Shown: positions 1-64,000 of the stretch, piece after piece | How positions within the stretch are numbered: the first letter of the stretch is position 1 | Layout of the letters: the number at the start of each line of letters is the position of its first letter | From: Pseudomonas sp. NFACC02 | GTDB taxonomy: Bacteria > Pseudomonadota > Gammaproteobacteria > Pseudomonadales > Pseudomonadaceae | DNA: 64,000 nucleotides | Direction of reading: 5' to 3' | NCBI RefSeq assembly: GCF_900110765.1 | Contig: NZ_FOEO01000025.1 | Coordinates: 1 to 64,000, forward strand | Translations under genes and position numbers: made by a program | The notes under the pieces: generated by a model | Told to the model about the DNA's origin: nothing | The model's input: the letters and a program-made list of their open reading frames with translations, nothing else | Databases searched by the model: none

Positions 1-47
1 TCGCTTTCTTGATGCGTGCATCAATCGTCCGCGCTGCATTCTTAACT

Positions 48-200
48 GTAGGAGCGTGGCTTGTCCCGCGATCTGCCGGGAACCGGCAGCAAAACCGGTG
101 CATGCGGAGTGTCAGGTATAACCGGTTGCCTGATTTTGCTGCCGCTGCGCGCCAGATCGTCCGAGTGCGGCCCAGAGCAAGCTTGTTCCCACGGCCTCTG
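48..200. repeat. Degenerate REPIN-type palindrome
   Basis: The left half reads TGTAGGAGCGTGGCTTG followed by a CCCGCGATCTG core. This is the same sequence that recurs in many other gaps of this window. The right half (near 150-190) has lost most of the complementary arm and carries a CAAGCTTGTTCCCACGG-type end instead. No gene is supported here; open frames through it come from the repeat. Confidence 0.7.
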
Positions 201-247
201 GTCAGAATCAAAAGCCGCGAGCCGTGTTAAATACCGATACCGTCTGG

Positions 248-382
248 TGTAGGAGCGCGCTTGCCCGCGATCTGCCGGGAACCGGCAGCAAAACCGGTGC
301 ATGCGGCGTATCAGGCATAACCGGGTTGCCTGATTTTGCTGCCGCTACGCGCCAGATCGCGGGACAAGCCACGCTCCTACAA
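248..382. repeat. REPIN-type inverted repeat
   Basis: The arms TGTAGGAGCGCGCTTGCCCG and the complementary GGGACAAGCCACGCTCCTACA end enclose a spacer that contains a smaller GCCGGGAACCGGC hairpin. Two REP half-sites facing each other fit the REPIN organisation known in Pseudomonas. No REP-associated transposase is present in the window, so mobilisation would have to be in trans. Confidence 0.8.
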
Positions 383-735
383 GAGAGAGGTGTGCGGGAA
401 ATGGATGCACGAACCAAGAATGCGAGGAGCGTTAGCTCCAGCCCGAGTTGCTCTTGTACGCGACAGTCCAGACACCACAAATCGCGACTTGGGCGCAGGC
501 CAAACGTAGATGACGCGCAGTGGGTCGAGCGGCATGGATGCCGCGAGAGCGCCGTCAGGGCATGGATGCCCGTTCGGCGCGTGCCCACGGAGCGTCGTCG
601 GAGTGCGGGAACCCGAGGAACGAGGGCCAAGCCAGGAGCAAAGCGTTTTTGGTTACTTTTGTCGCTTTTTACAAAAGTGACCCGCTGTAAGAGCGGAACC
701 ACATGTAGCCGTTACCGCAGCAACGGATATACACC
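383..735 (+). repeat. About 300-base structured intergenic repeat, copy 1
   Basis: This element recurs inverted at 12843-13130 and direct at 13302-13665. Near its right end (about 648-735) lie successive hairpins: a stem from GGTTACTTTTGT with ACAAAAGTGACC, then CCGC/GCGG, then a third around GTTACCGC. The copies differ in sequence but keep the stems. It directly abuts the REPIN at 248-382. No protein is supported. Confidence 0.75.
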
Positions 736-751
736 CAGCCCCCATGCCCAA

Positions 752-775
752 TAAAAAGGCCCCCGAAAAGGGGCC
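752..775 (-). terminator. Terminator after livF
   Basis: On the minus strand GGCCCC and GGGGCC pair around a TTTTCG loop and run straight into a T tract (TTTTTATT). It lies about 35 bases beyond the livF stop codon and closes the liv operon. Confidence 0.85.
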
Positions 776-809
776 ATTTCTAAAGCTTTGCAAGCTGCAA
801 GAGAAGGGT

Positions 810-1511
810 TCACCCCCCCAAATACGCATCCCGTACCTTCGGATCCACCAGCAACTCAGCCCCCGAACCCTGCATCACCACCCGGCCGTTCTCCAGCACA
901 TACGCACGGTCGGCGATTTTCAAGGCCTGGTTGGCATTCTGCTCAACCAAAAACACCGTCACACCATCCCGACGCAACTGTTCGACGATCTCGAAAATCT
1001 GCTGAATGATGATCGGCGCCAGACCCAGCGACGGCTCGTCGAGCAGCAGCAGCTTAGGCTTGCTCATCAGTGCGCGACCGATGGCGAGCATCTGCTGTTC
1101 GCCACCGGACATGGTGCCGCCGCGCTGGTTGAAGCGTTCTTTCAGACGCGGAAACAGGGCCAGCACCTTGTCCATCTGCTCTTGATAATCACCCTTGTCC
1201 GTGAAGAAACCGCCCATGGCCAGGTTCTCTTCCACGGTCAGGCGAGCGAACACGCGGCGGCCTTCCGGCACCACGGCAATGCTCTTGCGCATGATCACCG
1301 AGGACTCCAGGCCCACCAGCTCTTCACCCATGTAACGGATGCTGCCGCTGTGCGCGCGCGGCGAACCGCAGAGGGTCATCAGCAGGGTGGATTTGCCGGC
1401 ACCGTTGGCGCCGATCAGGGTCACGATCTCACCCTGTTGCACGTCGATGCTGACGCCATGCAGCGCCTGGATCTTGCCGTAGAAGGTGGAAACGTTGTCG
1501 AACTGCAGCAT
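810..1511 (-). CDS. livF: Branched-chain amino acid ABC transporter ATPase LivF
   Basis: This is one of the two cytoplasmic ATPases that power uptake of leucine, isoleucine and valine. The 233-residue length is normal for the family. Walker A is GANGAGKST at residues 34-42, the ABC signature MSGGEQQ at about 134-140, and Walker B LLLLDEP at about 154-160. The switch region reads LVEQN instead of the usual histidine, as is common in LivF proteins. It is the last gene of the operon, starting immediately after the livG stop (TAAATG junction), and is followed by a strong terminator. The P. aeruginosa counterpart is called BraG. Confidence 0.95.
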   Translation of the reverse strand: MLQFDNVSTFYGKIQALHGVSIDVQQGEIVTLIGANGAGKSTLLMTLCGSPRAHSGSIRYMGEELVGLESSVIMRKSIAVVPEGRRVFARLTVEENLAMGGFFTDKGDYQEQMDKVLALFPRLKERFNQRGGTMSGGEQQMLAIGRALMSKPKLLLLDEPSLGLAPIIIQQIFEIVEQLRRDGVTVFLVEQNANQALKIADRAYVLENGRVVMQGSGAELLVDPKVRDAYLGG

Positions 1512-2279
1512 TTACGCTTCCCCCAGGTAGGCTTTGATCACTTCAGGATTGTCACGGATCTGCTCGGGTGTGCCGTCGGCCAGAGGCGTGCCCTGGTTGA
1601 TTACCACGATGTGGTCGGAAATGCTCATGACCAGTTTCATGTCGTGTTCGATCAGCAACACCGTGGCGTTGTGCTCGTTACGCAGCACGCCGATCAGCGC
1701 CTTGAGGTCTTCGGTTTCCTTGGGGTTCAGACCCGCAGCCGGTTCGTCTAGCATCAGGATGCGCGGACGGGTCATCATGCAGCGGGCGATTTCCAGACGA
1801 CGCTGCTGCCCGTATGCCAGCGTACCGGCAGGGCGGTTGGCGAAGGCTTTGAGGTCAACCGCTTCGAGCCAGTGTTCGGCGTATTCCATGGCCTCGCGCT
1901 CGCTCTTGCGATACGCCGGCGTCTTGAACAGACCGGACAGGAAGTTGGTGTTCAGGTGACGGTGCTGGGCGACCAGCAGGTTTTCCACGGCGGTCATTTC
2001 CTTGAACAGACGCACGTTCTGAAAGGTACGCACCACGCCCTTGCGCGCGATCTCGTGACCGGCCAGCCCTTGAATCGGTTCGCCGTCTAGCAGGATGGTG
2101 CCCGCTGTCGGCTTGTAGAAGCCCGTGAGGCAGTTGAACACGGTGGTCTTGCCGGCACCGTTAGGGCCGATCATCGACACCACCTGTTTCTCGTTCACGG
2201 TCAGACCTACGCCGTTGACCGCCAACAGGCCGCCGAAGCGCATGCTCAAGCCCGAAGCTTGCAGAAGTGGACGGCTCAT
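1512..2279 (-). CDS. livG: Branched-chain amino acid ABC transporter ATPase LivG
   Basis: Second ATPase of the transporter, 255 residues. Walker A GPNGAGKTT lies at about 38-46, the signature AYGQQ at 155-159, Walker B ILMLDEP at 174-180 and the switch histidine is in LLIEHD (H212). A longer helical segment before the signature, typical of LivG, is present. Its start overlaps the livM stop by one base (TGATG), so translation is probably coupled. It should form the nucleotide-binding heterodimer with LivF under the LivH/LivM permease pair. The P. aeruginosa name is BraF. Confidence 0.95.
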   Translation of the reverse strand: MSRPLLQASGLSMRFGGLLAVNGVGLTVNEKQVVSMIGPNGAGKTTVFNCLTGFYKPTAGTILLDGEPIQGLAGHEIARKGVVRTFQNVRLFKEMTAVENLLVAQHRHLNTNFLSGLFKTPAYRKSEREAMEYAEHWLEAVDLKAFANRPAGTLAYGQQRRLEIARCMMTRPRILMLDEPAAGLNPKETEDLKALIGVLRNEHNATVLLIEHDMKLVMSISDHIVVINQGTPLADGTPEQIRDNPEVIKAYLGEA

Positions 2280-3537
2280 CAGCGTTCCCCTTTGAGTTTC
2301 ATGACGGGACGCTGCATTGGCAGGAAGCCCTGAGGACGCCAGATCATCATCAGCACCATCAAGGCGCCGAAGCCCAACATCCGGTATTCGCTGAATTCGC
2401 GCAGCAGTTCAGGCAACAGAATCATCACCACCGCAGCGAGAATCACGCCCAATTGCGAGCCCATGCCGCCCAATACCACGATGGCGAGGATGATCGCTGA
2501 CTCAAGGAACGTGAACGATTCCGGAGTAATCAGGCCTTGGCGCGCGGCAAAGAAGCTGCCGGCGAAACCGGCGAACGCGGCACCCAGGGTGAACGCGGAG
2601 AGCTTGATCACGGTAGGGTTCAAGCCCAGTGCGCGGCAGGCGATTTCATCTTCGCGCAGGGCTTCCCACGCGCGACCGATCGGCATGCGCAACAGGCGGT
2701 TGATTACGAACAGGGCCAACAGCGCCAGGAGCAGGGCGATCAGGTAGAGGAAGATCACCTTGTTGATGGAGTTGTATTCCAGGCCGAAATATTCGTGGAA
2801 GGTCTGCATGCCTTCAGCGGCCCTGCGTTCGAAGCTCAGGCCGAACAGCGTCGGTTTTTCGATGTTGCTGATGCCGTTCGGACCGCCGGTGATGTCGGTC
2901 AGGTTACGCAGGAACAGGCGAATGATTTCGCCGAAACCCAGCGTCACGATGGCCAGATAGTCGCCGCGCAGGCGCAGCACCGGGAAGCCCAGCAGAAAGC
3001 CAAAGGTCGCTGACGCCAGACCGGCCAGCGGCAGGCAGATCCAGAAACCGAGGCCGAAGTAATGCTGCAGCAGGGCATAGGTGTAGGCGCCGACGGCGTA
3101 GAAGCCGACGTAGCCCAGGTCCAGCAGACCCGCCAGGCCAACCACGATGTTCAGGCCCAGACCCAGCATCACGTAGATCAGGATCAGCGTGGCGATGTCC
3201 ACCGCGCCACGCGAGCCGAAGAACGGCCAGACCAGGGCGGCGATGACGATTGCACCGAGGAACCAGCGCTGGGTCGACGGCAGGGTCAGGAAATTGCTGG
3301 CCTTGTCCGACACCAGTTGCTTTTGCGGGCGCGAACGCCACATGGCGCTGATCTGCTCATTGAACAGCACGCGCAGAAACATCAGCAACGCGGCGGCGAA
3401 AATCACCAGCACGGTGGTGGTGCTGGCACCGACAACCGCCAGGTTGACCCCGACGATGTCCAGTTTGAGCCCGAGAATCGGGTAAGCGACGGCCAGCACC
3501 AGCACTGCGCTGAAGAGGGCCGATTTGAGATTCCTGG

Positions 3538-3541
<4 letters not shown>
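2279..3541 (-). CDS. livM: Branched-chain amino acid ABC transporter permease LivM
   Basis: Inner-membrane permease of 420 residues. The C-terminal two thirds carries the LivM core, with [20 protein letters not shown] near residues 127-146 and the cytoplasmic coupling region around [17 protein letters not shown]. The first 100 or so residues form an extra membrane segment plus linker, as is usual in gamma-proteobacterial LivM. The start overlaps the livH stop by four bases (ATGA). It pairs with LivH as the translocation pore; the P. aeruginosa name is BraE. Confidence 0.95.
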
Positions 3542-4467
<926 letters not shown>

Positions 4468-4628
4468 TGCCGCGCTCCTAAAAACCTTCTCGGTGTTCCA
4501 CTGGTGAAGTCTTTTTCCCGCTCGCGCGTCGTGATCTACGTCCGCGTTCGGCACGAGCCCAGTGAATCACTGGTGCGGTTTCAAGATGTTCAGGGCATCA
4601 GGGTTCTTGTGAAACCCCGCGTCCCAAC

Positions 4629-4660
4629 TAAAACAAAGCCCACTGCGGTTGCAGTGGGCT
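4629..4660 (-). terminator. Intra-operon terminator or attenuator
   Basis: Minus-strand AGCCCACTGC and GCAGTGGGCT pair around AACC and are followed by TTTGTTTTAG. It lies 25-56 bases after the binding-protein stop and before livH. Partial termination here would give an excess of periplasmic binding protein over permease, a common arrangement for ABC importers. The hairpin is seen; the readthrough is inferred. Confidence 0.85.
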
Positions 4661-4684
4661 CCGGGTTCAACATGAGGCGTGTGA

Positions 4685-5812
4685 TTACTTCACAGGGGCT
4701 TCAGTCTTGGTGCCATCTTTGTGCCAGGTGTAAACGACGAATTTGAAGTCTTTCAGGTCACCCTTGGCGTCGAAGGACAGATCGCCGGTAGGGGTCTTGA
4801 AGGTGCCTTTGTGGATGGCGTCAGCCACTTTGGCGGTGTCTTCGGACTTGGCGGCTTTGATGCCTTCGGCGATCACTTCAACAGCAGCGTAGGCCGGGAA
4901 CACGAACGGACCGCTCGGGTCTTCTTTCTTCGCTTTGAATTCTTCTACCAGTGCCTTGTTGGCGGGGTCCTGGTCGAAGGACTTCGGCAGGGTCACCAGC
5001 AGGCCTTCGGAAGCGTCCTGAGCGATCTGCGAGATCGACGCGTTACCCACGCCTTCCGGACCCATGAAGCCGGCTTTCAGGCCTTTTTCCTGTGCCTGAC
5101 GCAGGATCAGACCCAGCTCAGGGTGGTAGCCGCCGTAGTAAACGAAGTCGACGTTGGCTTGCTTCATTTTGGCGATCAGCGAGGAGAAGTCCTTGTCGCC
5201 GGCGTTGATGCCTTCGAACAGGGCGACTTTCACGCCGTCTTTTTCCAGCGTTTGTTTAACGGCAGTGGCGATACCTTCACCGTACTGCTGCTTGTCGTGG
5301 ATGACCGCAACGATCTTCGGCTTGACCTGTTTGGCAATGTATTCACCCGCCGCCGGGCCTTGAGCGCTGTCCAGGCCGATGGTGCGGAACACCATTTTGT
5401 AGCCACGGTTGGTGATTTCCGGGCTGGTGGCCGCCGGAGTGATCATGATGACGCCTTCGTCTTCGTAGATGTCGGACGCAGGCTGAGTGGAGCTGGAGCA
5501 CAGGTGGCCGACCACGAATTTCACGCCGTCGTTGACCACTTTGTTGGCGACTGCGACCGCTTGTTTAGGGTCACACGCGTCGTCGTATTCAACGGCTTCG
5601 AGTTTCTTGCCATCGACGCCGCCTTTGGCGTTGATGTCAGCGATGGCCATTTTGGCGCCGCTGAACTGCATGTCGCCGTATTGGGCAACAGCACCGGTCT
5701 TGGGACCGGCGATACCGATCTTGATGGTGTCAGCTGCGAACGAATGGCTGGCAACCCCCGCCAGAACCAGTGCGGCAAACAGCTTGGAAATCTGATTAAT
5801 ACCCTTAGTCAT
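4685..5812 (-). CDS. livK: Branched-chain amino acid periplasmic binding protein (BraC/LivK)
   Basis: Periplasmic solute-binding protein of 375 residues. It begins MTKGINQ, with a signal peptide ending in SHSFA before ADTIKIGIAGP. The start at 5812 has GGAG just upstream and puts the signal peptide at the N terminus; the longer frame from 5902 does not. The family features GAVAQYGDMQFSGAKMAI and VKFVVGHLCSSSTQPASD are visible. It is the first gene of the liv operon and separated from livH by a terminator-like hairpin. The P. aeruginosa homologue is BraC. Confidence 0.95.
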   Translation of the reverse strand: MTKGINQISKLFAALVLAGVASHSFAADTIKIGIAGPKTGAVAQYGDMQFSGAKMAIADINAKGGVDGKKLEAVEYDDACDPKQAVAVANKVVNDGVKFVVGHLCSSSTQPASDIYEDEGVIMITPAATSPEITNRGYKMVFRTIGLDSAQGPAAGEYIAKQVKPKIVAVIHDKQQYGEGIATAVKQTLEKDGVKVALFEGINAGDKDFSSLIAKMKQANVDFVYYGGYHPELGLILRQAQEKGLKAGFMGPEGVGNASISQIAQDASEGLLVTLPKSFDQDPANKALVEEFKAKKEDPSGPFVFPAYAAVEVIAEGIKAAKSEDTAKVADAIHKGTFKTPTGDLSFDAKGDLKDFKFVVYTWHKDGTKTEAPVK

Positions 5813-6140
5813 GATGCTCCACTCTTGCGTTGTAGTTTTTATAATCCTGACGGCCAAAAGCTGCAGGACCGGATTGATATATCCAGGCCACACCCCCGGC
5901 AACTGTACCGGAACAGTTTAGAGCGCCGGTCGAGCGCTTGAAAAGCTGGCTGCAGGGGGCAAAACCTGTTGATGTCGCTTAATCGAAAGAAAGATACACA
6001 ATCAAGCCGGTCTATCGACGAACCGGAGCCGTCTATCCACCGACCTGAGCGAAGTTCTCTGCAATCAATCACTTGAATCCGGGTTTGTCGGCCGGGAAGG
6101 CGGCGCTATCATGACGCCGATTTTCCAAACGGTGAAACCC
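5813..6140. promoter_or_regulatory. Divergent intergenic region upstream of the liv operon
   Basis: This 328-base gap separates the liv binding-protein gene (minus) and the DUF2288 gene (plus). It contains an 18-base near-palindrome AACTGTACCGGAACAGTT at 5901-5918, about 90 bases upstream of the livK start. A TTGCCG and a GATATATC lie on the minus strand between it and the gene, but their spacing (about 15) is poor, so I do not assign a promoter. Nothing coding is seen. Confidence 0.4.
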
Positions 6141-6440
6141 ATGACGCAAGAACCTAGCACCCTCTATGCCAAACTGCTTGGCGAAACGGCCTCAATCTCG
6201 TGGAAAGAATTGCAACCTTTCTTTGCCAAGGGTGCCCTGTTGTGGGTCGAGCCTTCGCAGGATTTGATCGCGGTTGCCGAATCATTTGCCGAGAATGCCG
6301 AGGCGAAGGTCGCGGCCTGGCTGGGCACGGGGGAGGTCGGCAAGGTCTCTGAATCAACGGCTCTGGACTTGCTGGAGCGCGACCCGCCGCTTTGGGCGGT
6401 CGTGGTTGCACCTTGGGTGTTGATCCAGGAAAGGGCGTGA
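6141..6440 (+). CDS. DUF2288 family protein
   Basis: Small soluble protein of 99 residues starting MTQEPSTLYAKLLGETASIS. The WKELQPFFAKGALLWV segment is the recognisable part of the DUF2288 family, whose function is unknown. I prefer the ATG at 6141; an upstream in-frame ATG at 6111 would add ten residues. No signal peptide or membrane segment is visible. It stands alone, divergent from the liv operon. Confidence 0.8.
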   Translation: MTQEPSTLYAKLLGETASISWKELQPFFAKGALLWVEPSQDLIAVAESFAENAEAKVAAWLGTGEVGKVSESTALDLLERDPPLWAVVVAPWVLIQERA

Positions 6441-6634
6441 GGGTTGGTTGTGCGCTGATTTGGTGCGGACGCTGATGGCAAAGTGGGTAGGTTGGTAACT
6501 GACGGTGTGCACTTGGTACCGGAAGATCAATCCCTGCGGGAACGCCACCCCGGGGCGCTCCCACGGTTAAGAACGCGGCAGGGCGACTGATGCACTAATC
6601 ATAAAAGTCTTGTGCAACGTGGGAAGAGGGCCCA

Positions 6635-7054
6635 TTAAACCCTCAATTCAAACCCTCCGTCCTCCACGCATACTGATTCAGAAATCACTCCCGTCGACCA
6701 TGCTGCTCCAGAAAGCACCGGCTGAATGATGGCCGCGAGCCCAAATGCTGCACGGGCAGCGTCACAGTCCGGATTGTGCTGGCCATCGGTCCATGAGGCC
6801 TCGAACTCTCTGCAGGTGCTGGAGCGCTGCGCGTAGATCGAGCAACGCGTTCCTGTCCCCACTTCCCCCTCAAGGGCGGTGCAGCGCACGGATTTGCAAT
6901 CGGTTCCCAGCATCGCGACCCGGCTGGGGCTGATGCTGCTGACCAGCTCGTCGGGCACGGTTCCACCCGCCGATGTGCATTCTCCCCAAAAAAAAGACAC
7001 ACGAAAGTGTGAACAGCAGGCACCACAATTCAGGCACGGACTGGCTTCGGACAT
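6635..7054 (-). CDS. YkgJ-family cysteine cluster protein
   Basis: 139 residues opening MSEASPCLNCGACC, the CxxCxxCC start of the YkgJ (zinc- or iron-chelating cysteine cluster) family. Further cysteines follow in TDCKSVRC, TRCSIY and STCREF, enough to hold a metal. The C terminus (AAFGLAAIIQPVL) is less conserved. No good Shine-Dalgarno precedes the ATG, so the start is the weak point. Function in the family is not established. Confidence 0.85.
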   Translation of the reverse strand: MSEASPCLNCGACCSHFRVSFFWGECTSAGGTVPDELVSSISPSRVAMLGTDCKSVRCTALEGEVGTGTRCSIYAQRSSTCREFEASWTDGQHNPDCDAARAAFGLAAIIQPVLSGAAWSTGVISESVCVEDGGFELRV

Positions 7055-7334
7055 GGACGTTAACCGAGGAGAATGAGTCAGGAAAGGGGATGAATCGGCG
7101 GGCTATTCTAGGCTTTCCATGGCGGCTGGGAAGTAGGCCGAGAAAATATTTCTGGATGTGTATGACGCTTGAAATGCGCAGGCATGAGGGGAGTGTCTGG
7201 CCATCTGGAAACGCCCTTGAGATGGGCTTACATCAGCCTTGCGAATGATCAAAGACAAGGCCGGCATCCCTGACTAGATTCCATATCTCCGGCTTAGTGG
7301 TGTCTGGCCAAAAAAACAATAAAGAGATCGACAC
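7055..7334. other. Gap upstream of the MFS gene
   Basis: Divergent region between the YkgJ-type gene (minus) and the MFS gene (plus). I see no convincing hairpin, operator or small gene. It presumably holds both promoters. Confidence 0.4.
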
Positions 7335-8690
7335 ATGGATCATTCGACTCAGGCAGCGAACGCGTGGCGCATATTGTTTTTGCTGTTTCTGGCCAACCTG
7401 TTCAATTTCTTCGATCGCACCATCCCCGCGATCATCATCGAGCCGATCCGCAAGGAGTGGCTGTTGAGCGACTTTCAGCTGGGCATCATCGGTACGGCGT
7501 TTACCCTGGTCTACGCCATCGCCGGTTTGCCGCTCGGTCGCATGGCGGACAACGGGTCGCGCCGCAAGCTGATGGGCTGGGGGCTGGCCGTGTGGAGTGG
7601 TCTGACGGCAGTGAATGGCCTGGTCGGTAATTTCTGGGCGTTTCTGTTGGTGCGCATGGGCGTGGGCATTGGCGAAGCGAGCTACGCGCCTGCGGCCAAC
7701 TCGTTGATCGGTGATCTGTTTCCTGCGCACAAGCGGGCACGGGCGATGGGGATATTCATGCTCGGCTTGCCGCTGGGCCTGTTGCTGGCCTTCTTTACCA
7801 TCGGCGCGATGGTCAAGGCGTTCGACAGCTGGCGAGCGCCGTTCTTCATCGCCGCTGTACCGGGGTTGCTGCTGGCGGTGTTCATGTTTTTCATTAGGGA
7901 GCCCGCACGCGGCGCCGCTGAAAGCGTGGCGATGTCGCAGGAAAAGATCGACCGGCCAATCCGTCGCGTCTTGGCGGTCCCCACGTTCCGCTGGCTGGTG
8001 CTGGCGGGCCTGGCGTTCAACTTTGCGACCTACGCGTGCAACTCGTTCATGGTGCCGATGCTACAGCGGTACTTCCTGCTCTCGTTGCAGGACGCCGCGA
8101 TGGCGACGGGGATCATCGTCGGTGTGACCGGGCTGGTGGGTTTGACGCTGGGAGGCTGGATCGCTGACAAACTGCACCAGCGTTTCGCCAACGGGCGACT
8201 CATGTTCGCGGCGTTGAGCATGGCCATCGCGTGCCTGTGTACCGGCTATTCGCTGCACGCCGGGCGCATCGAGATCGGTGTGTTCGTGGCTGTGTTCAGC
8301 GTTGGCTGGTTGTTTTCCTACAACTTCTATACCTGCGTTTACACGGCGATTCAGGACGTCGTGCAGCCTCGACTGCGGGCCACGGCGATGGCGCTGTTCT
8401 TTGCCGGGCTGTACCTGTTGGGTGGCGGCCTGGGACCGGTGGTGGTGGGTTTGCTGTCTGATCACTTTGCCCATTCGGCGATGTACGCCGCCCAGGTGGA
8501 ACAGATGACCGAACCCTTCAAGGCGGTCGGCCTGCATGATGCGATGTACCTGATCCCGGTCGCCTTGTTTTTTGCGCTGGTATTCCTGGCGCGGGCGTCT
8601 AAATGCTTCAGCCGCGATGCGCAGCGGATGCGCGAAGGGATGGTGGCCGATGAGCCGGTGGGGCAGGGCGTGAAGCCGTCGGTGGTGTAA
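7335..8690 (+). CDS. MFS transporter, spinster-like
   Basis: Inner-membrane major facilitator of 451 residues with twelve predicted hydrophobic segments. The N-terminal NLFNFFDRTIPAIIIEPI, the loop 2-3 motif GRMADNGSRRKLMG and GIGEASYAPAANSLIGD match the spinster-type branch. The substrate cannot be read from sequence; family members are often annotated for sugar, organic acid or lipid-like substrates. It has its own terminal REPIN and no operon partner. Confidence 0.85.
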   Translation: MDHSTQAANAWRILFLLFLANLFNFFDRTIPAIIIEPIRKEWLLSDFQLGIIGTAFTLVYAIAGLPLGRMADNGSRRKLMGWGLAVWSGLTAVNGLVGNFWAFLLVRMGVGIGEASYAPAANSLIGDLFPAHKRARAMGIFMLGLPLGLLLAFFTIGAMVKAFDSWRAPFFIAAVPGLLLAVFMFFIREPARGAAESVAMSQEKIDRPIRRVLAVPTFRWLVLAGLAFNFATYACNSFMVPMLQRYFLLSLQDAAMATGIIVGVTGLVGLTLGGWIADKLHQRFANGRLMFAALSMAIACLCTGYSLHAGRIEIGVFVAVFSVGWLFSYNFYTCVYTAIQDVVQPRLRATAMALFFAGLYLLGGGLGPVVVGLLSDHFAHSAMYAAQVEQMTEPFKAVGLHDAMYLIPVALFFALVFLARASKCFSRDAQRMREGMVADEPVGQGVKPSVV

Positions 8691-8717
8691 CCCTGGTACG
8701 AAACTGTTTGCGAACCC

Positions 8718-8810
8718 CTGTAGGAGCGCGCTTGCCCGCGATGGCGTCGGCACATCCAACAGAGTGGGTGACAGACATACCGATATCGCGGGCAAGCGCG
8801 CTCCTACAGG
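8718..8810. repeat. REPIN-type inverted repeat
   Basis: Left arm CTGTAGGAGCGCGCTTGCCC and its reverse complement at the right end enclose about 50 unrelated bases. It sits between the convergent ends of the MFS gene and rapA. Confidence 0.85.
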
Positions 8811-8845
8811 TTTTGTGTTCGCCGCATCATCTGCGGCAAGGCGGG

Positions 8846-11692
8846 TTAACCCGCGACCAACACCCGAATCGCTTCCAGCCGAAGGGCCGCTTTGTCCAGC
8901 ATCGCCAGTCCCTGCTCACGCAGTTCGCGCAGCGCGGTCAGTTCGCTGTCGCGAACGGTCGGGTTGACCGCTTGCAGTGCGGTCAGACGGGCCAGTTCTT
9001 CGTCGGTGTCGGCGGCCAGACGACGCTGTGCTTCCGCTACGCGTTCGGCATGTTTCGGTGCGATCTTGCTTTCGGCGGCGGTGATCTGCGGGTTGAGCAC
9101 GTCGCGCTGGGCCTGGATGAACTTGTTGGCGCTGGCCCGCGGTACGCTTTCCAGCTGATCGTTCAGCGTGGCGAACGAGACGCGGCTCGACAGATCGTTG
9201 CCATTGGCGTCCAGCAGGCAACGCAGGGCGGCCGGTGGCAGGTAGCGCCCCAGTTGCAGCGAACGCGGTGCAACCACTTCACTGACGTAAAGCAGCTCAA
9301 GCAGCACGGTCCCCGGTTTAAGCGCCTTGTTCTTGATCAGAGCGACGGCGGTGTTGCCCATCGAGCCGGACAACACCAGGTCCATGCCGCCTTGCACCAT
9401 CGGGTGTTCCCAGGTGATGAACTGCATGTCTTCGCGGGACAGCGCCTGGTTACGGTCGTAGGTGATGGTCACGCCTTCGTCGTCGCCCAGCGGGAAGCTG
9501 GCGTCGAGCATCTTCTCGCTCGGCTTGAGGATCAGGGCGTTTTCCGAATGGTCCTCGCTGTCGATGCCGAACGCGTCGAACAGGGTTTCCATGTAGATCG
9601 GCAGGGTGAACTGATCATCCTGCTCAAGGATGGCCTCGACCAGCGCCTCGCCTTCGCCTGCGCCGCCCGAATTGAGTTCCAGCAAGCGGTCACGACCGGT
9701 GTGCAATTCGCTTTCCAGGCGTTCGCGTTCCGTACGGGCCTCAGCCACCAGCGCCTGCCAGTCATCCTCGTCACCACCTTCCAACTGCGGCAATAGACGC
9801 GCGCCGAACTGATGTTGCAGGGCATTCCCGGTCGGACAGGTGTTGAGGAAGGCGTTGAGTGCTTCGTGATACCACTGGAACAGGCGCTCTTGCGGGCTGG
9901 TTTCCAGATACGGTACGTGCAGCTCGATGATGTGCTTCTGGCCGATTCGGTCCAGACGGCCAATACGTTGCTCCAGCAAATCCGGGTGAGCGGGCAGGTC
10001 GAACAACACCAGGTGATGGGCGAACTGGAAGTTACGGCCTTCGCTGCCGATTTCCGAACAGATCAGCACCTGTGCGCCGAACTCTTCGTCAGCGAAGTAG
10101 GCGGCGGCGCGGTCACGTTCCAGGATGTTCATGCCTTCGTGGAACACGGTTGCCGGGATACCGGAGCGCACCCGCAGTGCGTCTTCCAGGTCCATTGCCG
10201 TTTCGGCGTGAGCGCAGATCACCAGCACTTTGACGCGTTTGAGCATCTTCAGTGTGTCGATCAGCCAGTCAACGCGAGGGTCGAAACGCCACCAGCGTTC
10301 TTCTTCACTGGTTTCGCCCTGCGCCTGGAAACTGACTTCCGGGTACAGGTCGGCGTGCTCACCGATCGGCAATTCGAGGTATTCGGCCGGGCACGGCAGC
10401 GGATACGGGTGCAGCTTGCGCTCCGGAAAGCCCTGCACGGCGGCACGGGTATTACGGAACAGCACGCGGCCGGTGCCGTGACGGTCAAGCAATTCGCGGA
10501 TCAGACGGGCGCTGGCTTCGGTGTCGCCATCGGCCACGGCACCCAGCAGTGCTTCGCCTTCGGCACCGAGGAAGCCGTGAATGGTCTTGTGTGCTTCCGG
10601 CGAGAGACGGCCCTGATCAAGGAGTTCCTGAACGGCTTCGGCGACCGGGCGATAGTTTTCGCTCTCGGCGCGGAAGGCGTGCAGGTCGTGAAAACGGTTC
10701 GGGTCGAGCAGGCGCAGACGGGCGAAGTGGCTGTCCTGGCCCAACTGCTCCGGCGTCGCGGTGAGCAGCAACACGCCGGGAATCACTTCGGCCAGTTGTT
10801 CGACCAGCGAGTATTCCGGGCTGGCTTTGTCCTCGTGCCATACCAGATGGTGCGCTTCGTCGACGACCAGCAAGTCCCAGCCCGCCGCGAACAGCGCGTC
10901 CTGGGCCTTCTCGTCGTCAACCAGCCACTCCAGCGACACCAGTGCGAGCTGGGTGTCCTCGAAGGGGTTGCTGGCATCGCTTTCAATGAAACGCTCGGCG
11001 TCGAACAGCGCCACCTGCAGGTTGAAACGACGACGCATTTCGACCAGCCACTGGTGCTGCAGGTTTTCCGGAACCAGGATCAACACGCGGCTGGCGCGCC
11101 CCGACAGCAATTGACGGTGAATCACCAGACCGGCTTCGATGGTCTTGCCCAGGCCCACTTCGTCAGCCAGCAAAACACGCGGAGCGATTCGGTCGGCCAC
11201 TTCACGGGCGATGTGCAGCTGGTGGGCGATAGGCTGTGCCCGAACGCCGCCCAGGCCCCAGAGCGAGGATTGCAACTGACGGCTGGTGTGCTCCAGCGTG
11301 TGATAACGCAGTGAGAACCAGGCCAGCGGGTCGATCTGCCCGGCGAACAGACGGTCGCTCGCCAGACGGAACTGAATGAAGTTCGACAGTTGGGTTTCCG
11401 GCAGGGTGACCTGCTGGTTCTGTGCGTTGAGGCCGTGGTACACCAGCAGGCCGTCGACGTCCTCGACTTCGCGAACGGTCATCTTCCAGTTCTCGAAGTG
11501 GGTGATGGTGTCACCCGGCGAGAAACGGACACGCGTGAGCGGGGCATTGCGCAACGCATACTGGCGAGTGTCGCCAGTGGCCGGATAGAGCACGGTCAAC
11601 AAGCGGCCGTCCTGTGCCAGAACGGTGCCTAAACCCAGCTCGGCTTCGCTGTCGCTAATCCAGCGTTGCCCCGGTTGATACTGCTGCGCCAT
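8846..11692 (-). CDS. rapA: RNA polymerase-associated SWI2/SNF2 ATPase RapA
   Basis: 948 residues, the usual RapA (HepA) length. RapA binds RNA polymerase and uses ATP to recycle it from stalled or post-termination complexes. The N-terminal Tudor-like domains (about 1-110) precede the ATPase: Walker A in ADEVGLGKT (about 176-184) and the DEAH box in [10 protein letters not shown] (about 277-286). The helicase C domain includes [20 protein letters not shown] and IGRLDRIGQ. The C-terminal third is the RapA-specific region. It is a single gene with a start at [11 protein letters not shown]. Confidence 0.97.
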
Positions 11693-11898
11693 GCTGCCTG
11701 ACTCCCGCCTTGAAAAAGCCGACTATGTTAACGGAACAAGCCGCCCAGGCCAAAGCCACAATGTAAAAACGCCCGTATTTATTGGGTTTGTGGCCGTGCG
11801 CTAGCACTTGTTGCGAAAAACATAGTCCAAACTTCCTCTGCAAACGGCTCAAGTCGACGAAACGGCAGCCGACAGCTTGATAACAGGAGACCATTACC
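11693..11898. other. Divergent gap between rapA and a small gene
   Basis: This 206-base gap holds the presumed promoters of rapA (minus) and the 124-residue gene (plus). No clear palindrome or terminator is visible. Confidence 0.35.
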
Positions 11899-12273
11899 AT
11901 GCTGCCACCGCTGATTCCCTTGAGTGCAGCCCCCGTGACTGCGCAGCAGGACCCGGTCAAGCCCACCCCGGACATTCCTCCCGTCGCGCCCGTGCAGCCG
12001 AGTTCCAGCGACAGCACGATTAACATGCGGGAGCGCGATCCCGAGCAAGCCCAGTTGCTGCTGCGCGAAGAACAGCGCCGACAGCAAAGGCGTCGCCGTG
12101 ACCGTCGTGCTGCCGACCGTCATCCCGATCTTTCTGAAGACACCCTGAACGAACCCCAACACGCCGGCCCGGCCATGCCTGGGGATTACCTGAATGCGGA
12201 CAATACCGTCCCGGTCGTACCGATCATCGACGATGAACCGCGTCAGGGCTTGTGGGTGGATTTGAAAATCTGA
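11899..12273 (+). CDS. Conserved hypothetical protein, Pro/Arg-rich
   Basis: 124 residues, starting MLPPLIPLSAAPVTAQQDP after AGGAGACC. The first third is proline-rich, followed by a very basic stretch (REEQRRQQRRRRDRRAADR, about 58-76) and an acidic C terminus ending WVDLKI. It looks largely disordered and has no convincing signal peptide. I do not recognise a domain. It precedes two other small genes on the same strand. Confidence 0.65.
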   Translation: MLPPLIPLSAAPVTAQQDPVKPTPDIPPVAPVQPSSSDSTINMRERDPEQAQLLLREEQRRQQRRRRDRRAADRHPDLSEDTLNEPQHAGPAMPGDYLNADNTVPVVPIIDDEPRQGLWVDLKI

Positions 12274-12339
12274 GGTGCTGGTCAGCGCCGCCGGGATTAC
12301 GCATTATTGTCGCCATTGGACATTCTAGAGCAGCACGCC

Positions 12340-12501
12340 ATGAGCGATGACGAAAAACTGGTAGACCTGAGTGTCGAGCGCGCCAAGCGTGTTCACGATC
12401 TCAATGACAAACGCCTCAACGAAGTGCGCCAGGCCTTCGAGCAGGCGATGCCGCTGGGCAAGGGCAAGAAAAAAACCAAGAGCAAGCCGAAAAAGCGCTA
12501 G
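12340..12501 (+). CDS. Small conserved hypothetical protein with Lys-rich tail
   Basis: 53 residues, MSDDEKLVDLSVERAKRVHD, ending in a basic tail GKGKKKTKSKPKKR. The N-terminal part should be one amphipathic helix; the tail suggests nucleic acid binding, which is inference only. I start at the ATG at 12340; a frame open from 12307 adds residues that look untranslated. Confidence 0.6.
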   Translation: MSDDEKLVDLSVERAKRVHDLNDKRLNEVRQAFEQAMPLGKGKKKTKSKPKKR

Positions 12502-12635
12502 ACCTCCTTTCTTTCTCCGATCCGTCAGTGCGCGGTCGCTTCGATGCGTCGCGCCATTGACCTGGGTCAACACTTCTTCTGCGTCGCCTGCGTAATCTGA
12601 ACCTATCGAACAGGGTCACAGCAGGAGGGGCGCTT

Positions 12636-12752
12636 ATGTTTCTCGATCATGCAGTGATAGCGGGTGTGATGACGGTCATGCTGATGCTGAGTTTTTTTGC
12701 TGGGTTGTCACTGTTTATCTGGAGGGACTCGCACAAGCGCGGCAAGGATTGA
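12636..12752 (+). CDS. ccoM: Probable cbb3 oxidase small subunit CcoM
   Basis: A 38-residue protein, MFLDHAVIAGVMTVMLMLSF then FAGLSLFIWRDSHKRGKD, preceded by a strong AGGAGGGG site and followed by a terminator. It has one transmembrane helix and a basic C-terminal end beginning xIWRDSHK. This pattern fits CcoM, the small single-helix subunit described for Pseudomonas cbb3-type cytochrome c oxidase. From memory the family is about 37 residues. No cco genes are nearby, consistent with an unlinked subunit gene. I am sure a gene is present, less so of its name. Confidence 0.7.
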   Translation: MFLDHAVIAGVMTVMLMLSFFAGLSLFIWRDSHKRGKD

Positions 12753-12784
12753 GTCCCTTATAAAAAGAGCACGCAAGGCATTTT

Positions 12785-12810
12785 GGGCGACTTCGGTTGC
12801 CCATTTTTTT
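12785..12810 (+). terminator. Terminator after ccoM
   Basis: GGGCGAC and GTTGCCC pair around a TTCG tetraloop and are followed, after CA, by eight T residues. A textbook intrinsic terminator 33 bases after the small gene's stop. Confidence 0.9.
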
Positions 12811-12842
12811 TGGGTGGGGGTTGGGAGACTTGCTAAGGGGGA

Positions 12843-13130
12843 CTATCCATTGCCGCGGTAACGGCGGCTTAGGGTTCCGCCCTTACGGCGGGGCACTTTT
12901 GTAAAAGCGACAAAAGTAACCAAAAACGCTTTGCTCCTGGCTTGGCCCTCCTTCGTCGGGTACCCGCACTCCGGCGACGCTCCGTGGGCCCGCGCTGAAC
13001 GGACATCCATGTCCTAGCAGCGCTCTCGCCGCATCCATGCGGCTCGGCCCACTACGCGCCGCCTGCGTTCGGCCTGCACCCAAGTCGCGATTTGTGGCGT
13101 TTGGACCATTGATGTCGAAGAGCACAAGCA
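12843..13130 (-). repeat. Structured intergenic repeat, copy 2 (inverted)
   Basis: Reverse-complement copy of the element at 383-735. On the minus strand the same ordered hairpins are kept: ACTTTTGT/ACAAAAGT, then CCGCC/GGCGG, then GCCGC/GCGGC. It faces copy 3 across the REPIN at 13160-13296. Reading frames across it come from the repeat. Confidence 0.75.
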
Positions 13131-13159
13131 GAAGCAGAATATCAGTCTGACGCAGTCCC

Positions 13160-13296
13160 TGTAGGAGCGTGGCTTGTCCCGCGATCTGCTGCGAAGCAGC
13201 AGTAAAACCGGACACCTTGGCAGTATCAGGTCAACCGCATTCACAGGATTAGCTGCCGGTTCCCGGCAGATCGCGGGACAAGCCACGCTCCTACGG
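13160..13296. repeat. REPIN-type inverted repeat
   Basis: Arms TGTAGGAGCGTGGCTTGTCC and GGACAAGCCACGCTCCTAC enclose a spacer. The GATCTGCTGCGAAGCAGCAG sequence forms a smaller hairpin inside. It is the centre of the symmetrical block 12843-13665. Confidence 0.85.
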
Positions 13297-13301
13297 TTAG
13301 G

Positions 13302-13665
13302 GGGTGGCGTGGGAGATGGATGCACGAATCAAAAAAGCGAGGAGCGTTAGCTCCAGCCCGTGTTGCTCTTGTACGCGACAGTCCAGACACCACCAAACGC
13401 GACTTGGGTGCAGGCCGAACGCAGGTGGTGCGGAGTGGGACGAGCGGCAGGGATGCCGCGAGAGCGCCGTCAGGACAGGGATGTCCGTTCGGCGCGGGCC
13501 CACGGAGCGTCGCCGGAGTGCGGGTACGACGACGAAGGAGTCGCCAAACCAGGAGCTGGACACTTGGTTACTTGGTGTCTTTTCAAGTAACCCGCCGAAG
13601 GCGGAACGCTTCTGCCGTTAGGCAGAACAAGATCATCGCCGCCTAAATTAAAGGATATACATCCG
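13302..13665 (+). repeat. Structured intergenic repeat, copy 3
   Basis: Direct copy of the 383-735 element over its first 250 bases, diverging at the end. The terminal hairpins survive through compensating changes: GGTTACTTG with CAAGTAACC, CCGCC with GGCGG, and TCTGCC with GGCAGA. The third stem differs completely from copy 1 yet still pairs. Confidence 0.75.
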
Positions 13666-13682
13666 CCCTCAGCGCAACAAAA

Positions 13683-14153
13683 TCAGCCCACCGTAATAAC
13701 CGGCAACTCCGCCAGACTCACCGTCTGCTCCTTACGCGGTGCCAGAATCTCCGCCTCGCCATCCACCACCAACTCATCGTTCTGGTTGAAAACGCGCGTC
13801 GCGATCCGCACCCGAAACTTCGGCAGTTTTTCCAGAATCTCCAAACGCACCGTCAACGTATCGCCGATCTTGACCGGCTTCTGAAAGCTCATCTGTTGAC
13901 CCAGATAAATCGTGCCCGGCCCCGGAAGCTCGCAGGCCACGGCGGCACTGATCAATGCGCCACTGAACATACCGTGAGCGATACGATCCCTGAACATGCT
14001 TTTGGCCGCAAACTCCGCATCCAGATGCACCGGGTTACGGTCGCCGGACATTTCGGCAAATAGCTGAATATGGCGCTCTTCGACCGTCTTGCTGTAGCTG
14101 GCGGTCTGGCCGACTTCAAGGGCTTCGTACGGCGTGTTGGTGACTTGGGTCAT
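13683..14153 (-). CDS. phaJ: (R)-specific enoyl-CoA hydratase, MaoC/PhaJ type
   Basis: 156 residues, single hot-dog fold. The hydratase motif reads FAEMSGDRNPVHLD with the catalytic Asp/His pair, followed by FRDRIAHGMFSGALIS. It matches PhaJ1-type enzymes, which hydrate trans-2-enoyl-CoA to (R)-3-hydroxyacyl-CoA and so feed beta-oxidation intermediates into polyhydroxyalkanoate. The start has AGGACC upstream. It lies next to a lipase-like gene and two acyl-CoA synthetases, which supports a fatty-acid role. Confidence 0.88.
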   Translation of the reverse strand: MTQVTNTPYEALEVGQTASYSKTVEERHIQLFAEMSGDRNPVHLDAEFAAKSMFRDRIAHGMFSGALISAAVACELPGPGTIYLGQQMSFQKPVKIGDTLTVRLEILEKLPKFRVRIATRVFNQNDELVVDGEAEILAPRKEQTVSLAELPVITVG

Positions 14154-14210
14154 GTTGCGGTCCTGTAACGTGGAAATGAAAAATGGATACAGCGCTGAAA
14201 TCCCGACAGG

Positions 14211-15155
14211 TCATTCGGTGCGGGGCGGTCGAGGTTCGCTGAGGGCCTGTTCGAGCCAGGCGAGTAAATCATGGGTCACCTCCTCGCGGTTGGTTTCGTT
14301 GAAGATTTCATGTCGTGCCTGCGGGTATAGCTTCAGCGTTACGCGCGCGTGATCGGTGCCCGTCAGCGCATGTGCCAGATCCTTGAGACGTTTGCCCTCG
14401 CTCACCGGATCACATTCGCCGCCGATGATCAGGATCGGCAGGCTTTTATCGATCTGCGCCAGACTGGATTTCTTGCTGACCTGTTGCAGCCCACCGAGCA
14501 TGTCCAGCCAGAACTGGTTGGTGCAACGAAAGCCGCAGAGCGGGTCGCTGATGTATTTGTCGACTTCTTCCTCATCGCGACTGAGCCAGTCGAACGGCGT
14601 GCGCACCGGTTTGAAGGCCTTATTGAACGAGCCGAACGACAGGAACTCGATGATCGCGCTACGCCCTGTAGCGCCCTGTCGCCAGCGTTCGAGACGGGCG
14701 ATCACGGCAGCGCTGCGGTAGAGCGACACGGGTTGGAAGTTCGAGCCGCTGAGCACCGCACCCTGGACGCTGGCGCTATGATGCAACAGGTACGCTTGAG
14801 CGATGTAGCTGCCCATGCTGTGCCCCAGCAGAAACACCGGGACGCTCGGATGACGCTGGCCGATCGACGCGCTGAGGCTGGCCAGGTCGCCGACCACTTT
14901 GTTCCAGCCGTCCCGGTCGGCATAGTGCCCAAGCACACCGTCGGCGGCGGTGCGGCCATGGCCGCGTTGATCGTGGGCATACAAGGCGAAACCCGCCTGA
15001 GTCAATGCGGCGCCGAGGCGGGCGTAGCGTCCGCTGTGCTCGGCCATGCCATGAGACAACATGACCACGGCCCGCGGTTCGGCCAGCGGCGTCCAGGCGT
15101 TGACGTACAGGCGGATGTGATCACGGGTGTCCAGCCAAAAAGCATCGTGTTCCAT
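14211..15155 (-). CDS. Alpha/beta hydrolase, monoacylglycerol lipase-like
   Basis: 314 residues. The nucleophile elbow is GHSMGS (about 111-116), after the oxyanion segment VVMLSHGMAEHSGRYA; a late Asp (GGECDPVS) and His (ARHEIFNE) complete the triad. This is the serine aminopeptidase/lysophospholipase branch of the fold. It is upstream of and probably cotranscribed with phaJ, and divergent from fadD2, so release of fatty acids from mono- or lysolipids is likely. Confidence 0.85.
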   Translation of the reverse strand: MEHDAFWLDTRDHIRLYVNAWTPLAEPRAVVMLSHGMAEHSGRYARLGAALTQAGFALYAHDQRGHGRTAADGVLGHYADRDGWNKVVGDLASLSASIGQRHPSVPVFLLGHSMGSYIAQAYLLHHSASVQGAVLSGSNFQPVSLYRSAAVIARLERWRQGATGRSAIIEFLSFGSFNKAFKPVRTPFDWLSRDEEEVDKYISDPLCGFRCTNQFWLDMLGGLQQVSKKSSLAQIDKSLPILIIGGECDPVSEGKRLKDLAHALTGTDHARVTLKLYPQARHEIFNETNREEVTHDLLAWLEQALSEPRPPRTE

Positions 15156-15264
15156 GGCGTTTCCCTGGCCCTGTAAAGATTTGTCTTGAAATAGCGCTCT
15201 CTCGGTCGCCTGATTGCAGTGTATAGCGCTTGTCAGATGGCAGCCTGATCACCCGCAAGATTCA

Positions 15265-15278
15265 CGTCATTGATGACG
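15265..15278. promoter_or_regulatory. Palindrome in the hydrolase/fadD2 divergent region
   Basis: CGTCATTGATGACG has two perfect six-base arms with a two-base centre. It lies about 90 bases upstream of fadD2 and 110 upstream of the hydrolase start, a suitable place for a shared operator. The cognate regulator is unknown. Confidence 0.3.
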
Positions 15279-15367
15279 ATTTGCCTTCCTGGTGGCAACT
15301 GCTAACGTCCGGCAAGCACCTGCTTCATCGCGGTGTCAGCACTCTCAGGTAAGAGGATAAAAAGAAC

Positions 15368-17056
15368 ATGCAACCTGATTTCTGGAACGACAAACGCCCG
15401 GCGGGCGTTCTCTCCGAAGTGGACCTGCACGCTTACAAGTCCGTGGTGGAGGTGTTCGAGCGCAGTTGCAAGAAGTACGCGGACCGTCCGGCCTACAGCA
15501 ACATGGGCGTGACCCTGACCTACGCAGAGCTGGAGCGACACTCGGCCGCGTTCGCCGGATACCTGCAGCAGCAGACCGAACTCAAGCCCGGCGACCGTAT
15601 CGCCGTGCAGATGCCCAACCTGATCCAGTACCCCATCGCGGTGTTCGGTGCGATGCGCGCGGGCTTGATCGTGGTCAACACCAACCCGCTGTACACCGCC
15701 CGTGAAATGCGTCATCAGTTCAAGGATTCCGGTGCCCGCGCGCTGGTCTACCTCAACGTCTTCGGCAAGAACGTCCAGGAAGTCCTTCCCGACACCGACA
15801 TTCAGTACCTCATCGAAGTGAAGATGGGCGATATGCAGTCGGCCGCCAAAGGCTGGCTGATCAACACCGTGGTCGAGAAGGTCAAGAAGATGGTGCCCGA
15901 CTACGACCTGCCGCAGGCCGTGTCATTCAAGAGCGTGCTCAAACTGGGACGGGGCGATCATCTGCAGCGCGTTCAACTGGACCTGGAAGACATCGCCGTT
16001 CTGCAATACACCGGCGGCACCACCGGTTCGCCAAAAGGCGCGATGCTGACCCACGGCAATCTGGTGGCCAACATGCAACAGGTCTATGCCTGCATGCTCC
16101 AGCACGGCCCGGACGGTTTGCCGATTTTCAGGCAAGGCAGCGAGATCATGGTCGCGCCGCTGCCGATGTACCACATCTATGCCTTTACCTGTAATTGCAT
16201 GTGCATGATGGTCAGCGGCAATCACAACGTGCTGATTACCAACCCGCGAGACATCGGTGGATTCATCAAGGAGCTGAAAAAGTGGAAGTTCTCCGCGATG
16301 CTCGGCCTCAATACCTTGTTCGTTGCATTGATGGATCATCCGGATTTCAAGACGCTGGACTTCTCCAGCCTGCGCCTCACCAACTCCGGCGGTACCGCGT
16401 TGGTGAAGGCCACGGCCGAACGCTGGCTCCAGCTCACGGGCTGCCCGATCGTGGAAGGTTACGGCCTGACCGAAACCTCGCCGGTCGCCACGGCCAACCC
16501 TTATGGCAACCTGTCGAAACTGGGCACGGTCGGTATGCCGGTGCCGGGGACTACCGCCAAGGTCATCGACGATGAAGGCGTTGAATTGCCGATCGGCGAA
16601 CGCGGCGAGCTGTGCCTGAAGGGGCCGCAGATCATGCTCGGTTACTGGCATCGCCCTGATGCAACCGCGGAAGTGCTGGACAGCGAAGGCTGGCTGAAGA
16701 CCGGGGACATTGCGGTCATCGATCCGGACGGTTTCATTCGCATTGTTGACCGCAAGAAAGACCTGATCATCGTGTCGGGTTTCAACGTCTATCCCAACGA
16801 GATCGAGGACGTCGTCTCGCGTCACCCGAAAGTCGCCAACTGCGCGGTGATCGGGGTGCCGGACGAGCGCTCGGGTGAAGCGGTGAAACTGTTCGTGGTG
16901 CCGAGGGATTCGAGCCTCACCTGCGAAGAACTCAAGGCGTATTGCAAAGAGAACTTTACCGGCTACAAGATCCCCAAACAGATCGTGCTGCGTGAGTCGC
17001 TGCCCATGACCCCTGTAGGCAAGATCCTGCGAAGAGAACTGCGCGACACCGCCTGA
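15368..17056 (+). CDS. fadD2: Long-chain acyl-CoA synthetase FadD2
   Basis: 562 residues, activating fatty acids to acyl-CoA with ATP. The AMP-binding motif YTGGTTGSPKGA lies at about 214-225, the second motif is EGYGLTETSP, and the C-terminal FadD motif is DGWLKTGDI-like (SEGWLKTGDIAVID). The lid lysine is in GKILRRELR near the end. GTAAGAGG lies about 13 bases before the ATG, a usable but somewhat distant ribosome site. By order it corresponds to P. aeruginosa fadD2, upstream of fadD1; the two are close paralogues. Confidence 0.93.
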   Translation: MQPDFWNDKRPAGVLSEVDLHAYKSVVEVFERSCKKYADRPAYSNMGVTLTYAELERHSAAFAGYLQQQTELKPGDRIAVQMPNLIQYPIAVFGAMRAGLIVVNTNPLYTAREMRHQFKDSGARALVYLNVFGKNVQEVLPDTDIQYLIEVKMGDMQSAAKGWLINTVVEKVKKMVPDYDLPQAVSFKSVLKLGRGDHLQRVQLDLEDIAVLQYTGGTTGSPKGAMLTHGNLVANMQQVYACMLQHGPDGLPIFRQGSEIMVAPLPMYHIYAFTCNCMCMMVSGNHNVLITNPRDIGGFIKELKKWKFSAMLGLNTLFVALMDHPDFKTLDFSSLRLTNSGGTALVKATAERWLQLTGCPIVEGYGLTETSPVATANPYGNLSKLGTVGMPVPGTTAKVIDDEGVELPIGERGELCLKGPQIMLGYWHRPDATAEVLDSEGWLKTGDIAVIDPDGFIRIVDRKKDLIIVSGFNVYPNEIEDVVSRHPKVANCAVIGVPDERSGEAVKLFVVPRDSSLTCEELKAYCKENFTGYKIPKQIVLRESLPMTPVGKILRRELRDTA

Positions 17057-17071
17057 AGCGGCTATAAACAG

Positions 17072-17104
17072 AAACGGCGTGTTGAGAAACACGCCGTTTT
17101 TTAT
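17072..17104 (+). terminator. Terminator after fadD2
   Basis: AACGGCGTGTT and AACACGCCGTT pair around a short GAG loop and are followed by TTTTATT. It separates the transcription of the two fadD genes. Confidence 0.9.
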
Positions 17105-17119
17105 TGGCGCAGAAACAGG

Positions 17120-17209
17120 TGTATGAGCGCGCTTGCCCGCGAATGCTGTGTGTCAGAAGGCAATTATTTCGGATGTGCCGAAGCATTCGCGGGCAAGCGC
17201 GCTCATACA
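17120..17209. repeat. REPIN-type inverted repeat
   Basis: TGTATGAGCGCGCTTGCCCG and its complement enclose about 40 bases. It is a variant with GTATGAG instead of GTAGGAG, changed on both arms so the palindrome is kept. Confidence 0.85.
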
Positions 17210-17245
17210 ATTATTGAGCGTTTTCGACATTTAGGTTCATTGCTC

Positions 17246-17260
17246 TAAACGTGACGTTTA
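17246..17260. promoter_or_regulatory. Candidate operator upstream of fadD1
   Basis: TAAACGTGACGTTTA is a perfect 15-base palindrome (seven-base arms, one central base) about 190 bases before the fadD1 start. It resembles the AAAC-spacer-GTTT layout of PsrA sites in Pseudomonas fatty-acid genes, but with a five-base spacer. A TATATT that could be a -10 lies downstream near 17293. Binding is inference. Confidence 0.4.
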
Positions 17261-17450
17261 ATTATTCAAGAGTCATTTTTGTGACTGCGTGGGCCTATAT
17301 TGGCTCTAGTCGGCCTCTAGCAAAGCTGCTACGCTCGGCCCGCTTTTTGTCCTGTCGATAAACAAAAAGCTGTGGCTACATCATTCCAAACACAAGAAAT
17401 CATCGCATCGAGCGGTGTGTAGAAACGCTGTCGCTGAGGAGTCGGCTTCC

Positions 17451-19148
17451 ATGATCGAAAACTTCTGGAAGGATAAATATCCGTCTGGCATTGCTGCCGA
17501 TATCGATCCGGACGAGTATCCAAACGTTCAGGCGGTATTGAAACAGTCCTGCGAGCGTTTCGCCAACAAACCTGCGTTCAGCAGCCTGGGCAAGACACTC
17601 ACTTACGGTGAGATGTATGAGCGGTCCGGTGCGTTTGCCGCCTACCTTCAGCAGCACACCGACCTGCAACCGGGCGACCGTATCGCCGTGCAACTGCCCA
17701 ATGTGCTGCAGTACCCGGTTGCCGTGTTCGGCGCCATTCGCGCGGGCTTGATCGTGGTCAACACCAACCCGCTGTACACCGCGCGGGAAATGGAACATCA
17801 ATTCAACGACTCCGGCGCCAAGGCCCTGGTGTGCCTGGCGAACATGGCGCACCTGGCGGAAAAGGTCGTGCCCAAGACCGGCGTCAAGCACGTCATCGTC
17901 ACTGAAGTCGCCGACCTGCTGCCGCCGCTCAAGCGCCTGTTGGTCAACAGCGTCATCAAGTACGTGAAGAAAATGGTGCCGCCGTTTCACCTGCCCAAAG
18001 CCGTCAAGTTCAACGACGTATTGGCGATGGGGCAGGGCAAGCCGGTCAACGATGCCTCGCCAAAAAGCAGCGACGTCGCGGTCCTGCAATACACCGGCGG
18101 GACGACGGGCGTGGCCAAGGGCGCCATGCTGACCCACCGCAACCTGATCGCCAACATGCTGCAGTGCAAGGCGCTGATGGGGTCCAACCTGAATGAAGGC
18201 TGTGAAATCCTGATCACCCCGTTGCCGCTGTATCACATCTATGCGTTCACCTTTCACTGCATGTCGATGATGTTGATCGGCAACCACAACATCCTGATCA
18301 GCAACCCGCGCGACTTGTCGGCGATGGTCAAGGAGTTGTCGAAGTGGAAGTTCAGCGGCTTCGTCGGTCTGAACACACTGTTCGTGGCGCTGTGCAACAA
18401 CGCCGATTTCCGCAACCTGGATTTCTCCTCGCTGAAAGTCACCCTGTCCGGCGGCATGGCGCTGCAACAAGCGGCCGCCGAACGCTGGAAAGACGTGACC
18501 GGCTGTTCCATCTGCGAAGGTTACGGCATGACCGAAACCAGCCCGGTGGCGACGGTCAACCCGATCCAGAAAATCCAGATGGGCACCATCGGCATCCCCG
18601 TGCCGTCGACGCTGTGCAAGACCATCAACGACGCGGGCGAGGAATTGCCGCTCGGTGAAGTTGGCGAGCTGTGCGTCAAAGGCCCTCAAGTGATGAAAGG
18701 TTACTGGCAGCGCCAGGAAGCCACCGATGAAATGCTCGACGCCGACGGCTGGTTGAAGACCGGTGATATCGCGGTGATTCAGCCAGACGGCTACATGCGC
18801 ATCGTCGACCGCAAGAAAGACATGATTCTGGTGTCCGGCTTCAACGTGTACCCGAACGAACTGGAAGACGTGCTGGCAACCTTGCCGGGCGTGTTGCAGT
18901 GCGCGGCCATCGGTGTGCCGGACGAGAAGTCGGGCGAGGCGATCAAGATTTTTGTGGTCGTAAAACCGGGGGCGACCCTGGCCAAGGAGCAGGTCATGGA
19001 ACACATGCGCGCCAACGTCACGGCGTACAAGGTGCCGCGCAGCATCGAATTCCGCGACGCGCTGCCCACCACCAACGTCGGCAAGATCCTGCGCCGCGAG
19101 TTGCGTGACGAAGAGTTGAAAAAGCTGGCGTTGAAGAAGCCGGCCTGA
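17451..19148 (+). CDS. fadD1: Long-chain acyl-CoA synthetase FadD1
   Basis: 565 residues starting MIENFWKDKYPSG. AMP-binding motif YTGGTTGVAKGA at about 214-225; EGYGMTETSP; FadD motif DGWLKTGDIAV; terminal GKILRRELRDEE. It is a close paralogue of the preceding gene, sharing whole segments such as AGLIVVNTNPLYTAREM. The ATG at 17451 aligns with the FadD2 N terminus; a frame open from 17415 adds 12 residues. It has its own upstream region and terminator, so it can be regulated apart from fadD2. Confidence 0.94.
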   Translation: MIENFWKDKYPSGIAADIDPDEYPNVQAVLKQSCERFANKPAFSSLGKTLTYGEMYERSGAFAAYLQQHTDLQPGDRIAVQLPNVLQYPVAVFGAIRAGLIVVNTNPLYTAREMEHQFNDSGAKALVCLANMAHLAEKVVPKTGVKHVIVTEVADLLPPLKRLLVNSVIKYVKKMVPPFHLPKAVKFNDVLAMGQGKPVNDASPKSSDVAVLQYTGGTTGVAKGAMLTHRNLIANMLQCKALMGSNLNEGCEILITPLPLYHIYAFTFHCMSMMLIGNHNILISNPRDLSAMVKELSKWKFSGFVGLNTLFVALCNNADFRNLDFSSLKVTLSGGMALQQAAAERWKDVTGCSICEGYGMTETSPVATVNPIQKIQMGTIGIPVPSTLCKTINDAGEELPLGEVGELCVKGPQVMKGYWQRQEATDEMLDADGWLKTGDIAVIQPDGYMRIVDRKKDMILVSGFNVYPNELEDVLATLPGVLQCAAIGVPDEKSGEAIKIFVVVKPGATLAKEQVMEHMRANVTAYKVPRSIEFRDALPTTNVGKILRRELRDEELKKLALKKPA

Positions 19149-19168
19149 TTCACGGCAATACCGACAGA

Positions 19169-19197
19169 CCCCGCCAGCGTGCGGGGTTTGTTGTTTT
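19169..19197 (+). terminator. Terminator after fadD1
   Basis: CCCCGC and GCGGGG pair around CAGCGT and are followed by TTTGTTGTTTT. Confidence 0.85.
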
Positions 19198-19214
19198 ATG
19201 AACAACGCCGCTGT

Positions 19215-19368
19215 CTGTAGGAGCGTGGCTTGTCCCGCGATCTGGCGGGAACCGGCAGTAAACCCGGTTGATGCGGTGCAGCTGACACGCCGGGGTAGTC
19301 TGGTTTCATTGTCGCTGCGCGCCAGATCGCGGGACAAGGTGGAGCGCCACCCCGGCAGCCCCTACAGG
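19215..19368. repeat. REPIN-type inverted repeat, partly degenerate
   Basis: The left arm CTGTAGGAGCGTGGCTTGTC is intact. The right arm is CGCGGGACAAGG followed by a divergent GGAGCGCCACC and CCTACAG. It fills most of the fadD1-hrpA gap. Confidence 0.75.
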
Positions 19369-19457
19369 CTTTATGCCAAACCGCAGATATGCATCATCCC
19401 CACCAAATCTGCGACAATCCGCGCCCTGCATTCAGATAGAAAAGACTTCGCGCCCTG

Positions 19458-22400
19458 ATGACCGACGAATCGACCTCAATCGACCAACTGTATAAAAACC
19501 TCGACCACGCGATGATCAGTGATCGTCATCGCCTGCGTCGCCAGTTGCACGAACTGCGCAAGAAGCCCGACGAGGCGAAGCTGGCACAGTGGGTTGAGCG
19601 TGTCCAGGCGTCGTGCGCGCAAGCCGTGAGCCGTAAGCAAAGCGTGCCGACGATCCGCTACGACGAAAACCTGCCGATTGCCGCCAAGCGCGATGAGATC
19701 AAGGACGCGTTGCTCAAGCATCAGGTGCTGATCATCGCCGGTGAGACCGGTTCGGGTAAAACCACCCAGTTGCCGAAGATCTGCCTGGAAATCGGGCGTG
19801 GCCAGCACGGTCTGATCGGCCATACCCAGCCGCGGCGTATCGCGGCACGCAGCGTCGCCAGTCGGGTCGCTGAAGAAATCGGCACGCCGCTCGGCGCACT
19901 GGTCGGTTATCAGGTCCGCTTCGAAGACCAGAGCGACAGCAACACCCTGATCAAACTGATGACCGATGGCATCCTGCTGGCCGAAACCCAGCACGACCGT
20001 TTTCTCGAGCGCTACGACACGATCATTGTCGACGAAGCCCACGAACGCAGCCTGAACATCGACTTCCTGCTCGGTTATCTGAAAACCCTGCTGCCGCGCC
20101 GCCCCGACCTGAAAGTCATCATCACCTCGGCGACCATCGACCTGGAGCGCTTCTCCGAGCATTTCGACAAGGCGCCGATCATCGAAGTCTCGGGCCGGAC
20201 CTTCCCCGTCGACACCTGGTATCGCCCGCTGACGTCTGAGCAAGACGAAGAGGGCAACAGCGTCGAGGATGATCTGACCGTCGATCAGGCCATTCTGGCG
20301 ACCCTTGATGAGTTGGCGGCATTCGAGCGCAGCGAACGCAAGTCGCCGGGGGACGTGCTGGTGTTTCTGCCGGGTGAGCGCGAGATCCGCGACGCGGCCG
20401 AGATGCTACGCAAGGCTCAGCTCAGACACACGGAAATTCTGCCGCTGTACGCGCGCCTGTCGCCGGCCGAACAGCAGCGGATTTTCCAGTCGCATCCGGG
20501 CCGTCGCGTCGTGCTGGCGACCAACGTGGCCGAAACCTCGCTGACCGTGCCGGGCATTCGCTACGTGATCGACACCGGCACCGCGCGTATCAGCCGCTAC
20601 AGCTATCGGGCCAAGGTTCAGCGTCTGCCCATCGAAGCGATTTCCCAGGCCAGCGCCAACCAGCGCAAGGGCCGATGTGGGCGGGTCGAGCCGGGCTTGT
20701 GTGTGCGGCTGTACAGCGAAGAGGATTTTCTCTCGCGCCCTGAATTCACCGATCCGGAAATCCTGCGCACCAACCTGGCGGCGGTCATCCTGCAGATGCT
20801 GCACCTGCGTCTGGGGCAGATCACCGATTTTCCGTTCATCGAGCCGCCGGACGGCAAGGCGATCAGTGACGGTTTCAACCTGTTGCAGGAGCTGTCCGCC
20901 GTCAACCGCGAGAACCAGCTGACACCGTTGGGTCGCCAGTTGGCGCGCTTGCCGGTGGACCCGCGCATGGGGCGCATGCTGCTGGAAGCGGCCAGACAGG
21001 GCAGCTTGCAGGAAGTGCTGATCGTCGCCAGCGCCATGTCGATCCAGGACCCGCGCGAGCGTCCGCCGGAGCGTCAGCAGGCCGCCGATCAGGCGCACGC
21101 GCAGTGGAAAGATCAGGATTCGGACTTCGCCGGGCTGGTCAATCTGTGGCGCGGTTTCGAGGAACAGCGCCAGGCGCTGACGGCCAGTCCGCTACGCAAC
21201 TGGTGCCGTCGCAATTTCCTCAATTACCTGCGACTGCGCGAGTGGCGCGACTCCCATCGCCAATTGAGCCTGATCTGTCGTGACTTGCAGTTGACGGTCA
21301 ACAAAGAGCCGGCCGACTACCCGAAATTCCACAAGGCGGTGCTCTCCGGCCTGCTCAGTCAGATCGGACAGAAAACCGAAGAGGGTGACTACCTCGGGGC
21401 GCGCCAACGGCGTTTCTGGGTGCATCCGTCTTCCGGGCTGGGCAGAAAGCGTCCGCAGTGGATCATGGCCGCTGAACTGGTCGAAACCACCAAACTGTAT
21501 GCGCGCATGGTGGCGAAGATCGAACCCGACTGGATCGAGCCGCTGGCCGGGCATCTGGTCAAGAAAAACCACTTCGAACCGCATTGGGAGAAGAAGCGCG
21601 GTCAGGTCGTGGCCTTTGAACAGATCACCCTGTTCGGTCTGATCGTGGTCGGACGCCGTCCCGTGCATTTCGGGCCGATCGACCCGGTGGTGTCGCGTGA
21701 GTTCTTCATTCGTGAAGGCCTGGTGCGTGGCGAGATTCAGTCGCGCGCCAAGTGCCTGAGCGCGAACGCCCGGTTGCTGGAAGAGCTCGACGAACTGGAA
21801 GCCAAGGCCCGTCGTCGCGACATCCTCGCGGACGAAGAAACCCTGTTCCGTTTCTACGACGAGCGCCTGCCCGCCGAGATTCACCAGACCGCGACGTTCG
21901 ACGCCTGGTACCGGATGGAGAGCCAGAAGAACCCGCAGTTGCTGATCATGCGCGAGGAAGATGTCCTCGCCCGTGAAGCCAGCGAGGTCACGGCCAATCA
22001 ATACCCGGACACCTTGCGGTTAGGCGAGCTGACCTTGCCGTTGACCTATCACTTCGAGCCCAATCACCCGCGTGATGGCGTGACCCTGCGCGTGCCTGCA
22101 CCGTTGCTGCTGTCGCTGCCCGCCGAGCGTCTGGAGTGGCTGGTGCCGGGCCTGCTGGAAACCAAGTGTGTGGCGCTGGTACGCAACCTGCCGAAGGCGT
22201 TGCGCAAGAACTTCGTGCCGGTGCCGGACTTCGTCAAGGCCGCCTTGCAACGCATGGTGTTCGCTGAAGGGTCGCTGCCTCAGGCGCTGGGTCGAGAGTT
22301 GCTGCGCATGACCGGTGCGCGTGTCACCGACGAGGCGTGGGCCGAGGCGGCGCAACAGGTGGAAAACCACCTGAAAATGAACCTCGAGGTGGTCGACGCC

Positions 22401-23369
22401 AACGGCAAGTTCCTCGGTGAAGGCCGCGACCTGGATGAACTGACCGCGCGCTTTGCCGAAGCCGGACAGGCCGCACTGGCCGTGCCGCAAACCGAAAAGA
22501 GCCAGCAACCGGTCGAAGCCAAGGGCTTTGCGGCGGTTGCGGAAAAGACGCAACAGAAGATCGCCGGCCTGTCGATGACGGTGTATCCGGCGCTGGTGGA
22601 AGAGGGCGGTACGGTCAAAGAAGGGCGCTTCTCGACCCAGACCGAGGCCGAGTATCAACATCGCCGCGCGTTGCAGCGCTTGTTGCTGCAACAGCTGGCG
22701 GAGCCTGCGAAATTCCTGCGCAGCAAACTGCCGGGGCAGACCGAGCTGGCGCTGTTGTACCGCGACATGGGCCGGGTCGATGGGTTGATCGAAGACATTT
22801 TGCTGGCCAGTCTGGACACCTGCATTCTGGAAGGCGAGGCCAGCTTGCCCCGTGATGGCGCGGGCCTCATGTCACTGGCCGAGCGTAAGCGTGGCAGCCT
22901 GACCGAGCACGCCGAGCGTCTGGCGAGACTGACGCTGGAAATCCTCAAGCTCTGGCACGGGCTGCAGAAACGCTTCAAGGGCAAGATCGATCTCGCCCAG
23001 GCCGTCGCCCTGAATGACATCAAAGGGCAGTTGGGCAGGCTGGTCTATCCCGGCTTCGTGCGCGAGACGCCGGCGCAATGGCTGAAGGAGCTGCCGCGTT
23101 ACTTGAAGGCCATCGAGATACGGCTTGAGAAGCTGGGCAGTCAGGTGCAGAAAGACCGGGTCTGGAGCATCGAGCTCGGCAACCTGTGGGCGCAATATCA
23201 GGCCCGCGCCGACAAGCACGCCCAGGAAGGCAAGCGCGATGACGAATTAGTGGTCTACCGCTGGTGGCTGGAGGAATACCGCGTGTCGCTGTTCGCCCAG
23301 CAGTTGGGGACCAAAGTGCCGATTTCCGATAAGCGCCTGAGCAAGCAGTGGAGTCAGGTCGAGGGTTGA
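19458..23369 (+). CDS. hrpA: ATP-dependent RNA helicase HrpA
   Basis: 1303 residues, full HrpA length. DEAH-box helicase core with Walker A GETGSGKT at 95-102, DEAH at 192-195 (VDEAHERSLN) and helicase motif VI QRKGRCGR. The helicase-associated and OB-fold regions follow, then the long HrpA-specific C terminus. In E. coli HrpA processes fimbrial mRNA and has been linked to resolving stalled ribosomes. The location next to fadD1 is the same as in P. aeruginosa. Confidence 0.95.
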   Translation: MTDESTSIDQLYKNLDHAMISDRHRLRRQLHELRKKPDEAKLAQWVERVQASCAQAVSRKQSVPTIRYDENLPIAAKRDEIKDALLKHQVLIIAGETGSGKTTQLPKICLEIGRGQHGLIGHTQPRRIAARSVASRVAEEIGTPLGALVGYQVRFEDQSDSNTLIKLMTDGILLAETQHDRFLERYDTIIVDEAHERSLNIDFLLGYLKTLLPRRPDLKVIITSATIDLERFSEHFDKAPIIEVSGRTFPVDTWYRPLTSEQDEEGNSVEDDLTVDQAILATLDELAAFERSERKSPGDVLVFLPGEREIRDAAEMLRKAQLRHTEILPLYARLSPAEQQRIFQSHPGRRVVLATNVAETSLTVPGIRYVIDTGTARISRYSYRAKVQRLPIEAISQASANQRKGRCGRVEPGLCVRLYSEEDFLSRPEFTDPEILRTNLAAVILQMLHLRLGQITDFPFIEPPDGKAISDGFNLLQELSAVNRENQLTPLGRQLARLPVDPRMGRMLLEAARQGSLQEVLIVASAMSIQDPRERPPERQQAADQAHAQWKDQDSDFAGLVNLWRGFEEQRQALTASPLRNWCRRNFLNYLRLREWRDSHRQLSLICRDLQLTVNKEPADYPKFHKAVLSGLLSQIGQKTEEGDYLGARQRRFWVHPSSGLGRKRPQWIMAAELVETTKLYARMVAKIEPDWIEPLAGHLVKKNHFEPHWEKKRGQVVAFEQITLFGLIVVGRRPVHFGPIDPVVSREFFIREGLVRGEIQSRAKCLSANARLLEELDELEAKARRRDILADEETLFRFYDERLPAEIHQTATFDAWYRMESQKNPQLLIMREEDVLAREASEVTANQYPDTLRLGELTLPLTYHFEPNHPRDGVTLRVPAPLLLSLPAERLEWLVPGLLETKCVALVRNLPKALRKNFVPVPDFVKAALQRMVFAEGSLPQALGRELLRMTGARVTDEAWAEAAQQVENHLKMNLEVVDANGKFLGEGRDLDELTARFAEAGQAALAVPQTEKSQQPVEAKGFAAVAEKTQQKIAGLSMTVYPALVEEGGTVKEGRFSTQTEAEYQHRRALQRLLLQQLAEPAKFLRSKLPGQTELALLYRDMGRVDGLIEDILLASLDTCILEGEASLPRDGAGLMSLAERKRGSLTEHAERLARLTLEILKLWHGLQKRFKGKIDLAQAVALNDIKGQLGRLVYPGFVRETPAQWLKELPRYLKAIEIRLEKLGSQVQKDRVWSIELGNLWAQYQARADKHAQEGKRDDELVVYRWWLEEYRVSLFAQQLGTKVPISDKRLSKQWSQVEG

Positions 23370-23627
23370 GCAGCGGCGCGATCTTTTTTGTACAAGCCGG
23401 CTCCCACTGCCTTCGGCCAGATTCAATAGCCCGTTCGCACTGCCCGATAGCGCCAAATCCCGGCCGATATGGCAAACTTCGCGGCTTAAAACCTCAACGC
23501 TGTATCCAGATTCATTCCCGAATACGGGAAACTTTACCGTTGCATTGGTACTGTCGTTCCAGAAAACAGCCAGCACCGTGCTTACGCAGGCCCTTTGCCT
23601 GCTGCCGTCAATAAGAGAGGAACGACC

Positions 23628-24749
23628 GTGTACGACGTCGTGATCAGTGGCACAGGGCTCTACACCCCGGCCAACAGCATTTCCAACGATGAACTGGTGC
23701 ATTCTTTCAACGCCTACGTCGCTCAATTCAATGCCGACAATGCTGCCGCCATCGAAGCGGGCGAGGTTCAGGCGCTGACCGAATCCAGCGCCGCCTTCAT
23801 CGAGAAAGCCAGCGGCATCAAAAGCCGTTTCGTCATGGACAAGGACGGCATCCTCGACCCGCAACGCATGAAGCCACGTTTGCCTGAGCGCTCCAACGAC
23901 GAGTGGTCGATCCTCTGCCAGATGGGCGTCGCGGCCGCCGAGCAAGCCTTGCAGCGCGCGGGCAAAACCGCAGCCGACATCGACGGCGTGATCGTCGCCT
24001 GCTCCAACCTGCAACGTGCGTACCCCGCGATCTCCATCGAGATTCAGTCGGCACTCGGCGTTCAGGGCTTCGGTTTCGACATGAACGTCGCCTGTTCCTC
24101 GGCCACCTTCGGCATTCAGGCCGCATGCAACAGCGTCAAGCTGGGTCAGGCCCGGGCAATGCTGGTGATCAGCCCGGAAATCTGCACGGCGCACCTGAAT
24201 TTCCGTGACCGCGACAGTCACTTCATCTTCGGCGATGCCGCCACCGCGGTCGTGGTCGAACGTGCCGACCTGGCGACCTCGGCACACCAGTTCGACATCG
24301 TCAGCACCAAGCTGCTGACCACCTTCTCGAACAACATTCGCAACAACTTCGGTTTCCTCAACCGCACGGCGGAGGAAGGTGAGGGCAAGCCGGACAAGCT
24401 GTTCGTTCAGGAAGGCCGCAAGGTGTTCCGAGACGTATGCCCGATGGTGGCGGAGCTGGTGGGTGCGCATCTGGAAGAGAACAGCCTGAGCGTCAACGAC
24501 GTGAAGCGCTTCTGGCTGCATCAGGCCAACCTGAGCATGAATCACTTGATCGTGAAAAAGCTGCTGGGCCGCGACGCCTCGGTCGAAGAAGCCCCGGTGA
24601 TTCTCGACAGCTACGCCAACACCAGCTCCGCCGGTTCGGTCATTGCCTTCCACACCTACCAGGACGATCTGCCAAGCGGCGCGCTGGGCGTTTTGAGTTC
24701 GTTTGGCGCGGGTTATTCGATTGGTAGCGTGATTTTGCGCAAGAAGTGA
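23628..24749 (+). CDS. Beta-ketoacyl-ACP synthase III-like enzyme (PA3286 type)
   Basis: 373 residues. I start at GTG 23628 because AGAGAGGAA sits ahead of it and the protein then begins MYDVVISGTGLYTPANSIS like its homologue; a longer frame opens at 23595. The KAS III triad is C156 (NVACSSATFG), H298 (FWLHQAN) and N331 (YANTSSAG). The P. aeruginosa homologue PA3286 condenses octanoyl-CoA from beta-oxidation with malonyl-ACP, bypassing early synthesis steps. It ends the fatty-acid region begun by phaJ and fadD. Confidence 0.88.
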   Translation: MYDVVISGTGLYTPANSISNDELVHSFNAYVAQFNADNAAAIEAGEVQALTESSAAFIEKASGIKSRFVMDKDGILDPQRMKPRLPERSNDEWSILCQMGVAAAEQALQRAGKTAADIDGVIVACSNLQRAYPAISIEIQSALGVQGFGFDMNVACSSATFGIQAACNSVKLGQARAMLVISPEICTAHLNFRDRDSHFIFGDAATAVVVERADLATSAHQFDIVSTKLLTTFSNNIRNNFGFLNRTAEEGEGKPDKLFVQEGRKVFRDVCPMVAELVGAHLEENSLSVNDVKRFWLHQANLSMNHLIVKKLLGRDASVEEAPVILDSYANTSSAGSVIAFHTYQDDLPSGALGVLSSFGAGYSIGSVILRKK

Positions 24750-24787
24750 TCGGGCTCTGCTCTTCCTAGTAGGAGCGTTGTATCTGC

Positions 24788-24854
24788 AAAAAAACAGCCC
24801 GAAGCTGACCTGTCGGAACGGATGATGGGGATCCGACAGGCCAGCTCCGGGCTG
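24788..24854 (-). terminator. Long-stem terminator after the porin gene
   Basis: On the minus strand CAGCCCGGAGCTGGCCTGTC pairs with a complementary arm (one mismatch region) across a 14-base loop and ends in a T7 tract. The stem exceeds 20 pairs, strong enough for a highly expressed outer-membrane protein gene. Confidence 0.9.
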
Positions 24855-24926
24855 AAGTGTGGAGCGGCCTCAGGCGGCGGGAGCATGCCGCCTGAGGCTT
24901 TGACTTGAAGCTTGCAGCTGCTTGGC

Positions 24927-26210
24927 TTAGAACTTCGCAAGCACGTCCAGTTGCAGCGTGTTCGCATCGGCGTCGCGCTGGCTGGCCACGGCGTAGTCAG
25001 CCTTGGTCAGGAAGTAAGTGGCGCCAAGCGTGAAGTTCTTGTCGATGTCGTAGGAAACGCCCAGCTTATGGCCACGCGAACCGGTGGTGCCGTTGGCGAA
25101 GTCCGAGTCGGTGAACGCGCCAACCACGGCGTTACGCTGAGTATCGCGGTAGTTATAGTCCAGACCGAAACCAAACACTTTGGTTTTCACGCCGGTCAAC
25201 CAGCCAGTGTCTTCGTCGCTGTCTGTGGCGTTGTTGACCACGTACTGGCCATACACCGACAGTGGAACGGCCAGGCCGTTGATGTCCACTTGACCGAAGC
25301 CTTCGATCAGACGGAAACGGTTGGTGTTGTTGCCGTTGACCGACAACGCAGCGGCGTCTTTGTCGTTCTGGTACTGGTAGATACTGCCGCCCACGGTCAC
25401 TTTCAGCGCGTCGATCGGTGCGATCCTGGCACCCAATTGAGCGGCGTTCAGGCGCAGGTCGTTCTTGAACTGTGTACCGTCGCCGTCGATGTTGTCCTTG
25501 AGGGTGTAGTTACCGGCGCTACCAAACAGCTCGAAACCTTTGGTGATCGGCAGGCTGTAGGTAGCAGCCAGACCCTCCGGGTTGATGTCGCTATCCCAAA
25601 TGATGTCGCCCATGCTGACCCAAGGCTGATTCATCTTGCCGCCAATGATGTGCAGGTTCTTGATAGCGTCAGGGTGGTAGTCGATGTAACCCTGATCCAG
25701 CCACAGGTCCTTCTTGACGAAGTAGCCGTCCAGATCCTGGTTGGTCGAACGAGCATCGTTGCTGCCGCCGGTGGCGATACGGATGCCGGTGCTGACTTGT
25801 GGGTTGATCTCGGTGTAGGCGCCCAGACGAGCACGGATACGCTGGCGGTCCTTGTCCTGGCTGTTGTTCTGGCCATCGATCTTGATGGTTTCCTGACGGA
25901 CGCGAACGTCGCCTTTGAACTGGGTCTTCGCGGCCCAGGCGACTTTCTGTTCGAAGGCGGACAGCTCGGACGACTTGGCGGTGGTAGCGGCGGCGATCTG
26001 GTCGGCTGTCGCCTTCTGGGCCTGTTGTTGAGCCTGCTGATCCTTGGCGAGTTCCGCTTGCAGTTCGGCGTATTGGGCTGGCGAGATCGAGCCGTTGGCC
26101 TTGAGCATGTCGAGCAGTTTCGCGTCGACTGCGGCGCTGGCCGGAACACTCATGGCCAGCAACAGACCGCCACACAGGGCTGCCGCAGTTTTAGTGGAAG
26201 CAACACGCAT
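24927..26210 (-). CDS. Putative outer-membrane porin
   Basis: 427 residues with a signal peptide ending SVPASA before AVDAKLLDML. A coiled-coil/alanine-glutamine region (about 40-80, LQAELAKDQQAQQQAQKA) precedes a beta-barrel with alternating strands, ending in a C-terminal phenylalanine (VLAKF) as expected for barrel assembly. It fits the putative porin family (Porin_5 type). The substrate is unknown. The start at 26210 has GGAGATTG upstream; a longer frame from 26246 would hide the signal peptide. Confidence 0.88.
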   Translation of the reverse strand: MRVASTKTAAALCGGLLLAMSVPASAAVDAKLLDMLKANGSISPAQYAELQAELAKDQQAQQQAQKATADQIAAATTAKSSELSAFEQKVAWAAKTQFKGDVRVRQETIKIDGQNNSQDKDRQRIRARLGAYTEINPQVSTGIRIATGGSNDARSTNQDLDGYFVKKDLWLDQGYIDYHPDAIKNLHIIGGKMNQPWVSMGDIIWDSDINPEGLAATYSLPITKGFELFGSAGNYTLKDNIDGDGTQFKNDLRLNAAQLGARIAPIDALKVTVGGSIYQYQNDKDAAALSVNGNNTNRFRLIEGFGQVDINGLAVPLSVYGQYVVNNATDSDEDTGWLTGVKTKVFGFGLDYNYRDTQRNAVVGAFTDSDFANGTTGSRGHKLGVSYDIDKNFTLGATYFLTKADYAVASQRDADANTLQLDVLAKF

Positions 26211-26283
26211 ATCAATCTCCGTAGATGAGAGGGATGACAAAGCCATCCAGGGAACAACCGACCGGGGGCGGACGGAAAAAAGT

Positions 26284-26323
26284 CTGGTCTTTAGAACCAG
26301 GAGCTCTAAAAACTGGCGCCAGT
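26284..26323. promoter_or_regulatory. Two palindromes upstream of the porin gene
   Basis: CTGGTCTTTAGAACCAG (26284-26300) has five-base arms, and ACTGGCGCCAGT (26312-26323) is a perfect 12-base palindrome. They lie 75-113 bases upstream of the porin start and could be operators or a 5' RNA structure. Confidence 0.35.
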
Positions 26324-26488
26324 ATTGCGGGCGTTTATGACACGGGGATGGCTATGTGATGGCATGTCGGTGACAGTTGCAGAGGTCGTTGAACCCGCGG
26401 TCTAGAGCGCTGTAAGGACAAATTTCATGTGTGGATGTGTTTGATAGGTGATACTGCGCGAACGTTGGCGAGGGGATGGGAGGGGGCG

Positions 26489-27616
26489 ATGTCGTTACAC
26501 CGGTTGGATGCACTGTCGGACCTGAAGCCCGAAGAATGGGATGCGCTGATTCCCGGCGACTCGCCGTTTCTGCGTCATGGGTTTCTTAGTGCGCTGGAAG
26601 ACAGTGGCAGCCTGGGACCGCGTTCCGGCTGGCGTGCCGAGCATTTGCTGCATTACGAAAATGACCGGTTGATTGCCGCATTGCCGGCTTATCGCAAGTG
26701 GCATTCCTACGGCGAATACGTCTTCGATCATGGCTGGGCCGATGCCTGTCGGCGAGCGGGGATTGCCTACTACCCTAAGCTGCTGATCGCCGTTCCATTC
26801 AGTCCCGTCAGTGGTCCGCGATTGCTGGCAAAGACACCGGAGGACGGTCGGGAACTGCTGGCATGTCTGCCGGGGTACGCCGAGGCTGAAACGCTCTCCA
26901 GCGTTCACGTCAACTTCACCGACCCCGTGGCCGATACGCTGCTGGCCGAGCAACCGGGCTGGTTGCAGCGCATCGGCTGTCAGTACCACTGGCAGAACCG
27001 TGGCTACCGTGACTTTCAGGACTTCCTTGACGCACTGAGCTCGCGCAAGCGCAAACAGATGCGCAAGGAGCGCGAACAGGTGGCGGGGCAGGGCTTTGAT
27101 TTCGAGTGGCTGGAAGGGCATGAGCTGAGTCAGGCCCATTGGGATTTCGTGTATGCCTGTTATTCCAACACCTACGAGGTCCGTGGTCAGGCTCCGTACC
27201 TGACCCGGGAGTTTTTCAGCCTGGTTGCCGAGCGCATGCCCGAAGCGATCCGCGTGGTGCTCGCCAGACAAGGCTCACGGCCCGTGGCGATGGCCTTCAG
27301 TCTGATCGGTGGCGACAGTTTCTACGGACGTTACTGGGGCTGCTTGGCCGAGTTCGACCGATTGCATTTCGAGACGTGTTTCTATCAAGGCATGGACTAC
27401 GCCATCGCCAACGGCTTCCAGCGATTCGACGCGGGTGCGCAGGGCGAGCACAAGTTGATCCGGGGGTTTGAGCCGGTGATCACCCATTCCTGGCATTACC
27501 TGGCCCATCCGGGGTTGCGCGAGGCCGTGGCGGACTTCCTGACCCAGGAGCGCGCGGGAATTCTGGCCTACGCCGAGGAAGCGCGTGGGGCGTTGCCGTA
27601 TCGGCAAGGTGAGTGA
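26489..27616 (+). CDS. FemAB/GNAT-like protein (DUF482 family)
   Basis: 375 residues. The sequence follows the DUF482 (FemAB-like) pattern: NSPFLRHGFLSALE-type start (DSPFLRHGFLSALEDSGSLG, 28-47), LSSRKRKQMRKERE, and GRYWGCLAEFDRLHFETCFY near the end. The fold is that of peptidoglycan FemABX and GNAT acyltransferases; the actual substrate is not known. I start at 26489 after GGGAGGGGGC; an upstream in-frame start at 26429 adds 20 poor residues. Confidence 0.85.
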   Translation: MSLHRLDALSDLKPEEWDALIPGDSPFLRHGFLSALEDSGSLGPRSGWRAEHLLHYENDRLIAALPAYRKWHSYGEYVFDHGWADACRRAGIAYYPKLLIAVPFSPVSGPRLLAKTPEDGRELLACLPGYAEAETLSSVHVNFTDPVADTLLAEQPGWLQRIGCQYHWQNRGYRDFQDFLDALSSRKRKQMRKEREQVAGQGFDFEWLEGHELSQAHWDFVYACYSNTYEVRGQAPYLTREFFSLVAERMPEAIRVVLARQGSRPVAMAFSLIGGDSFYGRYWGCLAEFDRLHFETCFYQGMDYAIANGFQRFDAGAQGEHKLIRGFEPVITHSWHYLAHPGLREAVADFLTQERAGILAYAEEARGALPYRQGE

Positions 27617-27651
27617 CTGAGCCACGCTGCGGTGAATAGGCCTGACGCAGC

Positions 27652-28411
27652 TCTGTAGGCCGCCTTCGCTGCCCTCGTAACCTCGGACGTCTCCCACAGG
27701 GTCCTGGGTAGATGCACGAACTTGTGTCCAGACCGCAGACCTGTAGGAGCCGGCTTGCTGGCGAAGGCGGTGGGTCAGCACCATCAACGGCGACTGAAGC
27801 ACCGCATTCGCGGCCCTCGTAACCTCGGACGGCTCCTACAGGGACGGCGTCGTTCTGGAGCCCTGAGGACGACGCGGATACTGTAGGAGCCGGCTTGCTG
27901 GCGAATGCGGTGGGTCAGCAACATCTAGGGTGACTGATCCACCGCATTCGCTGCCCTCGTAACCTCGGACGGCTCCTACAGGGACGGCGTCGTTCTGGAG
28001 CCGAGGACGACGCGGATACTGTAGGAGCCGGCTTGCTGGCGAATGCGGTGGGTCAGCACCATCAACGGCGACTGAAACACCGCATTCGCTGCCCTCGTAA
28101 CCTCGGACGGCTCCTACAGGATTTGCGTTGTCCCAAAGACTTGAGCGCGACGCGGATACTGTAGCCGGCTTGCTGGCGAATGCGGAGGGTCAGCACCATC
28201 AGCGGTGACTGAAACACCGCATTCGCGGCCCTCGTAACCTCGGACGGCTCCTACAGGGACGGCGTCGTTCTGGAGGCCTGAGGACGACGCGGATACTGTA
28301 GGAGCCGGCTTGCTGGCGAATGCGGTGGGTCAGCCCCATCAACAGTGACTGACCCACCGCGTTCGCCCGAATTGCGGCCCATACCCTCGTAACCTCGGAC
28401 GGCTCCCACCT
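27652..28411. repeat. REP array 1: half unit plus five tandem units
   Basis: Palindromic units of about 100 bases start CTGTAGGAGCCGGCTTGCTG and end with CTCGTAACCTCGGACGGCTC plus CTACAG. Full units lie near 27741-27842, 27881-27982, 28018-28120, 28159-28258 and 28297-28411; a right half-unit is at 27652-27702. The period is 138-140 bases. The 37-base linkers between units are themselves nearly identical. It separates the convergent FemAB-like and ABC exporter genes. No gene is seen in these 760 bases. Confidence 0.9.
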
Positions 28412-28452
28412 GTTACTGGCACGTCCCGAAAGCCCGGTCACCAGAACGGCGA

Positions 28453-30312
28453 CTACAACGACTGGGGTGCCACGGGGAAATCTTCCACCCCGACAAACCC
28501 ACCGGTCTGATGCGCCCACAGCCGTGCATACAGCCCTTTGTGCGCGAGCAGTTCGGCGTGGGTGCCGCTCTCGGCGATACGGCCGTCTTCCAGCACGATC
28601 AGCCGGTCCATGCGCGCGATGGTCGAGAGTCGGTGCGCGATGGCGATCACCGTCTTGCCCTCCATCAGGGTTTCCAGGCTTTCCTGAATCGCGGCTTCGA
28701 CTTCCGAATCCAGCGCCGATGTCGCTTCGTCCATGATCAGGATCGGCGCATCCTTGAGCAGCACGCGGGTAATCGCGATCCGCTGGCGTTGGCCACCCGA
28801 CAGCTTCACGCCGCGCTCTCCGACATGCGCATCCAGCCCGGTGCGGCCTTCGGAATCGGACAACTGCGGAATGAACCCGTCGGCCCGTGCCTTGCGCATG
28901 GCCTCCCAGAGTTCGGCCTCGGTGGCGTCCGGCTTGCCGTACAGGAGGTTGTCGCGAATCGAGCGGTGTAGCAGCGACGTGTCCTGCGTGATCATGCCGA
29001 TGTGCGAACGCAGGCTTTCCTGAGCAACGAGGGCGATGTCCTGATCGTCGATCAGAATCCGGCCACCTTGCACGTCGTACAGACGCAACAACAGGTTCAC
29101 CAGCGTGGATTTGCCGGCGCCGGAAGGGCCGATCAAGCCGATCTTCTCGCCCGGCTTGATGTCCAGGTTAAGCCCGTGAATCACGCCCTTGCCCTTGCCG
29201 TACTGAAACTCGAGGTTCTCGAATTTCACCTCGCCACGGCTGACCAACAACTTCGGCGCGGCGTCGCGATCGGTGACACCGACCGGCTGGGAAATGCTTT
29301 GCAGGCCGTCCTGCACCATGCCGATGTTTTCGAAAATGCCGTTGACCACCCACATGATCCAGCCGGACATGTTGACGATGCGGATCACCAGGCCGGTCGC
29401 CAGCGCAATCGCGCCGACCGAAATCAACGACTGGGTCCACAGCCACAGGGCAAGGCCGGTGGTCCAGACGATCAGAATACCGTTCAGCGTGGTGATCACG
29501 GTGTCCATCTCGGTGATGACGCGACCGGCGAGCTGGGTCTTCTCGGTCTGTTCACTGATCGCTTCGCGGGCGTACTGTTGCTCGGAGCTGGTGTGGGCGA
29601 ACAGCTTGAGGGTGGTGATGTTGGTGTAGCCGTCGACGATGCGTCCCATCAACTTGGAGCGGGCATCGGAGGACACCACTGAGCGAGCCTTGACCCGTGG
29701 CACGAAATACCAGAGCGCCAGGATGAAACCGAGAATCCAGCTCAGCAGCGGAATCATCAGACGCCAGTCGGCCTCGGCAAACAACACCAATGCGCCGATC
29801 GAGTAGATCAACACGTGCCACATGGCATCCACTGTCTGCACCGCCGAGTCACGCAGGGCGTTACCGGTCTGCACGATCCGCTGGGCAATACGCCCGGCAA
29901 AGTCGTTCTGGAAGAAGTTCACGCTCTGTTTGAGCACGTAACTGTGGTTTTGCCAGTTGATCATGCTGGTCATGCCCGGGCTGATCGTCTGGTGCACCAA
30001 CAGGTCGTGCAAAGCGACAAAAATCGGCCGCAGGACCAGTGCGACGACCACCATCCAGGTCAGCTCCAGCGCATGGTCGCTGAAGAAATTGGGGTTCGGT
30101 CCGCCTTGCGCCAGGTCGATGATGCGGCTCAGGTAGCTGAACAACGACACTTCGATCAACGCGCCGATCAGACCGACCACGAGCAACGCGACAAAGCTGG
30201 GCCAGACCTGACGCAGGTAATAGACGTAGAACGCCATGACCTGATTGGGCGGGGCGGCGGTGGGGGCATCGCGGAAAATATCGATCAGTTTTTCGAAACG
30301 ACGATAGAGCAT
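28453..30312 (-). CDS. ABC exporter, fused permease/ATPase (MsbA-like)
   Basis: 619 residues. An N-terminal six-helix exporter domain (about 30-340) is followed by an ATPase with Walker A GPSGAGKST, signature LSGGQRQR, Walker B ILIMDEATSALD and switch histidine in IAIAHRLST. It works as a homodimer or heterodimer in the inner membrane; no partner gene is adjacent. The substrate is unknown (multidrug or lipid are usual guesses). The start MLYRRFEKL has only a distant GGAGAG, so it is uncertain by some residues. Confidence 0.9.
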   Translation of the reverse strand: MLYRRFEKLIDIFRDAPTAAPPNQVMAFYVYYLRQVWPSFVALLVVGLIGALIEVSLFSYLSRIIDLAQGGPNPNFFSDHALELTWMVVVALVLRPIFVALHDLLVHQTISPGMTSMINWQNHSYVLKQSVNFFQNDFAGRIAQRIVQTGNALRDSAVQTVDAMWHVLIYSIGALVLFAEADWRLMIPLLSWILGFILALWYFVPRVKARSVVSSDARSKLMGRIVDGYTNITTLKLFAHTSSEQQYAREAISEQTEKTQLAGRVITEMDTVITTLNGILIVWTTGLALWLWTQSLISVGAIALATGLVIRIVNMSGWIMWVVNGIFENIGMVQDGLQSISQPVGVTDRDAAPKLLVSRGEVKFENLEFQYGKGKGVIHGLNLDIKPGEKIGLIGPSGAGKSTLVNLLLRLYDVQGGRILIDDQDIALVAQESLRSHIGMITQDTSLLHRSIRDNLLYGKPDATEAELWEAMRKARADGFIPQLSDSEGRTGLDAHVGERGVKLSGGQRQRIAITRVLLKDAPILIMDEATSALDSEVEAAIQESLETLMEGKTVIAIAHRLSTIARMDRLIVLEDGRIAESGTHAELLAHKGLYARLWAHQTGGFVGVEDFPVAPQSL

Positions 30313-30433
30313 TGGCTATGACGCCCACGCTTGAGCGGGCTCTCCTTTTGGCGGGACCGAAAAATGTCCCTTGTTCTGACCGCGTGAAGGCGCGATTGCT
30401 CGCGTTGATTCACGCTGTTTCATCCTGAAAAGT

Positions 30434-30458
30434 AAAAAGCCGGGCAAGCGCCCGGCTT
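30434..30458 (-). terminator. Terminator after ppiA
   Basis: Minus-strand GCCGGGC and GCCCGGC pair around GCTT and run into TTTTTA. Confidence 0.85.
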
Positions 30459-30475
30459 CCGCGCACCTGACTAGC

Positions 30476-31033
30476 TTAGTTCACGACTTTGACCGATTTG
30501 ATGAGTATCGGGTCGACGGGCACGTTCTGCATGCCGCCTTTGCTCGTTGTCTGGGAATTGACGATGGTGTCCACGACGTCCATGCCTTTGACCACTTTGC
30601 CAAAGACTGCGTAACCGAAGTCCCGCACGCCGTGGTCGAGCATTTCGTTGTCCTTGACGTTGATGAAGAACTGGCTGGTGGCCGAGTTCACATCGGACGT
30701 ACGCGCCATGGCGATGGTCCCGCGCACGTTATGAAGGCCGTTGTCGGCCTCGTTCTTGATCGGATCGTGCGTCTGCTTTTGCATCATCTGCGCGGTGAAC
30801 CCGCCGCCCTGAACCATGAAGCCCGGGATCACGCGGTGGAAGATGGTGTTGGTGTAAAAGTTTTCGTTGGCGTAGGTCAGAAAGTTCTTAGTGCTGATGG
30901 GGGCCTTGTCCTGGTTCAGTTCGATTTCAATCTGGCCGAGGCTGGTGTCCAGCACGACGTGGGGAGCGGGCGCTGCCATCAGATTGGAGGCGAACAGCAC
31001 GGCAGCGGCGGAGAGGGCAATTTTTTTCAGCAT
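30476..31033 (-). CDS. ppiA: Periplasmic peptidyl-prolyl cis-trans isomerase A
   Basis: 185 residues with a signal peptide [20 protein letters not shown] before [11 protein letters not shown]. Cyclophilin motifs [14 protein letters not shown] and [10 protein letters not shown] are present. It catalyses proline isomerisation in exported proteins. The ATG at 31033 is preceded by AGGA; a frame open to 31438 would bury the signal peptide. Confidence 0.93.
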
Positions 31034-31170
31034 TAGGCAAATGTCCTGAAAGTGATTTCGACTGCAAACAGCTGGCAAGGGAAGCACGTTTGCAGGGATT
31101 TTGACAGGGGCGGGTTCCCATAAATGGTATGGCCACTGCTCCGTGTGCAGTAGCCGGCTTGCTGGCGATT

Positions 31171-31953
31171 TTAATGTCCGCCCAGGAATTTCAGCAGCAC
31201 CCGATTGAACGCTTCCGGCTGGTCCAGCGGAGTGGCGTGCCTGGAGTCTTCGATGACGATCAGTTCTGCATTCGCGATCAGCCGGGTGTAAGCCTGTTTC
31301 AGCGCCACCGGCGTGTAGTCGTGATCGGCCGTCACGATCAACGTCGGGCAGGCTATTCGCGACAGCTTGTCCTGCACGCCCCACCCCACGATCGCATTGA
31401 AACTGGCGAGGTAGGCGCGTTTGTCGTTCTGGGCCCAACGCTGGGCGATCTTGTTTCGCAATTCCGCCTGTTCAGGCTTGGGAAACAGGTTCCTGCCCAG
31501 CCCTTTGCCGATGGTCTCCATGCTGAACACCCGGGCCAGTAACCAGCGTTTGGCGAACTGACGAAAGTCGTCGAAGCTTTTGACCTTCACTTCGGGGGCA
31601 CTGTTGACGATGGTCAGGCTCTTGAGCCACTGCGGCTGATCCACCGCCAACTGGAAGCCGATCATGCCGCCCATGGACAGGCCGACCAGATGCACCGGCC
31701 CCGGTTGCAGATGTTCCAGCAGCGCTACGATGTCGTCGCTGAAGCCGGGAATGCTGTAGCGCTCATGGGGTTTGTCCGAGCGCCCGTGGCCGCGCACGTC
31801 GACGGCGATCACCCGATAGTGCGCCGCGAGGGCCGGGATCTGGTATTCCCAGTCCTGGGCACTCGAGCCCAAACCATGAACCAGCAATACCGGGCTGCCA
31901 TGGCCGTACGTTTCGTAATGCAGTGAACAGCCTTCGTGGTCGAAGTAGGGCAT
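31171..31953 (-). CDS. Alpha/beta hydrolase
   Basis: 260 residues. Nucleophile elbow GLSMGG (about 94-99), oxyanion region [13 protein letters not shown], late acid in VTADHDYTP and histidine in [12 protein letters not shown]. It resembles the 3-oxoadipate enol-lactonase and dioxygenase-hydrolase branch, but the substrate cannot be told. It starts ten bases after the LysR stop with GAGGTG, so the two genes form an operon. Confidence 0.85.
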
Positions 31954-31963
31954 CGTTTACACC

Positions 31964-32890
31964 TCAAACCGCCTGTCGTGGCGCCGCGAACGCGGCATCC
32001 AGCGGTGCGGTGTCGAACGTCTGGATTAGTTCGATCAGGATCTGGGTAGCAGGTCCCAGCGGTTTGTCCTTGCTGGAATAAAGGTAGAAGGTCGGGCTGC
32101 GACTGCCACCCTTGTCCAGCGGCAGCACCTTGAGCACGCCTTCTTTCATTTCGCGCTCGATCATGTGCCGAGGCAGCCAGGCAAACCCCAGCCCGCTGCT
32201 CACAAACGTCGCGGCAGTCGCCAGACTGCCCACGGTCCAGCGCTGCTCGGAGCCCAGCCAGCCAACGTCCCTTGGCTGGTTGCGACCCGAGTCACGAATC
32301 ACGACCTGCAACTGGCTTTCCAGGTCCTGAAAGGTCAGTTCGCGCTGCATCTGGTGAAGCGGGTGTTCCGGGTGTGCAACCGCGACAAATTCCACGGAGC
32401 TCATTTCGGTGCCCAGGTAGCCCGGGATATTGAATCCGCTGATTGCCAGGTCTGCCACGCCCTCGAGCAAGACCTCTTCAACGCCGGACAGTACCTCTTC
32501 ACGCAAGCGCACCCGGCAGCCGCGACTCTGCGGCATGAACGCGGTCAGGGCACGGACCAGCCGGGCGGTGGGATAGGCCGCATCGACGACCAATCGAACC
32601 TCGGCTTCCCAGCCTTGCTCCATGTGGTGAGCCAGGTCCTCCAGTTGACTGGCGTTTTTCACCAGTTGACGCGAGCGACGCAGCAGCACCTCACCGGCCT
32701 CGGTCAACACGGCCTTGCGGCCATCGATGCGCAGCAATGGCACGCCCAACTGGTCCTGCATCCTGGCGACGGTGTAGCTCACCGAGGACTGCGAGCGGTG
32801 CAGGGCTTCGGCGGCCTGGGCAAAACCGCCATGGTCGACCACGGCCTGCAATGTGCGCCATTGATCGAGGGTCACGCGGGGCGCTTTCAT
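31964..32890 (-). CDS. LysR-family transcriptional regulator
   Basis: 308 residues: N-terminal winged helix-turn-helix (AAEALHRSQSSVSYTVARMQ, about 23-42) and a periplasmic-binding-like effector domain from about 90. AGGAGCG precedes the ATG. It is cotranscribed with the hydrolase downstream and divergent, across 50 bases, from a small secreted protein; either may be its target. Confidence 0.9.
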   Translation of the reverse strand: MKAPRVTLDQWRTLQAVVDHGGFAQAAEALHRSQSSVSYTVARMQDQLGVPLLRIDGRKAVLTEAGEVLLRRSRQLVKNASQLEDLAHHMEQGWEAEVRLVVDAAYPTARLVRALTAFMPQSRGCRVRLREEVLSGVEEVLLEGVADLAISGFNIPGYLGTEMSSVEFVAVAHPEHPLHQMQRELTFQDLESQLQVVIRDSGRNQPRDVGWLGSEQRWTVGSLATAATFVSSGLGFAWLPRHMIEREMKEGVLKVLPLDKGGSRSPTFYLYSSKDKPLGPATQILIELIQTFDTAPLDAAFAAPRQAV

Positions 32891-32914
32891 CTTTCGCTCC
32901 TGTTGTCCTAAGCT

Positions 32915-32938
32915 GGCGGTCCAATAATGAGGACTGCC
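32915..32938. promoter_or_regulatory. Candidate LysR operator
   Basis: GGCGGTCC and GGACTGCC are inverted (seven of eight pairs) around AATAATGA in the 50-base divergent gap. The right arm overlaps the ribosome-binding site of the plus-strand gene. Confidence 0.35.
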
Positions 32939-32940
32939 GC

Positions 32941-33255
32941 ATGAAAAAATTCTGTTGTGTGTTGCTGGCGATGCTGCCCCTGAGCGCCTTTGCCTACCCG
33001 ATCGATGTGGAGAAGCACATCAACGGCGTGCAAATCGACTACAACAGCCACGACACCGCTTACGACATCGGCAACATCACGGTGAACAACTATGGCGACG
33101 TTCCGGCCAAGTGCACCGTGGTCTTCAGCAATGGCCCGGAGGCGCCGCGCACCCGTCGGGTACAGGTCGCGCCGAAGAGCAGCACTGACGTCACGGTTAA
33201 ATTCAGCCGCGAGATCGTCAAGCTGCGCATCAAGCTCAGCTGTGAACCGCAATAA
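32941..33255 (+). CDS. Small secreted protein of unknown function
   Basis: 104 residues with a signal peptide MKKFCCVLLAMLPLSAFA before YPIDVEKHINGVQIDYN. The mature part looks beta-rich, with two cysteines (KCTVVF and LSCEPQ) able to form a disulfide. Homologues in Pseudomonas exist and are sometimes mislabelled phosphoglycerate kinase, which nothing here supports. The start follows GAGGACTGCCGC. Confidence 0.75.
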   Translation: MKKFCCVLLAMLPLSAFAYPIDVEKHINGVQIDYNSHDTAYDIGNITVNNYGDVPAKCTVVFSNGPEAPRTRRVQVAPKSSTDVTVKFSREIVKLRIKLSCEPQ

Positions 33256-33414
33256 GCTGGCAATCCGGTGACAGGAGAGACTAGTGCCCTTCTGTCGACG
33301 AAACAAATTATTAGATATTTAGAAGCAGTTTTTTACGCTTTTTAATCGATCTGGTCACGTTTAACCTTCTCTCCATCGAATTCATTCACACCCATTCGCT
33401 GGAGGCCACACCCC

Positions 33415-34014
33415 ATGTCTCGCGTCCTGATCATCGAAAGCAGCGCCCGTCAGCAAGACTCCGTCTCCCGTCAACTGACTCAGCAATTCATCAGCCAGTG
33501 GCGCGCCGCCCATCCAGCCGACGACATCACCGTGCGTGATCTGGCGGTCAAGCAGGTCCCGCACCTGGACATCGATCTGCTGGGTGGCTGGATGAAGCCG
33601 GAAGGCCAGCGCAGCCCGATCGAACAGGCCGCACTGGATCGATCCAACGAGTTGACTGAGGAGTTGGTCGCCGCGGATGTCGTGGTGCTGGCTGCACCGA
33701 TGTACAACTTCGCGATTCCCAGCACGCTGAAATCCTGGTTTGACCATGTGCTGCGCGCCGGTGTGACCTTCAAATATGGCGAGACGGGACCTCAAGGCCT
33801 GCTGACCGGCAAGCGCGCTTACGTGCTCACCGCACGCGGCGGTATCTATGCTGGCAGCACGCTGGATCACCAGGAACCGTATCTGCGTCAGGTGCTGGGG
33901 TTTGTCGGTATCCACGACGTCACGTTCATTCACGCCGAAGGGCTGAACATGGGCGGCGACTTTTCCGAGAAAGGCCTGAATCAGGCTGTCGCCCGGCTCG
34001 CTGAAGTGGCCTGA
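33415..34014 (+). CDS. azoR: FMN-dependent NADH-azoreductase
   Basis: 199 residues, flavodoxin-like. The FMN-binding APMYNFAIPSTLKSWFDHV (about 95-113) and the LTARGG loop match AzoR (AcpD). It reduces quinones and azo compounds with NADH. GGAGG lies ahead of the ATG. It stands alone with its own terminator, behind a 160-base gap rich in A and T. Confidence 0.92.
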   Translation: MSRVLIIESSARQQDSVSRQLTQQFISQWRAAHPADDITVRDLAVKQVPHLDIDLLGGWMKPEGQRSPIEQAALDRSNELTEELVAADVVVLAAPMYNFAIPSTLKSWFDHVLRAGVTFKYGETGPQGLLTGKRAYVLTARGGIYAGSTLDHQEPYLRQVLGFVGIHDVTFIHAEGLNMGGDFSEKGLNQAVARLAEVA

Positions 34015-34116
34015 GACCCTGCCGCACCGGACTTAATCGTCAGTTAATCCTGGCGCGTGATCATCCTCGCGTTCATCGACTCTCCCTTGGCACTTGAAAC
34101 GCTCCTGAGTGCATCG

Positions 34117-34158
34117 CCCGATAGACCCGCCACCTTGCGTCGGGTCATCGGGTTTTTT
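34117..34158 (+). terminator. Terminator after azoR
   Basis: CCCGATAGACCCG pairs with CGGGTCATCGGG (one bulged base) across a short loop, followed by TTTTTTATT. Confidence 0.85.
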
Positions 34159-34184
34159 ATTGCCTGCTCAATACGCACGCTGTT

Positions 34185-34272
34185 TGTAGGCGCGCGCTTG
34201 CCCGCGATAAGTTTTTCAGCCACATAGATGTATTGAATGCCCCGGTCAATCGCGGGCAAGCGCGCTCCTACA
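34185..34272. repeat. REPIN-type inverted repeat
   Basis: TTGTAGGCGCGCGCTTGCCC at the left and GGGCAAGCGCGCTCCTACA at the right pair over most of their length. It lies just after the azoR terminator. Confidence 0.8.
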
Positions 34273-34553
34273 GGCGTGAAGACTCAGAAAATCTCAAGAC
34301 AAGGTTGCCCACCGCAGCCGCGGATGATGTTTTTCCGGTCGCGATCAGTTATCCACGCCTCGCCAAACACGCCTTACAGCGCCGAGACACTTGAGCTAGA
34401 CACCCCGCACGACTGCATCATCGGGACTGATGTTTGATATTCCCAAGCGTGGTTTTTCATGCGTCGGCCAACCGAATAGATTGGCTCCAACGAAACGAAT
34501 CACCGACTTACCGAATACCCAACTTACTAAACAGTTCAGCGGAGATCTCAATC
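34273..34553. other. Gap upstream of a small secreted protein
   Basis: 280 bases with no hairpin or gene that I can support. It presumably holds the promoter of the 77-residue gene. Confidence 0.35.
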
Positions 34554-34787
34554 ATGAAAAAATCAATTGCCTTCGGTTTCGCACTTTCCATCCTGGCTGC
34601 GGGTTCTGCTTTCGCCAGTCCTGAAAAGACCTATCAACGTGCGCTGGTCGATGCTTCCAGTGCAACGGTTCTGGACAGCAAAGTCGCCAGCAAAGAGGCG
34701 TTCAAGCCTTTCGACAGTAAGTCGTCCAGCACAGTGATCGTCGCTGACAACCGTAAAGAGTTCGGTTCGAGCTATCAGCGTTACTGA
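34554..34787 (+). CDS. Small secreted protein of unknown function
   Basis: 77 residues with a signal peptide MKKSIAFGFALSILAAGSAFA before SPEKTYQRALVDASS. The mature 56 residues are Ser/Lys-rich without cysteine. GGAGATCTC precedes the ATG at 34554. It has its own strong terminator, so it is a real monocistronic gene, but I recognise no family. Confidence 0.75.
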   Translation: MKKSIAFGFALSILAAGSAFASPEKTYQRALVDASSATVLDSKVASKEAFKPFDSKSSSTVIVADNRKEFGSSYQRY

Positions 34788-34813
34788 GTGCACCGTCCAG
34801 TCCTACTTGAACG

Positions 34814-34853
34814 CACAGCAACAGCCCGGCCGATGCCGGGCTTTTGCTGTGTG
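34814..34853 (+). terminator. Long-stem terminator
   Basis: CACAGCAACAGCCCGGC pairs with GCCGGGCTTTTGCTGTGTG around CGAT, with the TTTT inside the right arm. It separates the convergent 77-residue gene and the MscS-type gene. Confidence 0.75.
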
Positions 34854-34891
34854 CTGAAACAGGATCGACACGGGTCCGACAAGGACAGCGC

Positions 34892-36160
34892 TCAGGCCTG
34901 CTGCTTTGCCAATCCCACTCGCATGTCCATTCCGCTCGGCTGTTGATACAGGCTCAGGCCGAACTCGGGCAACACCGCCAGCAGGTAATCGAAGATGTCT
35001 CCCTGAATGCGTTCGTAATCCGCCCAAGTGGTGGTGCGGGTGAAGCAGTAGATTTCCAGCGGAACGCCCTGAGCAGTGGGTTCCATCTGACGCACCATGC
35101 AAGTCATGTCGGGGTGAATGTCCGGATGACTCTTCAGGTACGCCAGGGCGTAGGCGCGAAAGGTCCCGATGTTGGTGATCCGACGGCGGTTGGCCGAAAG
35201 CTCGGCGACGTTGCCATGAGCTTCGTTCCACGCCTTGAGTTCGGCCTTCTTGCGGCCCATGTAATCGGTGAGCAGTCGCACCTGCGTCAGTTTTTGTTCT
35301 TCGGCATCGGCGACGAACCGTACGCCGCTGGCGTCGATGAACAGGGCGCGCTTGATCCTGCGTCCGCCGGCTGCCTGCATTCCGCGCCAGTTCTTGAACG
35401 ACTCGGACATCAAGCGCCACGTGGGGATGGAGACGATGGTCTTGTCGAAGTTCTGCACCTTGACCGTGTGCAGGGTGATGTCCACCACATCACCGTCGGC
35501 GCCGACCTGAGGCATTTCGATCCAGTCGCCCACCCGCAGCATGTCGTTGCTGGTCAACTGCACGCTGGCAACGAACGACAGCAGCGTGTCCTTGTACACC
35601 AACAGAATCACCGCCGACATGGCACCCAGGCCTGACAGCAGCAGCAACGGGGAGCGGTCGATCAGGGTCGCGACGATGATGATCGCGGCGAACACGTACA
35701 GGATCATCTTCGCCAGTTGCACGTAGCCTTTGATCGAGCGGGTTCTGGCGTGTTCGGTGCGGGCGTAGATGTCGAGCATGGCGTTGAGCAGTGCGCCGAC
35801 GGTGAGCATCATGAACAGGATGGTGAAGGCCAGCGCGACGTTCCCCAGCACGTGGCTGACGGTCGGGTTCAGGGCGGGCACCAGGTTGAGCCCTAACTGG
35901 ATGACCAGTGACGGGGTGATCTGCGCCAGCCGGTGAAACACCTTGTTGTGCAAAAAATCGTTGAGCCAGAACAACGCGGGTTGGCGCCCGAGCGCCTTCA
36001 TGGCGGACAGAACGATGAAACGCACCAGACGCCCGAGGGCGAATGCCGCGACCAGCAGGATCAGCAAACCCAGGGTTGTGCGCAGCATCGGCTGGTTGTC
36101 GAGCATGTCCCAGAGGTCCTGGGCGCGCAGCCAGAGGGAGTGAGTGTCCATGAGGGGCAT
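34892..36160 (-). CDS. MscS-family mechanosensitive ion channel
   Basis: 422 residues. Five or so membrane segments in the first 190 residues end in the MscS pore-lining and beta-domain region (VILLVYKDTLLSFVASVQLT, then RVGDWIEMP). A long cytoplasmic domain follows. The size and order resemble E. coli YbdG more than MscS itself. It should release solutes on osmotic downshock. GGAG is only three bases before the ATG at 36160, so the start is uncertain. Confidence 0.88.
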   Translation of the reverse strand: MPLMDTHSLWLRAQDLWDMLDNQPMLRTTLGLLILLVAAFALGRLVRFIVLSAMKALGRQPALFWLNDFLHNKVFHRLAQITPSLVIQLGLNLVPALNPTVSHVLGNVALAFTILFMMLTVGALLNAMLDIYARTEHARTRSIKGYVQLAKMILYVFAAIIIVATLIDRSPLLLLSGLGAMSAVILLVYKDTLLSFVASVQLTSNDMLRVGDWIEMPQVGADGDVVDITLHTVKVQNFDKTIVSIPTWRLMSESFKNWRGMQAAGGRRIKRALFIDASGVRFVADAEEQKLTQVRLLTDYMGRKKAELKAWNEAHGNVAELSANRRRITNIGTFRAYALAYLKSHPDIHPDMTCMVRQMEPTAQGVPLEIYCFTRTTTWADYERIQGDIFDYLLAVLPEFGLSLYQQPSGMDMRVGLAKQQA

Positions 36161-36330
36161 GATCTCCAGATAAAAATGGGGGGGAGATTAGAACATTGTT
36201 GCGGCAGGGAAAGCTGCATGGAGCAATTCCCGTAACAAAATAGGCCCATCGAGGTAAAGAAACTCGGCGAACACGGCTTAAACCGGTAACCTATGCGACT
36301 GTTTTTTTGTATTCCGCCGAGGTAACACCC

Positions 36331-37683
36331 GTGTTCTCCCAATTCGCCCTGCACGAACGCCTGCTCAAAGCCGTGGCCGAACTCAATTTCGTCGAGCCTA
36401 CGCCTGTGCAAACAGCGGCCATTCCGCTGGCGCTGGAAGGACGTGATCTGCGGGTGACGGCACAGACTGGCAGCGGCAAGACTGCCGCGTTCGTATTACC
36501 GATGCTCAATCGCCTGATGGGCCCAGCCAAGGTGCGCGTCGACATTCGCGCGTTGATCCTGCTGCCGACCCGTGAGCTGGCCCAGCAGACCCTCAAGGAG
36601 GTCGAGCGGTTTTCCCAGTTCACCTTCATCAAGGCCGGTCTGATCACCGGTGGCGAAGACTTCAAGGTTCAGGCCGCCATGCTGCGCAAGGTGCCGGACA
36701 TCCTGATCGGCACGCCAGGCCGTTTGCTGGAGCAACTGAACGCCGGCAACCTGGACCTCAAGCAGGTGGAACTGCTGGTGCTCGACGAAGCCGACCGCAT
36801 GCTGGACATGGGGTTTGCCGAAGACGTCGAGCGACTGGCCGGCGAGTGCGCCAATCGTCAGCAAACCATGCTGTTCTCCGCCACGACCGGTGGTTCGGGT
36901 CTGCGCGAAATGATCGCCAAGGTGCTCAAGGATCCACAGCATCTGCAGGTCAACAGCGTCAGTGAGCTGGCGGCTGGCACGCGCCAACAGATCATCACCG
37001 CCGACCACAACGTTCACAAGGAACAGGTGTTGAACTGGCTGCTGGCCAATGAGACTTACCAGAAAGCCATTATCTTCACCAACACCCGCGCCATGGCCGA
37101 CCGTATCTACGGCCGTCTGGTGGCGCTGGAGTACAAGGCGTTCGTGCTGCACGGCGACAAGGACCAGAAAGATCGCAAGCTGGCGATCGATCGCCTGAAG
37201 CAGGGCGGCGTCAAGATCCTGGTGGCCACTGATGTTGCGGCCCGTGGTCTGGACGTTGATGGCCTGGACATGGTCATCAACTTCGACATGCCGCGCACTG
37301 GCGATGACTACGTTCACCGCATCGGCCGCACCGGCCGTGCGGGTGGAGAAGGTCTGGCGATCTCGCTCATTACCCACGGTGACTGGAACCTGATGTCGAG
37401 TATCGAGCGCTACCTCAAGCAGAAGTTCGAGCGCCGTACCATCAAGGAAGTCAAAGGCACCTACACCGGGCCGAAGAAGGTCAAGGCATCCGGCAAAGCC
37501 GTGGGCGTGAAGAAGAAAAAGACCGATGGCAAAGGTGACAAGAAGGGCGACAAGAAGAAAACCGCCGCCAAGGGCCCGACCAAACGCAAGACGGTGAACC
37601 GTCCGAAGGCCGATCCGCTGGTGAGCCAGGACGGTCTGGCACCGTTGAAGAAGCGCGTTACCCGTCCTCCGGTCTCGGAATAA
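36331..37683 (+). CDS. DEAD-box RNA helicase (PA3950 type)
   Basis: 450 residues. Q motif PTPVQ, Walker A AQTGSGKT (44-51), DEAD at 152-155, SAT at 183-185 and HRIGRTGRAG all present. The last 80 residues are lysine-rich (KKKKTDGKGDKKGDKKK-like), a likely RNA-binding tail. I start at GTG 36331 (VFSQFALHERLL) since GAGGTAA precedes it and the protein then begins at the Q-motif region; a TTG at 36307 is possible. Confidence 0.92.
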   Translation: MFSQFALHERLLKAVAELNFVEPTPVQTAAIPLALEGRDLRVTAQTGSGKTAAFVLPMLNRLMGPAKVRVDIRALILLPTRELAQQTLKEVERFSQFTFIKAGLITGGEDFKVQAAMLRKVPDILIGTPGRLLEQLNAGNLDLKQVELLVLDEADRMLDMGFAEDVERLAGECANRQQTMLFSATTGGSGLREMIAKVLKDPQHLQVNSVSELAAGTRQQIITADHNVHKEQVLNWLLANETYQKAIIFTNTRAMADRIYGRLVALEYKAFVLHGDKDQKDRKLAIDRLKQGGVKILVATDVAARGLDVDGLDMVINFDMPRTGDDYVHRIGRTGRAGGEGLAISLITHGDWNLMSSIERYLKQKFERRTIKEVKGTYTGPKKVKASGKAVGVKKKKTDGKGDKKGDKKKTAAKGPTKRKTVNRPKADPLVSQDGLAPLKKRVTRPPVSE

Positions 37684-37699
37684 CCGTCTGCTGTATTCG

Positions 37700-37730
37700 A
37701 AAATCCGTGCACCGTTGCTCTGTGCACGGA
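37700..37730 (-). terminator. Hairpin between convergent genes, minus-strand terminator
   Basis: TCCGTGCAC and GTGCACGGA pair around a nine-base loop. On the minus strand it is followed by TTTTCG; on the plus strand there is no T tract. It may serve the 91-residue gene upstream on the minus strand. Confidence 0.5.
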
Positions 37731-37735
37731 ACCAC

Positions 37736-37828
37736 TGTGGGAGTGAGCTTGCTCACGAAGACGTCAGTCCTTTCGCGCGATCTTTTGCGATTGAACGTCA
37801 GCTTTCCTGAGCAAGCTCAGTCCCACAG
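37736..37828. repeat. REPIN-type inverted repeat, second sequence class
   Basis: TGTGGGAGTGAGCTTGCTCA pairs with TGAGCAAGCTCAGTCCCACA. The core (GAGCTTGCTC) differs from the GCGCGCTTGCCCGC class elsewhere in the window. Confidence 0.8.
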
Positions 37829-37869
37829 GTGCGATGTTCCCCGGTGAGTGACCACCGCCAGCATTGCGC

Positions 37870-38145
37870 TTATCCATCCGCCTTCTTCGCCGCTTCATCC
37901 ATCTCCTTCAATCGCTGATCGATCAACTGGCACTTGTCCGGCAGGTCCTTGCTGGCGGTTTCCAGTTGCATGTCCTTGATCTCCTGATTCAGCTCCTTCG
38001 CTTTCGCGGGATTTTGCTGGGTCAGCTTTTGAACCTCCTGCGCCAACTGTTCCCGTTTGGCCTGGGCTTCCTCAAGCGTACAGGCCCAAGCCGGTGCGGC
38101 GGCCATCAGCGTCAGGGCGGCCGTGATACTCATCAGGGTTTTCAT
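37870..38145 (-). CDS. Small periplasmic coiled-coil protein
   Basis: 91 residues with a signal peptide MKTLMSITAALTLMAAAPAWA before CTLEEAQAKREQL. The mature part is predicted helical with heptad-like spacing (about 22-60) and two cysteines (CTLEEA and DKCQLI). CAGAGGCA precedes the ATG at 38145. No family recognised. Confidence 0.75.
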   Translation of the reverse strand: MKTLMSITAALTLMAAAPAWACTLEEAQAKREQLAQEVQKLTQQNPAKAKELNQEIKDMQLETASKDLPDKCQLIDQRLKEMDEAAKKADG

Positions 38146-38326
38146 GATTGCCTCTGTTTCCATGACGGGCTTACTGAATGGAGAGGGCGGGCGAGGTAAA
38201 AGTTCAGCATGTGACCGCTGGGCCCTTGGGCTGAACGGGGGGCGTGGTACCCGGTCACACCTCAAGAGCGTGAAGCCCGAACACCGGACGTCACGGGTCA
38301 ACCCTATCCTTCCTGGAGGTTGGAAT

Positions 38327-38737
38327 ATGTCTGCTGAATCCATCAACACACGCTATGACTGGGACTTGATCGAGCGCCTGTTGCATGAAGTCCAGAACAG
38401 CGCCGACAAGCCGTTCGCTCCGCGCAAATACGCTGAAGAACATGCGGCGGCCAAAGCGGCCGAGGGCGAAAGCACAGGCAATCTGGACACCTTGAAAATG
38501 GAGGCCGCGGACCTTGAAGCGTTATTGTTCAAGCGCGGCTTCATTGAATCGCGGCCGGAAGAGGAGGGCGGCAATGGCGAAAACTTCGTACTGACCCCGC
38601 GCGGCTCAAGCCTGCTGGCGATGATCGACAGCAGCATTCCCGGCAACGACCACCCTCGCCAAGTGCTGGACGAACAAGCCGATGCGCTGGATCCTGATAC
38701 GTTCGATGAAGTGTCGTCCAAGCCGCAAGTAGCTTGA
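38327..38737 (+). CDS. Conserved hypothetical protein, winged-helix-like
   Basis: 136 residues, MSAESINTRYDWDLIERLLH, after GGAGGTTGGAAT. The pattern DWDLIERLLHEVQ, then LEALLFKRGFIES, then FVLTPRGSSLLAMI resembles small winged-helix proteins of the DUF2513 kind, which is a tentative link. The C terminus is acidic. Cytoplasmic; no operon partner. Confidence 0.65.
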   Translation: MSAESINTRYDWDLIERLLHEVQNSADKPFAPRKYAEEHAAAKAAEGESTGNLDTLKMEAADLEALLFKRGFIESRPEEEGGNGENFVLTPRGSSLLAMIDSSIPGNDHPRQVLDEQADALDPDTFDEVSSKPQVA

Positions 38738-38765
38738 TTTCGGCCTAATGTCTGCACCTGTTTCT

Positions 38766-39060
38766 GTTGGAACCGGCTTGCTCGCGACTGCAATGGGTCA
38801 GCAACATCCAGGGTGACTGATCCACCGCATTCGCGGCCCTCGTAACCTCGGACGGCTCCTACAGTATCCGCGTCGTCCCAAAGACTTGAGGACGACGCGG
38901 ATACTGTAGGAGCCGGCTTGCTGGCGAATGCAATGGGTCAGCAACATCTAGGGTGACTGATCCACCGCCTTCGCTGGCCTCGTAACCTCGGACGTCTCCT
39001 ACAGGGAATCGCGTCTTTCCAAAGACTTGAGGAGGACGCTGGCACTGTAGGAGCCAGCAG
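38766..39060. repeat. REP array 2: two units plus a fragment
   Basis: Units like those of array 1 lie near 38766-38864 and 38904-39004, with a fragment at 39044-39060. The linker between them joins the flanking arms into a 26-base perfect inverted repeat (38853-38878 with 38890-38915) around an 11-base loop. No gene is seen between 38738 and 39107. Confidence 0.88.
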
Positions 39061-39107
39061 GTCGACTCCTGCCAGTCGTGCGAGCGCGTGCACATCGTCC
39101 GGCATCA

Positions 39108-39977
39108 TTACGCTTTCTTGGCCCCTTTCAAGCAGCTCAAGTTCGTGAAGTCCTGGCGCACATCGGCGATTTTGTCCAGGAGCTTCTGGCGCTGTTCCGG
39201 TGAGCTCTGGGCCACCAGATCGGTAATCAGCGAAATGGCCGCCTGTTCGGTGTGGTCGTAGGCTTGCCGGTACTCCGGTGTCCAGAAGGTCTGGCGATCC
39301 TGAAGCAGCTTTGCAATCTTCTGATCAAACCCCGGCGCCTGACGCTGCTTGACCGCCGTCAGCAGCAGAGACTGCCAGTGCGCGCGGTTATCGATCCACA
39401 AGCGATTCTGCTCGCCCAGTGAGGTCGACCATTGCAGGACGCGAGCTTTCTGCGCCGGATTCAGTTTGCCAATCCACGGGTTGAGGCGTTTTTCCATGCG
39501 TTGAGCGCGGTCGCGGATTTGTTGATCCAGCGGTTGGTCGACGAACTCCGACTCATGCTTGCGCATGTCTTTCGCGAATGCGGCTTCCATCTCAGCCACT
39601 TGCTGGTCATCCAGTTGACGCAACAGTTCGACCGCTGACGGGGTGATTTCTCGGGAAATAGTGGCGATGGCCTGCCGTGCTTCGGCCGTGCGCGCTTTGA
39701 GCTGCGTTTCGTTGACCTGATTGCTCTCAACCATGCCTTGCAAACGATCGAGCCAGGTCAGGTAATCGGGAATCTGTGTGCTGCAATGCCAGCTCAGGTG
39801 TTCCTTCAGACGTTCATCGAGCCAGTCTTTTTGCGTGGAATCCAGATCCAGATAATCGTTGAGCGACCAGGGAATGATCAGATCCAGATGCCGGTACGTG
39901 AGACCAATCTGGCTGCAGCCTGTGATCAACAGCAATCCAAGCCACAGCGAAATGCAGGTCTTCAACACGATGCGCAT
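39108..39977 (-). CDS. DUF6279 family lipoprotein
   Basis: 289 residues with a lipobox (LLITGC, lipidated C21). The mature part is helical and Gln/Lys-rich; the early LDLIIPWSLNDYLDLDSTQK identifies DUF6279. Function unknown; it should be anchored in the envelope. GGAGCTG precedes the ATG. Two further envelope protein genes follow upstream on the same strand but with gaps that suggest separate promoters. Confidence 0.85.
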   Translation of the reverse strand: MRIVLKTCISLWLGLLLITGCSQIGLTYRHLDLIIPWSLNDYLDLDSTQKDWLDERLKEHLSWHCSTQIPDYLTWLDRLQGMVESNQVNETQLKARTAEARQAIATISREITPSAVELLRQLDDQQVAEMEAAFAKDMRKHESEFVDQPLDQQIRDRAQRMEKRLNPWIGKLNPAQKARVLQWSTSLGEQNRLWIDNRAHWQSLLLTAVKQRQAPGFDQKIAKLLQDRQTFWTPEYRQAYDHTEQAAISLITDLVAQSSPEQRQKLLDKIADVRQDFTNLSCLKGAKKA

Positions 39978-40041
39978 GACAGCTCCTTGCCGGGTTCGTC
40001 TCCCAGTTATAGAGCCAGTCAGGCCATACCAGTTCAGCCCG

Positions 40042-40785
40042 TCAGAAAAACGAGCGCACGACCTTCAGTGTCACGGCACTTTCGCATTGGCTGTTGTGCC
40101 CGCTGTAGGCGCTGCAATCGGCGCCGTTGAGGCTGGAACCGCTGTACATCAGGTTCATGTCCATGCCGAGCCAGGGGCGCGAGACATTGAACGACCAGTC
40201 GTTGTACGCGCTGACAGCGCCGCCGCCGTCAATGATTGCGGGCGAGTCGAGCTGATGATTGCCGTACTGCATGCGCACGTCCAGCCCGAGATACGGCAGG
40301 CCGCCAAAGTCGAGGAACAGCGTGCTGTCCTGGCGCCCTGCGTCCGTACTTACCGCCGTCCCGATGCGGCTATCGAAAATACGAAAGCCTGCGTACAGCT
40401 CGTGACTGTCGATCTGGTCCGTGTTGGGGTAGCTGTAGCGAATGACGCCCAGTTCATAGCCCAACGTTTTGTCGAAGGGCTTTTTGAAGCCCATGTAGGA
40501 GTCGACCTCAAGGTTGGTGTCGGGTGAAAGACCGGCACTGGGCGACCACTGCCCAAGGTAGAAGCCGCTGTCGTGAGTCAGGTCCAGTCCGCCGTGAAAG
40601 GCAGTGTCACCGTTGCCCGGCGTCACGAGGCCTTGAGCCATAGTACGGCTCGGGGTGGTGCCGAGCTTGAGGCTGAAGTCGCCCAGTTCCCGTTCTATCA
40701 CTTGAGCATTGGCGGGCTGGTACACCGCCACGGCGCAGGCAAACACTGCACCGGTCCAACGGGAAAAACAGCGAGCATAAGGCAT
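40042..40785 (-). CDS. TorF-family putative porin
   Basis: 247 residues with a signal peptide ending YQPANA before QVIERELGDFSLKLG. The barrel shows the TorF/TIGR02001 pattern: TMAQGLVTPGNGDTAFHGGL, SAGLSPDTNLEVDSYMGFKK and a C-terminal phenylalanine (KVVRSFF). Likely a 10-12-strand outer-membrane protein of unknown substrate. AAGGAGTG precedes the ATG. Confidence 0.85.
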   Translation of the reverse strand: MPYARCFSRWTGAVFACAVAVYQPANAQVIERELGDFSLKLGTTPSRTMAQGLVTPGNGDTAFHGGLDLTHDSGFYLGQWSPSAGLSPDTNLEVDSYMGFKKPFDKTLGYELGVIRYSYPNTDQIDSHELYAGFRIFDSRIGTAVSTDAGRQDSTLFLDFGGLPYLGLDVRMQYGNHQLDSPAIIDGGGAVSAYNDWSFNVSRPWLGMDMNLMYSGSSLNGADCSAYSGHNSQCESAVTLKVVRSFF

Positions 40786-40946
40786 GCTTCACTCCTTTCA
40801 GTTTCAGAGGAGTGGATCGAAGGTGTCATATCGTCAGGCGACAGGGCCGGATAAGAACCGCGAGCTAGAGCCTCGCAAGCATACCGGCGAATGATGCGAT
40901 GAATCTACCGCTGGTCGATTCGTCGCAGAAAATCTGAACTTTGCGA

Positions 40947-41432
40947 TCACTTGTTGGGCGAAATGAGCTTGTTCACCACGATCAGCGCCTGCGCAAATGA
41001 GGGATAGCCGCTTTTGGCGACGTCCAGCTCGTCGTACCGCGACCGGTAGACTTTCGCTTTTTCCTGATCCAGCACGGCAGTGCGCTCGGCGAGCAGCGCG
41101 ATGGCCAATGGGTACTTGCGATCGGCAGAGTCCTTCAGCCTGTCGGTCACCTGTTGCTCATCGGCGCCCTGGCGAATCAGCAGCACCGCCTGATAAAACT
41201 CCGCCTCTCCGGTGGTGTCCTGTTTTGCCGCGCGTTTGAGCAAGGCACTGGCCAGCTCGTAGTTGTCCTCGCGCCGCTCATTGATCAGCAGTTTGGCCTG
41301 AAGCATGTCGTTTTGATAAAGCAGATAGTCCGTACGGCAGGCGCTGCCTGGCGTCGTGGTGTCACACCCGTGTGTTGCACAACCGCCCAGGCCAAGGCAG
41401 AACAGGGCGCCGAAGAACATCCATTTTTTCAT
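40947..41432 (-). CDS. Lipoprotein of unknown function
   Basis: 161 residues with a lipobox (CLGLGGC, lipidated C18). The mature region after residue 50 consists of helical pairs (ASALLKRAAKQDTTGEAEFY, then KYPLAIALLAERTA) that look like short TPR/Sel1-type repeats. Function not recognised. The ATG has GCGGAAACC ahead of it. Confidence 0.7.
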   Translation of the reverse strand: MKKWMFFGALFCLGLGGCATHGCDTTTPGSACRTDYLLYQNDMLQAKLLINERREDNYELASALLKRAAKQDTTGEAEFYQAVLLIRQGADEQQVTDRLKDSADRKYPLAIALLAERTAVLDQEKAKVYRSRYDELDVAKSGYPSFAQALIVVNKLISPNK

Positions 41433-41622
41433 ATCGGTTTCCGCAAAGACGTCCAGTGATCAGGGCATCGTCCTGTCTGTTCTGTGGACACGCCAGTCCG
41501 AGACTGGGACGAGTGGTCTATGAGCAGACAGTAAAGCAGAGCTTTGCTGGAACGAAGGAGCGATGGACCTGGCGCTTTGTGATCAAAGCGCCTGGATGTC
41601 GACCGCGCGGGCGGGGAAAGAT

Positions 41623-41802
41623 TTACTTTTTACCGAGGGAGATCTGTTTCGACGGGCCGAAGGTCTGGCCGCTCACGCCTTTGGCGATCTGCTGAATCTC
41701 GCCACCGGATTTCAGGAAAGCCGCGATTTGTGCGTTGATCGAATCGCTGGTTTCAACGGCAGGGGCTGGCTTGGCTTTCGAATTGGATGCTTTTACACGC
41801 AT
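41623..41802 (-). CDS. Small protein with SutA-like C-terminal motif
   Basis: 59 residues, MRVKASNSKAKPAPAVETSD then SINAQIAAFLKSGGEIQQIA and a basic end. The AAFLKSGGEIQQI segment is similar to the EEFLSRGGKVQEV part of the RNA polymerase-binding protein SutA, but the acidic SutA N terminus is absent. Many Pseudomonas encode such short proteins. The gene lies alone, reading away from an AT-rich region. Codon choice fits a real gene; the function is a guess. Confidence 0.6.
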   Translation of the reverse strand: MRVKASNSKAKPAPAVETSDSINAQIAAFLKSGGEIQQIAKGVSGQTFGPSKQISLGKK

Positions 41803-42181
41803 GGCTGCTATTAACCTATATAAAATTAATACGGCCGGCCATCTTATCGGAATGCGCGAGAAATTGCTTGGTAAATATCGCTGCGGACCTTAGACCGATT
41901 CATCGTGAAGAAGCAAATCATTTCGCAAAAATGCCTGCTAAATGCCTGTTTTAATTACCAACGGCCGCGCCGTCAATGTCCAGAACTGCACAGAATAATC
42001 GTTGCATAGTCGACTCCCCACCTGACGAATGGACCAGCAGGCAACCGAGCCAAAGGATGGATTTTCATCAAGGCCTTGATTTTCAAGGCATGCGCGGTCG
42101 CTTGAAATCGGCACGGCGGCGAGCGGCAACGCAAAGGCAATCTCGGGTAGAATGCCGCCCACGCAATGAGGGTATCTGGAC
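41803..42181. other. AT-rich divergent intergenic region
   Basis: 379 bases between the 59-residue gene (minus) and cvfB (plus). The first 150 bases are markedly AT-rich for this genome. TAGAAT near 42149 could be a -10 for cvfB, without a good -35. An imperfect inverted pair (AAGGCCTTGATTTTCAAGG) lies at about 42070-42088. No gene supported. Confidence 0.4.
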
Positions 42182-43018
42182 ATGGCTTTAGTCGGACGTT
42201 ACAACAGTTTGCAAGTGGTCAAACACACTCACTTCGGTTTATATCTGGACGGGGCGCAGGACGGCGAAATATTGCTGCCCAATCGTTATATTCCCAAAGA
42301 TATTCCCAGTGAAGATGAGGATTGGCTCAACGTCTTTATTTATCTGGACAGCGATGACAAGTTAATTGCCACCACTGAAAAACCGAAAGTTCAGGTCGGT
42401 GAATTTGCCAGTCTTAAAGTGGTTGAGGTCAACAGTATCGGCATCTTCCTCGACTGGGGGTTGCCGAAGGACCTGTTGCTGCCGTACTCCGAAGAGAAGC
42501 GTCCGCTGAAAGCCGGTGATTACTGCGTGGTGCATGTCTACCTGGACAAGCACACCCGCCGTATCACCGCGACTACGCGGCTGGACCGCTATTTGGACAA
42601 GGTGCCGGCCAACTACACGGTCGGTCAGGAAGTGGACTTGCTGGTGGCGGAAGAAACCGCGATGGGCTTCAAAGCCATCATCAACAACAAGCATTGGGGC
42701 CTGATCCACAAGAATGAAGTGTTCAAGTTCCTGCGTTCGGGCAAACAGGAAAAGGGCTTCATCAAGGAAGTGCGCAGCGACGGCAACATCAGCCTGAGCC
42801 TGCAGCCGGTTGGCGAGCAACTGTCCAGTAGCCTTAACACCAAGATCCTGGACAAGTTGCGTGAGAACAACGGCGTGTTGCCGGTGAGCGACAAGAGCGA
42901 CCCGGCCGTGATCAGCAATCTGTTCGGGGTCAGCAAGGGCAACTTCAAGAAGGCGATTGGGGCCTTGTACAAGCAGGGGCAGATTGTGATTCATCCCGAC
43001 CGTATCGAACTGGTCTGA
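42182..43018 (+). CDS. cvfB: S1-type RNA-binding protein CvfB
   Basis: 278 residues made of successive S1-like domains and a C-terminal winged helix (PAVISNLFGVSKGNFKKAIG, about 239-258). The start ALVGRYNSLQVVKHTHFGLY and the motif GIFLDWGLPKDLLLPYSEE are typical of CvfB/YitL. The Staphylococcus homologue affects virulence gene expression by binding RNA. A pentanucleotide repeat begins two bases past the stop codon. Confidence 0.9.
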   Translation: MALVGRYNSLQVVKHTHFGLYLDGAQDGEILLPNRYIPKDIPSEDEDWLNVFIYLDSDDKLIATTEKPKVQVGEFASLKVVEVNSIGIFLDWGLPKDLLLPYSEEKRPLKAGDYCVVHVYLDKHTRRITATTRLDRYLDKVPANYTVGQEVDLLVAEETAMGFKAIINNKHWGLIHKNEVFKFLRSGKQEKGFIKEVRSDGNISLSLQPVGEQLSSSLNTKILDKLRENNGVLPVSDKSDPAVISNLFGVSKGNFKKAIGALYKQGQIVIHPDRIELV

Positions 43019-43020
43019 TT

Positions 43021-43055
43021 GATCTGATCTGATCTGATCTGATCTGATCTGATCT
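43021..43055. repeat. Pentanucleotide microsatellite (GATCT)7
   Basis: Seven perfect tandem copies of GATCT directly after the cvfB stop (TGATT then the repeat). It supplies seven GATC sites in 35 bases. As it is outside the reading frame, a change in copy number would alter only the 3' untranslated end. Confidence 0.95.
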
Positions 43056-43176
43056 GGGCGTGCGTCATCGCCGAGCAAAAAGTGCAACGCTTCTTGCAGC
43101 TATCGGCGATGACGCAGGGTCACAGCCTTGAGCGTGCCCTCCGGTGCGCCACCCTGCCGACTTCGAGGCTCTGCTC

Positions 43177-43581
43177 ATGAAACGATTTCTTAGCGCTTAT
43201 CTGCCGACGCTTCTCGCGTTTCTGGTGCTCGACGGTCTTTGGTTGGGCGTGCTGATGGGGCCGACTTACCGCGACTGGCTCGGGCCACTGATGCTGGCGC
43301 GACCGGTGATCTTTCCCGCAGTGCTGTTCTATCTGATCTATATCGTTGGCATCGTGCTGATCGGCGTATTGCCGGGTGTCGGACGAGGAAGCCTGCGGCG
43401 TGCGGCGGGCTACAGCGCGCTGCTGGGACTGATGGCTTACGGGACCTACGACCTCACCAACTGGGCGACCTTGCAGGGCTGGCCTTCGCAACTGGCGCTG
43501 GTGGACTGGGCGTGGGGCACGTTTGCATCGGGTGTGGCGGGGGCGGTGGGGTATTGGGTGAGCCGCAGGTTCAGCGCCTGA
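43177..43581 (+). CDS. DUF2177 family membrane protein
   Basis: 134 residues with four predicted membrane segments. MKRFLSAYLPTLLAFLVLDG, GPTYRDWLGPLM and the DLTNWATLQGWP segment identify DUF2177. Function unknown. The ATG at 43177 is the first Met consistent with the family N terminus. Confidence 0.88.
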   Translation: MKRFLSAYLPTLLAFLVLDGLWLGVLMGPTYRDWLGPLMLARPVIFPAVLFYLIYIVGIVLIGVLPGVGRGSLRRAAGYSALLGLMAYGTYDLTNWATLQGWPSQLALVDWAWGTFASGVAGAVGYWVSRRFSA

Positions 43582-43590
43582 CACGGCATT

Positions 43591-43727
43591 GGCAGGGCAT
43601 GGCTTGTCTCGCGATCTGTCGGGAAGCCGGCAGTGAATGCTGTTCGCGCGGTGTATCAGCCAGAACAGCGGTGTCTGGATTTGCTACTGCTGCGCAGCAG
43701 ATCGCGGGACAAGCCACGCTCCTACAG
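43591..43727. repeat. REPIN-type inverted repeat, left arm decayed
   Basis: The right arm GGGACAAGCCACGCTCCTACAG is intact; the left reads GGCATGGCTTGTCTCGCGATC with losses at its outer end. It lies between convergent genes. Confidence 0.75.
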
Positions 43728-43754
43728 AATTGATGGGCGTCTGGCCGTCGGTGA

Positions 43755-44135
43755 TTAATTCTGTACGAACGCCGCAAAGCTCAGGTTCGCGCCGTTCGGG
43801 CGCATGTCCTTGAGGTACGAATCCTTGTCCGCGGAGAGCTCCAGGCTGACCGTCGATTTGCGTTTGCCTTCATTGCGGATCACCACGCCGTCCTTCTGTT
43901 CTCGCAGGAATTTGGTGGTCACCTTCAAGTGAATCAATTCGTCGGTGCTCGGCGTGTGCAGCAGCAGGTGCAGCCATTCGTACTGGCCCACCGCGAGACG
44001 GCTCACGGGCAGGTCGAACCACCAGATGTTGCGCTTGGGGTCCAGCACGGCGAAGTGGGTGTTGTTGGTGCCCAGTACGGCGCCACCCAGTTGTTCATTG
44101 CGGCGCGCAATGGCTTGCTGCTTGTCGATTTTCAT
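43755..44135 (-). CDS. Conserved hypothetical protein
   Basis: 126 residues, MKIDKQQAIARRNEQLGGAV, after AGGAACG. The body is beta-rich (NIWWFDLPVSRLAVGQYEWL), soluble and without signal. No family recognised with certainty. A frame open to 44186 includes an extra N terminus that I reject because the ribosome site suits 44135. Confidence 0.7.
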   Translation of the reverse strand: MKIDKQQAIARRNEQLGGAVLGTNNTHFAVLDPKRNIWWFDLPVSRLAVGQYEWLHLLLHTPSTDELIHLKVTTKFLREQKDGVVIRNEGKRKSTVSLELSADKDSYLKDMRPNGANLSFAAFVQN

Positions 44136-44312
44136 AGCGTTCCTGTGGATCTGAATCTGTTGAACCCGTGTGTGCAGGATAGGCACCGTCCGGCTCGGCC
44201 GCGCATTCTCCGGGGTTGTCGGGCAAACATAAAGTCAAAACTGTCGGTGCCGCGCCGTGGTGCGATGAAAAGCCCAGTTACACCTGCACCTTCACCACTC
44301 GGAAAAATAATT

Positions 44313-44341
44313 GAAACTCTGGGGCGCCGCAGCGACTCAAC
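44313..44341 (+). promoter_or_regulatory. Candidate AlgU-type promoter of csbD
   Basis: GAAACT, 18 bases, then TCAAC, about 50 bases upstream of csbD. It loosely resembles the GAACTT-N16/17-TCTGA envelope-stress promoter pattern. The match is weak and unsupported by other data. Confidence 0.25.
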
Positions 44342-44389
44342 CATTACGTCGAGGTTATGACACCTGATTAATGACCCTGGAGAATTCTC

Positions 44390-44581
44390 ATGAGCAGCAC
44401 TGGCGATAAAGTTAAAGGCATGGCCAACGAAGCAGCCGGTAACGTCAAGCAAGGCGTCGGCAAAATGACGGATAACGATAAATTGCGCGCTGAAGGTAAG
44501 GCGCAAGAGCTCAAAGGCGAAGCTCAGCAAGCGGTCGGCAAAACCAAAGATGCTGTGAAAAAAGGCGTCGACAAGGCCTGA
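44390..44581 (+). CDS. CsbD-family stress protein
   Basis: 63 residues with the CsbD pattern: DKVKGMANEAAGNVKQGVGK and KAQELKGEAQQAVGKTKDAV. These small hydrophilic proteins are general-stress-induced in many bacteria, and their action is not known. CTGGAGAATTCTC precedes the ATG. A terminator-like hairpin follows at about 44638. Confidence 0.93.
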   Translation: MSSTGDKVKGMANEAAGNVKQGVGKMTDNDKLRAEGKAQELKGEAQQAVGKTKDAVKKGVDKA

Positions 44582-44637
44582 TGGCCTTCGCGCTTCGGGT
44601 GTAGCCCACCTCAAGCGAACGCAGCGTGACCTGTAGC

Positions 44638-44662
44638 GGCCATCCAGTGATGGCCGTTATTG
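44638..44662 (+). terminator. Terminator-like hairpin after csbD
   Basis: GGCCATC and GATGGCC pair around CAGT, followed by GTTATTGT. The T tract is weak. Confidence 0.5.
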
Positions 44663-44824
44663 TGTCTGGCCCAAGGTGCCTGGAAACATATCGGTCGTGG
44701 CAAAAGTGCTTAACTCAAGGTAAAAAGCCGGCCCAGTGCGGCGTGGCTACGGAATTTCAAAGCGTTTGCCCGCTCGTATAGGTAAATGTGCTTCAGATAC
44801 GTCTACGTCGCGAAAGGAGACGCC

Positions 44825-45874
44825 ATGATATTCCCGGATTTGCGCCAGCTACCTTTGAAGACGGTGTTGGTCAGAACGGTTAAAGAGTTTCTCGATGACG
44901 AGATGTCGACGTACGCCTCGGCGTTGGCTTATCAGACGCTGTTCTCGCTGTTTCCCTTTTTGCTGTTCCTGATCGCCCTGATCGGTTTCCTTCACCTTCC
45001 TGACTTCTTCAGCTGGCTGCGTCTGCAGTCCGAACTGGTGCTTCCGCCTCAGGCGCTGGATCAGGTCAACCCGGTGATTGACCAGTTGCAGCAGTCCAAG
45101 GGCGGCTTGCTTTCGATCGGTATCGTCATCGCGCTTTGGAGTGCGTCTGCTGGCGTGCGCTTGATGATGAGTGCGATGAATGCCGCGTATGACGTGGTTG
45201 AAGCGCGCCCGGTGTGGAAGCGTCTTCCGTTGTCCGTGCTGTACACCATCGGCTTTGCCGGCATGCTGCTGGCGGCTGCGGCGCTCATGGTCTTGGGCCC
45301 GCAGGTGATGGGCTGGCTGGCGGCGCAGATCGGCATGGAAGATTTCATCGTGACCTTGTGGACCATCGTGCGCTGGCCGGTGATCGTCCTGCTGCTGATG
45401 GTCTCGGTGGCGATGATGTATTACGTCATGCCCGATGTTGAACAGGAATTCCGCTTTATCACGCCGGGCTCGGTGCTGGCCGTCGTGGTCTGGATCGTCG
45501 CCTCGCTGGGTTTTGCCTGGTATGTGAAAACCTTTGCCAACTACGATGCCATGTACGGCAGCATCGGTGCGATCATCGTGCTGCTGCTGTATTTCTACAT
45601 TTCCGCATCGGTGCTGCTGTTGGGCGCGGAAATGAATGCGGTGATCGAGCACATGTCGCAAGAGGGCAAGGATAAGGGTGAAAAGGCCGCCGGTGACGGC
45701 GGTGTCGACGCCGAGCCGCGAACTGAAGTGCCAGCGGGTCAGAAAAGGCATGTGTCGGGGCTGGGTCGCGATCACAGTCGCGACTACGTTGACCACCACA
45801 GCGAGCATGGCGATCACAGCCACGACCACGATTACGACCCCCATTTGCATCCGCTCAAGACTGACAAAACCTGA
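44825..45874 (+). CDS. YihY/BrkB-family membrane protein with His-rich tail
   Basis: 349 residues. Six or seven membrane segments match the YihY (formerly RNase BN) family, with TYASALAYQTLFSLFPFLLF near the start and YYVMPDVEQEFRFITPGSVL in the middle. The last 40 residues contain ten histidines and many Asp, for instance HHSEHGDHSHDHDYDPHLHP, which should bind metal. AAGGAGACG precedes the ATG at 44825. Family function is uncertain. Confidence 0.88.
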   Translation: MIFPDLRQLPLKTVLVRTVKEFLDDEMSTYASALAYQTLFSLFPFLLFLIALIGFLHLPDFFSWLRLQSELVLPPQALDQVNPVIDQLQQSKGGLLSIGIVIALWSASAGVRLMMSAMNAAYDVVEARPVWKRLPLSVLYTIGFAGMLLAAAALMVLGPQVMGWLAAQIGMEDFIVTLWTIVRWPVIVLLLMVSVAMMYYVMPDVEQEFRFITPGSVLAVVVWIVASLGFAWYVKTFANYDAMYGSIGAIIVLLLYFYISASVLLLGAEMNAVIEHMSQEGKDKGEKAAGDGGVDAEPRTEVPAGQKRHVSGLGRDHSRDYVDHHSEHGDHSHDHDYDPHLHPLKTDKT

Positions 45875-45934
45875 TCGATACTGTGGCAGGATGCGCATTC
45901 GTTCAGCGCATCCGCCCTTTCAAAAGGTCCTTCC

Positions 45935-46474
45935 ATGATTCGTGAAATTCTCAAGATGGGTGACGAGCGCCTGCTGCGCATCGCGCCGCCCGTGCCGGAG
46001 TCGATGTTCGGCTCCGATGAGTTGAAGTCTCTGATCGACGATATGTTCGAAACCATGCGAAGCGTCGGCGGCGTCGGGTTGGCAGCGCCGCAGATCGGTG
46101 TCGACCTGCAGCTGGTGATTTTCGGCTTCGAACGCAGTGAGCGTTATCCGGAGGCGGAGGCCGTGCCGCAGACCATCCTCCTCAACCCGCTGATCACACC
46201 GCTTGAACCGACCCTCGAAGAGGGCTGGGAAGGTTGCCTGTCGGTCCCGGGTTTGCGTGGCGTGGTGGAACGTTACGAGCACATCCGCTACGAAGGTTTC
46301 GACCCCGACGGCAAGCCCATCCAGCGCATCGCTCGGGGGTTCCATGCGCGTGTGGTTCAACACGAATGCGATCACTTGATCGGCCGTCTGTACCCGTCAC
46401 GCATTACCGATTTCAGCCGCTTCGGCTTCACCGAAGTGCTGTTCCCCGATATGGACCCGAATGCGGATGATTGA
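45935..46474 (+). CDS. def: Peptide deformylase
   Basis: 179 residues. The three metal/active-site motifs are complete: GVGLAAPQ (46-53), EGCLSVPG with C101, and HECDH with H143 and H147. It removes formyl groups from new proteins. It is not beside fmt, so it is probably an additional deformylase gene. An inverted pair GAGTCC/GGACTC follows at about 46495 but lacks a T tract. Confidence 0.95.
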
Positions 46475-46617
46475 AGATGGCGCCGTTTCGGTGTGAGTCC
46501 TGCGGACTCGCACTGCGGCCAGCGGCCAACGACGTTACACGAGTCCGCCGCTGCCGGAACCGGCAGCAAAGTCAGCACACGCGACACATCTGACACTGTT
46601 CCCAACAGTCAGCGCCA

Positions 46618-47448
46618 TTACTTCACGGGCTTGATAAACCGCAATGTCATCCGGTCCGACTCGCCGATCGCCAGATACTTCGCTTTATCCTGCTCGCCCT
46701 TGACCAGTGTCGGTGGCAAGGTCCAGACGCCGTCGGGGTAATCCTTGGTGTCTTTCGGGTTGGCGTTGACCTCGCTTTCACCCGCGAGCGTGAAGCCCGC
46801 TGCCTGGGCCAGTTTCACGACATAGTCGGTGGGCAGATAGCCGTTGTGTGCGTTGTCCTGCGCGGTCGTTCCGGGTTTGGCCCGATGATCGACCACACCC
46901 AGTGTGCCGCCCGGCTTCAGCACGTCATAAAACGCTTTGAAGGTCGCGGCTTCGTTACCGGCATCCACCCAGTTATGCACATTACGGAAGGTCAGGACCG
47001 TGTCCGCTGACCCTGGCTTGCCGAACACCGGAGCCTTGGGCGTATACGCCACGACGTCGACCTTGCCGTAATGGGCGGGGTCCGCGGCGTATTTCTGCTT
47101 GAGATTGTCAGCGGATTTTTTCGCGTAATCGCTGACGGAAGGGTCAACGATCGCCGCGACGTAATGGCCTTTGTCCTTGAGCAATGGCGCCAGCAATTCG
47201 CTGTACCAGCCATTGCCGGGAGTGATTTCAATGACGGTCTGGTCGTCGCGCAGGCCAAAGAATTGCAGGGTCTGTTCCGGGTGGCGGTACTGATCGCGTG
47301 CGGCGTTCTGCGGAACGCGCCAATCGCCGTTGAGTACGGTGGCGAACTGTTCGTGGCTGATGTTCGAGGAGGAAGCGGGGGCGGCAGCAACGGCCAATGT
47401 CGATCCGAAAACTGCAACCAGCGAATAAGCCAATAGCGTCGGTTTCAT
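46618..47448 (-). CDS. SAM-methyltransferase-like protein with signal peptide
   Basis: 276 residues. Motif I reads VIEITPGNGWYSELLAP (about 72-88) and motif post-I AAIVDPS, so it is a class I methyltransferase fold. The N terminus MKPTLLAYSLVAVFGSTLAV plus AAAPASSSN looks like a Sec signal peptide, odd for a SAM-dependent enzyme since the periplasm holds no known SAM pool. The ATG at 47448 is in the right place for that signal. Function unknown. Confidence 0.8.
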   Translation of the reverse strand: MKPTLLAYSLVAVFGSTLAVAAAPASSSNISHEQFATVLNGDWRVPQNAARDQYRHPEQTLQFFGLRDDQTVIEITPGNGWYSELLAPLLKDKGHYVAAIVDPSVSDYAKKSADNLKQKYAADPAHYGKVDVVAYTPKAPVFGKPGSADTVLTFRNVHNWVDAGNEAATFKAFYDVLKPGGTLGVVDHRAKPGTTAQDNAHNGYLPTDYVVKLAQAAGFTLAGESEVNANPKDTKDYPDGVWTLPPTLVKGEQDKAKYLAIGESDRMTLRFIKPVK

Positions 47449-47555
47449 GTGCATCCCGTTCAATGGCAAAAGGTGATGAGCGAGGCTAGCACGCGGGATT
47501 CAGGTGTGGATCACACATTTGGTTTGGTCGAGTGCGCAAACAGATCTAAGCCGGA

Positions 47556-47957
47556 TCAGCGGTTGTGAACCAGCGCAACCAACGTTTTGGTTTGCCGATA
47601 GCGCGTCAGGCGATCCGCCAGTTCGCGTGGCAGGTGCTCTGTCGCGACAAACCCGAGCCGCTGATAAAACCCGGCCAGCTCGGGGTCACAGAACAGCCAG
47701 ACCGGACCGTCCACCTCGTCGAGCGCTGCGGCGATCAAGCGGCCAGCGACTCCCTCTCTACGCCGAGACGGCGCCACGAACACGCCCGTCAGCCAATGTC
47801 CGCCGGCCATGGGCGTGAGGTTCAGCGCGCCTGCGATCTCGTCGTCTTTCGCCACCCACAACGTTGCCTCACCCTTGCCACGCATGGACGAACGATGCGC
47901 GCGGTAGAACTTGTCCACCAGCGGACGTTGAAGATCGGGTACGGGATAACACTGCAT
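47556..47957 (-). CDS. GNAT-family N-acetyltransferase
   Basis: 133 residues. The acetyl-CoA loop is RRREGVAGRLI (about 85-95) after a WLTGVFVAPS strand, and LAGFYQRLGFVATEHLP follows, the standard GNAT core. Substrate unknown. It is divergent from the PhnD-like gene. No strong ribosome site before the ATG. Confidence 0.82.
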   Translation of the reverse strand: MQCYPVPDLQRPLVDKFYRAHRSSMRGKGEATLWVAKDDEIAGALNLTPMAGGHWLTGVFVAPSRRREGVAGRLIAAALDEVDGPVWLFCDPELAGFYQRLGFVATEHLPRELADRLTRYRQTKTLVALVHNR

Positions 47958-48195
47958 GACGCACCGGGTTCAGGCTGGGCATTCGGGCCTACGTTCTACC
48001 GTCATAGCCCATCGATCTACAAGATTTTCCTGCGCCGTTGCACAGAGGGTTATCAGCGAGTACGCGGGGACCGGCGACGGTTGGCACGCAGCGGTGGTCT
48101 TCTGGTGCCTGGGTATGCTGAACTGTTTCGGCGCCACAACGCTCAGTCCGATCGACAGCCCTCAACATCCTCATGCCTGGTGCCGGTGCTCGAAC

Positions 48196-48972
48196 ATGTC
48201 CCAAGGTTTCGCCGAATTATTGATGTACGTCGCTCCGCCACGCGTGCAAACCGCTCAGGAGGCATGGCTCGCGCGCGTCCTCGAGTTACTGTCGGCTGAG
48301 CGTCTGGAGGCGCAAGGGCTCGACCTCAGGCAGCTGTGGCTGTCTCCGGCATTGCTGCTCGCGCAGACGTGCGGCTATCCGTTGATGACCCTGTTGCGCG
48401 GACACGTGCAGGTGGTCGGTCATCCGGTCTATCAACTGCCCAATAGCGCAGCTGGCAATCATTGCAGCCTGCTGGTGGCGCGATCCGAAGATCCTCGTCA
48501 GCAGCTTGAAGACTTTCGTGGCAGTCACGGCCTGCTCAATTCCCGCGATTCAAACTCCGGCATGAACCTGTTTCGCCACGCATTGGTGCCGCTGCAAAAG
48601 GACGGGCGCTTCTTTGCGCAGGTGTCGTTGACCGGCGGGCACCGCAACAGCCTGGCTGAGATCAAGGCGGGAAGAGGCGACCTGGCGGCCATCGACAGCG
48701 TGACGTTCGACTATCTGGCCAGAGAGACGAGTGAAGAGGTGGCGGGCATCAAGGTCATCGGCCGTACCGCTCACGCGCCATGTCTGCCCTACATCACACG
48801 GGTGGAGGCAGATGGGGCGGCGATCCGCCGGGCGATGAATCAGGCGTTGAAGGACCTGCCTGACGTTGCCCGTGTACTGGCGATTGATGAGGTCATACCT
48901 GCAAGCGAAGCGGATTATGAAGTGCTGCTGGATTACGAGCGGGAAGCGCATGTATTCGGTTTCGACCTATAA
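48196..48972 (+). CDS. PhnD-like solute-binding protein without signal peptide
   Basis: 258 residues of the PhnD/phosphonate-binding type: LRGHVQVVGHPVYQLPNSA, DFRGSHGLLNSRDSNSGMN, SLTGGHRNSLAEIKAGRGDL and IDSVTFDYLARE are typical lobes and linker. The N terminus MSQGFAELLMYVAPPRVQTA has no signal peptide. No permease or ATPase genes are adjacent. Starts at 48115 or 47956 in the same frame are possible but give no better signal. Confidence 0.72.
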   Translation: MSQGFAELLMYVAPPRVQTAQEAWLARVLELLSAERLEAQGLDLRQLWLSPALLLAQTCGYPLMTLLRGHVQVVGHPVYQLPNSAAGNHCSLLVARSEDPRQQLEDFRGSHGLLNSRDSNSGMNLFRHALVPLQKDGRFFAQVSLTGGHRNSLAEIKAGRGDLAAIDSVTFDYLARETSEEVAGIKVIGRTAHAPCLPYITRVEADGAAIRRAMNQALKDLPDVARVLAIDEVIPASEADYEVLLDYEREAHVFGFDL

Positions 48973-49290
48973 AAATCCACATCGCCTCCGAAACCTTCCT
49001 TCAATGGCTGGCAATGGCTGGCTTCACCCACGGTCGTCCCCATTCGACAGCCTCGCGCCTGGACCGCGGATATAATCGCCTGCCCGCCACGGTCAACCGA
49101 CCGTCGTGCTCTCTCGCGGCACCGGCATGACTACCCCTAGATTTCGCAGCGTCCGGGCATTTCAACACGCTCGTTCAGTGTCTGCGTCGATAAAGCTGAA
49201 ACCTGTTGCCTGCGCGCTTGTCTGGAATGAAGCGTGTGCTGTGCTAAACCCTACTCAGCCTTTTCTATTCTTGAGCCACGAGAGACCACA
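48973..49290. promoter_or_regulatory. Upstream region of the solute-binding gene
   Basis: 318 bases. A TATAAT is visible at about 49072-49077, followed by an inverted repeat ACGGTCAACCGACCGT (49089-49104). A short frame beginning MTTPRFRSVRAFQHA near 49127 overlaps the downstream start but is not convincing. It may be the remnant of a gene. Confidence 0.4.
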
Positions 49291-50304
49291 ATGACCTCGA
49301 TCAAACACCTGCTCGGCGCTTCGCTGTTGGCACTGTCCGCGTTGTCCGGTTCAGCCCACAGTGCGGAGAAAACCGCGCCGATCCACTTTGGCGACATCAC
49401 GTGGGAAAGCGGCAGCCTGATCACCGAAATCCTGCGCACCATCGTCGAGAAGGGTTACGGTTACCCGACCGACAAGCTGCCGGGCAGCACTGTGAGCCTT
49501 GAGGCCGCGCTGGCCAAGAACGACATTCAGGTGATCGGCGAGGAGTGGGCCGGACGTAGCCCGGCGTGGGTCAAGGCCGAGGCGGAAGGCAAGGTCCATG
49601 GCCTGGGGGACATTGTCAAAGGCGCGACCGAGGGCTGGTGGGTGCCGGAGTTCGTGATCAAGGGCGACCCCGAGAAGGGCATCAAGCCGCTGGCGCCGGA
49701 CCTGAAGTCGGTGTCCGACCTGCCCAGATACAAGGACGTGTTCAAAGACCCTGAATCGCCGGACAAGGGGCGCTTCCTCAACAGTCCGACCGGCTGGACG
49801 TCGGAAATCGTCAACACGCAAAAGCTCAAGGCCTACAAGCTCAACGACAGTTACGTGAACTTCCGTACAGGATCGGGCGCGGCACTGGATGCCGAAATCG
49901 CTTCGTCCATCCGTCGGGGCAAGCCGGTGTTGTTCTACTACTGGTCGCCGACCCCGCTGCTCGGTCGCTTCAAGCTGATCAAGCTGCAAGAACCGCCGTT
50001 TAACGAGGCCGCCTGGAAGACCCTGGCCGACGCCAGCAACCCCAACCCGATCGGCTCCAGCTCGCTGGCCGCGCATTTGGCGATCGGCGTGTCGGAACCC
50101 TTTTATAAGCAGTACCCGGATCTGGTGAGCTTCTTCAAGAAGGTGGATCTGCCCATCGACCAATTGAACAAGACCCTGGGCGAAATGAGCGAGAAACGCC
50201 TGGAACCGTCTGATGTGGCTAAAACCTTCCTGAAGGATCACCCGGAAATCTGGACCACATGGGTTCCGGCCGATGTGGCGAAGAAAGTGACGGCGGGGCT
50301 GTAA
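49291..50304 (+). CDS. OpuAC-type ABC substrate-binding protein, solitary
   Basis: 337 residues with a signal peptide MTSIKHLLGASLLALSALSG SAHSA before EKTAPIHFGDITWESGS. The glycine betaine/choline type fold (OpuAC domain) is suggested by WESGSLITEILRTIVEKGYG and by the GEEWAGRSPAWV and YYWSPTPLLG segments, which carry aromatic residues for binding quaternary amines. No permease or ATPase gene is adjacent, so it must serve a transporter elsewhere. AGAGACC precedes the ATG. Confidence 0.82.
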   Translation: MTSIKHLLGASLLALSALSGSAHSAEKTAPIHFGDITWESGSLITEILRTIVEKGYGYPTDKLPGSTVSLEAALAKNDIQVIGEEWAGRSPAWVKAEAEGKVHGLGDIVKGATEGWWVPEFVIKGDPEKGIKPLAPDLKSVSDLPRYKDVFKDPESPDKGRFLNSPTGWTSEIVNTQKLKAYKLNDSYVNFRTGSGAALDAEIASSIRRGKPVLFYYWSPTPLLGRFKLIKLQEPPFNEAAWKTLADASNPNPIGSSSLAAHLAIGVSEPFYKQYPDLVSFFKKVDLPIDQLNKTLGEMSEKRLEPSDVAKTFLKDHPEIWTTWVPADVAKKVTAGL

Positions 50305-50324
50305 CCGGTTTTCCGGCCGCCCTA

Positions 50325-50422
50325 CGTGTGGGAGGGACGACGGGAGGTGACGCAGCTTGCGAAAGCGCTGTGTCAGGCACAAAGCATTCGCCACCGTCGT
50401 AACCTCCGGCAGCTCCCACAGG
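50325..50422. repeat. Diverged REP-type palindrome
   Basis: The left GTGGGAGGGACGACGGGAGG pairs imperfectly with the right CGTCGTAACCTCCGGCAGCT and CCCACA. The GTAACCTC core links it to the array units in this window. Confidence 0.6.
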
Positions 50423-50528
50423 TTCAGTGTGACGGGCAGGATCAGCGTGAACCTTTAAACTGGCGACCCACCTTTTCCTGCGCCATGCTCAAGGGCGGTC
50501 ATTCGATCCACCCTTGAGCCCCGCCATC

Positions 50529-51077
50529 ATGAACATGCCGACGCCTTCCGTTAACACCGAACGCCTGATCCTTCGCGAGCTGGTGCCTGATGACACTGCG
50601 GCTCTGGCCATGATTCTCGGTGATCCCGAGGTCATGCGTTATTCAGTGCGTGGCGTGCTGTCCGAACAGGCCACGCATGAGTTTATCGACTGGTGTCGGT
50701 GCTCCTATCGTCAACACGGTTTCGGGCCGTGGGCCGTGGTGGACAAGTCGACATCAACCTTGGCCGGATTCTGCGGTCTGAATGCAGAGCGCGTAGACGA
50801 CGCCGATGAAATCGAAGTCGGCTACCGGCTGGCGCCCGGGTTCTGGGGCAGGGGACTGGGCACCGAAGCGGCACGTGGAGCGCTGGCTCATGGTTTCGAC
50901 ACCGTGGGAATCGATTCGCTGATTGCGATTGTCCAGCCCGCTAACGTCGCATCGGTCAAGGTCATCCAGAAGCTGGGTTTCGGCAGCTACATCCACAGTC
51001 AGTACCACCGGCAGGGCGTCAGGATCTACCGCATGAACGCGCAGCAATGGTCGTCGCGGCCTTGTACGCGAGGTTGA
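50529..51077 (+). CDS. GNAT-family N-acetyltransferase (RimJ/RimL type)
   Basis: 182 residues beginning MNMPTPSVNTERLILRELVP. The TERLILREL start, IEVGYRLAPGFWGRGLGTEA (acetyl-CoA loop) and NVASVKVIQKLGF end are the pattern of the RimJ/RimL branch. Target unknown. An in-frame start at 50514 adds five residues. Confidence 0.85.
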   Translation: MNMPTPSVNTERLILRELVPDDTAALAMILGDPEVMRYSVRGVLSEQATHEFIDWCRCSYRQHGFGPWAVVDKSTSTLAGFCGLNAERVDDADEIEVGYRLAPGFWGRGLGTEAARGALAHGFDTVGIDSLIAIVQPANVASVKVIQKLGFGSYIHSQYHRQGVRIYRMNAQQWSSRPCTRG

Positions 51078-51183
51078 TGGCCAAGGGTTGTGCACCTCGC
51101 CGAGTGGCAAACCATTGCTCAACGGCTGACGTCAACCGTCGTCAGTGAGTTGATCACACAGATAAAGTCGCCGGGGAGAGGAC

Positions 51184-51702
51184 ATGGGATTTAGCAGACC
51201 GACTGCGTTGATGATGTTGAACGTGGCAGCGGGGTTGTTGTTCGGCCTGCTGCTTGAGGTGCCTGGTGTTGCGCTGGCCGCTGAAGCCGCCCCCGTTCCT
51301 GTGGTTCCACCCAGCGCGCTGGCGTTCGTGCAGGACCGGCATCTGGGCGAGAGCCTGGGCTGGCTGGGCTATCAGGTGGCGTCGCGCACGGTGACGTTTG
51401 CCACGATCGTCGAGACAGTCGGCCGTACCAAGGCCCAGGAAATCGTTCAGGACGAATTGCAGTACTTGCAGCCTCAGTATCAGCAGGAGTGGGACCGCAA
51501 CCTGGCGGCGGCCTATGCAGCGTCGTTCACCCCCGAAGAACTCACCGCGCTTAATGTCGGTGATCCGCCGCAGGACATTGCCAATAAATTCCGCACCAAG
51601 CAGCGTGACGTCGGCATGGACATGAAAGGCCGCTCCAGCGAGCTGCTCAAGGTCTATGTGTCCACGGCGCTGGACAATGCGCTGAAAAAAGCCAAGCCTT
51701 AA
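51184..51702 (+). CDS. Secreted protein of unknown function
   Basis: 172 residues with a signal peptide ending GVALA before AEAAPVPVVPP. The mature part is alpha-helical with TVTFATIVETVGRTKAQEIV and NKFRTKQRDVGMDMKGRSSE. It has a faint look of DUF2059 proteins, which I would not rely on. GGGGAGAGGAC is a strong ribosome site. No partner genes. Confidence 0.72.
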   Translation: MGFSRPTALMMLNVAAGLLFGLLLEVPGVALAAEAAPVPVVPPSALAFVQDRHLGESLGWLGYQVASRTVTFATIVETVGRTKAQEIVQDELQYLQPQYQQEWDRNLAAAYAASFTPEELTALNVGDPPQDIANKFRTKQRDVGMDMKGRSSELLKVYVSTALDNALKKAKP

Positions 51703-51764
51703 CGCCGCATGCCCCGTGGATTCGGGGCTGAATTTTTCTGAATCAACACGGGGAAGGAAAGACC

Positions 51765-52202
51765 ATGGACCCATTCATGCAGGCGGCCATTGAAGAGGCG
51801 CAAAAGGGATTGGCCGAGGGCGGGATTCCCATCGGGTCGGTGATCGTGCACGACGGCAAGATCATTGGCCGCGGGCATAACCGTCGGGTTCAGGAAGGCA
51901 GTGCGATCAAGCACGGTGAAATGGACGCCTTCGAGAACGCTGGCCGCCAGCCGGCGAAGGTCTACCGCGAAGCGACGCTCTACACCACGCTTTCACCCTG
52001 CGCGATGTGCAGCGGCGCCATCTTGCTGTACGGCATCCGCAAGGTCATCGTCGGTGAAAACGAGACGTTCATGGGCGAGGAAGACCTGCTGCGCTCACGC
52101 GGTGTGCAGGTGGACGTGGTGCATAACGCGACCTGCATCGGCCTGATGAAGCAGTTCATCGCCGACAAGCCCGAGTTGTGGAATGAAGACATCGGGGAGT
52201 AA
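51765..52202 (+). CDS. Nucleoside/cytosine deaminase, fungal FCY1-like
   Basis: 145 residues. Zinc ligands are in HGEMDAFENAGR and SPCAMCSGAI, the CDA-fold HAE/PCxxC pattern with HGE as in yeast cytosine deaminase. The similarity to yeast Fcy1 runs to the end: LYTTLSPC, YGIRKVIVGEN, KQFIADKPELWNEDIGE. That is closer to the fungal enzyme than to the unrelated E. coli CodA type. It should convert cytosine to uracil, though another pyrimidine or pterin substrate is possible. Confidence 0.83.
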   Translation: MDPFMQAAIEEAQKGLAEGGIPIGSVIVHDGKIIGRGHNRRVQEGSAIKHGEMDAFENAGRQPAKVYREATLYTTLSPCAMCSGAILLYGIRKVIVGENETFMGEEDLLRSRGVQVDVVHNATCIGLMKQFIADKPELWNEDIGE

Positions 52203-52206
52203 GTCG

Positions 52207-52865
52207 TGGGGCGCCGGCTTGCTGGCGAATGCGTTGGGTCAACAACATCAATGGTGACTGACCCACCGCCTTCGCTGCCCTCGTAACCTCGGACGTCTCC
52301 TACAGGGTCCGGGTTGAAGCACGAACACGTGTCCAGACCGCAGACCTGTGGGAGCCGGCTTGCTGGCGAATGCGGTGGATCAGCGAGATCACCATTGACT
52401 GACCCACTGCATCGCGGCCCTCGTAACCTCGGACGTCTCCCACAGCGTCCGGGTTGAAGCGCGAACACGTGTCCAGACCGCAGACCTGTGGGAGCCGGCT
52501 TGCTGGCGAATGCGGTGGGTCAACAACATCGATGGTGACTGACCCACCGCCTTCGCTGCCCTCGTAACCTCGGACGTCTCCCACAGGGCACCGGGTGGAT
52601 GCACGAAATTGTGTTCAAACCGCAGACCTGTGAGCCGGCTTGCTGGCGAATGCGGTGGGTCAGCAACCTCGATGGTGAATGAACCACCGCATTCGCTGCC
52701 CTCGTAACCTCGGACGTCTCCCACAGGGAACGCGTTGTTTCGAAGACTTGAGGACGACGCTGATACTGTGGCCGGCTTGAACTGGCGAATGCGGTGGGGC
52801 AGCGACATCACCCGTGACTGACCCACCGCCTTCGCTGCCCTCGTAACCTCGGACGTCTCCTACTG
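52207..52865. repeat. REP array 3: five tandem units
   Basis: Units near 52207-52305, 52347-52445, 52486-52585, 52628-52727 and 52767-52864, period 139-142 bases. Linkers are of two kinds: one with GAACACGTGTCCAGACCGCA, the other with CGAAGACTTGAGGACGACGC. Both kinds also occur in arrays 1 and 2. No gene is seen in this stretch. Confidence 0.9.
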
Positions 52866-52910
52866 AGCCCGGGTTGATGCACGCACTTGTGTTCTGCCGC
52901 AGCGCGCCGC

Positions 52911-54230
52911 TTATTCGATATGCAACGTCGAGTTGAACTGGCTGATGGCATCCACCACATGCCGCGAGCCTTGCTGGATCTCCAGAATCACTTCCCCGGC
53001 CTCGTTGGCCAGCTCGACGCCGGTGTCTGTCCGGCTCAGGCTGGACTGCATGCTCGAGACCGCACTTTTGGCCAGCTCATTGTTCTGTCGCACCACGTCG
53101 ACAATTTCCACCGTCGCCTTGCTGGTTCTGGCCGCCAGGCCCCGCACCTCGTCGGCGACCACCGCGAAACCACGCCCGTGTTCTCCGGCACGCGCCGCCT
53201 CAATGGCGGCGTTGAGTGCCAGCAGGTTGGTCTGGTCGGCAATTCCGCGAATGGTCTGCACGATGGTCGCAATGACCTCCGACTGTTTGTTCACGGCATC
53301 GATGCTGCGTGCCGCTTCATTAAGGTCGGCCGAAATCTGCTCGATCACTTCCACCGTTTGCTGCACCACACTCGAGCCTTTCCGCGCGCACGCGTCAGTA
53401 CGTACCGAGGTGTCGTGCGCCGTGGTCGCGGCACAACGCTGCACAGTGACCTGCTCGGTAATGTCGCTGGCGAATTTCACTACTTTGTACAAACGGCCGT
53501 TGGCGTCGAATAACGGGTTGTAGGTGGCTTCCAGATAAACGCTCTCACCCAGTTTGTTCACCCGTTCGAATCGATGGGCATGATATTCGCCCCGGTTCAG
53601 TGAGGCCCAGAACGCCTTGTACGAAGGCGACTCGACTTCAGCCCGGGTGCAGAACAGGCTGTGGTGCTGGCCGATGACCTCGTTGAGCGGGTACTGCATC
53701 GTCTTCAGGAAATTCTCGTTGGCGGTAATGATCCGGCCGTCCGGACTGAATTCGATGATCGCCATCGAGCGACCGATCGCATCGATCATGCTCTGGTTTT
53801 CATGGTTCTTCTGCGAGCGAACGGTGATGTCGGCAGCGACCTTGATCACGCTCTGGACTTTGCCGTCACTGTCGAACACCGGCATGTAACTCGCTTCCAG
53901 CCAGATCTCGCGCCCTGACTTGTCCAGGCGCATGAACGTCCCGCACAGTGGTTCGCCACGGGCCAGGTCGCGCCACAATTGAGCGTAGGCGTCGCTGTCG
54001 CAGAAGGCTTTTTCGCAAAAGATCCGGTGATGTTTGCCCACCAACTCACCGGGCTGATAGCCCATGGCGAGACAGAACTTCTCGTTCGCCTCGAGGATGA
54101 TGCCGGCGGGCGAAAACTCGATCATTGCCATGGAACGGCTGATCGCCGCCAGCTTGGCCTTCGATTGGCAGAGGTCCGCGGTTGATACCTGCAATTGGGC
54201 TTCGATGGCTTTGCGGTGTGAATTGAACAT
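52911..54230 (-). CDS. PAS-PAS methyl-accepting chemotaxis transducer, BdlA-like
   Basis: 439 residues. Two PAS domains (about 29-135 and 150-258) are near repeats of each other ([19 protein letters not shown] versus [19 protein letters not shown]). The C-terminal signalling domain has the hairpin [20 protein letters not shown] (330-349) and [19 protein letters not shown]. There is no membrane segment, so it is a soluble transducer like P. aeruginosa BdlA, which controls biofilm dispersal. BdlA homologues usually begin nearer the first PAS; here about 28 extra residues precede it. Confidence 0.88.
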
Positions 54231-54707
54231 CTGCCATCTACCTCACTGATTGCAAAACGCGGTCGACGTGACCGACTTCCTGGATGGGCTGTTACGAGAG
54301 TCGACCTTTTAGCGGCGAGCTTGAGTCATGGCGGTATGACATCTGTCCGCAGCCTGTCAGGACGTAAACGGCTGAAAGGCGCGTGGCAGAGCGATCTGGA
54401 GGCAATTGAACACGTGCTTTCCAGTAGTCTGATGACCGTCGGCGCGATCAAAGGTCGCGGATGAGCGGGTTGTGCCGGAAGGTCCATATAAGGCGCCTGA
54501 CGTCCATGGTCGGTGACCAACGCCGCAGCGCGTTGAGCGGGTTGGGGTGGCTGCGAATGTTCAGATCATAGACAACGGGGAAACAGATGCAATCACAGTA
54601 GTGGCATTTTCACACTCAACTGCGTGCGTGTTCGCAAATCACCAAAAACGACCTGCGCTGTCTGTGACGAAGACAGCGCTTCGGCCCGAAATGTCAGCCT
54701 CAACGCT
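54231..54707. other. Gap between MCP and DapF-like genes
   Basis: 477 bases. No gene is supported. On the minus strand a hairpin (GCGCTGTCT with AGACAGCGC, 54655-54679) is followed after eight bases by TTTTT and may terminate the DapF-like gene. The rest probably holds the MCP promoter. Confidence 0.4.
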
Positions 54708-55709
54708 TCAATGCTGACGGTGTGCCGCGCCGAACAGCTGGACTTGCTGCAACCGCCCGTCTTCTTCAACCAGGCGTACCGGCGCTGTCCCGCCGGGCAT
54801 GACCACGTCCACCAGACCTGCCTGAACCCAGCCGCTCAGCCATGCTGCGGAGGCAACCGCGCTGGCGCTGGTGCCGGAAGACGCCGTTGGCCCTTCGCCG
54901 CGTTCGAAGACGCGGGCCAGGATCCGGTTCGGCGCAGCTTTCGCGGCCCATTGCAGGTTGATGCCGGCGGGGCATGGATCGCCTTCGCCCAAGTCTCCGG
55001 CGGCAAACGCGATGCGGGTCAGTGCGTCGTTCAGCGGCTGCTCGTGCAATTGTTCAAAGGTCGGCAGCGAAGACGCGTCGGCGACCAGCGTCACGCAATG
55101 CGGATTACCGACCCGGACGAAGACGCTGGTCTGCCAGTCGGGATGCAGACGGGCAAGACGCTCGACTCGGCTGACCGGGTGTTGATCCAGCAGGGTGTCG
55201 CTCACGCCCGGACCTTTGGCGCCGACTGCCGGCGCACCGAACCCCGGCGTACCGATGTCCAGCCAGAACCCCGAGACACCTTCGATGACGGCCGGGACGA
55301 CTTGGGTCGGGACCGGGCTGGCCGAGTCGCTGTTGTCGTGATGAACCCTCAGGGTGAAACCGTCGTCGCTCAATGTCCGGCGAGCGTCGGTCAACGACTG
55401 GGCGAAGATGGTCAGACCGTTGCCACTGCGTTCGGCGAGGGTGCCGTCGGTGTTGACGATCAGCACATCAAACGGCGCAGTGTCCTGAAACGGACCGACC
55501 AGCAGGCCGTCCGAGCGATGCGCTTTGCTGCCGGCAGGGCGTTGACCTTCGGGCCAGTCGCAGATGGCTGCGACCGCCTTGGCGGTCCATGCTCGCCGAG
55601 CCAGCGCGGCGTCAGAGGCGGATTCAGGGACGTCGATGCCCAATGAACGCAACGCATCAGGCGAAATCACGGCGTAGATATTGCCGCGTGCATCGTAGAA
55701 GGGGGCCAT
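54708..55709 (-). CDS. DapF-like protein with both catalytic cysteines replaced
   Basis: 333 residues of the diaminopimelate epimerase fold: DARGNIYAVI, RSGNGLTIF, VRVGNPHCVTLV and FERGEGPTASSGTSA match DapF landmarks. In DapF the two catalytic cysteines sit in CGNG and ACGTGA; here they are S95 and S278. The two-base acid/base racemase chemistry therefore cannot be as in DapF. GNPHCV is kept. A role as a different isomerase, or a binding protein, is open. Start at 55709 is preferred over 55730 by alignment; neither has a clear ribosome site. Confidence 0.75.
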   Translation of the reverse strand: MAPFYDARGNIYAVISPDALRSLGIDVPESASDAALARRAWTAKAVAAICDWPEGQRPAGSKAHRSDGLLVGPFQDTAPFDVLIVNTDGTLAERSGNGLTIFAQSLTDARRTLSDDGFTLRVHHDNSDSASPVPTQVVPAVIEGVSGFWLDIGTPGFGAPAVGAKGPGVSDTLLDQHPVSRVERLARLHPDWQTSVFVRVGNPHCVTLVADASSLPTFEQLHEQPLNDALTRIAFAAGDLGEGDPCPAGINLQWAAKAAPNRILARVFERGEGPTASSGTSASAVASAAWLSGWVQAGLVDVVMPGGTAPVRLVEEDGRLQQVQLFGAAHRQH

Positions 55710-55800
55710 GGCGGGTCCGGGGGGCGGCATTGGAAAACCGCTATTAAATCAGGCTTTTCATCCTGGTTTGGACACCTCTTTTTTGGAAACAGCGGACACC

Positions 55801-55861
55801 GGTCGATCGTTCCCACGCTCCGCGTGGTCACGCAGCCACTGACGCTCCGCGTCAGCCAGGA
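55801..55861. repeat. Short intergenic repeat with ACGCTCCGCGT cores
   Basis: CGTTCCCACGCTCCGCGTGG and a second ACGCTCCGCGTC form two small hairpins. This kind of element is widespread in Pseudomonas intergenic regions; here it separates the DapF-like and lysE genes. Confidence 0.6.
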
Positions 55862-55886
55862 TCAGACGATCAACGGGCGCTGTTGC

Positions 55887-56489
55887 TCACATCACCAGCG
55901 TCAACCACGCGGACACCAGCAACAGCACCGCCATGGCCTGGTTGAACCGCTTCATGCTCTGCGCCGAGCGGCAGAATTTCGCCGCGCTGACACCCAGATA
56001 CGCCCACGCGGTCATGCAAGGAATCGACACCAGGAAGAACATCAGCGACAACCACATCACGCGTAACAGGCGGTCGGCGTCTGTGCCCGCGAACACACTG
56101 ACCACCGCCAGGGCCATCATCCAGGTCTTCGGGTTGACCAGTTGCAGACTGGCCGCGCCCCAAAGGCCCAGCCGCGGGCCGCTTTTCGCCTGAGAAGGAT
56201 CGACCGCTTCGGCTGGCGCACTGAAGATCTGCCACGCGAGCCAGGTCAGCCACGCGATCCCGATCCACGACATCACCGTCTGGACCTGCAGATGCCGCGC
56301 CAGCACATCCCCTAATCCTGTCCCCACCATCAGCACCAGCAAGGCCGCTCCGCCGCAGGCGCCCAAGACAATCGGCGCCGTGCGCAGCAGGCCATACCGC
56401 GAGCTGTTGGTCAGCACCAGAATGTTGGTCGGGCCGGGAGTGATGGAAGCGACGAAAGCGAACAACAGGAATGGCAGAAAGGTGTGCAT
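55887..56489 (-). CDS. LysE-family amino acid exporter
   Basis: 200 residues, six predicted membrane segments. The LysE/RhtB signature SITPGPTNILVLTNSSRYG (about 16-34) and the NPKTWMMALAVVS segment are clear. It exports amino acids or related compounds across the inner membrane. It lies 54 bases downstream of an AraC regulator on the same strand, a common pair in which the regulator controls the exporter. Confidence 0.9.
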   Translation of the reverse strand: MHTFLPFLLFAFVASITPGPTNILVLTNSSRYGLLRTAPIVLGACGGAALLVLMVGTGLGDVLARHLQVQTVMSWIGIAWLTWLAWQIFSAPAEAVDPSQAKSGPRLGLWGAASLQLVNPKTWMMALAVVSVFAGTDADRLLRVMWLSLMFFLVSIPCMTAWAYLGVSAAKFCRSAQSMKRFNQAMAVLLLVSAWLTLVM

Positions 56490-56543
56490 GGGACGACTCG
56501 GCAGCGATTGAACAGGCAGAGATGATCGCGGCAGGTGCGGGTG

Positions 56544-57380
56544 TCAGTCTGGAAGAATTGAGCAGCGTCTGCGGTAGTCGGCAGGGGTCATGCGATAGGC
56601 GCGCTGGAACCAGCGACCGAGGTGGCTCTGATCGGCAAACCCCAACGCGGCCGCAACCGTGACGGGCAGTTCGCCACGGGCCAGCAGACGCCGGGCGCGG
56701 GCCAGACGCAACTGGATCAGATAGGCGTGTGGCGCCAGGCCGAACGCCGCCTTGAACGCGCGGCTCAGGCGAAAACGGTCCACGCCGGTCACAGCCGCCA
56801 GATCGTCAAGACCGATGTCCTGGTGCAGATGGCTGTGCAGAAAATCCCGCGCGCGCTGCGCCACCAGCGGCAGACGCGGATCGGGGCTGATCAGGGCACG
56901 CCAGTGCACGTGGCGGGTGAGGTTCGACAGCAGGTTGTCCAGCGCGGTCTGGCGCACGATGCGCAGCTCGTCGTTGTGCATGGCTTCGAACGCATTGGCG
57001 GTAGCGATCGCCAGACGGCTGTCATCGGCAAGGGTCGCGGCAAAACCCAGTTGAGCGTTGTCCGGCGCTTCCTCGAACTGAGCGTGCAGTTCACGGTCCA
57101 GCCAGTGCGGGTCCAGGTAAAGCGTACGGTAGGTAAATCCGCCCGCTTGCGGGGCGTTACCGTCATGGATATCGCCAGGTTCGAGCAGGAACACCTTGCC
57201 GGGGGTGCTGTTGTGTTGCTGGCGACGGCAATTGAACTGTTGCAGACCTTGCTCGGTGATGCCCACCAGATAGCTGTCGTGCCAGTGGGGATCGTACGCA
57301 TGCCCCTCGAAATGCGCGCGCACCGTCTCGATGCCGGACGTTGCGTCCTGCTTGAGATCGATCCAGTTGCGTTCGGGCAT
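56544..57380 (-). CDS. AraC-family transcriptional regulator
   Basis: 278 residues: an N-terminal cupin (HFEGHAYDPHWHDSYLVGIT) and two C-terminal helix-turn-helix motifs (LDDLAAVTGVDRFRLSRAFK and VTVAAALGFADQSHLGRWFQ). I start at 57380 (MPERNW) because GAGGAACCCC sits before it; 57395 is the alternative. It probably regulates the downstream lysE gene in response to an amino acid. Confidence 0.9.
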   Translation of the reverse strand: MPERNWIDLKQDATSGIETVRAHFEGHAYDPHWHDSYLVGITEQGLQQFNCRRQQHNSTPGKVFLLEPGDIHDGNAPQAGGFTYRTLYLDPHWLDRELHAQFEEAPDNAQLGFAATLADDSRLAIATANAFEAMHNDELRIVRQTALDNLLSNLTRHVHWRALISPDPRLPLVAQRARDFLHSHLHQDIGLDDLAAVTGVDRFRLSRAFKAAFGLAPHAYLIQLRLARARRLLARGELPVTVAAALGFADQSHLGRWFQRAYRMTPADYRRRCSILPD

Positions 57381-57479
57381 GGGGTTCCTCGTCATAAGCG
57401 CGGCATCAGGCTGACGTACATTACCGTGCAGCCTGACGCCGGGTCTGGAAGATTTGTGCAGCAGCCGACCAGCGTCGAT

Positions 57480-58571
57480 TCACGCCTTCAAATCGAAACC
57501 ACTGCGCCCCAGGCGCTCGCCGTTGATCAATACATCGACTTCATGGCGACCGGCGTAATGCACGCGGGTGGTGAAGTTGCGTACCTGCTGCTCGCGGCTG
57601 ATGTTGACCGACTGCCCGGCACCAAGCTCGAACGTCTTGAGTTTGAAGACCTTCGCGGAGGTACCGCCGGATTTCTTCACGTAATGAATCGCGTAATCGA
57701 CGATCAAGCGTTGTGCCTCGTCTGACGTCGACTTCAGCGTGAACGACAGGTTGATCCGATCGCCCAGGTTGATCACGTCGGGCGTCACGTTAAGGTTGTC
57801 CAGCGTGACTTGCGCTTTCTGGCCTGCGCCCATCAATGTCAGCGCCCGGACGTTGCCTTGCTTGATCAGCGAGCGCAGCGCATGGCGGGCAATCCACGCG
57901 CTGTTGGGGTTGTCCAGCGACCAGCCTTCCAGTTGGTCGAGCACCCACTCGGGGTTGTCCTTGGTGATGTCGTTGAAATGGTTCGCCACCGACTTGCGCA
58001 CGTAGAGACTGTCATCGGCCTTGAGGTTATCGAGGATGTCGAGCACCGGGGTCGGATCGACCATCAGGCTCTCCAGCCTGAACGACCATGGCAACCGTGG
58101 TCGACAGCCTTCGCTGGCCAACCGCCGAACATGTGGGTTTTCATCCAGCGACCAGCCGTGCATCACCGCGATGGCCCGCGCGAAGTCCTTGCGCAAGAAG
58201 TGCCTGACCGCGAATTCCGATGAGCCAAAGGCGGTGAAGAATTTCAGTGCATCCATCGACCGCGCAAAGTCGTCCTGGCCATACAACGCAACGTACTCCG
58301 GCAGAATCATGCTGACGAACGCGCTGTTCAGTCGAGGTGCCAGTGCGTACAGAATCTCCAGCGCTGCCGCATAGTCTCCGGGCAATCCGGCGTGCAGGCT
58401 TTGGCTGACGCGGTTCAAGCGTTGCATCACCGAAAGCCCGTCCAGCCCTTGCGACGCCCGCGCCATGAATCCCTTGCGATCAAACGCCGGGTACACCGCC
58501 CACGTCTCATCGGCGATGTGTTGCAAGCGGTCGCGGTTGAAGATCTCCTTGAGGGCGGGGGAATCGGACAT
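57480..58571 (-). CDS. DNA alkylation repair protein, AlkC type
   Basis: 363 residues: an N-terminal HEAT-like repeat domain (about 1-250) with EGCRPRLPWSFRLESL, VRKSVANHFNDI and WIARHALRSLIKQGN, typical of AlkC/AlkD glycosylases, and a C-terminal Ig-like beta domain (about 265-363). AlkC removes 3-methyladenine bases. A Pseudomonas fluorescens AlkC structure with such an Ig-like domain has been described. The ATG at 58571 gives the usual N terminus MSDSPALKEIFNR. Confidence 0.88.
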   Translation of the reverse strand: MSDSPALKEIFNRDRLQHIADETWAVYPAFDRKGFMARASQGLDGLSVMQRLNRVSQSLHAGLPGDYAAALEILYALAPRLNSAFVSMILPEYVALYGQDDFARSMDALKFFTAFGSSEFAVRHFLRKDFARAIAVMHGWSLDENPHVRRLASEGCRPRLPWSFRLESLMVDPTPVLDILDNLKADDSLYVRKSVANHFNDITKDNPEWVLDQLEGWSLDNPNSAWIARHALRSLIKQGNVRALTLMGAGQKAQVTLDNLNVTPDVINLGDRINLSFTLKSTSDEAQRLIVDYAIHYVKKSGGTSAKVFKLKTFELGAGQSVNISREQQVRNFTTRVHYAGRHEVDVLINGERLGRSGFDLKA

Positions 58572-58780
58572 GAAAGCACTCTGACAAATATTGAATTGAC
58601 CAAGGGTACACAATCGTTAGCCGGAGAAGCGCACGGCAGAGGATTTTTCCGGAAGGCTGCTCGACTATTCTTGTTACAAAGCGAATTGCCCTACACGTTG
58701 CTCATCCACCCTCACAGCGCGAACCTACGCGCCTGATCGCCATCAAAGACCGGAATCGTTACCCATTCTTCAGAAGGTAA

Positions 58781-59134
58781 ATGATGAACAGTTTTCTGCG
58801 ACACCTCGCGCTTGTCTCGTTGAGCAGCGTGCTCAGTCTCAACGCGGCGCAGGCGGATGACAGCGCGCGTTCAGCCGCCACGCTTTCACCTCAGTGGCTG
58901 GCCTCCTCCAGCTACCCCAACCGCTCGAACAACAGCGACAACGGCGCCATCCGCCGCGCCAATCCCAACAGCCGCCAAGGTACTCAGTCCATCTCGCCCA
59001 CGATGCGCGGGCCCAACCTCGGTCCGACCCAGCAACGTCCACCGACGCTGGAAAACGGCGGCATCGGTAACGGCTACCCTTCACGACAACCCGATTCGCG
59101 ACCCTCAAGCGGCACCGAGCGTCGCAGCAACTAA
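58781..59134 (+). CDS. Secreted low-complexity protein
   Basis: 117 residues with a signal peptide ending LNAAQA before DDSARSAATL. The mature part is rich in Asn, Ser, Pro and Arg (NRSNNSDNGAIRRANPNSRQ) and probably unstructured. Two in-frame ATG codons begin the protein; AGAAGGTAA precedes the first. It is 50 bases upstream of the sugar dehydrogenase gene and may be cotranscribed. Function unknown. Confidence 0.68.
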   Translation: MMNSFLRHLALVSLSSVLSLNAAQADDSARSAATLSPQWLASSSYPNRSNNSDNGAIRRANPNSRQGTQSISPTMRGPNLGPTQQRPPTLENGGIGNGYPSRQPDSRPSSGTERRSN

Positions 59135-59184
59135 ACCGGCAACACGACAGCCAGAGTCTACTTTTCCGCCAAAAGGAACCGCCT

Positions 59185-60345
59185 ATGTTGCGTACACCGA
59201 CGATCCGCAAAACCCTGCTCGCCACCCTGTGTGCTTCGGCATTGCTCAGCCTGTCATTCCAGACACACGCCGCCACTTACCAGAGTGAGGAAGGGACGCT
59301 GACCGTGGACGAGGTGGTGGGCGGTCTGCAACACCCTTGGGCGGCGGCCTTCCTGCCAGACAACAACGGCATGCTCGTGACCGAACGCACCGGCAACCTG
59401 CGACGCGTAACGCCTGACGGCAAGCTGTCGGCACCGATCTCTGGCGTGCCTCAGGTCTGGGTGCAAGGGCAGGGTGGTTTACTGGATGTCGAGTTGTCGC
59501 CGGACTTTGCCAAAGACCGCATGGTGTACCTGACGTACGCCGAAGTCGGCAGCGACGGTAAAACCGGTGGAACCGCTGCTGGACGCGGGCGTCTGTCGGA
59601 CGACATGACCCGCCTGGAAGGCTTCACACGCATCTTCCAGCAGCAGCCGAAATTGTCGGTGGGCAATCACTTCGGTTCGCGCATCGTCTTCGACCGTGAC
59701 GGCTACATGTTCATCGCGCTCGGCGAGAACAACAATCGTCCGACCGCGCAGGACCTGGACAAGCTGCAAGGCAAAATCGTGCGCCTGTACCCCGACGGCA
59801 GCGTGCCCAAGGACAACCCCTTCGTCGGTCAGAAAAACGTACGACCGGAAATCTGGAGCTACGGCCATCGCAACCAGCAGGGCGCGGCGCTCAACCCGTG
59901 GACCGGAACGCTGTGGACCAACGAACACGGGCCCATGGGCGGCGACGAAATCAACATCATCGAACGGGGCGCGAATTATGGCTGGCCGATCTCGACCTTC
60001 GGCATCGACTATAACGGCCAACCGATTTCCGAATCCAAGGGCAAGATCGTCGACGGGGTGAAGAATCCGTTCCATGTCTGGGAGAAATCCCCGGGCATTA
60101 GCGGCATGGCGTTCTACAGCGCGGACCGGTTCAAGCAGTGGGACCACAACGTGTTCATCGGCGCGCTGTCGGCCCAGGTGCTGATCCGTCTGGAGCTTAA
60201 AGACGACAAGGTGGTGCACGAAGAGCGGCTGCTGGGCGAACTGAAATCGCGTATCCGCGATGTACGCCAGGGGCCGGATGGTTACCTGTACGTGCTGACC
60301 GACGAGGACGATGGCAAATTGCTGAAGGTGGGGCTGGCGCAGTAA
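59185..60345 (+). CDS. PQQ-dependent aldose sugar dehydrogenase, periplasmic
   Basis: 386 residues with a signal peptide ending QTHA before ATYQSEEGTLTV. Six-bladed propeller of the soluble glucose dehydrogenase/YliI family: LQHPWAAAFLPDNNGMLVTE, GNHFGSR, SYGHRNQQGAALNPWTG, WTNEHGPMGGDEIN and GYLYVLTDEDDG. It would oxidise aldoses in the periplasm using PQQ and calcium, passing electrons to a quinone or acceptor. AAGGAACC precedes the ATG. Confidence 0.9.
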   Translation: MLRTPTIRKTLLATLCASALLSLSFQTHAATYQSEEGTLTVDEVVGGLQHPWAAAFLPDNNGMLVTERTGNLRRVTPDGKLSAPISGVPQVWVQGQGGLLDVELSPDFAKDRMVYLTYAEVGSDGKTGGTAAGRGRLSDDMTRLEGFTRIFQQQPKLSVGNHFGSRIVFDRDGYMFIALGENNNRPTAQDLDKLQGKIVRLYPDGSVPKDNPFVGQKNVRPEIWSYGHRNQQGAALNPWTGTLWTNEHGPMGGDEINIIERGANYGWPISTFGIDYNGQPISESKGKIVDGVKNPFHVWEKSPGISGMAFYSADRFKQWDHNVFIGALSAQVLIRLELKDDKVVHEERLLGELKSRIRDVRQGPDGYLYVLTDEDDGKLLKVGLAQ

Positions 60346-60363
60346 GCCCCTGCGCAACGCTTG

Positions 60364-60454
60364 TGTAGGAGCGCGCTTGCCCGCGAAGACGACCGATAGG
60401 GTCACACATCGATGTCGGATGTCCCCAGGTCTTCTCGGGCAAGCGCGCCTACAG
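60364..60454. repeat. REPIN-type inverted repeat
   Basis: TGTAGGAGCGCGCTTGCCCG at the left and CGGGCAAGCGCGCCTACAG at the right form the palindrome between convergent genes. Confidence 0.82.
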
Positions 60455-60467
60455 GTGGGCAGGGCGA

Positions 60468-60899
60468 TCACGCGTCGCACGACCTTGCCGACACCGGCAC
60501 GTCGAACACCCGATCGAACGCCCACTGAAACACCAGTGCGTAGAGGAAGAAAAACACGAACAACCCGAGGTCGGTGACCAGCGCAGCCCACCACGAGATG
60601 TTCAGCCACCAGGCCACGAGTGGCACCAGCAGCACGACCAGTCCACCTTCAAAACCAAAGGAGTGCAGCAGTCGGCGGCCAAACGTACGCGTGCGCTGCG
60701 TTTGGCGGGATTCCCAGTACTCGAACGCGGTGTTGTAGAGCATGTTCCAGATCAAGGCGCTGGCCGAGAGCATCAGCGACAGCGCCCCCGCGTGCGCCAG
60801 TCCAGCCTCGTAGATCAGGGATATCGCGGGTGACAGCACCGCGATGGCGATGGCTTCGTACAGGACGGCTTGAACCAGCTTGCGTGCGGGGCCTTGCAT
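60468..60899 (-). CDS. PACE-family multidrug efflux transporter
   Basis: 143 residues, two tandem bacterial transmembrane pair domains (four helices). RKLVQAVLYEAIAIAVLSP and YNTAFEYWESRQTQRTRT are typical of PACE proteins such as AceI, which exports chlorhexidine-like compounds. TTTGGAGAATGTC gives the start at 60899, not the upstream frame from 60917. A divergent LysR gene fits the AceI/AceR arrangement of Acinetobacter. Confidence 0.88.
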   Translation of the reverse strand: MQGPARKLVQAVLYEAIAIAVLSPAISLIYEAGLAHAGALSLMLSASALIWNMLYNTAFEYWESRQTQRTRTFGRRLLHSFGFEGGLVVLLVPLVAWWLNISWWAALVTDLGLFVFFFLYALVFQWAFDRVFDVPVSARSCDA

Positions 60900-60972
60900 G
60901 ACATTCTCCAAAGGCATGGGCTGTGAATGCCGACAACGTTATCCGCACCTTGGCGCCGCGAAAAATGAGATA

Positions 60973-60991
60973 AATTGACCCCGCGTCAATT
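60973..60991. promoter_or_regulatory. LysR-type operator palindrome
   Basis: AATTGACCCCGCGTCAATT has perfect seven-base arms separated by five bases and contains the T-N11-A LysR box. It lies in the 123-base gap between the PACE gene and the LysR gene, 32 bases upstream of the LysR start. Confidence 0.65.
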
Positions 60992-61022
60992 CAATTCATG
61001 TCGATTCATGCAGGGAGCTTCG

Positions 61023-61919
61023 GTGTTTTCCAACCTTCCACTCAACGCGTTGCGCACCTTCGAGGCTGCCGCGCGGCTGGGCAGCTTCAAGGTCGCCGCC
61101 GAAGAGCTGTCCGTTACCCCTGCGGCCATTTCTCATCAGGTGAAAACCCTTGAGGCCTGGCTGGGCGCGCTTTTGTTCGAGCGGTCCGGTCAAGGCGTGA
61201 CGCTGACCGAGGAGGGCGAACAGCTGTATCGGCAAGCCCATCGTGCGCTTCTGGATATCCGCCGCAGCCTGGAAAGCTTCTGCCCGGACACGCCCTCGCA
61301 AACCCTCACGCTCTCTACCACTCCGGGCTTGGCGGCCGCCTGGCTAATTCCTCGGCTGGGCGGTTTTTATCGTGCGTTTCCGCAATTCAACGTTCGTGTT
61401 GACACCCGAAACGAGCTGGTTGACCTGCTGAGGGATTCCAGCGTGGATCTGGCGATTCGCACGGTGAGCCGTGACGACCCGAATCTGTTCCATCTGGACC
61501 TCATGACCGAGCGGTTCGGTGTGTATGCCGCGCCCGAACGTATCGATGCCGTCGACAGCGCGAGCGTGGAGCTGATTGACCTGTTGTGGCAGATTCCCGG
61601 GGCGTTTGCGATCAGTTGGAACACCTGGTGCGCTGTAGCAGGCTGCGAGGAATGGCTGGAAACAGCGCGCTTGCGAGCGTTCGACGATGAGCATTACGCG
61701 CTGAGCGCTGCGGTGGCCGGTCAGGGGCTGGTGCTGGCGAGCAACGTTCTGGTAGCGGACAGTGTGAAGCGTGGCGAGCTGGTGGCGTATCGCCCGGACG
61801 TCAGCCTGCCCGGGCCGCGCTATGTGGCCGCTTGCGTGCCGGGACGCGAGCGACAGGAACCGGTCAAAGCCTTCCTGGCATGGTTGACCGCAGAGGCCGC
61901 CGGCACCGTGGTCGGTTGA
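61023..61919 (+). CDS. LysR-family regulator, GcvA-like
   Basis: 298 residues starting at GTG 61023 after AGGGAGC; an ATG at 61008 is the alternative. Helix-turn-helix FKVAAEELSVTPAAISHQVK (about 23-42), then LTEEGEQLY and the effector domain. The N terminus PLNALRTFEAAARLGSF is the GcvA-like branch. Its neighbour and operator suggest it regulates the PACE transporter, and probably itself. Confidence 0.88.
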   Translation: MFSNLPLNALRTFEAAARLGSFKVAAEELSVTPAAISHQVKTLEAWLGALLFERSGQGVTLTEEGEQLYRQAHRALLDIRRSLESFCPDTPSQTLTLSTTPGLAAAWLIPRLGGFYRAFPQFNVRVDTRNELVDLLRDSSVDLAIRTVSRDDPNLFHLDLMTERFGVYAAPERIDAVDSASVELIDLLWQIPGAFAISWNTWCAVAGCEEWLETARLRAFDDEHYALSAAVAGQGLVLASNVLVADSVKRGELVAYRPDVSLPGPRYVAACVPGRERQEPVKAFLAWLTAEAAGTVVG

Positions 61920-61955
61920 TCGCAGCCGCCTGCCCTCAAGCGCTTTAACGCAAGT

Positions 61956-62594
61956 TCAAGGCCTGCGCGGCAGCAGGCTTGGCACCGCGTGCATCAATGC
62001 GTTGATCGCAAAACCGATGAACATCACCCCGCACAGACGGGTGATCGTCAGTTCGTGGCGTTGGTACAGCGTGCGAACGTGTCGGGCGCCGACGACGCCG
62101 ATGATGATGCCGTAGGCGGCGATTCCGCCCAGGGTACTGACCAGAATCAATAGCGGCAGCATCGACCAGTTGAGCAGGTCGGCGCGGCTGGAGAGCAGGG
62201 CGGTGAAGGTGGCGACCGCCACCGGGTAGGCTTTCGGGTTGGTCAGGCCGAACATGATGCCGTGCCAGAACGGATGACGGCCGGGGGCTTTTGGCTTGTC
62301 TTCGTTGCTGCGTCTGGCACGAATGGCGCGCCAGCCGAGCCAGAACAGAAACACCCCGCTGATGAGGCCGAGCACATCGAACGCCGTGGTGCCGATGACC
62401 CTGGCGCCAATGATCGCCGCCAGCGCCGTGCTGCACCAGATCACATCCCCCAACAGATGCCCGCAGAGAAACGCAGCCCCGGCACGTCGGCCCTTGGAGG
62501 CGCCAATCCCGAACACCGCCAGCACGCCGGGACCCGGCGAAATGGCGTAGATAAATCCTGAAGCGAGCACGGCCATGAGCAGCGAAGGCGTCAT
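61956..62594 (-). CDS. LysE-family exporter
   Basis: 212 residues, six predicted membrane segments; YAISPGPGVLAVFGIGASKG (about 16-35) and GLTNPKAYPVAVATF are family signatures. Exported compound unknown. AGGAAG precedes the ATG at 62594. Confidence 0.88.
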   Translation of the reverse strand: MTPSLLMAVLASGFIYAISPGPGVLAVFGIGASKGRRAGAAFLCGHLLGDVIWCSTALAAIIGARVIGTTAFDVLGLISGVFLFWLGWRAIRARRSNEDKPKAPGRHPFWHGIMFGLTNPKAYPVAVATFTALLSSRADLLNWSMLPLLILVSTLGGIAAYGIIIGVVGARHVRTLYQRHELTITRLCGVMFIGFAINALMHAVPSLLPRRP

Positions 62595-62640
62595 CGGAAG
62601 ACTTCCTGAAAAGGTAAGCGCTGGAGTGTAGATGAGCAGC

Positions 62641-63440
62641 CGACTTCACACCTATCCGTTTCTGCCGGGGGCGTAGGAGCGTGGCTTGTCCCGCGATCTG
62701 GCGGGAACCGGCAGCAAACCTGGCGCATGCGGTTTGTCAGGTACAACCGAGTTGCCTGATTTTGCTGCCGCTGCGCGCCAGATCGCGAGCAAGCTTGCTC
62801 CCACGGCCTTCGGCCAGAATCAAAAGCCTCTGCCTCTACTTCTAAGTGCCACCCTCCGGCCCTCAGCCCGTTGCCGCCGACTTCACACCGACCCGCTTCT
62901 GCCGGAGGCGTAGGAGCGCGCTTGCCCGCGATCTGCCGGGAACCGGCAGTAAATCCGGTGCATGCGGAGTGTCAGGCATAACTGGGTCGCCTGATTTTGC
63001 TGCCGCTTCGCGCCAGATCGCGGGCAAGCGCGCTCCTACAGGTTTGGCGTGAATCAACAGCAGGCGGCATACCGTCAGGCCACGATCAGGCGTCTCTCAC
63101 CACTTCGCTCCCACGGCCTTCGGCCAGAATCAAAAGCCTCTACCTCTAAGTGCCACCCTCCGACCCTAAGCCCGTTGCCTCCGACTTCACCGATCCGCTT
63201 CTGCCGGAGGCGTAGGAGCGCGCTTGCCCGCGATCTGCCGGGAACCGGCAGCAAACCCGGTGCATGCGGAGTGTCAGGCATAACTGGGTCGCCTGATTTT
63301 GCTGCCGCTTCGCGCCAGATCGCGGGCAAGCTCCTACAGGCTTGGCGTGAATCAACAGCAGGCGGCATACCGTCAGGTCACGATCAGGGGGCTCTTACCA
63401 CTTCGCTCCCATGGCATTCGGCCAGAATCAAAAGCTTGCA
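62641..63440. repeat. Tandemly duplicated REPIN block
   Basis: Three successive units begin with the anchor CGACTTCAC at about 62641, 62879 and 63182 and each carries a REPIN palindrome (62674-62800, 62910-63040, 63213-63340). The second and third also share flanks on both sides (CTCCCACGGCCTTCGGCCAG to AGGCGGCATACCGTCAGG) and are nearly identical over about 300 bases. Some right arms are degraded. No gene is supported in 62600-63586. Confidence 0.85.
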
Positions 63441-63586
63441 GCCTTCTGCCTCTACCCCAACCCTCCACCCTCCAGTAACCACCTTCGACGCTTTTCATCT
63501 GTCGCGACAAAAGCGCATTCTGTCGCCCTGAGCCAATGGCAGTACGCGGACACGGCTGTTCGTGCGGTTTCGAGGGTGGGAGCGAG

Positions 63587-64000
63587 ATGATGATTGAGCT
63601 GAGAATGGGCAACATTCCTGAGATACCTTTTCTGTGGTCACTGCGTACGCGCGCGGTGCGACAGCTCTGTGCGAGTCACTATTCTCCCGAACAGATCGAG
63701 GTCTGGAGTGAGTCTCCGCCGCCTGAGTCTTATCTGCGGCTGTTCGCCACTCACTGTGCTCTGGTGGCGGAGGAGAACGGTCAACCGCTCGGCTATGGGA
63801 TTCTGGACCGACAGACCGGCGAGTTGATCGCGCTGTTCGTCGAGCCCGCTCAAGCGGGGAGGGGCGTCGGCAAGCGGTTGATGGAAGGGCTTGAAGCCAT
63901 GGCGGCCGAGGAGCATTTCCCCCGGTTGTATCTTTATTCTTCGCTCAACGCCGCGGACTTCTATCGAGCCATGGGCTTTGTGGCGGTTCGAGACGAAGCC
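63587..64000 (+). CDS. GNAT-family N-acetyltransferase, cut by window end
   Basis: The first 138 residues of an acetyltransferase, open at the window end: MMIELRMGNIPEIPFLWSLR, acetyl-CoA loop QAGRGVGKRLMEG, and SLNAADFYRAMGFVAV. GGGAGCGAG precedes the ATG at 63587. The stop lies beyond position 64000. Confidence 0.85.
   Translation, partial: MMIELRMGNIPEIPFLWSLRTRAVRQLCASHYSPEQIEVWSESPPPESYLRLFATHCALVAEENGQPLGYGILDRQTGELIALFVEPAQAGRGVGKRLMEGLEAMAAEEHFPRLYLYSSLNAADFYRAMGFVAVRDEA

What the first reader, a model, noticed from the sequence alone, without database searches (positions are those of the whole stretch)
54708..55709. DapF-fold protein with both catalytic cysteines changed to serine
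Alignment by eye of the CGNG and ACGTGA signatures gives S95 and S278, while other landmarks such as GNPHCV remain. The two-base racemase mechanism needs thiols, so the protein probably has another reaction or a binding role. Its length and intact fold argue against a decaying gene.
Basis: partly seen in the sequence, partly recalled or inferred. Interest (0 to 1): 0.65.

Follow-up and report, generated by a model that had tools for sequence, protein, structure and literature searches.

The report
Serine-serine relative of diaminopimelate epimerase
A Pseudomonas gene encodes a relative of the amino-acid-flipping enzyme DapF in which both essential cysteines are serines, and related double-serine proteins look like the only DapF in a few other bacterial genomes, so serine may do a job thought to need cysteine.

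Summary
The minus-strand ORF (stop 54708, best start 55709, 333 aa) has the DapF fold, with Ser at both catalytic cysteine sites (S95, S278). Both serines are kept in every long-family homologue aligned that covers them, and dN/dS is about 0.1. The own genome also has an ordinary Cys/Cys dapF.

The inference 'no thiols, so another reaction' is weakened. The gene belongs to a larger Ser/Ser branch that splits from Cys/Cys DapF with 100/100 support. It keeps all eight ligand-binding residues shown essential in Corynebacterium DapF, and adds Lys/Arg before the first Ser and a third Ser three residues after the second. In one other order of Pseudomonadota, five sampled genomes show only a Ser/Ser DapF. 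It lies in dapB-(dapA)-X-dapL-like operons; lysA was found in all five and meso-DAP dehydrogenase in none, so it is probably their DAP epimerase.

Best explanation: the window protein is a Ser/Ser amino-acid epimerase or racemase for a DAP-like amino acid. In its own clade it lies beside a LysE exporter and an AraC regulator; its nearest short relative has distant versions of both. Substrate and activity are untested. I found no report of a natural Ser/Ser DapF in the library searched.

The parts
54708..55709 (-). long-form Ser/Ser DapF-like gene, 333 aa from the ATG at 55709 (an in-frame ATG at 55730 would give 340 aa)
55425..55427 (-). codon of first catalytic-site serine, S102 in 340-aa numbering (S95 in 333-aa numbering); DapF Cys83 site (C. 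glutamicum numbering); preceded by Arg101
54876..54878 (-). codon of second catalytic-site serine, S285 (S278); DapF Cys221 site (C. glutamicum numbering)
54867..54869 (-). codon of S288, a third serine at i+3 that goes with the Ser/Ser pair (66 of 66 Ser rows that cover it, 0 of 57 Cys rows)
55887..56489 (-). LysE-type translocator gene, next upstream on the same strand
   Evidence: Pfam LysE 1e-16; beside the gene in 7 of 7 close relatives
56544..57395 (-). AraC-family regulator with AraC_binding sensor domain, upstream of lysE
   Evidence: present in 7 of 7 close relatives
52911..54230 (-). PAS-domain methyl-accepting chemotaxis protein downstream; neighbour in 6 of 7 close relatives, functional link doubtful

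Best explanation
The gene encodes a DapF-fold, cofactor-independent amino-acid epimerase or racemase in which a serine pair (S102, S285) takes the place of the thiol pair. Shown: the fold, the two serines, their conservation, and retention of the DAP-recognition residues (N17, N93, N104, N209, N258, E276, R277, T287) and of the GNPH histidine. Inferred: S102 and S285 face each other across the alpha-carbon at the N-termini of two helices and act as acid and base. Their hydroxyls would be activated by the helix dipoles, by the adjacent Arg (R101), by the i+3 serine (S288), and by H211 and E276. Inferred from the kept recognition subsite: the substrate is a DAP-like or other amino acid with a distal carboxylate. 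Inferred from context: in the window's clade the L/D interconversion is coupled to export through LysE under AraC control, apart from cell-wall DAP synthesis, which the own Cys-dapF would serve.
For: Fold match Z 27.5 to P. aeruginosa DapF. Eight of eight residues essential in CgDapF are kept: seven in every Ser row that covers them, the eighth as Thr or Ser in 65 of 66 (Pro in L050) (PMC5296763 section 8). Short Ser/Ser relatives are the only DapF seen in 5 of 5 such genomes of one order, in dapB/dapL-like operons, with lysA 5 of 5 and Ddh 0 of 5. Four of four short proteins scanned pass NCBI's DapF equivalog cut-off, 224-243 bits against 114.65. Ser/Ser and Cys/Cys sequences split on a 100/100 branch, also without the four trait columns. 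The long family groups with the short protein of G565 (94/85; 91/82 without trait columns), which also has AraC and LysE-type neighbours. Precedent: a Ser/Cys pair works in a 4-hydroxyproline epimerase and a Ser/Thr pair in a dehydratase of the proline racemase superfamily (PMC4113996, passages).
Against: I saw no activity data for any Ser/Ser protein. Single Cys-to-Ser mutants of PddB keep less than 0.1% activity (PMC8225329). The window protein scores only 66 bits against the DapF equivalog cut-off of 114.65, is about 60 aa longer than DapF, and its genome has a normal dapF on another contig. So the sole-DapF argument holds for its cousins (27% identical for the nearest), not for it. The sole-DapF claim rests on one protein query at E<=1e-10 for four of the five genomes; only G740 was also searched with Pfam. 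The shared AraC and LysE neighbours of G565 are distant (26% and 32%), of common families and differently oriented. In the other large clade, 12 of 12 named loci have an MFS gene and 0 of 12 the LysE or AraC. The gene is broken in 4 of 76 genus genomes, so it is dispensable.
Confidence: 0.6

Rival explanations
1. [quoted passage not shown]
For: Ser/Thr pair in a dehydratase of the same fold superfamily (PMC4113996 passages). Contexts vary widely, and in one genome a short Ser/Ser gene lies beside an MFS gene and genes that I read by eye as aromatic-ring-cleavage genes (L111).
Against: Both sites are Ser in every complete Ser row, whereas a one-base enzyme would not need the second. The amino-acid recognition residues are intact. 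The dap-operon members point to epimerisation.
Confidence: 0.17
2. Pseudoenzyme: the protein binds a DAP-like amino acid but does not turn it over, acting as a sensor or buffer beside a transporter.
For: Cys-to-Ser mutants of cofactor-independent racemases are nearly or largely inactive (PMC8225329, PMC11602996 passages). All substrate-binding residues are kept. Neighbours are a regulator and a transporter.
Against: Ser rather than random residues at both sites, with coupled changes at 101 and 288. Short relatives appear to stand alone in the DAP pathway of five genomes, where a mere binder would leave LysA without meso-DAP.
Confidence: 0.13
3. Oxidant-proof copy of an ordinary reaction: the thiols were replaced because DapF cysteines form an inactivating disulfide, not because the substrate changed; the enzyme is a slow but redox-insensitive DAP epimerase.
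For: C. glutamicum DapF is reported to be regulated by a reversible disulfide between the two cysteines (PMC5296763, passages). Recognition residues are identical.
Against: The long form is longer and falls below the DapF cut-off. The own genome keeps a Cys-dapF.
Confidence: 0.1

Closest known systems
Diaminopimelate epimerase DapF (TIGR00652, PF01678)
   Same: fold (Z 27.5), GN, DG, GNG, GNPH, N and ERG motifs, all eight ligand-binding residues essential in CgDapF
   Different: both catalytic Cys are Ser; Arg before the first Ser; G/A to Ser at i+3 of the second; about 60 extra residues; below the equivalog cut-off
Short Ser/Ser DapF group defined here (KSGNG ... [AS]SG[TS]SS)
   Same: both serines, basic residue at 101, S288, Q260, on the Ser side of the 100/100 branch
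   Different: about 265-290 aa, Lys instead of Arg at 101, above the DapF cut-off in 4 of 4 scanned, found in at least three orders; some members look like the sole DapF of their genome
Ser/Cys 4-hydroxyproline epimerase and Ser/Thr t3Hyp dehydratase (proline racemase superfamily)
   Same: fold superfamily, Ser as a catalytic residue; there the Ser is held by the residue at i+3
   Different: different sequence family and substrates; Ser at one site only, and there it is the first site, whereas the i+3 Ser here follows the second site; no Ser/Ser pair in the passages read
PddB and HisR/CntK
   Same: DapF-type amino-acid racemases with substrates other than DAP
   Different: two catalytic Cys (PMC8225329, PMC11602996 passages); functional analogues, not nearest sequences

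Membership tests
DapF, diaminopimelate epimerase (TIGR00652 equivalog) | NCBIfam DapF equivalog score of 114.65 bits or more | tested here: not met
   66.1 bits
DapF, diaminopimelate epimerase (TIGR00652 equivalog) | Pfam DAP_epimerase (PF01678) above gathering score | tested here: met
   57.5 bits against 34.7
DapF, diaminopimelate epimerase (TIGR00652 equivalog) | DapF fold | tested here: met
   Foldseek ranks 1-26 are all DapF or O-ureidoserine racemase; Z 27.5 to 8qzy
DapF, diaminopimelate epimerase (TIGR00652 equivalog) | Two catalytic cysteines | tested here: not met
   Ser at both, invariant in the family
DapF, diaminopimelate epimerase (TIGR00652 equivalog) | Residues that bind DAP (CgDapF N15, N74, N85, N159, N194, E212, R213, T223) | tested here: met
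   all eight present in the window protein (with PMC5296763 section 8)
DapF, diaminopimelate epimerase (TIGR00652 equivalog) | LL-DAP to meso-DAP activity | not testable with these tools
   needs an assay
DapF, diaminopimelate epimerase (TIGR00652 equivalog) | Is the only dapF of its genome | tested here: not met
   own genome has a Cys/Cys dapF on contig C62
Ser/Ser DapF branch (long plus short) | [KR]-S-G-N-G and S-G-[TS]-S signature and placement on the Ser side of the Cys branch | tested here: met
Proline racemase superfamily | Pfam match to the proline racemase family | tested here: not met
   not listed up to E 1, though the program's filters drop most matches above about 0.1; fold similarity only, Z 20-24
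PhzF family | Pfam match to the PhzF family | tested here: not met
   not listed up to E 1, same limit; fold similarity only, Z about 20-23.5

The most novel reading that the evidence does not exclude
Nature uses a serine-serine pair, with no thiol, for two-base epimerisation at an amino-acid alpha-carbon. In one lineage of another order this Ser/Ser DapF is the only source of meso-DAP for cell wall and lysine, and Pseudomonas has an elaborated exporter-linked version acting on another amino acid.
Probability: 0.48. Interest if true: 0.82.

Novelty: new variant of a known kind. Interest (0 to 1): 0.62.

Why it matters
Cofactor-independent DapF-type racemases are described as thiol chemistry, and Cys-to-Ser is a common way to slow or kill them (PMC11602996, PMC12039745, passages). 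A natural family that keeps the rest of the active site without the thiols, and that seems to carry the DAP pathway in some genomes, would show how an enzyme makes serine basic enough, and should resist oxidation and thiol-directed inhibitors. It also warns that proteins scored as 'diaminopimelate epimerase' include a Ser/Ser group. The signature found here ([KR]SGNG plus SG[TS]S) makes the question directly testable.

Tried and rejected
Decay or chance Ser: rejected by invariance and dN/dS of about 0.1. A shifted cysteine replacing the second catalytic one: two of the dap-operon members read ASGSSSVAA there and two ASGTSSSAA, with no Cys in that stretch; the window family reads ASSGTSASA. Plasmid or viral gene: no plasmid match for the window protein and no viral-contig relative; the phages collection was searched only with a short protein and gave only matches under 60% identity, eight of 27 listed. 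Wide spread of the long form: 1 of 274 class genomes at E<=1e-30 (the own genome), 3 of 398 phylum genomes at E<=1e-15 (all genus Pseudomonas, own included), and 5 of 119 family genomes, two of them of another genus (g428); a sixth match there is a Cys DapF. Those searches scored few candidates per genome and may miss some. A metallophore reading for the MFS-type clade (FecI/FecR/TonB genes nearby, CntK-like racemase) was considered; the TonB gene is nearest to a ferric-dicitrate receptor though below that model's cut-off, and the window's clade lacks these genes, so it was dropped. Literature: eight searches showed no report of a natural Ser/Ser DapF; most subscription papers and all bioRxiv preprints are missing from that library. 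Solved structures: with one short protein (L110) 17 distinct PDB sequences match at E<=1e-5, named DapF or O-ureidoserine racemase; the three alignments shown have Cys, the others were not read; 2q9h and 2q9j are engineered C73S and C217S mutants.

Limits: the 57 Cys rows are nearly all from Pseudomonadota genomes, so positions such as G75, C212 and I108 that look Ser-specific there are not claimed (plant and Anabaena DapF share some). The tree (18 of 52 long, 15 of 15 short, 44 of 57 Cys rows) is unrooted, so gain or loss of Ser cannot be told. In the order of G740, 92 of 105 genomes matched and 30 loci were read: 5 Ser/Ser and 25 Cys/Cys; 62 genomes' matches were not read. That no second DapF exists rests alone for four of the five Ser/Ser genomes. 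No model coordinates were available, so the distance between the serines was not measured. The transporter-neighbour pattern was noticed after the fact and not tested against chance. Class and order names of the G genomes are not given; 'probably alphaproteobacterial' is my inference.

Full report
What is there. The minus-strand ORF 54708-55730 encodes a protein of 340 aa. The internal ATG at 55709 gives the 333 aa of the finding and is the better start, because homologues align from about there. The nearest named genome is Pseudomonas abietaniphila (L034, 90% identity). Pfam DAP_epimerase matches at 1.8e-15, but NCBI's DapF equivalog model gives 66 bits, below its 114.65 cut-off. AlphaFold gives pLDDT 89.8. 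The best solved match is P. aeruginosa DapF, Z 27.5, 268 residues, rmsd 2.8, 24% identity. The own genome also carries an ordinary dapF with Cys at both sites.

The serines. In 340-aa numbering the DapF cysteines read S102 and S285 (S95 and S278 in the finding). A 124-row alignment of the distinct DapF-type proteins fetched up to that point falls into 52 long Ser/Ser rows, 15 short Ser/Ser rows and 57 Cys/Cys rows. One long row (L052) is a broken gene and lacks the second half. No mixed Ser/Cys row was seen. dN/dS to seven close relatives is 0.10-0.14. By my count of the rows, 76 of 149 sampled Pseudomonas genomes (own included) carry the long form, 4 of them broken or with a stop; three further genomes listed there have only weak hits. 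Of these 76, 30 loci were fetched by that call and read.

What is kept and what changed with them. Structural work on C. glutamicum DapF (PMC5296763; passages and section 8 read) found that alanine at N15, N74, N85, N159, N194, E212, R213 or T223, or at either Cys, nearly abolishes activity. The window protein has the equivalents of all eight: N17, N93, N104, N209, N258, E276, R277, T287. Across the 67 Ser rows the first seven are invariant wherever covered; the eighth is Thr in 59, Ser in 6 and Pro in one (L050), and in the Cys rows it is Thr in 48 and Ser in 9. These residues include the side chains that hold the distal carboxylate of DAP. The GNPH histidine, called essential together with the Glu in PMC5885031 (passages), is also kept. 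Two further positions change with the serines. The residue before the first Ser is Arg in 52 of 52 long rows and Lys in 15 of 15 short rows, against Gln, Ala and others in the 57 Cys rows. The residue three after the second Ser is Ser in 66 of 66 rows that cover it and Gly or Ala in 57 of 57 Cys rows. In Ser-type members of the proline racemase superfamily the catalytic Ser is held by the residue at i+3 (Asn93 for Ser90; PMC4113996, passages). The parallel is mine and is not exact: there the Ser is at the first site, while here the i+3 Ser follows the second site, and i+3 of the first Ser is Gly.

A second, shorter Ser/Ser group. One weak hit led to a group of about 265-290 aa with the motifs KSGNG and [AS]SG[TS]SS. 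It is found in some Pseudomonas and in other genera: 7 of 398 phylum genomes at E<=1e-65 and 13 of 371 order genomes at E<=1e-55, with two different queries and overlapping genomes. A maximum-likelihood tree of 77 of the rows puts all its Cys proteins on one side of a 100/100 branch and all its Ser/Ser proteins on the other. The result is the same with the four trait columns removed. The long family groups with the short protein L103 of genome G565 (94/85; 91/82 without the trait columns), to which the window protein is 27% identical.

The strongest functional clue. In the order of genome G740 (same phylum but another class; small, A+T-rich genome; probably alphaproteobacterial, my inference), 92 of 105 genomes match a Ser/Ser query at E<=1e-10. 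Of the 30 loci fetched, 5 are Ser/Ser and 25 Cys/Cys. The five Ser/Ser genomes each give one match only. In G740 a separate Pfam search also finds only this protein; the other four were not searched that way. In all five the gene lies directly before a gene like LL-DAP aminotransferase and downstream of dapB, with dapA between in four (outside G740, gene names are by likeness to the G740 operon, except that the aminotransferase of G911 was scanned). In the G740 operon NCBIfam names lysA, dapB, dapA and DapF over their cut-offs; the aminotransferase has LL-DAP aminotransferase as best match but below cut-off, and the aspartokinase passes its subfamily model. LysA was found over cut-off in 5 of 5. 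Meso-DAP dehydrogenase was found in 0 of 5, by a search that rang in 8 of 14 control genomes. LysA needs meso-DAP (established knowledge), so something must epimerise LL-DAP, and the Ser/Ser protein is the only candidate seen. G977 is only 80% complete; the others are 98-100%.

Context of the window gene. In the window and its seven nearest relatives from genome contigs the order is AraC regulator, LysE exporter, Ser/Ser gene, on one strand; a chemoreceptor follows in the window and in six of the seven. Three further genomes have the same AraC and LysE nearby, in two of them some 2 kb away (L068, L070, L071). In the window the gene starts 156 bases after lysE from the first ATG, so it may have its own promoter. 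Genome G565 and two relatives (L198, L199, read by eye) have a Ser/Ser gene followed by an AraC gene on the same strand and a LysE-type gene on the other. The G565 LysE and AraC are 32% and 26% identical to the window's, so related but distant members of common families. In 12 named loci of the other large clade the neighbours are instead an MFS gene (12 of 12), a TonB receptor (11 of 12) and cytosine deaminase (10 of 12), with the window's LysE or AraC in 0 of 12. Other short members lie beside EamA, SstT, MFS or (by eye) peptide ABC transporter genes, near a FAD oxidoreductase of the DAO family, or in a small aminotransferase/A-domain cluster; several have no transporter in sight. Transporters recur, but this was noticed after the fact and was not tested against chance.

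Interpretation. The pieces fit a Ser/Ser epimerase: same pocket residues, serines in place of thiols, with local changes that could make them work. Against it stands the chemistry: Cys-to-Ser mutants of PddB keep less than 0.1% (PMC8225329, passages), and those of HisR are greatly reduced (PMC11602996, passages). Those are single changes in enzymes adapted to Cys, without the accompanying residues. For the window protein itself the substrate is open. The kept recognition subsite suggests an amino acid with a distal carboxylate, and the exporter suggests a product that leaves the cell. I give 0.6 to epimerase or racemase, 0.17 to a one-base elimination or isomerisation, 0.13 to a non-catalytic binder and 0.1 to a redox-proof DAP epimerase.

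Novelty. Ser/Cys and Ser/Thr pairs are described in the proline racemase superfamily, where the paper also notes clusters missing one or both Cys (PMC4113996, passages). No Ser/Ser pair in the DapF family was found in the eight literature searches made. Four of four short members scanned pass NCBI's DapF model, so that model would name them diaminopimelate epimerase and the difference is easy to overlook.

Noticed in passing
window 52209-52883: Array of about 4.8 copies of a 140-base unit (82% matches) between a deaminase-like gene (named by eye) and the chemoreceptor gene.
   Followed up: no
L114:2438-8499 and L106:859-6923: In two Pseudomonas genomes a short Ser/Ser DapF ends a small cluster of aminotransferase, ketosynthase-III-like, AMP-binding, carrier-protein-sized and MFS genes, possibly a small natural-product cluster (four L114 genes scanned, L106 by likeness).
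   Followed up: partly
L063:5629-7745: A short Ser/Ser DapF lies next to a FAD oxidoreductase of the DAO family (best NCBIfam match glycine oxidase ThiO, below cut-off), which would fit L-to-D conversion followed by oxidation.
   Followed up: no
L111:174-7494: A short Ser/Ser DapF beside an MFS transporter and genes that by eye resemble extradiol dioxygenase and pyrone hydrolase genes (only the MFS gene was scanned).
   Followed up: no
genome G689: Pfam hits at three separate places, so this Pseudomonas has three DapF-type proteins.
   Followed up: no
L201:8420-9139: A gene that by eye resembles aspartate/glutamate racemase lies about 1.7 kb from a short Ser/Ser DapF, which itself follows genes that look like a peptide ABC transporter.
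   Followed up: no
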